A stretch of 52,569 nucleotides of DNA from Gammaproteobacteria bacterium (GCA_028871705.1 JAGWMP010000003.1:1-52569); one strand, 5' to 3'. Positions 1 through 52,569 are shown, numbered from the stretch's first letter. A program made the numbers and translations. The notes: generated by a model not told the origin, from the sequence alone.

Positions 1-2676
1 TCGCTGCATGACATCGACAACCTGCCGCAGTTGACCCGCAACTTCCTGGAGTTTGCCAACCAGGTCCCCGGCATGCAGTTCACGGTCGACAACCAGGGCA
101 ATACCAACCTGCGCGGCGGTGCGCAGCTCACCAGCAACATCGACGTCTACATCGATGGCGTGAGCCAGAAGGACTACATCTTCGGCGGTATCACCGGACA
201 GGAGGGTCCGGGCCAGGCCGGCGACCCGGGCAATCCCTTCCCGCAGCTCGCAATCGACGAATACAAGGTCATCACCTCGAACTACAAGGCGGAGTACGGC
301 GACGCGGCGAGTGCCATCATCGTGGCGCAGACGCGCTCGGGCACCAATGAGTTCAAGGGTGACTCCTTCGTCACCTACACCAACCAGAATCTGCGCGCCT
401 CCACCCCCGCGGAGCTGCAGCCAGGCCAGCACAAGGCCTCGGCGCCCAGCTGGGAGTTCGGCGCCTCCGAAGGCGGCCCGATCATCCAGGACAAGATGCA
501 TTTCTTCGTCACCTTCGAGCGCAAGACGCTCTCGGAGCAGAACGTCGTGTTCCCGGGTACCGGCGTCGACCCGGCGGTCGTGGACCCACTGTTGCCGGCG
601 AGCGTCGCCTCGCAGTTCGGGCCGACCACGAACCCTTTCTCCGAGGACCTGGGGTTCGCCAAGCTGGACTTCGAGCCCACGGACTCCGACCGCCTGGAGT
701 TGACCTACAAGCTGCGTCTCGAGCGCTCGCTGCAGGGAGCGGCCGGCCAGACCGCGGCCTCGGCTGCATCGCACTACAAGAACGAAGACGACCGCTACAT
801 GCTGCTCTGGACGCACGCCTGGCAGAATGCGCTGAATGAGGTGCGGGTCACGCATCAGAACACCACTTCAAATACCAACGCCGCGCCGAGCCCGCAGTTC
901 GATTACGTCTGGTACCCGGTTCCGGGCAACGTCGGCGTCACCGATCCGATCATCAACGTCAACGGTCCGGGAGCGGGCGTCGGCTTCCGCTACGAGCAAT
1001 CGGGCAGCGGGCTTCAGGACGACCTGACTTTCACCAACTTCACCGACCATACGATCAAGATGGGCGCGCGCTTCCAGGCGATCGACCTGGTCGCGGCGGC
1101 GGGCACGCTGGACCTGAACGATGCGGTCTACTACAACGCGGTCTCGAGCACCGGTGTCTTCGCGAACCCGTACGAGGTGCAGTTCCCGGTGAGTTTCGCC
1201 GGCCAGGGCGCCCCGCGCGTCGAGTCGAAGGACAAGCAGTACGGTTTCTACCTGCAGGACGACTGGACGGTCAACCACCACCTGACGGTGAATGCGGGAG
1301 TGCGCTGGGATTACGAGCAAGTGCCGCTGTTCAATGACTACGTGACCCCGGCGGCCGTGGTCGCGGCCCTCAACTCGCCCGGAGCGCTGCCGGGCTACAG
1401 CCCGAACCTGACCTATGCACAGCTGCTCGCCAAGTCGTTCCCGGGCGATCCGGCAACCAACATCAACGACTACATCAGCACCGGCTCGAATCGCAAATCA
1501 CCGACCAATGAATGGCAGCCGCGCATCGGCTTCGCGTATGACATCAACGAGGATCAGCAGTACGTGGTCTTCGGTGGCTATGGCCGCTCGTTCGACCGCA
1601 CGCTTTTCAACCAGCTGTCGTACGAGACGACCAAGGTCGGTCTCTACAACAACCCGCAGATCTACTTCCCGTCGCCGTACACCAACGACTCCTTTGGTCC
1701 CTGCGCGACGGCGGCCAACGTCAATCCGGTCAATCACTGCTATGCGTGGAATCCCAGCTATCTGACGGCGGCGGGACTGGCGACCATTCCGGTGTCCACT
1801 TCATCGCATGAAGTGGACATGATCAACAACAACGTCAAGCCGCCGCATTCCGATCAGTTCAGCATCGGCTTCCGCACGCGTCTCGCCGACTGGGACACGG
1901 CGCTGACATTCTCGGACATCAAGAGCTACGACGCCCTGATCGGTCATCTGGGCCTGCGCTACGCGGATGGCTCCTACTACAGCACCAACGGCAACCCGTG
2001 GGGCGCTTTCGGCAGCCTGAATGGCTACGGCGCGCTCATCCTCTGGGACAACGCCGGCATCGACGAGAACCAGCAGGTTACGCTCTCGTTCAACAAGGCG
2101 TACACGCCGGCTTCCGGCTGGAGTGCGTCCTTCGCCTACACCTACTCGAACGCCTATCAGAACAACGTCGCCGGCCCGCTGAATCCGTATGCAGGCAATC
2201 CGAACGGCTATCTGTTCGATCTGCCCAATCCGAAGGACTATCCGGCGCTGCCCTCGACCGCGGTGCCGAAGCACCGGCTCGTGGCGACCGGCAGCTACGA
2301 TCTGCCGTGGGGCCTGGAGATCTCGGGCAAGGGCGAGATCGCCTCGTCGACCAACCTGGACACGATCCTCGGCTGCCCCGTGACCTGCAACCCCTATGGC
2401 GGCACGGCCACACCGATCGGCGTCAAGATTCCAAACGCCATCGGCTACCGGGACGTCGACCTGTCTCTGGCGAAGCACTTCAACGTCTGGGGAGAGGTCA
2501 AGGGTACCGTTCGCTTCGATCTGCTGAATGTATTCAACTACGCCAACTTCGATCCGAACTCGGCCACCTGGACCCCGGCATACGGTCAGCCCATCCCGCA
2601 ACCGCACTACAACGGGATGGGAAATATCGTCGGCTACCCGCGCACGCTCAACCTCACGGGACAGCTCACCTGGTGA
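1..2676 (+). CDS. TonB-dependent receptor (Oar-like outer-membrane beta-barrel), 5'-truncated by window edge
   Basis: Frame 1 is open from base 1 (SLHDIDNLPQLTRNFLEFANQVPGMQF...); plug-like N-terminus, long beta-barrel, C-terminal aromatic residue (LNLTGQLTW). Confidence 0.85.
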   Translation, partial: SLHDIDNLPQLTRNFLEFANQVPGMQFTVDNQGNTNLRGGAQLTSNIDVYIDGVSQKDYIFGGITGQEGPGQAGDPGNPFPQLAIDEYKVITSNYKAEYGDAASAIIVAQTRSGTNEFKGDSFVTYTNQNLRASTPAELQPGQHKASAPSWEFGASEGGPIIQDKMHFFVTFERKTLSEQNVVFPGTGVDPAVVDPLLPASVASQFGPTTNPFSEDLGFAKLDFEPTDSDRLELTYKLRLERSLQGAAGQTAASAASHYKNEDDRYMLLWTHAWQNALNEVRVTHQNTTSNTNAAPSPQFDYVWYPVPGNVGVTDPIINVNGPGAGVGFRYEQSGSGLQDDLTFTNFTDHTIKMGARFQAIDLVAAAGTLDLNDAVYYNAVSSTGVFANPYEVQFPVSFAGQGAPRVESKDKQYGFYLQDDWTVNHHLTVNAGVRWDYEQVPLFNDYVTPAAVVAALNSPGALPGYSPNLTYAQLLAKSFPGDPATNINDYISTGSNRKSPTNEWQPRIGFAYDINEDQQYVVFGGYGRSFDRTLFNQLSYETTKVGLYNNPQIYFPSPYTNDSFGPCATAANVNPVNHCYAWNPSYLTAAGLATIPVSTSSHEVDMINNNVKPPHSDQFSIGFRTRLADWDTALTFSDIKSYDALIGHLGLRYADGSYYSTNGNPWGAFGSLNGYGALILWDNAGIDENQQVTLSFNKAYTPASGWSASFAYTYSNAYQNNVAGPLNPYAGNPNGYLFDLPNPKDYPALPSTAVPKHRLVATGSYDLPWGLEISGKGEIASSTNLDTILGCPVTCNPYGGTATPIGVKIPNAIGYRDVDLSLAKHFNVWGEVKGTVRFDLLNVFNYANFDPNSATWTPAYGQPIPQPHYNGMGNIVGYPRTLNLTGQLTW

Positions 2677-2700
2677 TCTGAGAGCGCGCGCGCCTACACT

Positions 2701-2726
2701 CGGGGGAGGGCTCTGGCCCTCCCCCG
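2701..2726 (+). terminator. Stem-loop (11-bp perfect arms CGGGGGAGGGC/GCCCTCCCCCG, TCTG loop) between receptor and halogenase genes
   Basis: Inverted repeat read directly, followed by TTCTTC; weak U-tract, so terminator or attenuator. Confidence 0.6.
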
Positions 2727-2759
2727 TTCTTCACAGGCATCGCTTTCACAGCCATCGCC

Positions 2760-4295
2760 GTGACCGCTCAAGACTCCACTCAGCCCGCTGGTGAGCCGCT
2801 GCGCTCCGTCGTCATCGTGGGCGGAGGCAGCTCGGGGTGGATGACGGCGGCGGCGCTCACCAAGTCCTTCGGCAAGCGGCTCGAGGTGACGCTGATCGAA
2901 TCCGAGGAGATCGGCATCATCGGGGTCGGCGAGTCGACGGTCCCGCACCTGCGCGACTTCAACCGCCTGCTCGAGATCGACGAGGCGGACTTCATCCGGC
3001 GGACCAAGGGCACGTTCAAGCTCGGCATCCAGTTCAACGACTGGCGCCGGATCGGAGATTCCTACATGCACGGCTTCGGCACCATCGGCCGCAGCCTCGG
3101 ACTGCTCGACTTTCACCAGTACTGGCTCAAGGCGCGCAAGCTCGGCTGGGCCAGGGACATCGGCCAGTATTCGATCAATACGCTGGCCGCGCCTCAGGGC
3201 AGGTTTCTGCCGCCCCCGTCCGATGCACCGCCGAATACACCGCTCGCCGACATCGTCTATGCGTATCAGTTCGATGCGGCTCTGTATGCCCGGTACCTGC
3301 GCGGCTTCGCCGAGGCCCGTGGAGCGAGACGCATCGAGGGCAAGGTCGTCGAGGTCCGGCAAAACGGCGCGAGCGGATTCGTCGAAAGCCTCCGCCTGGA
3401 GAGCGGCGCGTCGGTGGCGGGCGATCTGTTCATCGACTGCTCGGGCTTTCGGGCGTTGCTGATCGGGGGCGCGCTGCATTCCCCGTTTCAGGACTGGACT
3501 CACTGGCTGCCGCTCGACCGGGCGATCGCGGTTCCCTGCGAGAAGGTGGGGCCGCCGACGCCCTACACCCGTGTGACCGCGCGTTCGGCGGGCTGGCAGT
3601 GGCGCATTCCGCTGCAGCACCGCACCGGCAACGGCCACGTTTACAGCAGCCGCTTCATGAGCGACGACGAGGCCCAGGCGTTCCTCCTCGCGAACCTCGA
3701 TGGCAAACCGCTCGCCGACCCGGGCAAGCCTATCCGCTTCGCCGCCGGCAAGCGCACCAAGATGTGGGACAAGAACGTCGTGGCCATAGGCCTCGCCGGC
3801 GGCTTCCTCGAGCCGCTCGAGTCCACGGCCATCTTCCTCAGCCAGTCAGGAATCTCGAGGCTCATGCAGCTGTTCCCGCGCCTGGGATTCGACCCGGTGC
3901 TCGAGCGGACCTACAACGCGCAGGCGCAGTTCGAGTTCGAGCGCATCCGCGACTTCCTGATCCTGCATTACTGCGCCACCGAGCGCGATGACACGGAGCT
4001 CTGGCGCTATTGCCGGAACATGGATATTCCGGACTCGCTGCGCGAATACATCGACCTGTTCGCCGACGCCGGGCGCTTCTTCCGCAACGGCACCGAGCTC
4101 TTCGCGGTCACGAGCTGGGTCCAGGTGATGCTCGGGCAGGGGATCGTGCCGCGCAGCTACCACCCGGCGGTGGACTGGGTGAGTGACGCTGACCTGAAGT
4201 CATTCGTCGATGCCATCGAGAAGGTCATCGCCAAGTGCGTCTCCATCATGCCGAGGCACGAGGAATTCATCGCCCGTCACTGCGCGGCGGACTAG
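2760..4295 (+). CDS. Flavin-dependent tryptophan halogenase family protein
   Basis: N-terminal GGGSSGW FAD motif, IGVGESTVP...GTFKLGIQF (region of the catalytic Lys of PrnA-type halogenases), WQWRIP matching WxWxIP. Confidence 0.88.
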   Translation: MTAQDSTQPAGEPLRSVVIVGGGSSGWMTAAALTKSFGKRLEVTLIESEEIGIIGVGESTVPHLRDFNRLLEIDEADFIRRTKGTFKLGIQFNDWRRIGDSYMHGFGTIGRSLGLLDFHQYWLKARKLGWARDIGQYSINTLAAPQGRFLPPPSDAPPNTPLADIVYAYQFDAALYARYLRGFAEARGARRIEGKVVEVRQNGASGFVESLRLESGASVAGDLFIDCSGFRALLIGGALHSPFQDWTHWLPLDRAIAVPCEKVGPPTPYTRVTARSAGWQWRIPLQHRTGNGHVYSSRFMSDDEAQAFLLANLDGKPLADPGKPIRFAAGKRTKMWDKNVVAIGLAGGFLEPLESTAIFLSQSGISRLMQLFPRLGFDPVLERTYNAQAQFEFERIRDFLILHYCATERDDTELWRYCRNMDIPDSLREYIDLFADAGRFFRNGTELFAVTSWVQVMLGQGIVPRSYHPAVDWVSDADLKSFVDAIEKVIAKCVSIMPRHEEFIARHCAAD

Positions 4296-4303
4296 CGAGG
4301 TCT

Positions 4304-5035
4304 ATGGATATTCGGTTCGGCCGGATCAGCGCAGTGGCCTCGATCCTCAGCTGCCTGACGCCCGGTATACGCGGCGCCGCCGCGCAGACACCGTCGGCGA
4401 TGGAGTTCGCCGGACTCGCCTGCTACGCCCAGGCCAATCGCGCCCTGCCGCCGCCCGCGGCGGGCGAGCAGCGCGTGGTATTCATCGGCGACTCGATCAC
4501 CCAGTCCTGGGGCGACGTCGAGCGCGATTATTTCGCAAGCCCCGACCGCATCAATCGCGGCATCAGCGGGCAGGCCACGCCGCAGATGCTGTTGCGCTTC
4601 CGTCAGGACGTGATCGCCCTGAAGCCGGCGGCGGTGCACATCCTCGCGGGCACCAACGATCTGGCGGGCAACGTTGGCCCGATGGACCTCGAGGCGATCG
4701 AGGGCAACCTCGCCTCCATGGCCGAGCTCGCGCGCGCCAACGGCATCGCGGTGGTGCTCGGCTCCGTGCTGCCCGCGAGCGACTACCCGTGGCGCCCCGG
4801 GCTCGAGCCGGGCCCGAAGATCCTCGCCTTGAATGACTGGCTGGCGGCGTATGCGCGCCGCCGCGGCATCGTGTACGTCAACTACTACTCGGCCATGACC
4901 GACGGGGCGCTCGGGATGCGCCCGGCGCTCGCGCTCGACGGCGTGCACCCGACGGCCGAGGGCTACCGCCTCATGCGGCCGCTCGCCGAAGCGGGCATCG
5001 CCGCGGCACTGCGCCAGGGAATTGAACGGAGGTAA
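4304..5035 (+). CDS. SGNH/GDSL-family hydrolase, probably secreted
   Basis: IGDSIT, GTND and DGVHPT blocks; signal-peptide-like N-terminus; ATG at 4304 in the frame of the 4235 ORF. Confidence 0.8.
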   Translation: MDIRFGRISAVASILSCLTPGIRGAAAQTPSAMEFAGLACYAQANRALPPPAAGEQRVVFIGDSITQSWGDVERDYFASPDRINRGISGQATPQMLLRFRQDVIALKPAAVHILAGTNDLAGNVGPMDLEAIEGNLASMAELARANGIAVVLGSVLPASDYPWRPGLEPGPKILALNDWLAAYARRRGIVYVNYYSAMTDGALGMRPALALDGVHPTAEGYRLMRPLAEAGIAAALRQGIERR

Positions 5036-6561
5036 TGCACTTGAATTCCATTCGCTCGATGGCGGCATGCGTGGTGGCGCTCGCCCTGATGATGCCGCCG
5101 GCGGCGGCGCAGGAGCGCATCGTCATCGATGCCGGCGCCGCCGGCAAACCCTTCCCGCACTTCTGGGAGCACATGTTCGGCTCCGGGCGCGCGGTGCTCT
5201 CGCTACGCGACAGCTACCGGCAGGACCTGCGCGCGGTGCATACCGTCACCGGCTTCTCCTACGTGCGCTTCCACGCCATCTTGCACGACGAGGTGGGGCT
5301 CTAAAGCGAGGACAAGGCGGGCAAGGCGATCTACAACTTCTCCTACATCGATCAGATCTACGACGGGTTGCTCGCCGACGGCGTGCGGCCGTTCGTCGAG
5401 CTCAGCTTCATGCCGGGCGCGCTCGCGAGCACCCAGGAGCGCCAGAGCTTCTGGTACAAGCCGTTCTCCTCGCCGCCGAAGGACTACGAGCGGTGGGACG
5501 CGCTGATGAGCGCCTTCGCCCGCCACCTCATCGAGCGCTACGGGATCGAGGAGGTGAGTCGCTGGTATTTCGAGGTATGGAACGAGCCGAACCTCGACTT
5601 CTGGACGGGTAATCCCTCGCAGGCGCCGTACTTCACGCTCTACGATCACAGCGCACGGGCCTTGAAGGCCGTGGATGCGCGGCTGCGCGTGGGTGGGCCT
5701 GCGACCGCGCAGGTGGCCTGGGTGGGCGATTTCATCCGCCACTGCACCGAGGCGCACGTGCCGGTCGACTTCGTCTCGACCCATGTGTACGGCGATGACA
5801 CCGCGCAGGACGTGTTCGGCACCACCGAAACCATTCCCCGCAACCGCATGGTGTGCCGCGGCGTCGAGAAGGCGCACGGGGAGATCGCCGCCTCCCCGCA
5901 ACCCGCGCTGCCCCTCATTTTCAGCGAGTTCAACGCGAGCTGGGGCAACCACCCCGAGGTGACCGATGCCCCCTACATGGGACCGTACATGGCCGAGACC
6001 ATTCGCGCCTGTGACGGGCTCCTGCAGGACATGTCGTACTGGACGTTCTCGGATGTCTTCGAAGAGCAGGGGGTCGTCAGGCAGCCCTTCTACGGCGGCT
6101 TCGGGCTGCTGGCGGCCGGGGGCATCCCCAAGCCGGCGTTCAACGCGTTTGCGCTGCTGCACCAGTTGGGTGAGGAGCGCCTCCCGCTCGATGCGCCGGG
6201 GACGCTGCTGACGCGGCGCAAGGATGGCACCCTGGTGCTGGCGGTGTGGAATTACGCCGAGCCCAAAGCCACCGTGAGTCCGCGCCGGGTGACGTTGCGC
6301 TTCATGCAGGCAGGCGTGGGCAGCGTGCGGGTGCAGAAGATGGACGGCACGCACGGCAACGTGCTGCCGGCCTACGAGGCGATGGGCTCGCCGCGTTACC
6401 CGACCCAGGCCCAGCTCGCCGCGCTGCGCGAGGCGGCGGCGCTCCCGCCGGCGGTGCGCGCGCCGCTCGTGGCCGGAACGCTCGACCTCGAGATCGCCTC
6501 CGACGGGCTCACCGTGGTGACGGCCGTTCCCGGGAAGGCAGCCGTACCCGCGGGCAAGTAA
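5035..6561 (+). pseudogene. GH39-like beta-xylosidase family protein interrupted by in-frame TAA at 5302-5304
   Basis: ORFs 5035-5304 and 5368-6561 are in the same frame and read ...FHAILHDEVGL*SEDKAGKAIYNFSYIDQIYDGLLADGVRPFVELSFMP...EVWNEPNLDFW; start TAATG-overlaps the upstream gene and has a GGAGG SD. Confidence 0.8.
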
Positions 6562-6619
6562 CGATGCGAAACGGGCGGCTATTCGTTTGACAGCCCTTCG
6601 GCGCGCTGCCTATGCTCAT

Positions 6620-6635
6620 GAAATCGTTTACTTCC
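6620..6635. promoter_or_regulatory. Candidate LacI-family operator (GAAATCGTTTACTTCC) upstream of lacI-like gene
   Basis: Near-identical to GAAAACGTTTACCTGC upstream of the GH1 gene (13425-13440). Confidence 0.4.
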
Positions 6636-6688
6636 GCGTCGACATGCGCCCGCGGGGCGCACCCGATGCGACGAGGGGGAACTGAGGC

Positions 6689-7702
6689 GTGGTGACGATC
6701 CGGGACGTCGCGAAGAAAGCGAGGGTCTCGATTGCCACGGTTTCCCGTGCGCTCAACAACACCGGTACGGTGCGTCCGGAGATCTGCGAGCGGGTGCTCG
6801 ATGCGGCGCGCAAGCTGCGCTACACGCCGCACGGCGGTGCGCGCAGCCTGATCGTCGGCCGCACCCACACCATAGGTCTCCTGCTGCCGGATCTGCACGG
6901 GGAGTACTTCTCCGAGCTCATCCGCGGCGTCGACCGCGCCGCGCGCGGCCGCGGGCTGCACCTGCTCGTCTCGAGCTCGCACGGCAGCTCGAGCGAAGCG
7001 ACCAATGCGGTACGCGCTCTGAACGGGCGCATCGACGGGCTGCTCGCCATGGTGCCGGGCGAGGATGCCGGCATTCTGCAGGCGGCGGTGCCGCACGCGC
7101 TGCCGACGGTGCTCCTCAACAGCCGTAACATGAACACCGAGTACCCGACGCTGCTGGTGGACGACTTCGGCGGCGCGCGCGCCATGGTGCATCACCTGCT
7201 CGAGCGCGGTTACCGCCGCATCGTGCACCTGCGCGGGGCCGAGGGAAATTTCCAGGCCGAGGAGCGCGTGCGCGGCTACCGCGCGGCGCTGCGCGGCAGC
7301 GGAGCCGCCGCCCCGGTCGTGATCGAGGGCGATTTTACCGAGGAGAGCGGCTATCGCGCCGGCAAGCTCCTGGCGGCGCAGAGCGAGCGGCCCGACGCGG
7401 TATTTGCGGCGAACGACATGATGGCGGTGGGGTGTCTCGTCGCGTTGCGCGAGGCGGGCCTGCGGGTGCCGCAGCACATGGCGCTCGCGGGATTCGACGA
7501 CATTCCGCTCGCCCGTTTCCTCACTCCGCCGCTCACCACGGCGCGCGCCGACATCGCGGCGCTCGGGCTGCGGGCGCTCGAGCGGCTCGCGGGTCTCATC
7601 GACACCAAGAGCCCGGACAGCCAGCACGCGACCGAGCGGCTGGCCGTCACGATCGTGGTGCGCGCCTCGTGCGGGGGCGCGCCGCTCACGGAGTCGAGTT
7701 GA
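6689..7702 (+). CDS. LacI-family transcriptional regulator
   Basis: N-terminal TIRDVAKKARVSIATVSRALNNTGTVRPEICERVLDAARKLRYTPH HTH plus periplasmic-binding-like effector domain; GTG start. Confidence 0.92.
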   Translation: MVTIRDVAKKARVSIATVSRALNNTGTVRPEICERVLDAARKLRYTPHGGARSLIVGRTHTIGLLLPDLHGEYFSELIRGVDRAARGRGLHLLVSSSHGSSSEATNAVRALNGRIDGLLAMVPGEDAGILQAAVPHALPTVLLNSRNMNTEYPTLLVDDFGGARAMVHHLLERGYRRIVHLRGAEGNFQAEERVRGYRAALRGSGAAAPVVIEGDFTEESGYRAGKLLAAQSERPDAVFAANDMMAVGCLVALREAGLRVPQHMALAGFDDIPLARFLTPPLTTARADIAALGLRALERLAGLIDTKSPDSQHATERLAVTIVVRASCGGAPLTESS

Positions 7703-9084
7703 GGCGGCCCGCCGCGCGCGCCGCATGGCTCAGCGGTGCGCTCCTCGGCCTTATCGCGCCACTCGCGGCGCACGCGGCCGCCGCACCCCGGGCGCCCGTG
7801 CTCGATCCGTTCTTCGACGACCTCGAGAAGCGCACCTTCGCTTTCTTCTGGGACACCGCGAACCCCGCCAACGGGCTGGTACCGGACCGTGCACCCGGGC
7901 CCTCGTGGGCGAGCATCGCCGGGGTCGGCTTCGCGCTCACCGCCTATCCGATCGGGGTCGAGCGCGGCTACGTGACGCGCGCCGCGGCGCGCGAGCGCAC
8001 GCTCGCGACGCTGCGGTTCTTCGCGAGCCTGACGAACCAGCACGGCTTCTTCTATCACTTCATTGATATGAAGACCGGCGAGCGCCGCGATCTCTCCGAG
8101 ATCTCGACCGTGGACACGACGCTGCTGCTCGGCGGCATCCTCGTGTGCGGCGCGTACTTCGACGGCAAGGATCCCGCCGAGACCGAGATCCGCCAGCTGG
8201 CGCAAGCGATCTACCGGCGCGTCGACTGGACCTGGGCGCAGTCGCGGCCGCCGGGGATCGTCATGGGCTGGCGCCCGGAGACCGGCTTCCTCAAGGCAAA
8301 CTGGGTCGGCTACGACGAGGGGATGCTCATCTATATCCTGGCGCTCGGCTCCCCGAGCCATCCGGTTGCGCCCGATGCCTGGGCCGCGTGGACGCGCACC
8401 TACGACAAGCACTTCGGCACGCTCTACGGCGAGACGCACCTGAGCTTCGCGCCGCTCTTCGGCCACCAGTATTCGCACGTATGGGTCGACTTCCGCGGCA
8501 TCGCCGACGCCTATATGCGCGCGCACGGCCTCGACTACTTCGAGAACAGCCGCCGCGCCACCTACGCGCAGCAGCGTTACGCGATCGCGAACCCCATGCA
8601 CTGGGCCGGCTATGGCGCCAGCGTCTGGGGGCTGACGGCGTGCGAAGGCCCGGGCCGCACGCGCGCCGCATATCACGGCGAGTCGCGGCGCTTCTACGGC
8701 TACGCGGCGCGGGGCGTGGGACTCGATGGCAGCCTCGACGACGGCACCATCGCCCCCACCGCGGCGCTCGGCTCGCTCCCCTTCGCCCCCGAGATCGTCA
8801 TCCCGGCGGCGCTCGAGATGCAGCGGCGCTTCGGCGCCGCGCTCTACTCTACGTACGGCTTTCGCGATGCTTTCAATGTGAGCGTCCCCACCGCAGATGG
8901 GGAGCGCGCGCAACGCGGCTGGTTCGACGAGCGCTACCTCGCGATCGATCAGGGGCCGATTCTCGTCATGCTCGAGAACTATCGCAGCGACCTCGTCTGG
9001 CGCATCATGCGCGGCAATGAATACATCCGGCGGGGTCTCGAGCGCGCCGGCTTCCAGGGCGGCTGGCTGCAGAATCAACCTTAA
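7699..9084 (+). CDS. Glycoamylase-like domain protein (GH144 / beta-1,2-glucanase type)
   Basis: FFDDLEKRTFAFFWDTANPANGLVPDR...SIAGVGFALTAYPIGVERGY...WVGYDEGMLIYILALGSP; signal peptide; TTG start overlapping lacI stop (TTGA). Confidence 0.8.
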   Translation: MRRPAARAAWLSGALLGLIAPLAAHAAAAPRAPVLDPFFDDLEKRTFAFFWDTANPANGLVPDRAPGPSWASIAGVGFALTAYPIGVERGYVTRAAARERTLATLRFFASLTNQHGFFYHFIDMKTGERRDLSEISTVDTTLLLGGILVCGAYFDGKDPAETEIRQLAQAIYRRVDWTWAQSRPPGIVMGWRPETGFLKANWVGYDEGMLIYILALGSPSHPVAPDAWAAWTRTYDKHFGTLYGETHLSFAPLFGHQYSHVWVDFRGIADAYMRAHGLDYFENSRRATYAQQRYAIANPMHWAGYGASVWGLTACEGPGRTRAAYHGESRRFYGYAARGVGLDGSLDDGTIAPTAALGSLPFAPEIVIPAALEMQRRFGAALYSTYGFRDAFNVSVPTADGERAQRGWFDERYLAIDQGPILVMLENYRSDLVWRIMRGNEYIRRGLERAGFQGGWLQNQP

Positions 9085-10339
9085 GGCCGCCGCGCTCCTG
9101 CTGGCCGCCTGCGCGGCGGGCTGCGGCGCGCCGTCCGCGCCGCACCGCTCGGTGACGGTGTGGGCGATGGGCCGCGAAGGCGAGGTCGTCGCGACGCTCC
9201 TGCCGCAGTTCCAGCGGCTGCATCCGGACATCGAGGTGCGCGTGCAGCAGCTGCCGTGGAGCGCAGCGCACCAGAAGCTCCTGACGGCGTTCGCCGGGGA
9301 AGCGACGCCGGATCTGTGCCAGCTCGGTAACTCCTGGATCCCGGAGTTCGCGGCGCTCGAGGCGCTCGAGCCGCTCGAGGCGGCCGTGGCGGGCTCGCGC
9401 GTCGTCGCGAGCGCCGACTACTTCCCGGGGATCTGGCAGACCAACGTGGTCGCGGGGCGCCTGTACGGCGTGCCGTGGTACGTGGACACGCGGCTGCTCT
9501 TTTACCGCCGCGACCTGCTCGCGCAGGCGGGGTTCGCGAGCCCGCCGCGCACCTGGAGCGAATGGCGGCAGATGCTCGCGGCGATCAAGGCGCGGGTGGG
9601 ACCGGAACGCTATAGCGTGCTGCTGCCCCTCAACGAGTTCGAGCCGCTGCTGGTGCTGGCGCTGCAGCAGCCCGATCATCTCCTCAGGGACGACGGGCGC
9701 TTCGGCAATTTCGAGAGCCCGGGCTTTCATCGTGCGCTCGAGTTCTATCGCGAGGCCTTCAGCAACGGCTGGGCGCCGCCGGTCGAGAACACGCAGATCC
9801 CCAACGCCTGGGAAGAGCTCGGACGCGGCTACTACTCCTTTTATATCTCCGGGCCCTGGAGCATCGGCGAGTTCAAGCGGCGGCTCCCTCCCGAAGAGCA
9901 GGGCAGCTGGATGACGGCGCCGATGCCGGGGCCGGAGGGGCCCGGCGCCTCGCTCGCCGGCGGCTCGAGCCTCGTCATGTTCCGCCGCTCGCGCCACAAG
10001 GCCGAAGCCTGGCTGCTGCTCGAGTTCCTGTCCTCGCCGGCCATCCAGCGGCGCTTCTACGACGTGACCGGGGATCTGCCGCCGCGGCGCAGCACCTGGG
10101 AGGCTCCCGAGCTCGCCGACGACCCCTACACGCGGGCTTTCCGCGAGCAGCTCGAGCGCGTCAAGCCGGCGCCGCGCGTGCCGCAGCTCGAGCGCATCGT
10201 CACCGAGATGCGGCTCATGGCGGCGCGCGTGGTGCACGGGGATCTGAGCGTCGAGCAGGGGACGCTCGAGCTCGACCGCACCGTCGATGCGGTGCTCGCC
10301 AAGCGGCGCTGGATGCTCGCACGCGGGGCCGGCCGGTGA
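9017..10339 (+). CDS. ABC transporter sugar-binding lipoprotein
   Basis: LLLAACAAGCG lipobox-like region, VTVWAMGREGEVVATLLPQFQRLHPDIEV, followed directly by permease genes; exact start uncertain. Confidence 0.85.
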   Translation: MNTSGGVSSAPASRAAGCRINLKAAALLLAACAAGCGAPSAPHRSVTVWAMGREGEVVATLLPQFQRLHPDIEVRVQQLPWSAAHQKLLTAFAGEATPDLCQLGNSWIPEFAALEALEPLEAAVAGSRVVASADYFPGIWQTNVVAGRLYGVPWYVDTRLLFYRRDLLAQAGFASPPRTWSEWRQMLAAIKARVGPERYSVLLPLNEFEPLLVLALQQPDHLLRDDGRFGNFESPGFHRALEFYREAFSNGWAPPVENTQIPNAWEELGRGYYSFYISGPWSIGEFKRRLPPEEQGSWMTAPMPGPEGPGASLAGGSSLVMFRRSRHKAEAWLLLEFLSSPAIQRRFYDVTGDLPPRRSTWEAPELADDPYTRAFREQLERVKPAPRVPQLERIVTEMRLMAARVVHGDLSVEQGTLELDRTVDAVLAKRRWMLARGAGR

Positions 10340-11214
10340 GGGCGGGGCTCGCGGGTTGGGCGTTCGCCGCGCCGGCGCTCATCATCATCGGCGTGTTCTT
10401 TTTCGCGCCGGTGCTGGGCGCCTTCGCGGTGAGCCTCACGGATTTCGATCTGTATGCGCTCGCGGACCTGCGGAATCTGCGCTTCGTCGGGCTCGACAAC
10501 TACCTCGAGCTGCTCGAGTCCCGCGATTTCTGGCGGGCACTCGGCAACACCTGCTATTTCGTGGCCGCCGGGGTGCCGTTGTCCATCGGCGCTTCCCTCG
10601 CGGCGGCGCTGCTCGTCAATTCGCGCCTCACGCGGCTGCCGGCGTTCTTTCGCACCGTGTTCTTCGCACCGGTGGTGGCGACGCTGGTGGCGGTGGCGCT
10701 GGTGTGGCGTTACCTGCTGCACACGCGCTACGGACTCATCAACTGGGGGCTCGGCGGGCTCGGTCTCTCCCCGATCGACTGGCTCGGCAATCCGCACTGG
10801 GCGATGCCGGCGATCATCCTGTTCGCAGTGTGGAAGAACTTCGGCTACAACATGATCATCTTCGTCGCGGCGCTGCAGAGCATCCCGGGGGATCTCTACG
10901 AGGCGGCGCACCTCGACGGTGCCAACGGCTGGCAGGAGTTCAGCCGCGTGACGCTGCCGCTGCTGCGCCCCACGACGATGCTGGTCGGCGTGCTCACGGT
11001 CGCCGGCTACTTCCAGCTGTTCGCCGAGCCCTACGTGATGACCGAGGGAGGGCCGCTGCAGAGCACCATGAGTGTTCTCTATCTCATGTACGAGCAGGGC
11101 TTCAAGTGGTGGAACCTCGGCTCCGCCTCCGCGATCGCGTTCCTGCTCTTTCTCATCGTGCTCGCCGTCACGGCGCTCGAGCTGCGCCTGTCGCGGCGCC
11201 GGGAGGCCGCGTGA
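10336..11214 (+). CDS. Sugar ABC transporter permease (MalF-type)
   Basis: Polytopic, EAA-loop region LYEAAHLDGANGWQEFSRVTLPLLRP; overlaps upstream SBP stop. Confidence 0.9.
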   Translation: MRAGLAGWAFAAPALIIIGVFFFAPVLGAFAVSLTDFDLYALADLRNLRFVGLDNYLELLESRDFWRALGNTCYFVAAGVPLSIGASLAAALLVNSRLTRLPAFFRTVFFAPVVATLVAVALVWRYLLHTRYGLINWGLGGLGLSPIDWLGNPHWAMPAIILFAVWKNFGYNMIIFVAALQSIPGDLYEAAHLDGANGWQEFSRVTLPLLRPTTMLVGVLTVAGYFQLFAEPYVMTEGGPLQSTMSVLYLMYEQGFKWWNLGSASAIAFLLFLIVLAVTALELRLSRRREAA

Positions 11215-12032
11215 GCCCGCGCCTCGCGCGTACCCTGGTGCACCTCGCGCTCGGGGCCCTCACGCTCGTGACGCTCGTGCCGCTCCTGTGGATGCTGTCG
11301 GTATCCTTCATGCCTCAGGGGGAGGCGAGCGCATTCCCGCCGCCGCTCCTGCCGCATCACGCGACCGTGGCCAACTACCGGCTGTTGTTCAACTCCAACG
11401 GCGCCGGGCGCTATCTCGGCAACAGCCTCGCCCTCGCGCTCATCACGACGCTGTGCTCGCTGGTCTGCAACTCCCTCGCCGGCTTCGCTTTCGCCAAGCT
11501 GCGCTTCGCCGGCCGCGAGGCGCTGCTGCGCACGCTGCTGGCGGCGCTGGTCATTCCGAGTCAGGTGGCGATGATGCCGCTCTTCCTCATGATGAAATGG
11601 CTCGGGCTCGTCAACAGCTACGCCGGGGTGGTGTTGCCGGCGGCGGCGGGGATCTTCGGCGTGTTCCTGGTGCGCCAGTACGCGCTCTCGATCCCGGACG
11701 AGCTGCTCGAGGCGGCGCGCATCGACGGGGCGGGGGAGCTGCGCATCTTCGTGCGCATCGTGCTGCCGGTGCTGCGTCCGATCCTGGTGACGCTCGCGGT
11801 GCTCACCTTCCTCGGCAGCTGGAACGACTTCCTCTGGCCACTCATCGTACTCACCGATCAGAGCATGTACACGCTGCCGGTGGCGCTCGCGACGCTCTCG
11901 CGCGAACACGCCCAGGACAACGAGCTCATGATGGCCGGAGCGGTATTGACGGTGCTGCCGGTGCTGCTGCTGTTCCTCGCGCTGCAGCGCTACTACATCC
12001 GCGGCATCCTCATGGGAAGCGTCAAGGGCTGA
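11211..12032 (+). CDS. Sugar ABC transporter permease (MalG-type)
   Basis: EAA loop LLEAARIDGAGELRIFVRIVLPVLRP; GTG start at 11211 overlapping previous stop. Confidence 0.9.
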   Translation: MSPRLARTLVHLALGALTLVTLVPLLWMLSVSFMPQGEASAFPPPLLPHHATVANYRLLFNSNGAGRYLGNSLALALITTLCSLVCNSLAGFAFAKLRFAGREALLRTLLAALVIPSQVAMMPLFLMMKWLGLVNSYAGVVLPAAAGIFGVFLVRQYALSIPDELLEAARIDGAGELRIFVRIVLPVLRPILVTLAVLTFLGSWNDFLWPLIVLTDQSMYTLPVALATLSREHAQDNELMMAGAVLTVLPVLLLFLALQRYYIRGILMGSVKG

Positions 12033-13475
12033 TCAGCCGTCGATCGAGGCGCCGTTGCTCTCGATCACTTGGGCGTAGAAGTCGGCGCTCGCCTTGGGCG
12101 TACGGCGCTGGGTGTCGAAGTCGACGTGCACGATGCCGAAGCGCTTGCTGTAGCCGAGCACCCACTCGAGGTTGTCGAGCAGCGACCAGACGAAGTAGCC
12201 GCGCACGTCCACGCCGCTCTCGAGCGCGGCGCGCACCGCACGCACGTGGCTGCGCAGGTATTCGACGCGCAGCGGGTCCTCGAGCCGTGCGCCCGTGACG
12301 CTCGGCGGATCCACGAACGCGGCGCCGTTCTCGGTCACGTACAGCGGCACCGGGCCATAGCGCTCGCGCACCCAGCGCAGCGTGTCGGTGAGACCGCGCG
12401 GGTAGACCTCCCAGCCCATCTCGGTATAGGTGGCGCCTTCCTGGCGCACCGCGGCCGCCTTGAGCGGCCAGGCCGTGGCGTCGAAGCGGGTGACGCTGCG
12501 CGTGTAGTAGTTCACGCCGAGGAAGTCGATCGGCTGGCCGATCAGCTCCAGATCCGCCTCGGGCCAGCCGGGCCACGCCGCGCCGAACACCTCGGCGAGC
12601 TCCTGCGGGTAGCGGCCGAGGAATACCGGATCGAGGTACTGGCGGTTCATGTAGGCGTTGGCGCGCTCGGTGGCGGCGACGTCCTCGGGGCGGCCGGAGG
12701 CGGGATGCTTCGGCTCGATGTTCACGACCAGCCCGATGTCGTGTTTTCCCTCGGCGCGATAGGCCCGCACCGCCATGCCGTGCGCACGCAGCAGGTTGTG
12801 GCTCACGACGGGCGCCTCGGCGAGGCTCTTGTGCCCGGGCGCCAGCGCACCGTGCAGGTAGCCGCCGTCGGCGACCACCCAGGGCTCGTTCACGGTCGCC
12901 CACAGCTTCACCCGGTCGTCGAGCCTGGCGAACACGACGCGCGCGTACTCGGCGAACCAGTCGGCCGAATCGCGGTTGACCCAGCCACCGCGGCTCTCGA
13001 GCGCAGCGGGCAGATCCCAGTGATAGAGCGTGACCACAGGCTCGATGCCGTGGCGCAGCAGCTCATCCGTCAGGCGATCGTAGAAGCCGAGCCCGGCGGG
13101 ATTGACGGTGCCGGTGCCCTCGGGCAACACCCGGCTCCAGGAGATGCTGAAGCGGTAGGCCTTCAGACCGAGCTGCGCCATCAGCGCCACGTCTTCCCGG
13201 TAGCGCCGGTAGTGATCGCAGGCGACGTCCCCGGTATCGCCGTTCCTGACGAGCCCCGGAGTGTGCACGAAGCGCTCCCAGATGCTCGGTGCCGCGCCGT
13301 CGGCGAGCGGCGAGCCCTCGATCTGGTATGCCGAGGTCGCGCAACCCCAGAGGAACGTTTGCGGAAACGAGATGGCACACCCCCCGATGGCTGAGCCGGG
13401 AGAATACCCGGACGGAAGGCTGAAGAAAACGTTTACCTGCGCGGCCGCCGCGGCCCCGGCCCTCGGTCCGGGCAC
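12033..13475 (-). CDS. GH1 beta-glucosidase
   Basis: FPQTFLWGCATSAYQIEG, ATVNEPW (acid/base), YVTENGAAF (nucleophile); the annotated start (GTG at 13475) is doubtful. Confidence 0.9.
   Translation of the reverse strand: MPGPRAGAAAAAQVNVFFSLPSGYSPGSAIGGCAISFPQTFLWGCATSAYQIEGSPLADGAAPSIWERFVHTPGLVRNGDTGDVACDHYRRYREDVALMAQLGLKAYRFSISWSRVLPEGTGTVNPAGLGFYDRLTDELLRHGIEPVVTLYHWDLPAALESRGGWVNRDSADWFAEYARVVFARLDDRVKLWATVNEPWVVADGGYLHGALAPGHKSLAEAPVVSHNLLRAHGMAVRAYRAEGKHDIGLVVNIEPKHPASGRPEDVAATERANAYMNRQYLDPVFLGRYPQELAEVFGAAWPGWPEADLELIGQPIDFLGVNYYTRSVTRFDATAWPLKAAAVRQEGATYTEMGWEVYPRGLTDTLRWVRERYGPVPLYVTENGAAFVDPPSVTGARLEDPLRVEYLRSHVRAVRAALESGVDVRGYFVWSLLDNLEWVLGYSKRFGIVHVDFDTQRRTPKASADFYAQVIESNGASIDG
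13425..13440. promoter_or_regulatory. Candidate LacI-family operator (GAAAACGTTTACCTGC, AAACGTTT core)
   Basis: Shared motif with 6620-6635; lies between divergent GH1 and ABC-ATPase genes. Confidence 0.4.
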
Positions 13476-13534
13476 ACGCGGCGCCGGGTATGATGGGGCG
13501 GGGACACGGGACCTCGGCGATATGACAAGGCTCG

Positions 13535-14631
<1,097 letters not shown>

Positions 14632-14635
<4 letters not shown>

Positions 14636-15006
14636 CGGCTGCGGACGATGTGTCCGGCGACGAGCAGCACGAGGAGCATCATCGAGACGAGATGCACGTG
14701 CCGCAGCCGCCCGCGCCGCGGCGCCGCGCTCGCGCGCAGCGCGAGCCCGAGAGCCGCCTGGGCGATCAGCAGCGCGAAGGCCACGGTCGCGATCGAGAGC
14801 CCGGTGCGGTCGAACCGGCGGATCGGGATCGATGCCATCGGCAGCCAGGCGTGCAGCAGGGCCGCCGCCGGCAGCGCGAGTCCGATGAAATAGTGTGGCG
14901 CCAGGCTCGTACCCTTCAGGGCGCGCACGGCGTAGGGCACGCAGATGCCCGCGGCGAGCAGCAGCGCCGCCGCCCAGCCGGAGAACGCGGTGGCGAGGAA
15001 GAGCAT
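14632..15006 (-). CDS. Small four-TM membrane protein with His residues in or near helices (b-type cytochrome-like)
   Basis: MLFLATAFSGWAAALLLAAGICVPYAVRALKGTSLAPHYFIG...LLHAWLP...LRHVHLVSMMLLVLLVAGHIVRSR; stop overlaps malK stop tail-to-tail. Confidence 0.55.
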
Positions 15007-15013
15007 CGCCCCC

Positions 15014-15433
15014 TCAGCGCGCCGTGAGGGTGATGTAGCCGGTGAGGATGACGATGCGCCGCGCACGCACCACGCGCTCTTCATCGACCGTGCCCGCGAC
15101 CGCGACGATGCCGCCGGAGCCGAGGTCCGCGCGGCCGCCCATGACAAACCGGGTCTCGGGAGTCAGCTCGAGCGTGAGGCGGGCCCCTGTCGCGCGATAG
15201 GTGGTGTCATCGACGCCCGTGAGCACGGCGGCGGGGTAGCGTCCCGGCCGCTCGGCGGACGCGAGTTGCACCACGGCCTCGACACTCTCGCCCGGCCGCG
15301 CCGGCCGGGCCACCGCGGCCGCGGCGACGCCCGAGCGCATGCCCCCGGCGCGGCGGGTCACGTCGTACACCACGGCCGCGATCAGCGCGGCGACCGTTAT
15401 CCAGGCGAGGGCCGGCAGGGCTCGGTTGTGCAT
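15014..15433 (-). CDS. Small N-terminally anchored protein, DUF5666-like (OB-fold-like)
   Basis: N-terminal TM (ALPALAWITVAALIAAVVYDV) then beta-rich domain ending GTVDEERVVRARRIVILTGYI. Confidence 0.5.
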   Translation of the reverse strand: MHNRALPALAWITVAALIAAVVYDVTRRAGGMRSGVAAAAVARPARPGESVEAVVQLASAERPGRYPAAVLTGVDDTTYRATGARLTLELTPETRFVMGGRADLGSGGIVAVAGTVDEERVVRARRIVILTGYITLTAR

Positions 15434-15441
15434 CGGCCCCG

Positions 15442-15473
15442 AGTCTGCACCCCGTAGTAAGGTACGGAGTCAA
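15442..15473 (-). promoter_or_regulatory. MerR-type promoter: -35 TTGACT, 20-bp spacer with CCGTA-N6-TACGG dyad, -10 CAGACT
   Basis: Minus strand reads TTGACTCCGTACCTTACTACGGGGTGCAGACT; its left part resembles the mer operator/promoter. Confidence 0.6.
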
Positions 15474-15886
15474 GTGACCGCCCGGCGGCTCACCGGGCAC
15501 ACGGGCTTGCCTTGTCCGGCGAGAGTTGCGACCAGCGCCGCCATGTCGGTGCGCATCTTCTCGAGCGTGCGCAGCTTCTCGTCGATGAGCGCCAGGCGGC
15601 GGCCGGCGGCCGCGAGCAGCCGTGCCTGCGCCCGCGGCTTGAGAAGCCCGGCGCGCTCGGGCGCGGCGAGCACCCGGTGCAGCCCGAGGACGTCCTTCAC
15701 TTCCCGCAGCGTGAAGCCGATCTCCTGGCAGGAGCGGATGAGGCGCACCTGCTCGAGGTCGCGTTGCTCGTACTGCCGGTAGCCGGCGCGCGTGCGCGCG
15801 GGCCGCGGCAGCAAGCCTTCGCGCTCGTAGAAGCGCAGCGTCTCGACGCCGACGCCGGCGCGTTTGGCGAGCTCACCGCTGCGCAT
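15470..15886 (-). CDS. MerR-family transcriptional regulator
   Basis: [42 protein letters not shown]; possible alternative start 15901. Confidence 0.92.
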
Positions 15887-16031
15887 CGGGGGCTCCTGCA
15901 TCGCGGGACGCGGCGGCGCAACTAAGGATAACTACGAATGGGTTGCAGGGTGGCAACGTGGTCTCCTTGGGCGCGGGCCGGGGTCCGAAGGTAGCGTTGC
16001 GCCCGGCGGGCGCGCCACGAGGGATGGATGC

Positions 16032-17501
16032 ATGAGTCTCACTGAGACCTATAACGACAAGGTCGTGCGGCAGTTTGCCATCATGACGGTGGTGTGGGGC
16101 ATCGTCGGCATGGCGGTCGGGGTGCTGATCGCTGCGCAGCTGTACTGGCCGGCGCTCAATTTCGACATACCCTGGCTCACTTACAGCCGGCTGCGTCCGC
16201 TGCACACCAACGCGGTGATCTTCGCCTTCGGCGGCAGTGCGCTGTTCGCCACTTCGTACTACTGCGTGCAGCGCACCTGCCACGTGCGGCTCTTCAGCGA
16301 CCGGCTCGCGGCCTTCACCTTCTGGGGCTGGCAGACGGTCATCGTCGCCGCCGCCATCTCGCTGCCGCTCGGCATGACCCAGGGCAAGGAATACGCCGAG
16401 CTCGAGTGGCCGATCGATGTCCTCATCACCATCGTGTGGGTCGCGTACGCGGTGGTGTTCTTCGCCACCATCGCCAGGCGGCGCGTGCAGCACATCTACG
16501 TCGCCAACTGGTTCTACGCCTCCTTCATCATCACCATCGCCGTACTGCACGTCTTCAACAATCTCGCGATCCCGGTGAGCTTCACGAAGTCTTACGTGAT
16601 CTACGCCGGCTCGATCGACGCCATGATGCAGTGGTGGTACGGACACAATGCCGTGGGATTCTTCCTGACCGCCGGCTTCCTCGGCATGATGTACTACTTC
16701 GTGCCGAAGCAGGCGCAGCGCCCCATCTACTCCTATCGCCTCTCGGTCGTGCACTTCTGGGCACTCATCTCGGTATACATCTGGGCGGGACCGCACCACC
16801 TGCACTACACCTCGCTCCCCGACTGGGTGCAGTCGATCGGCATGGTGTTCTCGCTGCTGCTGCTCGCACCTTCCTGGGGCGGCATGATCAACGGCATCAT
16901 GACGCTCTCGGGTGCGTGGGACAAACTGCGCACCGACCCGATCCTCAAGTTCATGATCGTGTCGCTGTCCTTCTACGGCATGTCGACCTTCGAAGGCCCG
17001 ATGATGTCGATCAAGACCGTGAACGCGCTCTCGCACTACACCGACTGGGTGATCGGCCACGTGCACTCCGGTGCCCTCGGCTGGGTCGCGATGATGACCA
17101 TCGGCACGATGTACTACCTGATTCCGCGGCTCTTCAACCGTCAGCAGATGTACAGCGTGAAGCTCATCGACGTGCACTTCTGGACCTCGACGATCGGCGT
17201 GGTGCTGTACATCAGTGCGATGTGGATCGCGGGGGTGATGCAGGGGCTCATGTGGCGGGCGGTCAATGACGACGGCACGCTCACCTACAGCTTCATCGAG
17301 AGCGTCAAGGCCACCTATCCCTTCTATCTGGTGCGCCTGATGGGCGGGGCGCTCTTCTTCAGCGGTATGTGGATCATGGCCTACAACGTCTGGATGACGA
17401 TTCGCGGCGTCACGCCGCAGGCGGTGCCGGTGCCGCCGCCGGCCCCGGAGCATGCACCCACGCCGGTACCAGCGCTGGCGGCGAGCGGGGTGCGGTCATG
17501 A
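16032..17501 (+). CDS. ccoN: cbb3-type cytochrome c oxidase subunit I
   Basis: Conserved His-rich helices ([49 protein letters not shown]); followed by ccoO, ccoQ, ccoP. Confidence 0.97.
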
Positions 17502-18103
17502 GACATGACGTCGTCGAGCGCAAGCTCGGGGTGCTGATCATCCTCATCGTGCTGGTGATCAGCGTCGGAGGCTTCGTGGAGGTCATCCCGCTCGCGACCA
17601 GCGCCGCGGCCAAGCAGGGCGCGGTGCACATCACGCCGCGCACCCCGCTCGAGCAGGCGGGCTTTGACATCTACGAGCGCGAAGGTTGCTACCTGTGCCA
17701 CTCGCAGCAGATCCGCCCGTTCCGCAGCGAGACCGAGCGCTATGGGCCGTACTCGGTCGCCGCCGAATCGCAGTACGACCATCCCTTCCAGTGGGGCTCC
17801 AAGCGCACCGGCCCGGATCTCGCGCGGGTGGGCGGCCGCTACAGCGACGACTGGCACCGGCTGCATCTGCGTAATCCGCGTAACGTCGTGCCGGAGTCCA
17901 ACATGCCGGGGTTCCCCTGGTTGTTCGAGACCAAGCTCGATGGTGAGTTGCTGCAGAGGAAGCTGCGCGTGCTGCGCATCCTCGGGACGCCCTATACGGA
18001 TGCGGACATCGCGGCGGCACCCGCAGCGGTAGCCGACAAGACGGAAGCGGATGCGCTGATCGCCTATCTGCAATCTCTCGGCCTGGCGCGGCCGCGTGGC
18101 TGA
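17498..18103 (+). CDS. ccoO: cbb3-type cytochrome c oxidase subunit II (monoheme)
   Basis: Single CYLCH heme motif in [29 protein letters not shown] overlaps ccoN stop. Confidence 0.97.
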
Positions 18104-18115
18104 GGGGGAGCCGCA

Positions 18116-18265
18116 ATGCACGTGAATTGGGAAGCTGTGAGCAGTGCCGTGACGGTGGTGTGGTTTCTCGCCTTCGTCGCGCTGTGCCTGTGGGCCTGGA
18201 GCGGCCGGCGCCGCAAGGATTTCGACGCCGCCGCCCGGCTGCCCTTCGATGAGGAGGAGCGCTGA
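18116..18265 (+). CDS. ccoQ: cbb3-type oxidase CcoQ subunit (49 aa)
   Basis: MHVNWEAVSSAVTVVWFLAFVALCLWAWSGRRRKDFDAAARLPFDEEER; absent from supplied ORF track because short. Confidence 0.9.
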   Translation: MHVNWEAVSSAVTVVWFLAFVALCLWAWSGRRRKDFDAAARLPFDEEER

Positions 18266-19167
18266 TGTCGCCTCTGACGACCACGATCGTCGGGATCGTT
18301 ACGATCCTCAACGTACTCGCCTGCGGGTGGCTCATCTGGTGGACGGCGCGGCGCGAGCCGGGCGAGGTGGCCGAGGGCGACGTCAAGAGCCACGTCTGGG
18401 ACGGCGATCTGCGCGAGCGCAACAATCCCATGCCGCGCTGGTGGCTGATCCTGTTCTTCCTGACGATCGTATTCGCGTTCGCCTATTTCCTGCTCTATCC
18501 GGGGATCATTCGCGGCACGCTCGGCTGGACCGAGGATCGCCAATACCAGGACGAGATGCGCCACGCGCAGGCGCAGTACGCGCCCATGTACGCCGCGTTC
18601 GCCGGACGCAGCATCGCCGAGCTGGCCCGCGACCCGAAGGCGCTCGCGCTCGGCCGCAGCCTCTTCGCCAACACCTGCACCAACTGCCACGGCTCGGATG
18701 CCCGCGGCGCGCCGGGATTTCCCGACCTCACCGACAACGACTGGCTCTACGGCGGGACGCCCGATGACATCGTCAGGTCGATCACCTACGGCCGCGAGGG
18801 CGTGATGCCGGCGCTCGGGCCGGCACTCGGTGAGCAGGGGGTGGAGGAGGTCATCGCCTACGTGCGCAGCCTCAGCGGCCACCCCGAGCCTGCCGAGAAG
18901 GTGGCCGCTGGCCAGGCGCGCTTCGTGATCTGCGCCGCGTGCCACGGCCCGGACGGCAAGGGCAATCCCGCCATCGGCTCGAAGAACCTGACGGACGACC
19001 TCTGGCTGTACGGCGGCTCGGAGGCGACGCTGCGCAAGACGCTGATGGACGGCCGCCACGGCCGCATGCCCGCGCATCAGTGGCTGGGCGAGGACAAGAT
19101 CCGCCTGCTGGCGGCCTACGTCTACAGCCTGTCGCAGCCGCAGCCGCAGCCACAGCCGCAGCAGTGA
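18265..19167 (+). CDS. ccoP: cbb3-type oxidase subunit III (diheme)
   Basis: Two heme motifs (CTNCH, CAACH), N-terminal TMs and NNPMPRWW motif. Confidence 0.97.
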   Translation: MSPLTTTIVGIVTILNVLACGWLIWWTARREPGEVAEGDVKSHVWDGDLRERNNPMPRWWLILFFLTIVFAFAYFLLYPGIIRGTLGWTEDRQYQDEMRHAQAQYAPMYAAFAGRSIAELARDPKALALGRSLFANTCTNCHGSDARGAPGFPDLTDNDWLYGGTPDDIVRSITYGREGVMPALGPALGEQGVEEVIAYVRSLSGHPEPAEKVAAGQARFVICAACHGPDGKGNPAIGSKNLTDDLWLYGGSEATLRKTLMDGRHGRMPAHQWLGEDKIRLLAAYVYSLSQPQPQPQPQQ

Positions 19168-19173
19168 GCACGC

Positions 19174-19473
19174 ATGGCCACGAGCGCTTCGCCTGAGCCC
19201 GCGCGGCGCATCCGCGCCATCGACTTCGCGCTCGTGCTCTGGCCGTCCTTCCTCGCGGCGTGCGCGGCGAGCGTGCTGTTCTTCGCCGCGGTCGATCCGG
19301 CGATGCTGCGCGATGCCGGGCCGCATCTGTTCGCGGGCCTCGACCGCGAGGCCGGCTATGCGCTCGGATTTCTCTTCTTCTGGGGAGTCGGTGCGCTCGC
19401 GAGCACGGTGAGCATCTATCTGATCCGCACCGAGCGCGGCGGCGGACGCGCCGATCCGCCGGGGGCCGCGTGA
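19174..19473 (+). CDS. Small two-TM membrane protein between ccoP and ccoG, function unknown
   Basis: ORF MATSASPEPARRIRAIDFALVLWPSFLAACAASVLFFAAV...; GTGA overlap with ccoG. Confidence 0.7.
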   Translation: MATSASPEPARRIRAIDFALVLWPSFLAACAASVLFFAAVDPAMLRDAGPHLFAGLDREAGYALGFLFFWGVGALASTVSIYLIRTERGGGRADPPGAA

Positions 19474-20873
19474 GCGTCGCGCGGCTGAAGTCCGTGCCGC
19501 CGCCGGAGGCGGGGGATGGTCCCTTCTATGTCGCCGCGGCGAAGATCTACCCGCGCGAGATCGGTGGGCGCTTCACCCGGCTGCGCCGGGCAGCCGTCGT
19601 GGTGCTGCTCGGGCTCTTCTATGGCGTCGCCTGGCTCGAGTGGGACGCTCACCAGGCGGTCCTCTTCGACCTGCCGGCACGCAAGTTCCACCTGTTCGCG
19701 CTCACCCTGTGGCCGCAGGACTTTCTGTATCTCGCACTGCTGCTCATCCTCGCCGCGCTGTCGTTGTTCTTTTTCACCGCGCTCGCCGGGAGGCTCTGGT
19801 GCGGCTACGCCTGCCCGCAGACCGTGTGGACCGAGCTCTTCGTGTGGATCGAGCAGTGGACCGAGGGCACGCGCTCGCGGCGCATGAAGCTCGACCGCGG
19901 TCCCTGGACCGCGGAGAAGGTGCTGCGCAAGAGTCTGAAGCAGGTACTCTGGGTCGCGCTCGCCGCCTGGACCGGCTTCACCTTCGTCGGTTACTTCACG
20001 CCGATCCGCAGCCTCGGGGGCGATCTCGCGCATCTCTCGCTCGGACCGTGGTCGAGCTTCTGGATCGTGCTCTACGGACTTGCGACCTACGGGAATGCCG
20101 GATTCCTGCGCGAGCAGGTCTGCAAGTACATGTGTCCCTACGCGCGCTTCCAGAGCGCCATGTTCGACAAGGACACGCTGGTGATTTCCTACGACCCCGC
20201 GCGCGGGGAGCCGCGCGGTCCGCGCCGGCGCGGCACGCCGGCCCGCGCCGCGGGTCTCGGTGACTGTATCGACTGCACGCTGTGCGTGCAGGTGTGCCCG
20301 ACCGGCATCGACATCCGTAAGGGGCTGCAGTACGAGTGCATCGCCTGCGGCGCCTGCATCGATGCCTGCGACGACGTCATGGACAAGATGGCGAGCCCCC
20401 GCGGGCTGATCCGCTATACGACCGAGCACGCCGTGCAGGGCGAGGCGACCCACCTCGTGCGGCCGCGCATGCTGGTCTATGGGGCGCTGCTCGCCGCCGG
20501 CTCGGTGGCGCTCGTCTATTCGCTCTTCACGCGGGTGCCGCTCATCCTCGATGTGATCCGCGACCGCAATTCGCTCTATCGCGAGGTGCGCGGCGACCGG
20601 ATCGAGAACGCCTACAGCCTGAAGGTCATCAACCTCGACGACCGGCCCCACAGCTACAGCCTGGTGGCGAGCGGCATGCGCGGGCTCGAGCTCGCCGCGC
20701 CGCTGGCGCCGATCACCGTGCCCGCCGGCAGCGTCAGCAACATTCCGGCGCGCCTCGACGTGGCCGCGCCGCAAGCGGGCGGCGTGCACTCCATCTCCCT
20801 CACGCTGACCGCGCTCGATGCCCCGGGCATCCGGGTGCGGGAGACCAGCCGTTTCGTAGGACCCGCACCATGA
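19470..20873 (+). CDS. ccoG: cbb3 oxidase accessory polyferredoxin (RdxA/FixG family)
   Basis: CGYACPQTVW, CKYMCPYARFQ, CIDCTLCVQVCPTGIDIRKGLQYECIACGACIDAC. Confidence 0.95.
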   Translation: MSVARLKSVPPPEAGDGPFYVAAAKIYPREIGGRFTRLRRAAVVVLLGLFYGVAWLEWDAHQAVLFDLPARKFHLFALTLWPQDFLYLALLLILAALSLFFFTALAGRLWCGYACPQTVWTELFVWIEQWTEGTRSRRMKLDRGPWTAEKVLRKSLKQVLWVALAAWTGFTFVGYFTPIRSLGGDLAHLSLGPWSSFWIVLYGLATYGNAGFLREQVCKYMCPYARFQSAMFDKDTLVISYDPARGEPRGPRRRGTPARAAGLGDCIDCTLCVQVCPTGIDIRKGLQYECIACGACIDACDDVMDKMASPRGLIRYTTEHAVQGEATHLVRPRMLVYGALLAAGSVALVYSLFTRVPLILDVIRDRNSLYREVRGDRIENAYSLKVINLDDRPHSYSLVASGMRGLELAAPLAPITVPAGSVSNIPARLDVAAPQAGGVHSISLTLTALDAPGIRVRETSRFVGPAP

Positions 20874-21028
20874 CCACCCTCGAGGGCGCCTTGCCCTGGT
20901 ACCGGCATTTCTGGCCCTGGTTCATCATCGCCATGCTGGCGAGCGCCGTGACCGGCAGCGTCGTCAGCCTCTACTTCGCCCTGCATACGACCGACGTGGT
21001 GCTCGAGCACTCCGACGCCTCCCAATAG
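20870..21028 (+). CDS. Very short FixH-like protein (52 aa; N-terminal TM segment only)
   Basis: MTTLEGALPWYRHFWPWFIIAMLASAVTGSVVSLYFALHTTDVVLEHSDASQ; PWYRxFWPWF is typical of FixH; ATGA overlap with ccoG. Confidence 0.65.
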   Translation: MTTLEGALPWYRHFWPWFIIAMLASAVTGSVVSLYFALHTTDVVLEHSDASQ

Positions 21029-21036
21029 CCGCCGCC

Positions 21037-23448
21037 GTGGACGCCCCGACCCGCGAGACCCGCTGTTTCCACTGCGGCAGTGCGCTGCCGGCGGGCGCCG
21101 GGTTCAGCGTGCGGGTGGATGGGATTGCGCATCCGGTGTGCTGCGCCGGCTGCGCGGCGGCGGCCGACCTCATCCTGTCGCAGGGACTCGCGCGCTACTA
21201 CGAGTTCCGCGCGGAGCCGGCGCCGCGCGGGGGCGGCGCCGCGCGCGACTGGACGGCCTTCGATCGGCAGGCGGCGCTGCGGCGCTATACCCACGAGCGC
21301 GCCGACGGCGAGCGCGAGCTCAGCCTGCAGATCGAAGGACTGCACTGTGCGGCCTGCGCGTGGCTCATCGAGAACAGCCTCTCCCGCGCCGCGGGCGTCA
21401 GGCAGGTGAGCGTGAACCCGGCGAGCGCGCGCGCCGAGCTGCGCTACGACCCGGGCCGCACCACGCTGAGTCAGGTGCTCGGCGCTATCCACGTGCTCGG
21501 ATTCGTGCCGCTGCCGCTGTCCTTCACGGGCGGGATGGCCGCGGAAACCGCCGAGCGGCGCGCTGCCCTCACCCGGCTCGGGGTGGCGGGACTTGGCATG
21601 ATGCAGGTCACGACCTACACGGTCTCGCTCTACGCGGGGCTGATGCAGGGCATCGCCCCGCAGATCGAGCAGTTCCTGCGCTTCGTGAGTCTGCTGGTCG
21701 CGACCCCGGTCGTGCTCTATGCCGCGCAGCCGTTCTTCCGCTCCGCGTGGCGCAGCCTGCGCGCCGGCCGCCCCGGCATGGACGTGCCGGTGGCGCTCTC
21801 GATCGGCGCCGCGTATGCGTGGAGCGTCGCCGCGACGCTGCGCGGGCGCGGAGCCGTCTATTTCGACTCGGTGGTGATGTTCACGTTCTTCCTGCTGCTC
21901 GGACGCTACGTGGAGATGGCGCTGCGCCATCGGGCGGGACTCAAGCACGATGCGCTCGCGCGGCTGTTGCCGGTGAGCGTGCTGCGGGTGAGCGGTGCGC
22001 ACGCCGAACGGGTGACCCCCGATGAGCTGGCCGCGGGCGATCGGCTGCGCGTGCTGCCGGGCGAGCGGGTCGCCGCCGATGGCCGCATCGCCGGCGGCCG
22101 CACCGAGGTCGACGAGTCGCTGCTGACGGGAGAGTCGGCGGCGCAACCGCGTGGAGCGGGGGACCTCCTGGTCGCGGGCACGCTGAACCTCACCGGGACG
22201 GTCGAGATGACGGTGACGCGCGTCGGCCAGGATTCGAGCCTCGCGGCCGTCTCGCGGCTCCTCGAGCGCGCGCAGAGCTCGCGGCCGCGGGCGGCGGATC
22301 TCGCCGACCGGGTGGCGGCGTGGTTCGTGACGGGCGTGCTGCTGCTCGCGGTGGCGGTGGCGCTCTACTGGCTGCATGCCGATCCGAGCCGGGCCTTCCC
22401 CACGGTGCTCGCCGTGCTGGTGGTGACCTGTCCCTGTGCGCTCTCGCTCGCGACGCCGGCGGCGCTCGCGGCCGGTACCGCGCGCCTTGCGCGCGCCGGG
22501 GTGCTCGTGACCCGTGGGCGCGCGCTCGAGCGCCTCGCCGGGGCCGATTGCATCGTGCTCGACAAGACCGGCACGCTGACACGCGGCGAGCCGCGCATCG
22601 AATCGGTTACCGTGGTCGGTGAGCGGCTCGCCGCGGACCGCTGCCTGGCGCTGGCCGCCGCGCTCGAGTCGCACTCCTCCCATCCGTTGGCGCGGGCCTT
22701 CGTGCAGCTGCCGCCGGGCCCGGAGGTGAGCGCGGTATCCACCGTGGCCGGGAGCGGCGTCGAGGGGACAATCGAGGGGGTGCGCTACCGGATCGGACGG
22801 CTCGGGTACGTGCGCGAGCTGTGCACGGGCATGGCCGCACCGGCCGACGACGACGGCGCCACCAGCGTGGTGCTCGGCGACAGCGCAGGGCTGCTCGCCA
22901 CGTTCCGCCTTGCCGACACCCTGCGTGCCGATGCGCGCGCGACGCTGGCGCGGCTCGGCGAGCTCGGCCTCGGGGCGGAGATCGCCAGCGGCGACCGCCC
23001 CGGGCCGGTACAGACGGCGGCGCAGGCGCTCGGCGGCATCGCCGCGCACTCAGGTCTCACCGCGGAGGATAAGCTCGCCCACGTGCGGGCACTGCACGCG
23101 GCCGGTCACCGCATCGTCATGGTGGGCGACGGCGTCAACGACGCGCCGGTGCTGGCCGCGGCGGACGTCTCGGCCGCGATCGGCGCCGGTACCGATCTCG
23201 CGCGCGTGAATGCGGACCTGGTGCTGCTTGGGGAGGGGCTGGGGGGTCTGGTCGAGGCGGTCGAGACCTCGCGCCGGCTGCTCTCGGTCATCCGGCAGAA
23301 TCTCGGCTGGGCGGTCCTCTACAACCTCACCGCGGTGCCGCTTGCCGCCTGCGGCTGGATCGAGCCGTGGATGGCGGTGATCGGCATGTCGGCGAGCTCG
23401 CTCCTCGTGGTGCTGAACGCCATGCGCTTGCTCGGAGGGCGGCCGTGA
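21037..23448 (+). CDS. ccoI: Copper-translocating P-type ATPase for cbb3 assembly
   Basis: N-terminal GLHCAACAWLIEN metal-binding domain, TCPCAL CPC motif, DKTGTLT, GDGVNDAP; located between ccoG/fixH and ccoS. Confidence 0.95.
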   Translation: MDAPTRETRCFHCGSALPAGAGFSVRVDGIAHPVCCAGCAAAADLILSQGLARYYEFRAEPAPRGGGAARDWTAFDRQAALRRYTHERADGERELSLQIEGLHCAACAWLIENSLSRAAGVRQVSVNPASARAELRYDPGRTTLSQVLGAIHVLGFVPLPLSFTGGMAAETAERRAALTRLGVAGLGMMQVTTYTVSLYAGLMQGIAPQIEQFLRFVSLLVATPVVLYAAQPFFRSAWRSLRAGRPGMDVPVALSIGAAYAWSVAATLRGRGAVYFDSVVMFTFFLLLGRYVEMALRHRAGLKHDALARLLPVSVLRVSGAHAERVTPDELAAGDRLRVLPGERVAADGRIAGGRTEVDESLLTGESAAQPRGAGDLLVAGTLNLTGTVEMTVTRVGQDSSLAAVSRLLERAQSSRPRAADLADRVAAWFVTGVLLLAVAVALYWLHADPSRAFPTVLAVLVVTCPCALSLATPAALAAGTARLARAGVLVTRGRALERLAGADCIVLDKTGTLTRGEPRIESVTVVGERLAADRCLALAAALESHSSHPLARAFVQLPPGPEVSAVSTVAGSGVEGTIEGVRYRIGRLGYVRELCTGMAAPADDDGATSVVLGDSAGLLATFRLADTLRADARATLARLGELGLGAEIASGDRPGPVQTAAQALGGIAAHSGLTAEDKLAHVRALHAAGHRIVMVGDGVNDAPVLAAADVSAAIGAGTDLARVNADLVLLGEGLGGLVEAVETSRRLLSVIRQNLGWAVLYNLTAVPLAACGWIEPWMAVIGMSASSLLVVLNAMRLLGGRP

Positions 23449-23624
23449 ACGTGATCTATCTCCTCATCCCGCTCGGCATCGCGCTGCTCGTGCTGTCGGT
23501 GCTTGGATTCTTCTGGGCCGTACGCTCCGGACAGTTCGACGATCTCGACTCCCCCGGGGTGCAGATTCTGCTCGACGACGACCGCGCGCCGCCTCCGGCG
23601 CCGCCGGATGCGCACGATGCATGA
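23445..23624 (+). CDS. ccoS: cbb3 maturation protein CcoS
   Basis: MNVIYLLIPLGIALLVLSVLGFFWAVRSGQFDDLDSPGVQILLDDD; GTGA overlap. Confidence 0.93.
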   Translation: MNVIYLLIPLGIALLVLSVLGFFWAVRSGQFDDLDSPGVQILLDDDRAPPPAPPDAHDA

Positions 23625-24330
23625 GCTCACCTGGGCGACCGCCTTCCTCGCGGGCCTGCTCGGCAGCTCGCACTGCGCCGCCATGTGCGGCGGCATCGCG
23701 ACCGCGCTCGGCGCCTCGCCCGGCGGGCGCGGCCGGGTCTTCCTGTATCAGATCGGGCGCATCGCGAGCTACGCCATCGCCGGCGCCTGCGTGGGGGCCC
23801 TCGGGGCGGCCGCGGGCTTTGCCTTCGCGATCTCGCGCTGGAGCGAGGTGCTGCGGCTAGCGACGGCCGTCATGGTGATCGTGATCGGTCTCGATATCGC
23901 CCTGAGCGGCGGCGGACGGGCGCGCTGGCTGCGCGCGCCGGAGCGTCTGGGCGCGCACCTGTGGCGGCACATGGCCCCGCTCGCGCGCGGCACGCGCCAC
24001 GCGCCGCCGGCGCTGCGCGCGCTCGGGGTGGGCTTCCTATGGGGGTGGCTGCCCTGCGGGCTGGTTTATTCGGTGTTGCTCGCGGCGGCGGTCTCGGGCG
24101 GGGCACTGAGCGGCACCGCCACCATGGCCGCGTTCGGTCTTGGCACCGTGCCGGCGATGGCGGGATTCGGCTTGCTCGGAACGCGCCTGCCGCGCCCCGA
24201 GGGCGCACTTGCCCGCGTGCTGGGCGCCGTGCTGGTGGCTTGCGGGCTGTGGACGGCGGCCGTACCGGTCGCCTCGCTCACCGGGTCGGCGCCTCACCAC
24301 CATCACGGGTCGGCCGCGAACCTCGAGTGA
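23608..24330 (+). CDS. Sulfite exporter TauE/SafE-family membrane protein (cbb3-associated)
   Basis: GLLGSSHCAAMCGGI...GFLWGWLPCGLVYSVLLAA; His-rich C-terminus APHHHHGS; start 23608 or 23617. Confidence 0.85.
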   Translation: MRTMHELTWATAFLAGLLGSSHCAAMCGGIATALGASPGGRGRVFLYQIGRIASYAIAGACVGALGAAAGFAFAISRWSEVLRLATAVMVIVIGLDIALSGGGRARWLRAPERLGAHLWRHMAPLARGTRHAPPALRALGVGFLWGWLPCGLVYSVLLAAAVSGGALSGTATMAAFGLGTVPAMAGFGLLGTRLPRPEGALARVLGAVLVACGLWTAAVPVASLTGSAPHHHHGSAANLE

Positions 24331-24339
24331 GACGCGCGG

Positions 24340-25461
24340 TCAGCCCGCGGCGCTGCCTTTGAGGTCGAACAGCGCGCGGTACTGCCGCGGCTGGGAGCGC
24401 AGGTATTGCTCGGGTGCGCGCACGTGCGCGCCGAGATGCGCCGCCGCATGCCAGGGCCAGCGCGGGTCATAGAGCATGGCGCGCGCGAGCGCGACGAAGT
24501 CGGCGTCCCCCGTGCTCACGATCGCCTCCGCCTGCTCGTAGTCGGTGATGAGTCCGACGGCGACCACCGGCATCCGGGTCGCCTGCCGGACGGCGCGGGC
24601 GAGGGGGACTTGATAGCTCGGCCCGAGAGGAATGCTCTGGCGCGGATCGAGTCCGCCGCTCGAGACGTGGATGACTGCGCAGCCCCGCGCCTCGAGCGCC
24701 CGCGCATAAGCGATCGTCTGTCCGATATCCCACCCGCCCTCCACCCAGTCGGTGCCGGAGACGCGGACCGCGACGGGCTTCTCCGCCGGGAGGGCGTGGC
24801 GCACGGCCTCGAAGACCTCGAGCGGGAAGCGCATGCGGTTCTCGAGGCTCCCGCCGTACTCGTCCTCGCGGCGATTGGAGAGCGGCGAAAGAAACTGGTG
24901 CAGCAGGTAGCCGTGGGCGCTGTGCAGCTGCACGGCGTCGATCCCGAGACGAGCGGCCCGCAGGGCGGCCGCGGCGAATGCATCGCGGATGCGCTCGAGA
25001 TCGGCGCGCTCGAGCGCATGGGGTGTGCTTTGGCCGGCGGCGAAGGGCAGCGCCGAGGGCGCGAGCGTCTGCCAGCCGTTCGTCGCCGAGGGCGCGATCT
25101 GCGCGCCGCCCTTCCAGGGGACTTCGGTCGAGGCCTTGCGGCCGGCGTGCGCCAGCTGGATCGCGACCGGCATGTCCGAATGCCTGCGCACGCTCTCGAG
25201 GACCCGTCCCATGGCGCTCTCGGTCGCCGTGTCGTAGAGACCGACGTCGGCATAGGTGATTCGGCCCGCCGGCTCGACCGCCGTGGCCTCGATCGTGAGG
25301 AGCGCAGCGCCCGAGAGGGCCAGATGCCCGAGGTGGATCACGTGCCAGTCCGTCATGCAGCCATCGACTGCCGAGTACTGGCACATCGGCGCGATGACGA
25401 TGCGGTTGGCGAGTGTCAGCGTTCCGATCCGAAAGGGCTCGAAGAGCTTAGGGGTGGTCAT
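24340..25461 (-). CDS. NADH:flavin oxidoreductase, Old Yellow Enzyme family (YqjM-like)
   Basis: LFEPFRIGTLTLANRIVIAPMCQYSAVDG..., HSAHGYLLHQFLSPLSNRREDEYGGSLENRMRF. Confidence 0.92.
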   Translation of the reverse strand: MTTPKLFEPFRIGTLTLANRIVIAPMCQYSAVDGCMTDWHVIHLGHLALSGAALLTIEATAVEPAGRITYADVGLYDTATESAMGRVLESVRRHSDMPVAIQLAHAGRKASTEVPWKGGAQIAPSATNGWQTLAPSALPFAAGQSTPHALERADLERIRDAFAAAALRAARLGIDAVQLHSAHGYLLHQFLSPLSNRREDEYGGSLENRMRFPLEVFEAVRHALPAEKPVAVRVSGTDWVEGGWDIGQTIAYARALEARGCAVIHVSSGGLDPRQSIPLGPSYQVPLARAVRQATRMPVVAVGLITDYEQAEAIVSTGDADFVALARAMLYDPRWPWHAAAHLGAHVRAPEQYLRSQPRQYRALFDLKGSAAG

Positions 25462-25468
25462 GGGGGTC

Positions 25469-26194
25469 TCACGCAGGGCGGTTTGAGCGGCGGCTGGCTC
25501 TGCCCGCGAACCAGCCGGCGTAGACCACCGACAAGAGTCCGATCACGAATATGCCGTCGAAGGTCCCCGCGCCCCCGATCGAGGCGACCGGCGCACCGAG
25601 ACCGCGGATACGGCCGAGGTTCATGAGATCGGCGCCGATCAGGACGCCGAGGCTGCCACAGATGTAGGCGAGCGCGCCGGCGTGGCGCCGCGAGAGCAGG
25701 AGCGCGATGATCGCGGTCACCACGGTCGGCACGAAGATCGGCTCGGCGATGCCGATACCGGGCTCGGGCCGGGCGAGCAGATGACAAGCGAGGGCGACGA
25801 CCGCCGTGCCGATCGCGGCGAGTCCGAGGAGCCGGTTGCGTACCATCAGGTAGAGCGACAGCACGGTCGGGATGATCGCGCCGCCGACGTTCACCGCCAG
25901 GATCGTGGTGGGCGCGGCGCGCATCACCGGGACCACGTAGGGCATGCCGAAGTAGGTCACGACGGCCGCGCCCATCACGTGCCGCTCGGGCAGATAGGCG
26001 ATCGGAATGTTGATGTAGCTGCCGAGGAGCGACAGCAGCAGCACGCCCATCATGGCGTGGGGCGCGAGCCCCATGCTGGCGGAGGCGAAGGTGAGCAGCC
26101 GTGCGGCGACAAACCCGGCGAGCAGCATGAAGAGGATCGCGAGCCCGAGGAGCGCGGGCGCGGCGAGCGGAAAGTAGTGCATGCCGGCGGGCAT
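25469..26194 (-). CDS. DUF1614-like membrane protein
   Basis: Polytopic; SYINIPIAYLPE and NVGGAIIPTVLSLYL blocks resemble the DUF1614 family. Confidence 0.65.
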   Translation of the reverse strand: MPAGMHYFPLAAPALLGLAILFMLLAGFVAARLLTFASASMGLAPHAMMGVLLLSLLGSYINIPIAYLPERHVMGAAVVTYFGMPYVVPVMRAAPTTILAVNVGGAIIPTVLSLYLMVRNRLLGLAAIGTAVVALACHLLARPEPGIGIAEPIFVPTVVTAIIALLLSRRHAGALAYICGSLGVLIGADLMNLGRIRGLGAPVASIGGAGTFDGIFVIGLLSVVYAGWFAGRASRRSNRPA

Positions 26195-26402
26195 GCCGGG
26201 ATTCTACAGGCAGCGGCGCCTCGGACCGGGAGAGGTGCGGCGGGGGCGGGTGTCAGTATGCGGTCCGTCAGCAAACAACCGCCGGGGGCGTTTCCCTTAA
26301 TGACGCCCGCCGCATGTGGTATCTGTCGCGAGCCGCCCGGCGATCTCACCCCCGGGCCGGGAGATGAGACTGCCCGGCCGTCACGGACAGGTAACCAATG
26401 AG

Positions 26403-27602
26403 ATGACCGTGAGCTCCAGGAGATCGGTTCCCCGGCCGCCGCCAGGCGGCTTGCTGGTGCTGTTTCCGGCCGGCGGCGGGGACGGCCTGGCCCGGCGCCT
26501 GCGCCACGCCACGGGGGTCCGCCTCAGCCGGTCGGAGCACGGCGGGGCGGGCGAGAAGCACGGCGCCATCGGACAGGGGGTCTTCTTCGGCCGTCTCGAC
26601 GCCGCGCTCGTCTATGCAGATGCCGACCAGCGGCGTGCGCTCGGCCGATTTGCCGGGGCGAACGGCCTTCTGATCGAGCGCGAGCGCCACCTGCGCCCAG
26701 CCGTCATCCGCGACGCGTTCCATGCGAGCCTGCGCCTCCCGCTGCGCGACACGCGCTCGGGCACCTGGGGATTGCGGGCGAGCGGCGTCCTCGATTCCTC
26801 CTACAGCGGCCGCGGAGTCCGTCTCGCGATCCTCGATACCGGGCTCGACCTCGAGCACCCGGATTTCTCGCACCGCGCGGTGCGCTCGCGCTCGTTCGTG
26901 ACGGGGCTGCCGGTGCACGACCGCAACGGTCATGGCACCTGCTGCGCCGGCATCGCGGTGGGACCCGCGCGTCCCCGGCGCGCTGCACGCTACGGCGTCG
27001 CTCCCGAGGCCGAGCTCTACGTCGCCAAGGTTCTCGACGACGATGCCAACGGGACTGACGGCAACGTGCTCGCGGGCATCGATTGGGCCGTGCGCAAAGG
27101 CTGCGCGGTGATCTCCATCTCGCTCGGTACTCCGGCGGGCGAGGGCGGCGGCTACTCGCGGGTCTTCGAGCGCATCGCCGCGCGGGCGCTGGCGGCGGGA
27201 AGTCTGCTGGTCGCGCCCGCCGGCAACGCCAGCCAGCGGCCCGACAGCATCGCCCCGGTCGATCACCCGGCGAACTGCCCGTCGGTGCTCGGCGTCGGCG
27301 CGCTGAATCAGAGTCTCGCGCTTGCCTCGTTCTCGAATGGCGGACCTGATCCGCGCGCCGGCGGCATGGACCTGGCAGCTGCGGGCACCGCGGTCCTGTC
27401 GGCGGCGCCGCGGCCCACGCTCTACCAGGTCGCGAGCGGCACCAGCATCGCGGCGCCTTTGGTCGCTGGCGTCGCGGCGCTCATCGCCGAGGCGAGCCCG
27501 GGCGCCCGTGGCGCGACGCTGCGGGCGCTGCTCCTGAAAAACGCCCGTCCGTTGCCGGCGCGGGCGCGCAGCGCGCGCGTGCGGATGGTGTGCGCGCCAT
27601 GA
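26403..27602 (+). CDS. S8 (subtilisin-like) serine peptidase
   Basis: Triad motifs AILDTGLDLEHPD, NGHGTCCAGI, SGTSIAAPLVAG; no obvious signal peptide. Confidence 0.9.
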   Translation: MTVSSRRSVPRPPPGGLLVLFPAGGGDGLARRLRHATGVRLSRSEHGGAGEKHGAIGQGVFFGRLDAALVYADADQRRALGRFAGANGLLIERERHLRPAVIRDAFHASLRLPLRDTRSGTWGLRASGVLDSSYSGRGVRLAILDTGLDLEHPDFSHRAVRSRSFVTGLPVHDRNGHGTCCAGIAVGPARPRRAARYGVAPEAELYVAKVLDDDANGTDGNVLAGIDWAVRKGCAVISISLGTPAGEGGGYSRVFERIAARALAAGSLLVAPAGNASQRPDSIAPVDHPANCPSVLGVGALNQSLALASFSNGGPDPRAGGMDLAAAGTAVLSAAPRPTLYQVASGTSIAAPLVAGVAALIAEASPGARGATLRALLLKNARPLPARARSARVRMVCAP

Positions 27603-27904
27603 GTGGCTACGAGCACGAGCGGGTCAACGTGGCGGTCGCGGTGTCCGACGACTCACGCGACAGCCTGCGGGAGGTCGCCGCGGCCTGCCGGGCGCTCGGC
27701 TTCGAGCAGACCTCCACGTTGAGCGATATCGGCGTATTGACCGGCTCGGCGCACGTCGCCGCGTTGCCGGTACTGCGCGAAGTCCCGGGCGTGATGGCCG
27801 TCGAGGTGGAACGGCCCTTCCGGATCCAGGCGTGGCGCGGCGCCGCCGCGCGCTCCGCGCAGGTTACTGGTGTGGCCCCGAGGCTGCGGCGGGCATCAGC
27901 GTGA
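27599..27904 (+). CDS. Small protein resembling a stand-alone subtilase propeptide / I9 inhibitor-like domain
   Basis: ATGA overlap with S8 gene; VNVAVAVSDDSRDSLREVAAACRALGFEQTSTLSDIGVLTGSAHVAALPVLREVPGVMAVEVERPFRIQ has a propeptide-like pattern. Confidence 0.55.
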   Translation: MSGYEHERVNVAVAVSDDSRDSLREVAAACRALGFEQTSTLSDIGVLTGSAHVAALPVLREVPGVMAVEVERPFRIQAWRGAAARSAQVTGVAPRLRRASA

Positions 27905-28553
27905 AGGGAAACTCGCGCGGGGAAGTTGCCTGGCCTTCCTCGGCTTCGATGCGCAGCCGGTAGTCTCCCGGGCTGAGCCGCGCCGCGTCCGCGTAGGCGT
28001 GCAGGTAATGGTCAGGCATGACTGTGCCCTCGACCGCACCGAGTGTCTGCACGGTCGTCCCCCGAATTCGCAGCAGCGTGATGCGCTGCGCGCCCGTGGC
28101 GGAGGTCTCGGGCGCGATGCGCAGCTCGATGCGGCCCCCGGTGGGCAGCTCGAGCCGCGGGACCTGCGCGCCGCGGGTCGAGATGAACGTCCACTGCGCC
28201 GCGGGCGAGCCGTGACCGGCGGCGATGCGATCGGGCGATGCGCTCAGCAGCGAGTCCGCGTCTTTCAGTTCCCACCAGGCGCCCACGCATACCGCGGCGA
28301 CGATCGCCGCCGCGGCGAGCGGCAGCCAGCGCGCCAGGCGTACCGAGCGCACCAGGCGCGGCGCGTCGGGCGCCGCGAAATATCCCTGCCCCTGGAGCTG
28401 GCGCAGGCCTTCGCGGAGCCGGAGAGAGTGCTCGAGCTCACGGGCGAGCGTCGGGTCGCGCGCCACGCGGTCCTGGAACACGAGCCGTTCGCGCTCGGAC
28501 AATCGTCCGACGAGATAGTCGCGGATCTCGTCGTCGTGGGTGATACCGGTCAT
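27864..28553 (-). CDS. Anti-sigma-factor-like single-TM protein
   Basis: DDEIRDYLVGRLSERERLVFQDRVARDPTLARELE (anti-sigma N-terminal-like), TM WLPLAAAAIVAAVCVGAWW, beta-rich C-terminal domain; directly downstream of sigma gene. Confidence 0.65.
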   Translation of the reverse strand: MTGITHDDEIRDYLVGRLSERERLVFQDRVARDPTLARELEHSLRLREGLRQLQGQGYFAAPDAPRLVRSVRLARWLPLAAAAIVAAVCVGAWWELKDADSLLSASPDRIAAGHGSPAAQWTFISTRGAQVPRLELPTGGRIELRIAPETSATGAQRITLLRIRGTTVQTLGAVEGTVMPDHYLHAYADAARLSPGDYRLRIEAEEGQATSPREFPFTLMPAAASGPHQ

Positions 28554-29191
28554 CGGAAGTACTCCAGTGCCCACAGTGCCGCGACCAGCACCGCGAGGAG
28601 GTCGCCCTTGCCGTAGCCGCTGCGCTCGAGGATTTCCCTGAAGCGGTTGCGCGCGCGGAAGATCACGCGATTGAAGTGCTGTTGCGAGAGCCCCATCTCC
28701 CGGCAGATCTTTCCCTTGTCCTCATCGCCGAGGTAAAAGCGCGCGAGGATGTTCCGGTCGCGTGCCCCCGGCATCTCATCGAGCAGATTGCGCACCGCCA
28801 CGTGCCACTGCGAGCGGCTGATGCGCTCACAGTCGCTGTCCTCGGCGTCGTCGGCGAGCTCATCGAGTCCCTCGGCACTCGAGACGGCGGAACGGTCCTT
28901 GCGTCGATGATTGCGCAGATGATTGAGCGCCACGCGGTAGAGATAGCCGCCGAGGTTCTCCGGGTGAGCGATCGCTCCGGTGCGCAGCTTCTCGAGCGTG
29001 GTGACGGCCGCATCCTGCAGAATGTCGGCCGCGACATCCGGGTCGCGCACGCGCAGCAGGATCAGGGCGCGCAGCCCCGGGAAGTCGCGATAGACTGCCG
29101 CCAGCTGGGAAACCGGGTTTGACACCGGCACGGCGACGTCGGCCTGCGCAGGGAGAATACCGAGATGGGCGGCTTGTCCCTCAACGGCCAT
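28550..29191 (-). CDS. ECF-type sigma-70 family RNA polymerase sigma factor
   Basis: DPDVAADILQDAAVTTLEKL...NLGGYLYRVALNHLRNHRRKD...KICREMGLSQQHFNRVIFRARNRFREIL (sigma-2 and sigma-4-like regions); start may be further in (e.g. about 29131). Confidence 0.85.
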   Translation of the reverse strand: MAVEGQAAHLGILPAQADVAVPVSNPVSQLAAVYRDFPGLRALILLRVRDPDVAADILQDAAVTTLEKLRTGAIAHPENLGGYLYRVALNHLRNHRRKDRSAVSSAEGLDELADDAEDSDCERISRSQWHVAVRNLLDEMPGARDRNILARFYLGDEDKGKICREMGLSQQHFNRVIFRARNRFREILERSGYGKGDLLAVLVAALWALEYFR

Positions 29192-32100
29192 GGGCCAAGT
29201 ATAAGCTGCGGCCGCAGCGCCCGGCAGCAACAGTCGCGGTTTCGCTTAAGTGCCAGTGGGTTGCTTGTTGTTCTCTCCCTCCTCGGGCTGCTGACGCCTG
29301 CGTCAGGAAGGGCATCAGGAGGGGCATTGTGTGCGGGCGCTTTGGCCCACCCGGCCTTCACGGCGGGCTCCCTCGCCACCCGGGGAACGGATGCGGCAAC
29401 CGCGGATTTCGCGCTGGCTGCGGGCCGCACTTACCTTATCGAGGTCACCGAGCGCGACAACGACGCGAACGTCGAGGTACTCGACGCAAGTGGCCGCCTG
29501 ATCGTTCGCGCCGACCACCCCGAGCGCCGCACCGGGACGCGCCGCGCCGTGGTCACGGCGCCCGAGCCGGGGAATGTCACGGTACGGGTGACCGGCAAGG
29601 AGCATGCGAACGCCAGGGGCAGCGCCGCGGTTCGCGTGTTCGAACTCGCCTCGGTCGGGCTCCCCGAGTGTGTGACTGTGCTCAGGAATCTCGCGGCGGC
29701 GGATGCGAGCTACGCTTCAGGGCTCGAGATTTCGAGCGGCCGTGCGACCTCGCCGGCGCAGAGCGCCCGGGATCTGTTTCTGCGCGCGGAAGAATCGTAC
29801 GCGGCGGCTGAGCAGGCGTTGGCCGCCACGGATGATGCGCGGTTGAGAGGCGAGACCGAATTGGCGCTCGCGGCGCTCAACTATCACAACCTGCAGGACT
29901 GGTCGAGGACGGCGGACCTGGCAAAGCAGGCTGCGGCAATTCTGGCGCCGGTCGATGCGTACCGGCAGGCGCGGGCCGAGGCTCTCATGGCGGCGGCCTG
30001 GATGGAGATCGGCTCGGCCGGCTCCGTCGAACAATCGGCGAAAATGCTGGCCGAGGCGCGAGCCGTGCTGCGGCGTGTGAACCGCTTTCACATGCAGCGG
30101 GACGAGCGCTTCGACGCCTCGCTGGCGCTTACGAACATCGGGCTCAGCTACCTGTATCAGGGTCGCTATGCGGACTGCATCGCTGGGTCGGCTGCGGCAA
30201 ACCGACTCTTAACGTCCATTCATGAGACGCTGCGGGCTGCACAAGCGTGGCAGAACCGCTCGCTTTGTCTGTGGGGACTCGGACGTTTGTCAGAGGCGCG
30301 TGACGGGTTCTTGCGTTCTCTCGCCGACATCCCGCCGCAACCGCTGCCCCAGGTTTACCTCGCATCGATCACAAACACCGCGCTGCTCGATTACTCGCTC
30401 GGCAGCTACGATGATTCTCTGCGACTCTATGACCGCGCTCTTGCCTTCGCGCAGCGGACCCAGGACGAGCGCGATAGCGCTTATTGTCTCTACGGGATCG
30501 GCGTGAACTATGCTGCTCTCGGGGATCCCGAGCGCGCACGGGAGTTTCTGATGCGCTCACTCACTATCCGTACGGTGGCGTTCGACGGACGCGGCCGAAT
30601 GGACACCCTGCGTGCCCTTGCGCGGGTGGACGGCGAAGAAGGGAAACTGGAGGAGGCCATTGGTTACGATCAAGAGGCTTTAACTCTCGCCGTGGACCCT
30701 CTGGCTCAGGAGAGCATCCGCGTGCAGCTCGCGACCCACACCGCGTCGGCGGGACATTTCGAAGAGGCGAAGTCACTTCTCGACGAAGTCCTCGAGAAGG
30801 GCCCTCGCGGCGACCCACTCATCCTGGCGGACGCGCGGGTACAGCGCGCGGTTATTTATCGGCGCCTCGGGCGGACGAACGAAGCGCTCGTCGATCTCAG
30901 GATGGCCCTTGGCGGGTTCCACGCCTTGAGCAGCGTATCCCAGGAGTTTGCGGGCCGCCTCGAGCTCGCGCGAACGCTGCGGCAAGCCGGAAATGCGCGT
31001 GAGGCGTTGGTAGCGGTGGATCGCGCGCTCGCTCTGGGCGATGCAGTGCGGGTGCAGAGCGTGAACCCTGACTTTCGTGTGCAGCTGCAGGCACCCCTGC
31101 GCGCCGCCTATGATCTGAAGATCGAGCTCCTGCGGTCCGAGTACGACGCGGCCGTTCTTGGCGGCCGCACAGCGCATGCCGATGCGTTGGCCGCGAAAGC
31201 GTTCGCGGCAGCGGATTCCTCACGAGCACATTCGTTTGCCGATGTCGCCGCGCAGGAGTACTCACCGGCGCTTCGCCGCGAGCTCGCCTCGGAGCTGCAC
31301 CGGCGTGAGAGCCTCTATCGCGAGCTGGCCGAGCGGCGTTTCGCACTGGACTATCTGATCGATCCTTCGCCGAGTCGGAATCCGCGCGCGAAGAAGCTGT
31401 TGAGTGACATTGCCGAGCTCGAGCGGCAGGCGGACACGCTCAACACCGTGATCGCGAGGCGCGCTGCCCACTCTGGCGAACCGGCGGCAGGCGCGCGCCG
31501 GAGCATTCCGGTCATGCCCGCGAACACGGGACTCATCTCTTATTGGCTTGGGGCGGAATCCTCATACGCCTGGGTCGTGCTGCCCGGCGAACTGCACTGG
31601 GTACGTCTGGCTGAGCCGAAAGTGATCGAAAAGCAGGCAACCGCTTTCCACGACTCCCTCACGCACTTCATGGACCAGTCCGTGGAGCAGCGTCTGACGG
31701 CGGGGGCGCGGGTCTCCGAATTCGTGCTGCACCCTCTGGAGTCCTGGCTCTCGGGGGTCAATCAGTGGGTCATCGTGCCGGACGGGGTTCTCGACTACAT
31801 CCCGTTCGCAGCACTCGAAGAATCCTCGAATCCGCAGTCATTCGTCGTTCTGCGGCACGATGTCGCGCTCACTCCCGCCGCCTGGATGCTGGGAGCGACG
31901 GACGACGAGGGGAATGCCGGTTCGAAGCGCGGCCTGTTGCTGGTAGACGACCCGGTGTATGAGGGAGACGATCCGAGGCTGGCGGCCCGGCAGCGGGCGT
32001 CCGCCGCGCCGGCTCCCGGAGCCTCCCCGGACGTCTATGACTATCGACGTCTTCTCTACACTGCACAGGAGGCCGCCGCCATCCGGCGCTTGTTTCCGCC

Positions 32101-32689
32101 CTCCGAAGTCGATGAGCTGGCGGGCCTCGATGCAACTCGAGAGCGTTTTCTTGCGAGTGATCTCTCCCGATACCGCTTCATTCATGTCGCGGCACACGGC
32201 ACGGTCGATACGCGCGTACCGGAGCTCTCGGCACTGGTGCTCGGCTCGTATGACGCAAGTGGTAGGACGGTCGATGGCGCCGTCCGTGTACCGGACCTCG
32301 CGCTACTGCGGCTGCATGCGGATGTAGCGGTCTTCAGTGCCTGCGACACCGCAATGGGCGAAGAAGTGGCGAGCGAGGGGCTGGTCGGTATCGGCTCGAC
32401 GGTACTGGCGCGGGGAGTACGGGCGGTCGTCGGCTCGCTCTGGCCGGTGTCCGATGAGATTGGCGCGCAGCTCATGACAGAGTTCTACCGGCACCTGCTG
32501 CGCGACTCGATGAGCGCACCCGCGGCGCTCGCCGCCGCCATGCGATCGGTCGTGTCTCGAGAGAGAGCCGCGGATCCTGCGCTGTGGGCCGCATTTCAGG
32601 TGTCCGTCGTTGCGCTCGGCCCCGGCCGGCCGAGCCGCAACGGCGGTTTGAAGGTTTCAACCAAGTCTGCCGAAGGGGGCACATTGTGA
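29165..32689 (+). CDS. TPR-CHAT domain protein (caspase-HetF-like peptidase), probably exported
   Basis: Signal-peptide-like LLVVLSLLGLLTPASGRA, PPC-like beta domain, TPR region, CHAT domain with HVAAHG and FSACDTAMG catalytic His/Cys motifs; real start probably downstream of 29165. Confidence 0.88.
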   Translation: MGGLSLNGHGPSISCGRSARQQQSRFRLSASGLLVVLSLLGLLTPASGRASGGALCAGALAHPAFTAGSLATRGTDAATADFALAAGRTYLIEVTERDNDANVEVLDASGRLIVRADHPERRTGTRRAVVTAPEPGNVTVRVTGKEHANARGSAAVRVFELASVGLPECVTVLRNLAAADASYASGLEISSGRATSPAQSARDLFLRAEESYAAAEQALAATDDARLRGETELALAALNYHNLQDWSRTADLAKQAAAILAPVDAYRQARAEALMAAAWMEIGSAGSVEQSAKMLAEARAVLRRVNRFHMQRDERFDASLALTNIGLSYLYQGRYADCIAGSAAANRLLTSIHETLRAAQAWQNRSLCLWGLGRLSEARDGFLRSLADIPPQPLPQVYLASITNTALLDYSLGSYDDSLRLYDRALAFAQRTQDERDSAYCLYGIGVNYAALGDPERAREFLMRSLTIRTVAFDGRGRMDTLRALARVDGEEGKLEEAIGYDQEALTLAVDPLAQESIRVQLATHTASAGHFEEAKSLLDEVLEKGPRGDPLILADARVQRAVIYRRLGRTNEALVDLRMALGGFHALSSVSQEFAGRLELARTLRQAGNAREALVAVDRALALGDAVRVQSVNPDFRVQLQAPLRAAYDLKIELLRSEYDAAVLGGRTAHADALAAKAFAAADSSRAHSFADVAAQEYSPALRRELASELHRRESLYRELAERRFALDYLIDPSPSRNPRAKKLLSDIAELERQADTLNTVIARRAAHSGEPAAGARRSIPVMPANTGLISYWLGAESSYAWVVLPGELHWVRLAEPKVIEKQATAFHDSLTHFMDQSVEQRLTAGARVSEFVLHPLESWLSGVNQWVIVPDGVLDYIPFAALEESSNPQSFVVLRHDVALTPAAWMLGATDDEGNAGSKRGLLLVDDPVYEGDDPRLAARQRASAAPAPGASPDVYDYRRLLYTAQEAAAIRRLFPPSEVDELAGLDATRERFLASDLSRYRFIHVAAHGTVDTRVPELSALVLGSYDASGRTVDGAVRVPDLALLRLHADVAVFSACDTAMGEEVASEGLVGIGSTVLARGVRAVVGSLWPVSDEIGAQLMTEFYRHLLRDSMSAPAALAAAMRSVVSRERAADPALWAAFQVSVVALGPGRPSRNGGLKVSTKSAEGGTL

Positions 32690-33216
32690 AGCGCTGGACG
32701 AATACGAGAGTGACGCTCAACGACAGCTGGGGGCCCGGAGCCGCCCACTCGCTCAGGACGCCCGTGGGACGTCAACCTGAGTTCGCGCTGACTCCGCGTT
32801 ATCTGCGCGGGCCAGACGGCACTCCGCAGCTCGCGCACTTCGCGATCGACTTTCCGTCCGGCTACCTTGCCGACGGCTGGCAGGGAGTAAATTTCATTCC
32901 CCTAGGCTCGCGGGAAGTGAAGGGGATCAAAGGCCTGCCGCCCTGGAAGGCGGCTCACCGGAACCGTTATAAGAAAGCGATTGAAGCTGCGGCCGAGAGC
33001 CTCTCCGACCCACGGACCCGGCGGCTCGAGGCGGTCATCCCCTATGTCGGCAGCCGGGGAAGCGTGGGCTATAACAAGGTCCGACTCTTCTATGTCTCTG
33101 GCGCGGTCAGAGGGCAGGACCGCCATCTGGTCATCGTCAAGGTCGCGACTCACGTCGGAATCAAGGGGGAGGTGCAGGGCCGCCAGGATGGAAGCGGTCA
33201 CGGGCCGCCTCACTGA
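32686..33216 (+). CDS. Hypothetical protein (176 aa) coupled to the CHAT gene
   Basis: GTG at 32686 overlaps CHAT stop (GTGA); no domain recognised. Confidence 0.65.
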   Translation: MKRWTNTRVTLNDSWGPGAAHSLRTPVGRQPEFALTPRYLRGPDGTPQLAHFAIDFPSGYLADGWQGVNFIPLGSREVKGIKGLPPWKAAHRNRYKKAIEAAAESLSDPRTRRLEAVIPYVGSRGSVGYNKVRLFYVSGAVRGQDRHLVIVKVATHVGIKGEVQGRQDGSGHGPPH

Positions 33217-33230
33217 CGCCCTGGCGGCTG

Positions 33231-33254
33231 GCGCACGGCGCCGACGCCGTGCGC
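33231..33254. terminator. Hairpin between convergent genes (10-bp arms GCGCACGGCG/CGCCGTGCGC, CCGA loop)
   Basis: Perfect inverted repeat at the convergent junction, touching the stop codon of the minus-strand gene. Confidence 0.5.
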
Positions 33255-33577
33255 TAGACCGTCCGCAGCTCGGCGCGGCTCACCCGCTCGCAGGTCTCGG
33301 CTCTGATGGCGCTCGCGATCGAGATGCCGGCCCTGAGCACGAACGGGCCCGGCAGGCGGCTGCAGGAGGCGCACAGCGGCACGATGCCTTCGCCCATCCC
33401 GCCCTGGTGCACGACGTGCCCACCGACACTCGGGGCGTTGGAGCAGCCGGCGACGGAGCACCGGGGCGGCCAGAACTGCCCGGAAAAGGTCATCCAGTGC
33501 TGTATCCAGGACCCGCACACGCAGGGCCTGAGACTCGTGCCGTCCTTGATCGTCCAGCCGTTCGCCGCAATGCTCAT
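33254..33577 (-). CDS. Small Cys-rich protein with HNH/treble-clef-like zinc site, function unknown
   Basis: CVCGSW, CSVAGCSNAPSVGGHVVHQ...GIVPLCASCSR spacing. Confidence 0.55.
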   Translation of the reverse strand: MSIAANGWTIKDGTSLRPCVCGSWIQHWMTFSGQFWPPRCSVAGCSNAPSVGGHVVHQGGMGEGIVPLCASCSRLPGPFVLRAGISIASAIRAETCERVSRAELRTV

Positions 33578-33627
33578 CAGGTCCCCTGTCCCCAGGTATC
33601 TATCCAGATACTGTCGTGACGGGTGAG

Positions 33628-33655
33628 GCCGTCCCATCCATAGCAGTGGGACGGC
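33628..33655. terminator. Hairpin (GCCGTCCCA/TGGGACGGC, 10-nt loop)
   Basis: Inverted repeat just 3' (minus strand) of the decayed ORF remnant. Confidence 0.4.
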
Positions 33656-33905
33656 GCCTTACTTCCGCGGTGCCACCGGCTCGGACGGCGGCATCACCGA
33701 CCGGTCGAGCCGCTGCTCGGATCTCCAGAACGTGATCGTGTAGCCGAGCCTCACGTGGGTCGCGCCAGAAACGCGTCGCTGTAATGAAATGTGTCGCACG
33801 AGACCTTGTCATGCGCGGAAAAAAGCTTAGAGCGCCGCGGCTCCGGTCGGTTCCACTCGGTGGATGCGCCGCGGAGGGTAGTTGCGCGGCGGGTCGGTGG
33901 CGGAC

Positions 33906-34961
33906 TCAGCCCGAGGAGGTATTGCGCGCGACTTTCTTCGGCGAGTAGCCGAACTGGCGCGTGAAGGCGGCCGTGAAGCTGCCGTGATGCGCATATCCGG
34001 CGCGGCGGGCGATCTGCTGCACCTGCAGGTCCGTGGTGCGCAGCAATTCGCGCGCGAACTCGAGCCGCTGGCGCCGTACGAACTCGGCCGTGGTTTCCCC
34101 GAAGAGCTGATGGAAGCCGCTGCAGAGCTTGGAGTAGTTCATGCCGGCGCGGCGCGCCAGCACCGCCAGGCGGGGTGGAACGACGAAATCCGCGGCCAGT
34201 GCATCGCGCACGGCCTGCAGCTGCCGGCGGTCGCGGGCGCTCAGCTTGAGCCGGCCGGCGTCATCGAGCGGGGCGAAGATGCCGATATTGCTCAACGTCG
34301 CGTACAGGAGCTCGTTCGCCTTGGCGCAGGCATAAAGCCAGTGAAGCGGGTCGTCACGGTTGGCACGCACGATCTCGCGCAGCAGCGGCAGCGTCGCACC
34401 GATGTGCGGCCCGGTGCGGTAGCGCGGCACCAGCGGCGCGCTCTCGCCGACCGACAACGCCGCCTCGAGGCGCGTCGCAGCGCGCTCGTTCACCTGGTCG
34501 AGCCAGGCGCGGTCGCAATAGAGGCTCACCCAGGTCTCGCGGCCGAACTGCGCGGCGCCGAGGCGCTCGCTGGCATCGTCGCAGCCGTTCGGCTGGAACC
34601 ACAAGAGCCACGATGGCTCGGCGATGCGGCATTCTCCCCAGGAGCCGCCGATCTCGATGGCGCCCGAGATGCGGTAGTGGAATTCGACGATGTCCTGGCC
34701 CTGCAGCGGGCTCTCGAACCGGTCGATGGAGGCGACGTCGACGACCGCCATCACCATCCAGGGGGAGAGGTAATACGTGTCGCAGCGGTTGCCCGGATCC
34801 TCGGACGAGAAGCGCAGCGGATGGCGGTAGGCGCTGTAGCGCGAGGCGAACGGCGAGTGCGTGGCGTCGGTGGTCTGCAGGCACTGCAGCTGCGGCGGCA
34901 CCACCACGCGGGTCTCGGCCACCTCGAATCGGCTGACGACGCCTGAATCGATCATCGGCAA
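33906..34961 (-). CDS. AraC-family transcriptional regulator
   Basis: C-terminal double HTH: LAVLARRAGMNYSKLCSGFHQLFGETTAEFVRRQRLEFARELLRTTDLQVQQIARRAGYAHHGSFTAAFTRQFGYSPKKVAR. Confidence 0.93.
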   Translation of the reverse strand: MPMIDSGVVSRFEVAETRVVVPPQLQCLQTTDATHSPFASRYSAYRHPLRFSSEDPGNRCDTYYLSPWMVMAVVDVASIDRFESPLQGQDIVEFHYRISGAIEIGGSWGECRIAEPSWLLWFQPNGCDDASERLGAAQFGRETWVSLYCDRAWLDQVNERAATRLEAALSVGESAPLVPRYRTGPHIGATLPLLREIVRANRDDPLHWLYACAKANELLYATLSNIGIFAPLDDAGRLKLSARDRRQLQAVRDALAADFVVPPRLAVLARRAGMNYSKLCSGFHQLFGETTAEFVRRQRLEFARELLRTTDLQVQQIARRAGYAHHGSFTAAFTRQFGYSPKKVARNTSSG

Positions 34962-34994
34962 CGACGATGCCGTGGCGGTGCGGTTCTGTCAACG

Positions 34995-36530
34995 CTAGTA
35001 GGACGCATCGGGCATCGAGGCCTTGCGCCGGGCAATGTACTCGCGGAGCGCCGCATCGATCGCGGCCTCGAGCGGCGGCGGCTCGTAAGCGGCGAGCAGC
35101 CCCTGCCAGCGCCGCGTGGCGCGCCACAGGATGTCGTGGGCGCCCGCCTCCTGCCACTGCTCGAAGGAGTTGTTGTCGGCGAGGTCGGCATCGAGAAAGG
35201 CGGTCTCGTAGTTGCGCAGCGTATGGGTGCTGCCGAGGAAATGCTTGCCCGGACCCACCTCGCGGAAGGCCTCCAGAGCGAAGGCGTTGTCATCGAGCGC
35301 CATGCCGGCGGCGACCACGTGCATGAGCGCGCACTGGTCGAGATCCATGACGAACTTCTCGTACGACATGACGAGGCCGCCCTCGAGCCAGCCGGCCGAG
35401 TGCAGCACGAAGTTGGCGCCGGCCAGGATCGCGGGCCAGAGCGAGTTGGCGCTCTCGCTGGCGGCCTGGCCGTCGGGGACCTTGGAGGCGCAGAGATTTC
35501 CGCCGCAGCGCAGCGGCACGCCGAGGCGCCGCGCCAGCTGCCCGATGGCGAAGTAGGCGAGTGCGGGCTCCGGGGTGCCGAAGGTCGGCGCGCCGCTCCT
35601 GAGCGACATCGAGGAGAGGAAGTTGCCGAGGATCGCCGGCGACCCGGCGCGCTCGAGCTGTCCGAGCGCGACGCAGAACAGCGCCTCGGCGAAGCACTGG
35701 GCGAGACCGCCGGCGGTGGTCACCGGTCCCATCGCACCCCCGAGAATGAAGGGCACGCATACGGGCGCCTGGTTGGCGGCGGCGTAGGTGCGGATCACGC
35801 GGCACGCCTCGCCGTCGAGCACCAGCGGGGAATTGACGTTGACGTTGCCGAGGATCACGCAGTGCCGGTCGACGAAGTCGCGCCCGAAGAGGATGCGGCA
35901 CATCTCGATCGAGTCGGCGGCGCGCGCGGCGGTCGTGACCGAGCCCATGAAGGGCTTGTCGGAGAGCGTCATGTGCGCGTACACCATGTCGAGGTGACGC
36001 TTGTTGACCGGGACATCGGTCGGCTCGCACACCGTGCCGCCGGAGTGGTGCAGCCAGGGCGAGAGGTAGGCGAGCCGCACGAAGTTGTGAAAGTCCGCGA
36101 GCGTGCCGTAACGGCGGCCGCCGTCGGCGTCGCTCACGAAAGGCGAGCCGTAGGCGGGTGCGAGCACCGTCGAGCGGCCGCCGATGGTGACGCTGCGGGC
36201 GGGGTTGCGCGCGTGCTGCGTGAAGGAGCTGGGCGCCGAGCGGCGCACGATGGCGCGCGCGAGCCCCTTCGGCACGCGCACCCGGCAGTCGTTCGCGATG
36301 TCGGCGCCCGCCGCGCGCCAGAGCGCGATCGCCTCCGGGTCGCCGCGGATCTCGAGGCCGATTTCCTCGAGGATGCGGTCGGCGTGCGCCTCGATGCAGA
36401 CGAGCGCCTCCTCGCCGAGCATTTCGTAGGGCGGGATCGCGCGCGTGATGAACGTGGCGGCCGCCGGGTGGAGCGCGCGCACTTTAGGCGCGCGGCGGCG
36501 GCGCTTGTCGCCTGCGCGCGGCTCGGTCAT
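34995..36530 (-). CDS. Trimethylamine methyltransferase (MttB) family protein, non-pyrrolysine type
   Basis: MttB-like blocks (HSGGTVCEPTDVPVN, KPFMGSVTTAARAADSIEMCRILFG, NVNVNSPLVLDGEACRVIRTYAAANQAPVCVPFILGGAMGPVT); no internal TAG. Confidence 0.88.
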   Translation of the reverse strand: MTEPRAGDKRRRRAPKVRALHPAAATFITRAIPPYEMLGEEALVCIEAHADRILEEIGLEIRGDPEAIALWRAAGADIANDCRVRVPKGLARAIVRRSAPSSFTQHARNPARSVTIGGRSTVLAPAYGSPFVSDADGGRRYGTLADFHNFVRLAYLSPWLHHSGGTVCEPTDVPVNKRHLDMVYAHMTLSDKPFMGSVTTAARAADSIEMCRILFGRDFVDRHCVILGNVNVNSPLVLDGEACRVIRTYAAANQAPVCVPFILGGAMGPVTTAGGLAQCFAEALFCVALGQLERAGSPAILGNFLSSMSLRSGAPTFGTPEPALAYFAIGQLARRLGVPLRCGGNLCASKVPDGQAASESANSLWPAILAGANFVLHSAGWLEGGLVMSYEKFVMDLDQCALMHVVAAGMALDDNAFALEAFREVGPGKHFLGSTHTLRNYETAFLDADLADNNSFEQWQEAGAHDILWRATRRWQGLLAAYEPPPLEAAIDAALREYIARRKASMPDASY

Positions 36531-38947
36531 CCGCTTCTCATGCGCACGCCGCCGGGGTCGACCGCCGCTTCGCCGAGCACGCGGCAGGGGCGGCGCTCGC
36601 CGACGATGGTCACCTCGAGCGCGGTGCCCGCAGCGGCGGCGGCGCCCGCCACGTAGCCCATGGCGAAGCTGCGCCCCGAGCTGTGGCCGTACGCCGCCGA
36701 GGTCACGAAGCCCACCCGCTCGGCGCCCGCCCAGATGGGCTCGAGGTAGTTGGCTTCCGCATCCAGCGCGGCGACTTCGAGCAGCACCAGGCGGCGGCGG
36801 GGAGGGGTGTCGCGCTCGCGCAGCGCCGCGTCCCGGCCGATGAAGTCCGGCTTGTCGTACGCCACGAAGCGCGCGAGCCCGCTCTCGAGCGGCGTGTAAT
36901 CGCGCGAGAACTCGCGCGACCAGATGCCGAAGCCCTTCTCGATGCGCAGCGACAGCAGCGCGTACATCCCCGCGTCCACCATGCCGAGCTCGCCCGCCTG
37001 CGCCATGAGCCGATCATAGATTGCCCCGAGGCAGACCTGGGGCGCATGGATCTCGAACCCGAGCTCCCCCGTGAAGGAAATGCGGGCGGCCACCGCCGGG
37101 GCGAATGCCACGTCGATCAGCCGCACCCCCATGAAGGGCAGCGCCGCGGCGCTCACGTCATCGCGGGTGAGGTGCGCGAGGAGCTCGCGCGAGCGCGGAC
37201 CGAAGAGCGCAATTCCGCCCCACTCATCGGAGAGGTTGCGTACCGTCACGCCGCTGGCGGGCAGGTGGGCGTGGAACCAGCGCAGATGCCAGGCCTGAAG
37301 ATACCCGGAGCCCACCACCAGGAAGCGCTCAGGCCCGAGCCGCAGCGTGGTGAGATCGCCCATGAGGCGGCCGCTCGGCGCGAGCATCGGCGTGAGGCGC
37401 GCGCGGCCTGCCTCGGGCAGGCGCGCGGCGAGCAGCCGGTCGAGACACTTTGCGGCGGCGGGACCGGAGAACTCGTAGCGGCTGTAGGAGCAGGCGTCCA
37501 TCACCGCGCCGCTCTGGCGCGCGGTGCGGCACTCGGTGCCGACGGCGGCGAAGGCGCTCGAGCGGCGCAGCGTCGGCTCCTCTTCGGCCTTTGCGCCGCG
37601 TGGCGCGAAGTACAGCGGGTACTCGAGCCCGTAGCTCACGCCGTGAACGGCGTTGCGGGCGAGGAGGCGTGTGTGCAGTGCGGAGGTCTTTGCCGGGCGT
37701 CCCGCCGGCCAGTACTCGTTCGGGTAGGCGATGCGAAAGCGCCGCGAATAGAACTCGCGCGCCTTGGCGAGCGTGTAGGCCCGGGTGGCGTACGCGCCGA
37801 ACCGCGCTACATCGAGTGCGAACACATCGCCTTCGGGCTCGCCGTGCACCATCCAGGTCGCGAGCGCGAGCCCGACGCCCCCGCCCTGGCAGAACCCAGC
37901 CATCACGCCGCACGCCGCCCAGTAGTTGGGGACGCCGGGCACCGGGCCGACGAGCGGGTTGCCGTCGGGGGTAAAGGTGAAGGGTCCGTTGACGATGCGG
38001 CGGATACCAGCCGCATGCAGCGTCGGGAAGCGCGTGAAGCCCTTCTCCAGCGCGCCCGTGAGGCGCTCGAGATCGGGCGCCAGCAGCTCGTGGTCGCCGT
38101 ACTCCCAGGGTGTGCCGTTCACCGCCCAGGGCGTCGCCGGGGTCTCGTAGACCCCGAGCAGCACGCCGTGACGTTCCTGGCGCATGTACATCTCGCCGTC
38201 GAGATCGACCACCACCGGGAGCTCGCGCGCCGCGCCCTTGAGCGCGGCGAGATCCTCGGTGATGAGATAGTGATGCTCCATGGGGACGAGCGGCAGCTCG
38301 ACTCCCACCATGCGCCCGACCTCGCGCGCCCAGAGCCCCGCGGCGTTCACCACGTGCTCGGCCTCGATCGATCCCTCCTCGGTGCCCACCTCCCAGGTGC
38401 CGCGGCCGGTCGGCGTGAGCGAGGTGACGCGGGTATGGCGCTGAATCTCCGCGCCGAGATGGCGCGCCGCCCGGGCGAACGCATGCGTGGCACCGGAAGG
38501 ATCGAGGTGTCCCTCCATGGGGTCGTAGATCGCGCCGAACACGCCCGTCGTGTCCATGATGGGGCAGAGCTCGCGGATCTCGGCGGGGCCCACCAGGCGC
38601 GTGTCGAGCCCCATGGTGCGGTGGCGCGCGACATCGGCGCGCAGCAGGTCCCAGCGCTCCTTCGTCGCGGCGACGTTGAGGCCGCCCGGGTAATGAAGAC
38701 CCACGTCCTGGCCGGAGAGCTTCTCGAGCTCCGGATAGAGCGCCACGGTGTAGGCCTGCAGGCGCGACATCGCCGGGTCGGAATTGAGCGCATGAAAGGC
38801 GCCCGCGGCGTGCCAGGAGGAGCCGGCGGTCAGCTCGCGTCGCTCGAGGAGCGCGACGTCGCGCCAGCCGAGCTTGGCGAGATGATAGAGGACGCTGCAG
38901 CCGACGACGCCGCCGCCGATCACCAGCGCTCGCACCTGGCGCTTCAT
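36527..38947 (-). CDS. FAD-dependent dehydrogenase with C-terminal GcvT (aminomethyltransferase) domain; dimethylglycine/sarcosine dehydrogenase-like
   Basis: MKRQVRALVIGGGVVGCSVLYHLAKLGWRDVALLERRELTAGSSWHAAGAF; C-terminal GcvT-like region with DKPDFIGRDAALRE; 4-bp overlap with MttB gene; the 1231-aa ORF has a spurious N-terminal extension. Confidence 0.9.
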   Translation of the reverse strand: MKRQVRALVIGGGVVGCSVLYHLAKLGWRDVALLERRELTAGSSWHAAGAFHALNSDPAMSRLQAYTVALYPELEKLSGQDVGLHYPGGLNVAATKERWDLLRADVARHRTMGLDTRLVGPAEIRELCPIMDTTGVFGAIYDPMEGHLDPSGATHAFARAARHLGAEIQRHTRVTSLTPTGRGTWEVGTEEGSIEAEHVVNAAGLWAREVGRMVGVELPLVPMEHHYLITEDLAALKGAARELPVVVDLDGEMYMRQERHGVLLGVYETPATPWAVNGTPWEYGDHELLAPDLERLTGALEKGFTRFPTLHAAGIRRIVNGPFTFTPDGNPLVGPVPGVPNYWAACGVMAGFCQGGGVGLALATWMVHGEPEGDVFALDVARFGAYATRAYTLAKAREFYSRRFRIAYPNEYWPAGRPAKTSALHTRLLARNAVHGVSYGLEYPLYFAPRGAKAEEEPTLRRSSAFAAVGTECRTARQSGAVMDACSYSRYEFSGPAAAKCLDRLLAARLPEAGRARLTPMLAPSGRLMGDLTTLRLGPERFLVVGSGYLQAWHLRWFHAHLPASGVTVRNLSDEWGGIALFGPRSRELLAHLTRDDVSAAALPFMGVRLIDVAFAPAVAARISFTGELGFEIHAPQVCLGAIYDRLMAQAGELGMVDAGMYALLSLRIEKGFGIWSREFSRDYTPLESGLARFVAYDKPDFIGRDAALRERDTPPRRRLVLLEVAALDAEANYLEPIWAGAERVGFVTSAAYGHSSGRSFAMGYVAGAAAAAGTALEVTIVGERRPCRVLGEAAVDPGGVRMRSG

Positions 38948-39078
38948 GGGCCTATCTTCCGGCGCCGCAGCAGCTGCGGACTTCCCCTTTCTTAGTCGCG
39001 CGTCGCAATTTATTAGGCGGCGCGTGCGCTGCGCGGACGCGCCCGCACGCCGGGCCCTCAAGGCGTTCCCGGAAGGTG

Positions 39079-39099
39079 ATACGCTGCGCCGCAGCGTAT
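39079..39099. promoter_or_regulatory. 21-bp perfect palindrome ATACGCTGCG-C-CGCAGCGTAT overlapping the Rieske gene start
   Basis: Read directly; ATG at 39098-39100 lies at its 3' edge. Confidence 0.6.
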
Positions 39100-40303
39100 G
39101 GAACTGACACTCGAGCAGCTCGCGAAGGTGCAGCGGCCGATCGATGCGGCGACGGGGCTGCCCAACGCCGCCTACACGAGCGGCGAGTGTTTCGCGCTCG
39201 AGCGCGATGCGGTGATGGCGCCCACCTGGGCCGCGATCGCCTTCACCGACTCGATTCCCGAGCGCCCCTTCGCGCAGCCGGTCGACTTCATGGGCCTGCC
39301 GCTGCTGGTGGTGCGCGACCGGCACGGGGCGCTGCGGGTGTTCCACAACGTCTGCAGCCACCGCGGCATGAAGCTCGTCTCCGAGCCGACCGAGGTGAAG
39401 GGGCTCATCACCTGCCGCTATCACTGCTGGGCGTACGCGACCAGCGGCGAGCTCAAAGCCACGCCGCACTTCGGCGGCGTCGAGCGCCACCACGCGGGCG
39501 GCTTCGACAACGCGGCGCACGGACTGAAGATCGTGCGCAGTGCCGTCTTCATGGGAATCCTGTTCGTCAACCTGAGCGGCGACGGTCCGGACTTCGATCA
39601 GCACACCGCCGCGCTGCGGCACCGTGCCGAGGAGCTGCTGCATCCCGGCGGCTGGGCGCAGCTCGCCCCCGGGATCACCGATGCGCGCCTCACGCTCACG
39701 GCCCCCTGCAACTGGAAGCTCGCGGTCGAGAACTACTGCGAGGCCTATCACCTGCCGTGGGTGCATCCGGAGCTCAACAGCTACTCGCGGCTCGAGGATC
39801 ACTACTGCTTCCTCAGCGACTCCTTTGCCGGCCAGGGCTCGCTCGCCTACCGCGGCAGCGATATTGCGGGTGCCCACCTGCCGCGCGTCGCCGGCTGGCC
39901 TGCAGACCGCCTGCACGTGGCCGAGTATCCGACGCTCTATCCGAACGTGCTGCTCGGCTTCCAGGCCGACCATGCCTTCGCCATCCTGCTCACCCCGGAG
40001 GCGCCCGATCGCACGCGCGAGGAGCTGCGGATCTTCTACGTGGGCGAAGGCGCGACCGAGGATGCCTACCGCGCCTGCCGCGCCGCGACGCTCGCGGCCT
40101 GGCGGCTGGTGTTCGAGCAGGACCTGAACGCGGTCGAGCAGCTGCAACTCGGGCGCGCCTCGCCGGGCTACCGGGGAGGGGTGTTCCCCCCGGCGATGGA
40201 TACCGCCACCCACCATTTCCATGCCTGGGTAGCGGCACGGCTCGCCGCGCGCCTGCAGACTCTCAGCGCACCCCGCCCATCAGCCGCTTCATCGCCGGTA
40301 TGA
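39098..40303 (+). CDS. Rieske-type aromatic-ring-hydroxylating/quaternary-amine monooxygenase alpha subunit
   Basis: Rieske CSHRG...CRYHCW; mononuclear-iron region NWKLAVENYCEAYHLPWVHPEL. Confidence 0.9.
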   Translation: MELTLEQLAKVQRPIDAATGLPNAAYTSGECFALERDAVMAPTWAAIAFTDSIPERPFAQPVDFMGLPLLVVRDRHGALRVFHNVCSHRGMKLVSEPTEVKGLITCRYHCWAYATSGELKATPHFGGVERHHAGGFDNAAHGLKIVRSAVFMGILFVNLSGDGPDFDQHTAALRHRAEELLHPGGWAQLAPGITDARLTLTAPCNWKLAVENYCEAYHLPWVHPELNSYSRLEDHYCFLSDSFAGQGSLAYRGSDIAGAHLPRVAGWPADRLHVAEYPTLYPNVLLGFQADHAFAILLTPEAPDRTREELRIFYVGEGATEDAYRACRAATLAAWRLVFEQDLNAVEQLQLGRASPGYRGGVFPPAMDTATHHFHAWVAARLAARLQTLSAPRPSAASSPV

Positions 40304-41735
40304 GCAGCGCCATCACCGCGGCGGCGGCGAGCGCCCCGAGCGCGATCTTGAGGAACAGCGCCGGAAGCGAGTGGAGATCGTGCGCGTCGTATTCCCCCGA
40401 GAGCTGGCCCGCCATGTTGTTGCCGAGGGCAAGGGCCAGGAACCACACCCCCATGACCTGCCCGGCAAAGCGCGGCGGGGCCAGCTTGGTCATCGAGGAG
40501 AGGCCGACCGGCGACAGGCACAGGTCGCCGCACTCCTGCAGGAAGTAAGCGCCGAGCAGCCAGGTCGGCAGCACCTTCACCCCGGCGAGCACGTAGCCGG
40601 ATGCGGCGTAGAGCACCAGGTACCCGGCGGCGAGCAGCACCAGTCCCGCGGCGAACTTGGCCGAGGGCGTCAGATCGCGGCCGCGCTTTCCCAACGCGAG
40701 CCACAGCGCCGCGAACGCCGGCGCAACGAGGATGGTGTAGAAGGCGGTCGCGCCCTGCAGCACCCCGGCCGGCATCTCCCAGCCGAGGATGTGGCGGTCG
40801 GTGTAACGCTCGGCGAAGAGGTTGAGCGAGGCGCCGCCCTGCTCGAAGCCGGCGAAGAAGATCGCATAGGCCGCGAACAGCGCCGCCATGACGTACACGC
40901 GGCGCCGTTCGGCTGCCGTGAGGCCCGCGAAGGCGATTAGATAGACGAAATAGAGCAGGGCGAAGAGTCCGATTGCCCAGGAGGCCGCGGTGGCGAGCGC
41001 CACCGGGTCGATGCTGAGGGCGCCGGTGAGCGCGAGCACGGCGATCCCCGCGACCGCCCCGACCAGCACTCCGACCGGGAGCCAGGCGCGCCAGGACCGC
41101 TCGAGCGTGTTGCGGCCGCGCGCACCGAGGGAGCGGCGCGTCAAGAGGAACTGCGTGAGGCCGAAGAGCATGCCGATGACCGGCAGCGCGAACCCCCAGC
41201 GCCAGCCGAAACGCGCGGCGGTGAGCGGTACCAGGAGCGAGCCGAGGAGCGCACCGACGCTGATGCCGACATAGAAGATGGAGAACCCGGCGTCGCGCCG
41301 CGCACCGCCTTCGGGGTAGAGCTCGCCCACCATCACGCTGATGTTGGGCTTGAGCAGCCCCACGCCGAGCACGATCACCAGGAGGCCGAGGAAGAAGGTC
41401 GGCGCCCGGCCGACGGCGAGCAGCGCGTTGCCGATCATGATGAGGATGCCGCCGCCGATCACCGCGCGCTGCGCGCCGAGCAGCCGATCGGCCATCCAGC
41501 CGCCGAAGAGTGCGAACACGTAGGTCGCCGCGATATACAGGCCGTAGATCGCGCTCGCGACGTGATCGTCGAGGCCGAAACCGCCGTCGCGGACGGCGGC
41601 CACCACGTACAGAATGAGGATGGCGCGCATCCCGTAGTACGAGAAGCGCTCCCACATCTCGGTGAGGAAGAGCGTCGCCAGCCCGCGCGGCTGGCCGAAG
41701 AGCTCCCGGTGCGGCGGCGCGTCCGCAGCGCTCAT
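40263..41735 (-). CDS. POT-family proton-dependent peptide transporter
   Basis: FLTEMWERFSYYGMRAILILY (ExxER motif), MFS topology; ATGA overlap with CocE gene. Confidence 0.92.
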   Translation of the reverse strand: MSAADAPPHRELFGQPRGLATLFLTEMWERFSYYGMRAILILYVVAAVRDGGFGLDDHVASAIYGLYIAATYVFALFGGWMADRLLGAQRAVIGGGILIMIGNALLAVGRAPTFFLGLLVIVLGVGLLKPNISVMVGELYPEGGARRDAGFSIFYVGISVGALLGSLLVPLTAARFGWRWGFALPVIGMLFGLTQFLLTRRSLGARGRNTLERSWRAWLPVGVLVGAVAGIAVLALTGALSIDPVALATAASWAIGLFALLYFVYLIAFAGLTAAERRRVYVMAALFAAYAIFFAGFEQGGASLNLFAERYTDRHILGWEMPAGVLQGATAFYTILVAPAFAALWLALGKRGRDLTPSAKFAAGLVLLAAGYLVLYAASGYVLAGVKVLPTWLLGAYFLQECGDLCLSPVGLSSMTKLAPPRFAGQVMGVWFLALALGNNMAGQLSGEYDAHDLHSLPALFLKIALGALAAAAVMALLIPAMKRLMGGVR

Positions 41736-43735
41736 GCCAGGTCGCGCGGCACCGCGAGCTGCCACTGCCGCTCGGCCACGAGCGCGCCGTTCAGCCGCGC
41801 GGTGAGGGTGGCGGTGAGGAAGAAGCTGCCGGCGTCGCTGTGCATCTGCGCCCTGGTATCGATGCGGGTGCGCCAGCCCTCGCGGCCCATCTCGTACGAC
41901 TGCGTGAGCAGATAGCGCGCCGACAGCGGGTCGTCATCGCGGATGGCGAGCTCGCGCCTGAGGTTGTGCGCGATCGTGACGTCGACGGCATCGAAGCGCA
42001 GGATCCCCTCGCCGAACACGCCGCCGATGCCCTCGGTGACGTAGGTGGTCTCCCCGGTGACGTGATCCTGGGTCGTATAGCGGCGCACGCTCCCGGGGTC
42101 CAGTACCGTGACGGGCGTGCGCGGACCATGGCTGGGCGGCGGGAAGCTCACGGGCTGCGCATCGGCGCCGTGACGCACGGGCAGCTCGAGCGCGCTGCCG
42201 CGCGCGCGGATCGAGAGCGTCGCGGCGCTCGGGGCGGGCCAGACGATCGGCCAGTAGGCGCTCGCGATCGCGAGCCGCAGGCGATGGCCGGGGAGGAAGC
42301 GGTGGCCGCAGGCGTTGAGCGTCACGGCCACCTCGTAATAACGGCCGGGCGTGAGAGCGCTCGGGTGCTCGTGGCTGTCGCGGTGGGTGAGGTTCAGCAC
42401 CTGGTAGCTCACCCGCGTCACCGCGCCATCCGCAGCCAGGTCGCACAGGCGCACAGCGAGCTGCGCCACGGGCGCGTCGGCGGCGATCATGAGGTGCAGC
42501 ACCGGCGCGCCGAGCACCTCGAGCTCGCGATCGAGGATTGCGCTGTCGAAGAGGAGCGCACCGCCGTCGTCGAGCCGCTGATCAGTCGGCTGCTCCCCGG
42601 GACAACCGACGCCCATCCACTCACCCGCGGCCTTGCCGTGGCTCTGCGGCGAGCGGATCGTGAGCACCGCGTCCGCGGGCTGCGCATCGCCCAGGCCGCC
42701 GCCGGCGTGCAGATGGAGCCGCAGGGCTCTGATGTCGGGGGAGGGCCAGGTGCGCTCGCCCACCCAGCGCCCGGGGGTGAAGGTGCGCGTGCCCGCGGGG
42801 GGCACCGGGTCCTCGAGATACGCCCGCAGCATGGGCTCGCTCATGATTCCGGTGTCCCGGTCCTTCAGCCACCGGTCCCACCAGCGCAGCGCCTCCTCGA
42901 GGTAGCCGATGGCCGGCCCCGGCACGCCGTCGTGCGGGTAGAGGTGGCCCCACGGGCCGATGATGCCGAGGCGCGGCACTTTGAGGCCCGCGAGCAGCCG
43001 CGGTACCGCGTTGGTATAGGCATCCGTCCAGCCGCCGATCGCCAGCACCGGGCACTCGATGGATCCGAAGTCCTCGCATACCGAGCCGTGCTTCCAGTAG
43101 GCGTCGTAGCGCTGGTGCCCGAGCCACAGTCCGGGAAAGAACGGCAGCCTCTCGAGGCGCTCGAGCCAGCGTGCGCGCCAGCTCTCGCCGACGATGAGCG
43201 GATCGAGCGGACGGCTCTGGTAGGCGAGCATGATGCTGCCCCACCACAGATTGTCGTTGAGGAGACAACCCCCCATGAAGTGGATGTCGTCGGTATAGCG
43301 GTTGTCGGTGGAGAAGGTGGTGATGATCGCCTTCAGCGCCGGCGGCCGCCGCGCCGCGACCTGCAGCGCATTGAACCCGCCCCAGGACTTGCCCTGCATC
43401 CCGACCTTGCCGGTGCACCAGGGCTGACGCGCGATCCAGGCGATCACCTCGAGCGCATCGTCCTGCTCCTGTTTCAGGTATTCGTCGGCGAGGTGTCCGT
43501 CGGATTCCCCGGAGCCGCGCATGTCGACCCGCACCGCCGCGTAGCCGTGCGCGGCGAAATAGCCATGCATCGGGTCATCGCGCCCCCGGGTGCCGTCGCG
43601 CTTGCGGTAGGGGATGTACTCGAGGATGGCGGGCACCGGCGCCTGCGCCGAGCCCTCGGGGAGCCAGAGCCGCGCACCGAGGCGGCAGCCGTCGCTCAGC
43701 GGGATCCAGACGTGCTCGCTGATGCCGACGGCCAT
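41732..43735 (-). CDS. CocE/NonD-family hydrolase (X-Pro dipeptidyl-peptidase-like)
   Basis: YIPYRKRDGTRGRDDPMHGYFAAHGYAAVRVDMRGSGES; GKSWGG nucleophile elbow; C-terminal jelly-roll region. Confidence 0.92.
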   Translation of the reverse strand: MAVGISEHVWIPLSDGCRLGARLWLPEGSAQAPVPAILEYIPYRKRDGTRGRDDPMHGYFAAHGYAAVRVDMRGSGESDGHLADEYLKQEQDDALEVIAWIARQPWCTGKVGMQGKSWGGFNALQVAARRPPALKAIITTFSTDNRYTDDIHFMGGCLLNDNLWWGSIMLAYQSRPLDPLIVGESWRARWLERLERLPFFPGLWLGHQRYDAYWKHGSVCEDFGSIECPVLAIGGWTDAYTNAVPRLLAGLKVPRLGIIGPWGHLYPHDGVPGPAIGYLEEALRWWDRWLKDRDTGIMSEPMLRAYLEDPVPPAGTRTFTPGRWVGERTWPSPDIRALRLHLHAGGGLGDAQPADAVLTIRSPQSHGKAAGEWMGVGCPGEQPTDQRLDDGGALLFDSAILDRELEVLGAPVLHLMIAADAPVAQLAVRLCDLAADGAVTRVSYQVLNLTHRDSHEHPSALTPGRYYEVAVTLNACGHRFLPGHRLRLAIASAYWPIVWPAPSAATLSIRARGSALELPVRHGADAQPVSFPPPSHGPRTPVTVLDPGSVRRYTTQDHVTGETTYVTEGIGGVFGEGILRFDAVDVTIAHNLRRELAIRDDDPLSARYLLTQSYEMGREGWRTRIDTRAQMHSDAGSFFLTATLTARLNGALVAERQWQLAVPRDLA

Positions 43736-43736
43736 T

Positions 43737-44276
43737 TCAGCGATTGCGGCGGTAGATGAGGTCGCCGTACTGCGTCCACTTGCCGCTGCCGGCGGGTGCC
43801 ACGTACTGCAGGATCTCGAGCGTGCCGTCGACGTGCATGTGGTAGATGAGCTTCACGTCCCGGTGGCGCGACGGGGTCACCGTCAGGAATTCCATGTCCC
43901 CGGCCGCGTTCGGCGCGCCGCGCAGGACGATCGCGCCCCACTGGTTGTCCGCCCACATCTGCAGCCAGCTCTCGCCGTCGAACCGGCTGATGGCGACGCC
44001 GGCGAGGCGCGCCAGGACCCCGGGGCGCCGATACATATCGGTGAGGAATCTCAGGCGCTCCTCGACCACGCAGCCTGCGTAGGTCTTCTCGATGCGATCG
44101 TAGGCGACCAGCTGCCGGGTCGCGCCATCGAACACCTGCCAGTCGCCCAGCCAGAAATCGAGCTGGCGGTGCTGCGGCTGATCGCAGGTCGCCGGCGCCG
44201 TGGTCTGCTCGAGCGCGAGCAGCGGCTGGGCGAAGGGGAGGGCGAGCATCGTCAACGCCAATCCGCGCATCATCAT
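43737..44276 (-). CDS. Small secreted protein, DUF1579/lipocalin-like
   Basis: Signal peptide; CDQPQHRQLDFWLGDWQVFD...RIEKTYAGCVVEERLRF. Confidence 0.7.
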   Translation of the reverse strand: MMMRGLALTMLALPFAQPLLALEQTTAPATCDQPQHRQLDFWLGDWQVFDGATRQLVAYDRIEKTYAGCVVEERLRFLTDMYRRPGVLARLAGVAISRFDGESWLQMWADNQWGAIVLRGAPNAAGDMEFLTVTPSRHRDVKLIYHMHVDGTLEILQYVAPAGSGKWTQYGDLIYRRNR

Positions 44277-44335
44277 GGAGGGACTCCCGCAGCACCGGTG
44301 TCCCGCATTATGCGCCGCCGCGGCGCCCCTCCGGC

Positions 44336-46825
44336 TCAGAAGATGTACGCCACCCGCACTCCCACCTCCCGCGGAATGCTCACGAGGTAGTCGTTGGTGA
44401 GGTTGCCGAGCTCGTTGAACTGCGTGGGCGGCACCAGGATGTTCTCCCGGTCGAAGAGGTTGGTGACGTACAGCGTCGTGCGCCAGGGCTGGTGGTTGAG
44501 CGTGGCGTTGACGTTCACCATCTCGTAGCTCGAGGAGTACTGCACCGAGGTCACCCCGAGCGAGGGGGTGAGCTGCATCGGCACCGCACTGCGGTATACG
44601 GCGTTGGCGGCGAGGGCCAGGTCGTAATCGCTCGCGACCGCCATGTCGTAATGGAGCGCGACGCTGGCGCTCGACTTCGGGCTTCCCGGCATCTGCTGGC
44701 CGCTGCTGCCATGGATCAGCCCCGGGACGATGGTGCCGGTCTGTGCGCCGTTGTTCGCCGGGAGTGAGAAGTCGCTCGTCAGGTGCGCGTCCGCATAGGC
44801 GTAGCTCACCGTATAGACCAGGTTCGGCACGAACAAAGGGCCGCTCGACTCGAACTCGAAGCCCTTCGACTCGGCGGTGTTGGCGTTGTACACGGCGAGG
44901 TTGCCGGAGGGGAGGCTGGAGGAGATCTGCGGCTTGTCCCACTTGATGTCGAACAGCGCGAAGGTATACGAGAGGCCGTTGCTGAAGCGCCCCTTGAGGC
45001 CCGCCTCGTAGTTATTGGTGCTGTCGGGCTGATACGTCGAGAGCAGCGGGCTCTCGGCGAAGGGGCCGACCAGCGGCACCGAGTTTGCACCGCCGCGGCG
45101 GAAGCCCTGCGACCAGACGGCGTAGACGTACTGATCGTCGGCGTACTGGTAGGAGGGGTTGACCTTGCCGACCGTCTTGGAGGCGGGCGATTCGTGCGGG
45201 GTGGCGGGCAGGAAGGTCGGGAAGTTGTAGTCGTCGTAGGACTGCGCGTCGGTGAATTCCTGGCTGAAGTGACGTGCGCCGACGGTGACCTGGCCCTTGG
45301 GCAGGAAGTGCCAGGTGAGCTCGCCGAACACCGACTTGTCCTGGAATCTCTGCGTGTCGATCTGCTGGAACGTGACGTCGCCCGGTGCCGTGGTGACATT
45401 GAAGAAGCAGTTCGGCAGGCAGCCCTGCGCCGCCTGGTACTCCGGCGTGCCCGGAACCGCGATCGTCCAGGCGCCGGCGCTCGTCTGGTTCTCGTAGAAG
45501 ACGCCGAGCACGTAGTCGAACGTCTTGTCGGGGCCGCTCTTGGACACCAGCCGCACCTCTTCGGTGAAGGTGTGCGCGAAATCGGCGAACTGCTGGTCGT
45601 AGACGAAGCGCGGGTTGGTCGGCACGCCCGCGTAGTAGGGCAGGTAGCCGCCGCTCGCGAGGCCGCCGAGACTGTAGGTGTTGTCCTGCAGCACGGAACC
45701 GGAGGTCGTGTAATAGGAGCTGGTCGAGGAGACGGTGGCGAAGCCGACATCCCAGGTGAGGTCGGCGCTCGCGAGGTTGGTGTAGCGCGACCAGGGCTGA
45801 TCGATCTGCGAGAACTCGCGATACGGGCCGCCCGCCGGCAGTGTGGTCGCCGGATCGAGCGGCGAGACGCCGCCGGGGAAGTCGGGATTGACCTGCGGTC
45901 CACCGTCGCCCTGCACGCCCGCGTGCAGGATCGCCAATTCTGCGGTGAAGCCATCCGCCGGCTTCCACAAGAGGCTCGCCCGCCCGGTGAAGGTCTTCTG
46001 GAAGTTCCAGTCCGGCTTGTCCTGGTAGATGGCGGGGCTCGTCACCGGCGCGGCGGGGTTCGCCAGCAACGGGACGCCCGAGAGCCCGTTGTTGCTGCGG
46101 GCGAAGAGTCCGTAGGTGTTGACGAAGCCCGGCTGGTAGTCGTACTTGGCCGAGGCGCGGAATGCCAGCACGTCGCCGAGCGGGATGTTGATGAGTCCGC
46201 GCACCGCGTAAGGCGTGCCGTCGGAGTGCGCCAGCTTGCCGCCGCTCGCCTCGATCTGGCCGGCGAAGGTGTTGAGCTCGGGCGAGTTCGGAATGAGCCG
46301 CAGCGCCCCGGCGAGCGTGCCGGCGCCGTAGAGCGTGCCCTGCGGACCGCGCAGCACCTCGACCTGCTTGAGGTCGTCGAGCTCGAAATAACCGTCGACC
46401 GGGGAATTGCCGATGTAGGTCCCGACGGGCGCCTGCTCGAAGGCGCGGAAGCCGCGGGTCGGCTCGCCGGTCGCGTTGATGCCGCGGATGATCGGCACCG
46501 TCGCCTCGGTGAAGCGCGCGCCGTACTGGTACATGCTCAAGCCGGGCACGTCGCTCGCCAGGGAGGCGAGATCCGTGACGCCGCTCTCGGCGAGCTTCTC
46601 GGCGCTCACCACCGACATGCTGTAGGGCACCGCTTCGAGGGTCTGCGTGCGGCGGGTGGCCGTGACCGTCACTTCCTGCAGCGCCCCCGCGGTCTGATCC
46701 TGAGGCTGGGCGGCGGCGGGGGGTGCCTGCTGCGCCTGTGCCGCGGGTGCGAGCCCGTACAGGGCCACGCACACGGCCGCCTGGACCCGTGTGATCGCGC
46801 CCAAGGTCCGCCGTAATGTGTTCAT
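44336..46825 (-). CDS. TonB-dependent receptor
   Basis: LQEVTVTATRRTQTLEAVPYSMSVVSAEKL plug, QVEVLRGPQGTLYGAGTLAGALRLI, C-terminal VGVRVAYIF. Confidence 0.95.
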   Translation of the reverse strand: MNTLRRTLGAITRVQAAVCVALYGLAPAAQAQQAPPAAAQPQDQTAGALQEVTVTATRRTQTLEAVPYSMSVVSAEKLAESGVTDLASLASDVPGLSMYQYGARFTEATVPIIRGINATGEPTRGFRAFEQAPVGTYIGNSPVDGYFELDDLKQVEVLRGPQGTLYGAGTLAGALRLIPNSPELNTFAGQIEASGGKLAHSDGTPYAVRGLINIPLGDVLAFRASAKYDYQPGFVNTYGLFARSNNGLSGVPLLANPAAPVTSPAIYQDKPDWNFQKTFTGRASLLWKPADGFTAELAILHAGVQGDGGPQVNPDFPGGVSPLDPATTLPAGGPYREFSQIDQPWSRYTNLASADLTWDVGFATVSSTSSYYTTSGSVLQDNTYSLGGLASGGYLPYYAGVPTNPRFVYDQQFADFAHTFTEEVRLVSKSGPDKTFDYVLGVFYENQTSAGAWTIAVPGTPEYQAAQGCLPNCFFNVTTAPGDVTFQQIDTQRFQDKSVFGELTWHFLPKGQVTVGARHFSQEFTDAQSYDDYNFPTFLPATPHESPASKTVGKVNPSYQYADDQYVYAVWSQGFRRGGANSVPLVGPFAESPLLSTYQPDSTNNYEAGLKGRFSNGLSYTFALFDIKWDKPQISSSLPSGNLAVYNANTAESKGFEFESSGPLFVPNLVYTVSYAYADAHLTSDFSLPANNGAQTGTIVPGLIHGSSGQQMPGSPKSSASVALHYDMAVASDYDLALAANAVYRSAVPMQLTPSLGVTSVQYSSSYEMVNVNATLNHQPWRTTLYVTNLFDRENILVPPTQFNELGNLTNDYLVSIPREVGVRVAYIF

Positions 46826-47028
46826 AGCCCGACTCCCCCCTGATTGCGCCCCCGGGTTCACTATGTGACACGTTCGTGAAGCAAGTCTATGACGATTCTT
46901 CGTTGGGTCACGCGCGTTCTTAGGAGATCTGCGCTTTGTTGCCGCACCGGGGCGCGGCGCAGCGCAGCCGCCGTGATGCGCTGCGGGGCGATTTGACCGC
47001 CGGGGCGCGCGACCCGGACACTCGCGCC

Positions 47029-48453
47029 ATGCCATCCGAACCGTTGAGCACGCGACAGCTCGAGGAGGCGCTGCTGCAGGCGCAGCGCGCGGCGCGCGGC
47101 CTGCGCGTGTGCAGCCCCGAGCACGGCAAGCTCGCCTTCGTGCTCATGAAGCTCGGCCGCAGCGCCGCGGCCGAGGAGGTCGTGAGCGATGCGCTCTCGC
47201 TCGGCACGGGTGGCGCGGATGCCTACGACGCCCTGGCGTTCGTCTCCATGCACTTGGGTCAGCACGAGCGCGCCAACGCGCTCTACCGGCGCGCCACCGA
47301 GCTCGCGCCGCGCGATGCCCGCTTCTGGTACAACCTGGCCTGCAGCGAGCGCAGCCTCGGGCGCCTCGGCGCGGCCGAGTCGGCCTGCGACCAGACGATT
47401 CGCCTCGACGCCGCGCACTACGGCGCCTTTCTGCTGCGCTCGGAGCTGCGCGTGCAGAGCGCCGCGGAGAATCACGTCGCGGAGCTCGAGGCGCTGCTCG
47501 CGCAGCGATCGGGCGACTACCGCGCGCGCGTATTCCTCGGCTACGCGCTCGGCAAGGAGCGCGACGATCTCGAGCGCTACGACGAGGCGTTCGCGGCCTT
47601 TGCCGCCGCCGCGGCGGCGCGCCGCGAGCGGCTCCAGTACGACGTCGCGGTCGATGAGCGCAAGCTCGCGCGCATCGCCGCGGTCTACGGCCGGGAGGCG
47701 ACGGCCGCGGCGGCGGATGCCGCCGATTCCGCGCGTTTCATCTTCGTCGTCGGCCTGCCGCGCTCGGGTACGACGCTGCTCGAGCGCATCCTCACGGGGC
47801 TCTCCGGCGTGCGCTCCAACGGCGAGACCGACTATTTCTCCCAGGCGCTTCTCGGGGCATCCGTGGGAGAGGGCGACGTATTCGCGCGCGCCGCGCATGC
47901 CGCTCCGGCCGTGGTCGCCGCTGAATACGCGCGGCTCGCCGCCGCCGGGCCGCCCGCGCAGCGTATCGTGGAGAAGCTGCCGCTCAACTACCTCTATGCC
48001 GGCGCCATCGCCCGCGCCTTGCCCGCGGCGCGCATTCTGCTCGTCAGCCGCTCACCCATCGACAGCTGCTTCGCCATGTACCGTACGCTGTTCGCGGCCG
48101 GCTATCCCTTCAGCTACGACCTCGGCGAGCTCGGCCGCTACTACGCGGCGTACGCGGGCCTCATGCATCACTGGCGTGCGGTGCTCGGGGAGCGGCTGTG
48201 CGAGGTGCGCTACGCGGAGCTGGTGAAGGAGCCCAGGCGCATCGGCGCCGCGCTCGCGCAGCGCTGCGGGCTCGCGTGGGACGATGCGGCGGTCGACATC
48301 CAGCACAACCAGTCCGCCTCGCTCACCGCGAGCGCCTCGCAGGTGCGGCGCCCGATCTACGGCACCTCCTCCGGCCGCTGGCGGCGCTACGAACGGCACC
48401 TCGGCGCCCTGATTGCCGCACTGCGGGAGCACTCGGTGGCGCTCGAAGACTGA
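47029..48453 (+). CDS. TPR-containing sulfotransferase family protein
   Basis: N-terminal TPRs, FIFVVGLPRSGTTLLERIL (5'-PSB loop), RILLVSRSPIDSCFAMY (3'-PB). Confidence 0.9.
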   Translation: MPSEPLSTRQLEEALLQAQRAARGLRVCSPEHGKLAFVLMKLGRSAAAEEVVSDALSLGTGGADAYDALAFVSMHLGQHERANALYRRATELAPRDARFWYNLACSERSLGRLGAAESACDQTIRLDAAHYGAFLLRSELRVQSAAENHVAELEALLAQRSGDYRARVFLGYALGKERDDLERYDEAFAAFAAAAAARRERLQYDVAVDERKLARIAAVYGREATAAAADAADSARFIFVVGLPRSGTTLLERILTGLSGVRSNGETDYFSQALLGASVGEGDVFARAAHAAPAVVAAEYARLAAAGPPAQRIVEKLPLNYLYAGAIARALPAARILLVSRSPIDSCFAMYRTLFAAGYPFSYDLGELGRYYAAYAGLMHHWRAVLGERLCEVRYAELVKEPRRIGAALAQRCGLAWDDAAVDIQHNQSASLTASASQVRRPIYGTSSGRWRRYERHLGALIAALREHSVALED

Positions 48454-48508
48454 AAAAGGGCGCGGGTACGAAGAGTAAGATGGCCACATCGGCGGCTGGA
48501 AGCCCTTG

Positions 48509-50428
48509 ATGCCGGACACACGAGTCGCGTCGCAATCTTTCGTCCGTAACGGCGTTCGCGGCGCCCTCGTATTCATCGCACTCCTCAGCGCCGGGCTTCT
48601 CGGCATCGCCCCGCCGCTCCTCGGCGGGCGTTTGACGATCTGGCTCCTCGGTGCGGGCATCGCGGTCGCCGCCGTCGTGCGCTGGGGCGCATGGCAGTAC
48701 CTGGCGGTCGGACTCGCCGACGCCGCGGTGGATTTTGCCAACCGGCACGCCGCACTGCCGGCACTCGCCTCCGGCATCGGCCTGCCGCTCGGCGTATGGG
48801 TCACCGTGACGCTGCTGCGCCGCTACCGTTTCGATCCGCGTTTCGAGCATGGCCGCGACGTCGCGCTCTTCATCGGCGCGGCACTCGTCGGCATGCTGCT
48901 GCCGGCGGCGATCGGCGTCGGCAGCTACCGGCTGCACGCCGTCGTCGACCCGGCGGATCTCGAGGCCTGGGACACGGTCGCCTGCTTGCGCTGGTGGCTC
49001 AACGACTTCACCAGCGTGCTGCTCACGGGCCCGCTCCTGATCGCCATGCGCCGCAAGGCGTTCCAGCGCGTGTTCGAGCAGCCGCTGGCGACACTGGTCT
49101 CGCTCGCGCTGCTCGGCGTGCTGCTCGGCGCGATGTTGTTCGCGCCCCCCATCCCGGCGAAGTTCGGCTTCCTGCAGGCCCCGTGGCTGCTGGCGCTGAC
49201 GGCGTTCGTGGCGAGCGTGTGCCTGCGATTCGGCTTCGTGCCGGCCGCCGCCACCGCGCTGATCCTCTCGCTCACCGCGGTGGTCTGTTTTGCGTTCGAC
49301 TTCGGCATGCTGCGCGGCGCGGAGATCCTCCCGGGTCTGATCGTGCTGTGGTCGTACCTCACCGCGATGATCGTGGCGTCGTTGCTGCTGACCGGGCTGC
49401 TCGCCGAGCAGCAGCGGCTCGAGACGCGCTACGAGCAGGTGTTCGAGACCAGTCCGCAGCCGCTGTGGGTGTGCGATGCGGGCACGCTGCGCTTCCTGCT
49501 GGTCAACGCGGCGACCGAGCGGCTGTACGGCTACGCGCGCGGCACATTGCTCGCCGGCACCGTCGACCTCCTGACGCCGCCGCACGAAGTGCGCTCGCTC
49601 GCGGCGCTGCTCGCGGGCGCGCCGCACCAGCCACTGGAGCTGCGCCAGCGCACCCGCGACGGGAAGATCATCGACGTCGAGATCTGGGCGCGCCTCATCG
49701 ACTACGGCGGCAGGCCCGCGTGGCTGGTGTTCACGTTCGACGTCACCGAGCGCAAGGCGCTCGAGAGCTCGCTCGTGAATGCGATCTCGAGCGAGCAACG
49801 CCGCATCGGTCAGGAGCTGCACGACGGCCTCGCGCAGGAGCTCACCGTGGCCTCGCTGCTCGCCGCGCAGCTCGCCAGGAGCGCCGCGGAGCAGCGGCTG
49901 CCGCTCGCCGAGGACCTGCGGCGGCTCGCCGACTCGATCGCCGGCAGCTTCGACAGCGCGCGCGCCGCGGCGCACGGGCTGTCGCCGCTCGCCGGTTTCG
50001 ACGGCGATCTCGGTCTCGCGCTGGCCTCGCTCGCGCGCATGAGCAGCATCGCGGGCACCGCGGTGGAGCTGCATTCGCGCTTCGAGGCGCCGCTGCGACT
50101 GACGCTCGAGGCGGCGACGCACCTCTACCGCATCGCGCAGGAGGCGGTGCAGAACGCGTTGAAGCACGCCGCGGCGCGCCACATCGAGGTGTATTTCGAC
50201 GTGCGCGCCGACTGGGTGATGCTGCGGGTGGTCGACGACGGCCGCGGCATCCGGCCGGCGGAGGCGAACTCCTCGGGCTTCGGCATCAACACCATCCGCT
50301 ACCGTACCAGTGCCATCGGCGGGCAACTGTCGATCCGGCCCGTGCCGAGCGGCGGCACCAAAGTCACCTGCCTGGTGCCGAACCCCGCCGCCGGCGCGAG
50401 CGGGCTGCGGCTCATCGGCAAGGGCTGA
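48509..50428 (+). CDS. MASE1-PAS sensor histidine kinase (NarL/DesK-type HisKA_3)
   Basis: Eight-TM MASE1-like N-terminus, PAS (YEQVFETSPQPLWVCD), RRIGQELHDGLAQEL H-box, HLYRIAQEAVQNALKHAAA and DDGRG ATPase motifs. Confidence 0.9.
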   Translation: MPDTRVASQSFVRNGVRGALVFIALLSAGLLGIAPPLLGGRLTIWLLGAGIAVAAVVRWGAWQYLAVGLADAAVDFANRHAALPALASGIGLPLGVWVTVTLLRRYRFDPRFEHGRDVALFIGAALVGMLLPAAIGVGSYRLHAVVDPADLEAWDTVACLRWWLNDFTSVLLTGPLLIAMRRKAFQRVFEQPLATLVSLALLGVLLGAMLFAPPIPAKFGFLQAPWLLALTAFVASVCLRFGFVPAAATALILSLTAVVCFAFDFGMLRGAEILPGLIVLWSYLTAMIVASLLLTGLLAEQQRLETRYEQVFETSPQPLWVCDAGTLRFLLVNAATERLYGYARGTLLAGTVDLLTPPHEVRSLAALLAGAPHQPLELRQRTRDGKIIDVEIWARLIDYGGRPAWLVFTFDVTERKALESSLVNAISSEQRRIGQELHDGLAQELTVASLLAAQLARSAAEQRLPLAEDLRRLADSIAGSFDSARAAAHGLSPLAGFDGDLGLALASLARMSSIAGTAVELHSRFEAPLRLTLEAATHLYRIAQEAVQNALKHAAARHIEVYFDVRADWVMLRVVDDGRGIRPAEANSSGFGINTIRYRTSAIGGQLSIRPVPSGGTKVTCLVPNPAAGASGLRLIGKG

Positions 50429-51277
50429 TCAGCGCGGCCCGCGCAGTACGAGACCACGCCGCACGGCGAGGGCGGTGCCGCCGAGCACCAGTAGCGAGGC
50501 GAGCGCGAGGCGCGCGCTGATCGGCTCGGCGAACAGCACGACCCCCGCGAGGGCCGCGATCACCGGAACGGCGAGCTGGGCGTTCGCGGCGGCGATGGCG
50601 CCGAGCCGGGGAAGCGCGGTGTACCAGGCGGCGTAGCCGAGTCCCGAGGCAACCGCTCCGGAGAGCGCGGCGAGGGCGAAGCCCTGCGTATCCGCGTGGC
50701 GTTGAGCGAACTTGAAGGCGCTGAACACGAGGGCCGCCGGGAGGGCCCGCACGAAGTTGCCGGCATTCTCGCCGAGCGCGTCGCGCGAGCCGCGGCCCTG
50801 CAATGAGTAGGCCCCCCAGGCGATGCCGGCGAGCAGCATCAGCAGCGCCTCCCGGATGGGCGGCGCCGCGACTCCGGGCAGGAGCAGCAGCACCAGCCCG
50901 GCGACCGCGAGCAGCCAGCCGGCGATGAGCCAGCGGTCGATGCGCTCGCCCGCCACGAACCCCGCCGCCAGCATCACCACCTGCACGGCGCCGAAGAGGA
51001 GCAGTGCCCCCGTACCCGCGGTGAGAGCCACGTAGGCGAAGGAGAAGGGGAGCGCGTAGACGATGAGCGTGAGCGCCGCACGCCAGCTGCCGCGCGGTGT
51101 CCCGCGGCCGCCGCGGACGCGCACGATGAGTGCGAGGGTCGCGGCTCCCGCCGCCAGACGCACGGTGGTGAAGCTCGCCGGATCGATGTGGCTCACGCGC
51201 AGCGCCATGCGGCACAGCACCGAGTTCGCGGCGAAGCACGCGAGCGCGAAGAGGGCGGCGAGCACGGCGCGCTTCAT
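50429..51277 (-). CDS. EamA/DMT-superfamily transporter
   Basis: About ten hydrophobic helices with two EamA-like repeats. Confidence 0.87.
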   Translation of the reverse strand: MKRAVLAALFALACFAANSVLCRMALRVSHIDPASFTTVRLAAGAATLALIVRVRGGRGTPRGSWRAALTLIVYALPFSFAYVALTAGTGALLLFGAVQVVMLAAGFVAGERIDRWLIAGWLLAVAGLVLLLLPGVAAPPIREALLMLLAGIAWGAYSLQGRGSRDALGENAGNFVRALPAALVFSAFKFAQRHADTQGFALAALSGAVASGLGYAAWYTALPRLGAIAAANAQLAVPVIAALAGVVLFAEPISARLALASLLVLGGTALAVRRGLVLRGPR

Positions 51278-52104
51278 CGCGCGGCGCTGGCCGCGCGGCG
51301 GCAGCGCTCGGGCAGCGCGGCGCTCGCGAGGCGCCCGGCCCAGGCGGCAAACCCGGGCGTCGGTCCGCGCCAGCGCAGCTCATCCACGTCCCGGAACAGC
51401 GCCGCGTCGGTCCTGAGCGTCGCCAGCTGTTTGAAAAGGAGAGCCAGCTCACGCTGTTCGCCGAGCGTCTCCGGCGGAAACTCCTCCAGCGCGCCGAACC
51501 GGCCGATGAGGCGCGCGGCGGTCACCCGCCCGATGCCCGGGAGTCCCGGGTAGCCGTCCGCGGCGTCGCCGACCAGGGCGAGGAAGTCGGGGATGCGCTC
51601 GGGCACAACACCGAACTTGGCGCGCACGCCGGCGGCGTCGCGAATATCCCTGGTGCGGCGGTCGACCTGCACGACCCGATCCGCGACCACGCACTGCGCC
51701 AGGTCCTTGTCGGGCGTCCAGATCGAGACGCGCGCGACGCGCTCATCGCGTGCCGCCAGGTGTGCTGCGGAGGCGAGGGCGTCATCGGCCTCGAGCTCCA
51801 CCATCGGCCACACCGCCACGCCCATGGCGGCGAGCGCCTCCTCGAGCGGCTCGAATTGCGTGAGCAGCGCCGGCTCGATGCCGTCACCGGTCTTGTAGCC
51901 GCTCCACAGGCGGTTGCGGAAGGATTCGATGACGTGATCGGTCGCGACGCCGACGTGGGTCGCGCCCTGCTCGATCATGCCAAGAACGGTGTTGAGAACT
52001 CCGGCGACGGCGCCAAGCGGCGGCGCCTTATCCGCGGCGAAGCGGCGCAGGCCGTAGAAGTGGCGGAACAGCTCGTAGGTGCCGTCGACGAGATGGACGA
52101 TCAC
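51274..52104 (-). CDS. Stand-alone 5'-3' exonuclease (PolA N-terminal/FEN-like)
   Basis: MIVHLVDGTYELFRHFYG, ELEADDALASAAH, DKDLAQ, LVGDAADGYPGLPGIGRVTAARLI. Confidence 0.9.
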   Translation of the reverse strand: MIVHLVDGTYELFRHFYGLRRFAADKAPPLGAVAGVLNTVLGMIEQGATHVGVATDHVIESFRNRLWSGYKTGDGIEPALLTQFEPLEEALAAMGVAVWPMVELEADDALASAAHLAARDERVARVSIWTPDKDLAQCVVADRVVQVDRRTRDIRDAAGVRAKFGVVPERIPDFLALVGDAADGYPGLPGIGRVTAARLIGRFGALEEFPPETLGEQRELALLFKQLATLRTDAALFRDVDELRWRGPTPGFAAWAGRLASAALPERCRRAASAAR

Positions 52105-52120
52105 CTACGCGATCGTACAC

Positions 52121-52261
52121 CTACCGGGGTGAGGCGAGTCGCACGGGCTGGCGGCGCGGGGCGAGTGCGCTGGACGCACGCCGCCGCCGCAGGTTGGCGG
52201 CCGCGAGATAGGCGGCAAGAAACACCAGCGTGGCACCGACATCGAAGAGGAGGAATTGCAT
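52121..52261 (-). CDS. Possible 46-aa single-TM small protein
   Basis: MQFLLFDVGATLVFLAAYLAAANLRRRRASSALAPRRQPVRLASPR; below ORF-track cutoff. Confidence 0.35.
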   Translation of the reverse strand: MQFLLFDVGATLVFLAAYLAAANLRRRRASSALAPRRQPVRLASPR

Positions 52262-52402
52262 GATCTGGCCTCCGCAGAATACGCCGCGGCAGTGTAGCCG
52301 CGCCGTGCGGTCCGGGTCGGCCTCCCGCCGGGGGATGCCGGGCGAGGCATTAGGATGGAAGCCGTCTACTCAATTGGAGGGATTCCGCTAGAGTTGCAAC
52401 CG

Positions 52403-52569
52403 ATGGCGAAGGTCATTCTCTTCGTGCTGGCGCTCCTGGCGCTGCCGCTCGCGCTGCTCGCCTTGTTGCGCTCGGGCCGGCGGGGTGGTCCCGGGGAGCG
52501 TCCCGCGGCGCGCGTCCAGGCCGTGTCCGCCGCGGCCGCGCCGGCCGGGGCCCCGGCGCCTGCGCCGCC
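52403..52569 (+). CDS. N-terminus of a membrane-anchored protein running off the window
   Basis: ATG at 52403: MAKVILFVLALLALPLALLALLRSGRRGGPGERPAARVQAV..., open to the window end. Confidence 0.45.
   Translation, partial: MAKVILFVLALLALPLALLALLRSGRRGGPGERPAARVQAVSAAAAPAGAPAPAP

What the first reader, a model, noticed from the sequence alone, without database searches (positions are those of the whole stretch)
26403..33577. Candidate new protease-signalling island: S8 peptidase plus propeptide-like partner, sigma/anti-sigma pair, exported TPR-CHAT protein and unknown partners
Within 7.2 kb there are two different peptidase types (S8 and caspase-like CHAT). They flank an ECF-type sigma factor and a membrane anti-sigma-like protein, plus two uncharacterised small proteins (32686-33216 and 33254-33577). 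The sequence shows start/stop overlaps for S8/I9-like (ATGA), anti-sigma/sigma, and CHAT/unknown (GTGA). Known parallels are regulated proteolysis of anti-sigma factors and the TPR-CHAT/Csx30/RpoE arrangement of type III-E Craspase. No Cas gene is present here, so a CRISPR-independent CHAT-sigma circuit is the hypothesis.
Basis: partly seen in the sequence, partly recalled or inferred. Interest (0 to 1): 0.78.

Follow-up and report, generated by a model that had tools for sequence, protein, structure and literature searches.

The report
CRISPR-free sigma-factor module with caspase-like protease
A bacterium carries a conserved gene set pairing a stress sigma factor and its membrane inhibitor with an exported caspase-like protease and small proteins that share a unique tail sequence, which looks like a CRISPR-independent version of protease-controlled gene switching.

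Summary
The observation largely holds. The window encodes an S8 peptidase, an I9-fold partner, a membrane anti-sigma factor, an ECF sigma factor, an exported TPR-CHAT protease and a 176-aa protein. The ORF at 33254-33577 is dropped: minus strand, no homologue in the fetched loci. The island is a conserved module. Of 44 homologous sigma loci in the order (at least five families), 33 have TPR-CHAT within about 3 kb and 43 have the anti-sigma gene adjacent; the other ends at a contig edge. No Cas hit or CRISPR array was seen. New here: the 176-aa protein ends in QDGSGHGPPH. This tail is kept in all nine homologues. In sister modules lacking that protein, the motif follows the signal peptide of an unrelated small secreted protein, or ends a Lys-rich one. 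Its codon pattern occurs in 11 of 396 genomes of the order, once each: ten inside the module, one in the 176-aa gene on a broken contig. It was absent from 169 other genomes of the phylum. Likeliest mechanism: periplasmic TPR-CHAT controls sigma release through the anti-sigma ectodomain, with the tagged protein as ligand or substrate. Conservation is shown; every mechanistic step is inference.

The parts
26403..27602 (+). S8 (subtilase) peptidase without a signal peptide; in the window's clade it occurs only in genomes that also carry the 176-aa gene
   Evidence: Pfam 1.9e-48; D-H-N-S intact; homologues in L002, L006, L011, L076, L079
27599..27904 (+). Stand-alone I9-like (subtilisin propeptide/inhibitor fold) protein, ATGA-overlapped with the S8 gene; also present in modules without a nearby S8
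   Evidence: AlphaFold pLDDT 93, best match a subtilisin propeptide; 14 copies in 13 loci
27864..28553 (-). Membrane anti-sigma factor: non-zinc class I anti-sigma domain, one TM segment, about 100-aa predicted periplasmic beta-rich part
   Evidence: Aligned family members carry Hx3Cx2C and 5 of 25 match zf-HC2; profile hits chain 3hug_B; hydrophobic 18-mer in 41 of 45
28550..29191 (-). ECF-type sigma factor
   Evidence: TIGR02989 4e-14, TIGR02937 1e-10; homologues up to 69% identical
29198..29205 (-). Conserved CTTATACT (-10-like TATACT) six bases before the sigma ATG, implying a leaderless or near-leaderless transcript
   Evidence: Conserved in most clade loci; one match in the window, 0.06 expected
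29165..32689 (+). Exported TPR-CHAT (caspase-like) cysteine peptidase, 1174 aa; start codon uncertain
   Evidence: CHAT 3.9e-50, TPR repeats; His and Cys conserved in aligned homologues; signal peptide or lipobox in most
32686..33216 (+). 176-aa protein of unknown fold with a disordered tail; GTGA overlap with the CHAT stop
   Evidence: Nine-member family; tail pLDDT about 25; no significant PDB match; dN much lower than dS
33184..33213 (+). C-terminal tag QDGSGHGPPH, shared with unrelated proteins of sister modules

Best explanation
This is a conserved, CRISPR-free signal module in which an exported TPR-CHAT protease controls an ECF sigma factor through its membrane anti-sigma factor. Shown by sequence: the gene set is conserved, its members co-diverge, active sites are intact, CHAT carries an export signal, the anti-sigma factor has one TM segment, and a short tag is shared by the module's alternative partner proteins. 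Inferred: the TPR region senses an envelope signal or binds the partner's exposed tag, CHAT becomes active and cuts the anti-sigma ectodomain; intramembrane and cytoplasmic proteolysis then frees sigma, which raises expression of the module and other genes. In the window's variant a cytoplasmic S8 peptidase with its I9-like inhibitor and the tagged 176-aa protein may form a second arm, perhaps with the 176-aa protein as the protease's client.
For: TPR-CHAT near 33 of 44 homologous sigma loci in the order, against one or two CHAT genes in most of these genomes. Co-divergence: SIG-TPRN rho 0.75, SIG-ASF 0.71, TPRN-U176 0.89. CHAT catalytic dyad conserved; signal peptide or lipobox on most, placing CHAT on the side of the anti-sigma ectodomain. 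Anti-sigma identity by Hx3Cx2C relatives (motif definition in PMC7406223). Tag specificity: hits in 11 of 396 genomes, ten in the module and one in the 176-aa gene on a broken contig, against one hit for the reversed-pattern control; none in 169 other genomes. Precedent: Csx29 TPR-CHAT cleaves Csx30, an inhibitor of CASP-sigma (PMC10028731).
Against: No cleavage, binding or expression data exist. The 176-aa protein lacks a signal peptide although CHAT is exported, so the two may never meet. Eleven of the 44 sigma loci lack a nearby CHAT, some of them on short contigs. Promoter elements shared between the sigma gene and CHAT, S8 or I9 were not found.
Confidence: 0.42

Rival explanations
1. CHAT, S8 and the tagged proteins are outputs: sigma senses envelope stress through its anti-sigma factor by ordinary means and switches on exported proteases and their substrates as effectors. 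CHAT does not act on the anti-sigma factor.
For: CHAT is divergent from sigma or in its operon, as regulon genes often are. Sigma/anti-sigma pairs without nearby CHAT exist (L053, L054, L060, L063). The gene after CHAT varies widely between lineages, as effector cargo would.
Against: After the anti-sigma gene, TPR-CHAT is the most constant neighbour and diverges in step with sigma; the studied TPR-CHAT/sigma set works upstream of sigma (PMC10028731).
Confidence: 0.33
2. The tagged tail is the substrate: CHAT or a companion protease cuts QDGxGHGPP-bearing proteins to release a product or peptide, and sigma only sets expression levels.
For: The motif is at an exposed end each time: the C-terminus of the 176-aa and Lys-rich proteins, and the predicted mature N-terminus of the secreted protein. 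It appears unique to the module.
Against: A cut inside a ten-residue tail would release little; conservation of the motif alone does not distinguish binding from cleavage.
Confidence: 0.15
3. In the window's variant the S8/I9/176-aa set is a separate cytoplasmic unit that merely shares the locus: I9 restrains S8, and the 176-aa protein is its client.
For: All six S8-positive clade genomes carry the 176-aa gene, and seven other clade modules (L072, L073, L075, L077, L078, L080, L082) have neither; S8 has no signal peptide; ATGA coupling of S8 and I9.
Against: I9 persists in seven modules without a nearby S8, the tag persists without the 176-aa protein, and L012 has the 176-aa gene without a nearby S8.
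Confidence: 0.07
4. Chance neighbourhood without shared function.
For: Flanking genes differ between loci and many congeners lack the module.
Against: Conserved synteny across families, co-divergence, overlapping stop/start codons and a module-specific tag.
Confidence: 0.02

Closest known systems
Craspase / CASP system (Csx29 TPR-CHAT, Csx30, CASP-sigma) of type III-E CRISPR (PMC10028731)
   Same: TPR-CHAT protease, an ECF-type sigma factor and a sigma inhibitor encoded together; control of sigma by proteolysis is the working model
   Different: No Cas7-11 or CRISPR found here; CHAT is exported; the inhibitor is a membrane class I anti-sigma factor, not Csx30; P0005 matches no Csx29 chain by sequence
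RseA/DegS and RsiW-type regulated proteolysis of anti-sigma factors (own knowledge; summarised in PMC10028731)
   Same: Membrane anti-sigma factor with an ectodomain, ECF sigma, envelope-side protease as the proposed first cutter
   Different: The candidate first protease is a caspase-like CHAT cysteine peptidase encoded beside the sigma gene; no cleavage shown
EACC2-caspase neighbourhoods with ECF sigma and a TPR protein (DUF1822) (PMC8195603)
   Same: Caspase-superfamily peptidase, ECF sigma factor and TPR protein in one neighbourhood, function predicted only
   Different: There the peptidase is a caspase domain joined to EACC2 with variable C-termini; here it is one exported TPR-CHAT polypeptide with an anti-sigma factor, S8/I9 and tagged partners
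Subtilisin with I9 propeptide-like inhibitor
   Same: I9 fold encoded next to an S8 peptidase
   Different: The I9-like protein is a separate gene and persists in modules without a nearby S8

Membership tests
CHAT (caspase-like) peptidase | CHAT domain with catalytic His and Cys | tested here: met
   PF12770 3.9e-50; His and Cys conserved in the aligned homologues; activity not tested
Class I anti-sigma factor (ASDI) | N-terminal anti-sigma domain, Hx3Cx2C or its non-zinc version, encoded with its ECF sigma | tested here: met
   Window protein lacks the motif and has no Pfam hit of its own, but aligns with members that carry it and match zf-HC2; profile hits 3hug_B
ECF sigma factor | Sigma regions 2 and 4 in a short protein | tested here: met
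   NCBIfam ECF-type models span both regions, below their own cut-offs; Pfam Sigma70_r2 21.9 bits against a cut-off of 24
Type III-E CRISPR Craspase/CASP | Cas7-11 effector and CRISPR array | tested here: not met
   No Cas hit among the seven island proteins or the flanking proteins scanned, no spaced repeat array in window 15000-45000; the whole genome was not searched for Cas7-11
Type III-E CRISPR Craspase/CASP | TPR-CHAT cleaves the sigma inhibitor | not testable with these tools
   Needs biochemistry
I9 inhibitor/propeptide | Ferredoxin-like fold matching subtilisin propeptides | tested here: met
   Foldseek probability 1.00, TM 0.69-0.76, but E 7e-3 and other ferredoxin-like folds also match
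I9 inhibitor/propeptide | Inhibits or chaperones an S8 peptidase | not testable with these tools
   No assay
Known anti-phage defence system | Match to curated defence families or a defence-island setting | tested here: inconclusive
   PADLOC gave only generic subtilase, IetS, BovA and TPR matches; scanned neighbours are metabolic

The most novel reading that the evidence does not exclude
The QDGxG(H/Q)GPP peptide is a dedicated recognition tag for a periplasmic TPR-CHAT receptor-protease: unrelated proteins (a 176-aa beta-rich protein, a Lys-rich protein, a small secreted protein) are exchanged in the same module and keep only this tail, which switches CHAT and thereby an ECF sigma factor. 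That would be a CRISPR-independent, tag-gated caspase-like signalling pathway.
Probability: 0.25. Interest if true: 0.8.

Novelty: new variant of a known kind. Interest (0 to 1): 0.6.

Why it matters
TPR-CHAT control of a sigma factor is known experimentally from type III-E CRISPR. A conserved CRISPR-free counterpart with an exported protease would suggest that the protease/sigma-inhibitor circuit exists apart from CRISPR. The exchangeable proteins that keep only a short tag give a specific handle (tail deletions and swaps) for finding what exported CHAT proteases recognise.

Tried and rejected
33254-33577 as a partner: minus strand, and its profile matched no other locus. Fold of the 176-aa protein: no PDB match (best E 0.08) on a moderate model (pLDDT 66). 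More proteins with the C-terminal tag in 18 clade genomes: only four hits, all the 176-aa gene (an earlier pattern was one base out of frame and is disregarded). A shared promoter for sigma, CHAT, S8, I9 and secreted genes: not found; the TATACT element is almost confined to the sigma gene. CRISPR repeats: none. Sequence match of P0005 to Csx29 structures: none, only generic TPR proteins. Literature: no paper found describing CHAT with ECF sigma, anti-sigma and S8 outside CRISPR, but only open-access text was searchable.

Full report
WHAT IS THERE. The window lies in a 3.14-Mb MAG (84% complete) whose close relatives are Steroidobacteraceae MAGs. Six genes form the island: S8 peptidase (26403-27602, +), I9-like protein (27599-27904, +, ATGA overlap), membrane anti-sigma factor (27864-28553, -), ECF sigma factor (28550-29191, -, ATGA overlap), exported TPR-CHAT (29165-32689, +) and a 176-aa protein (32686-33216, +, GTGA overlap). 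The I9-like and anti-sigma genes converge and overlap by 41 bases. The ORF at 33254-33577 is on the minus strand, and its profile matched no other locus. Flanking genes are metabolic or regulatory: an FMN oxidoreductase, DUF1614, an AraC-type regulator, MTTB and a DAO/GCV_T protein.

IDENTITY OF THE PARTS. S8 has an intact D-H-N-S set and no signal peptide. The I9-like protein folds with pLDDT 93 and best matches a subtilisin propeptide (probability 1.00, TM 0.69, E 7e-3), although other ferredoxin-like folds follow closely. The window's anti-sigma protein has no Pfam hit of its own, but aligned relatives carry Hx3Cx2C, 5 of 25 match zf-HC2, and the family profile hits chain 3hug_B, which I recall as the RslA anti-sigma factor. 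Mixed zinc and non-zinc members within one anti-sigma group are documented (PMC7406223). CHAT keeps its His/Cys dyad, and most homologues have a signal peptide or lipobox (judged by hydrophobicity, not by a dedicated predictor). The 176-aa family has no PDB match; its model is moderate (pLDDT 66) with a disordered tail. It is a real gene: pN 0.15-0.30 against pS 0.46-0.79 in pairwise comparisons.

CONSERVATION. A sigma search over 396 genomes of the order matched 48 genomes. I fetched neighbourhoods and searched them with iterated profiles. Of 44 sigma loci from the order, 43 have the anti-sigma gene adjacent and the 44th ends at a contig edge; 33 have TPR-CHAT within about 3 kb, gene edge to gene edge (two of them cut by contig ends); 13 have an S8 nearby. 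These genomes carry mostly one or two CHAT genes, so by my estimate chance co-location is about 1% or less per genome. Gene order varies (divergent; CHAT-S8-sigma-anti-sigma; sigma-anti-sigma-CHAT), and one genome of another order, G291, has sigma, anti-sigma, a lipoxygenase-like gene and exported TPR-CHAT. Pairwise distances of the proteins correlate (SIG-ASF 0.71, SIG-TPRN 0.75, TPRN-U176 0.89; permutation p 0.002), although shared species history contributes. Within the genus the module is patchy: many congeners lack it.

THE TAG. All nine 176-aa homologues end in QxGxGxGPP followed by one residue (L003 has one extra residue inside it), including one only 31% identical. The motif QDGxG(H/Q)GPP also follows the signal peptide of an unrelated small secreted protein in six modules that lack the 176-aa gene, and a DDGGGQGPPH version ends a Lys-rich protein directly after CHAT in another. 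Across 396 genomes the 26-base coding pattern occurs in 11 genomes, once each: ten in the module and one in the 176-aa gene on a separate contig of a genome whose module is broken across contigs. The reversed control pattern matched once. In 169 other genomes of the phylum it is absent. Synonymous sites in the motif vary while most residues do not. In 18 clade genomes no other protein carries the C-terminal form. Limits: the searches sample the group and use a strict pattern, so tagged proteins with variant tails would be missed; the motif was chosen from the same loci, and the 396-genome set contains the discovery genomes, so the clean result is the absence elsewhere, not the presence in the module.

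OTHER MODULES. Outside the window's clade the gene after CHAT is often another small protein without evident similarity, often exported, frequently with a Gly/His-rich tail. In a post-hoc set of 13 such proteins the last 15 residues hold 4.2 Gly+His on average against 1.6 in 500 background genes. That comparison was made after the pattern was noticed, on hand-picked members, and is a lead, not a test.

MECHANISM. CHAT and the anti-sigma ectodomain are predicted to share a compartment; S8 is not. With the Csx29/Csx30/CASP-sigma precedent (PMC10028731) this favours CHAT acting upstream of sigma, but the output model is nearly as plausible. The sigma gene has a conserved TATACT six bases before its ATG, which suggests leaderless transcription; whether that promoter is self-controlled is unknown.

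STATUS OF CLAIMS. Shown: gene content, conservation, intact active-site residues, export-signal-like N-termini, tag distribution in the genomes searched. Inferred: signal, cleavage, binding, regulon. I searched only part of GTDB and only open-access literature, so 'not described before' is provisional.

Noticed in passing
window 29191-29205 and clade loci such as L002, L073, L075, L076, L077, L078, L079: The sigma gene has a conserved TATACT about six bases before its ATG, implying a leaderless or near-leaderless mRNA.
   Followed up: partly
L072, L073, L075, L077, L078, L080: Modules without S8 and the 176-aa gene carry a small secreted protein with QDGxG(H/Q)GPP at its predicted mature N-terminus, near an I9-like gene; L073, L077 and L080 also have a 119-aa protein after CHAT (no Pfam hit for the L073 copy).
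   Followed up: partly
L082:13855-14034: A short Lys-rich protein ending DDGGGQGPPH sits directly after CHAT.
   Followed up: partly
L058, L061, L062, L065, L069, L071, L088, L089: The gene after CHAT is a small variable protein, often exported, frequently with a Gly/His-rich C-terminal tail (post-hoc comparison).
   Followed up: partly
L126 (G000:C81:61-669): A second anti-sigma homologue of this family lies at a contig start in the window genome, without a CHAT on that contig.
   Followed up: no
L133: A genome of another order has sigma, anti-sigma, a lipoxygenase-like protein, a 190-aa protein without Pfam hit, and exported TPR-CHAT.
   Followed up: partly
L128, L129, L141: More distant anti-sigma loci of the class have an S8 peptidase nearby but no CHAT detected.
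   Followed up: no
L063:11060-11797: The S8 homologue beside this sigma/anti-sigma pair appears to have lost catalytic residues (alignment).
   Followed up: no
window 33254-33577 (-): Cys-rich ORF (CVCG, CSVAGC, CASC) that resembles a zinc-binding protein; no significant family hit and no homologue in the fetched loci.
   Followed up: partly
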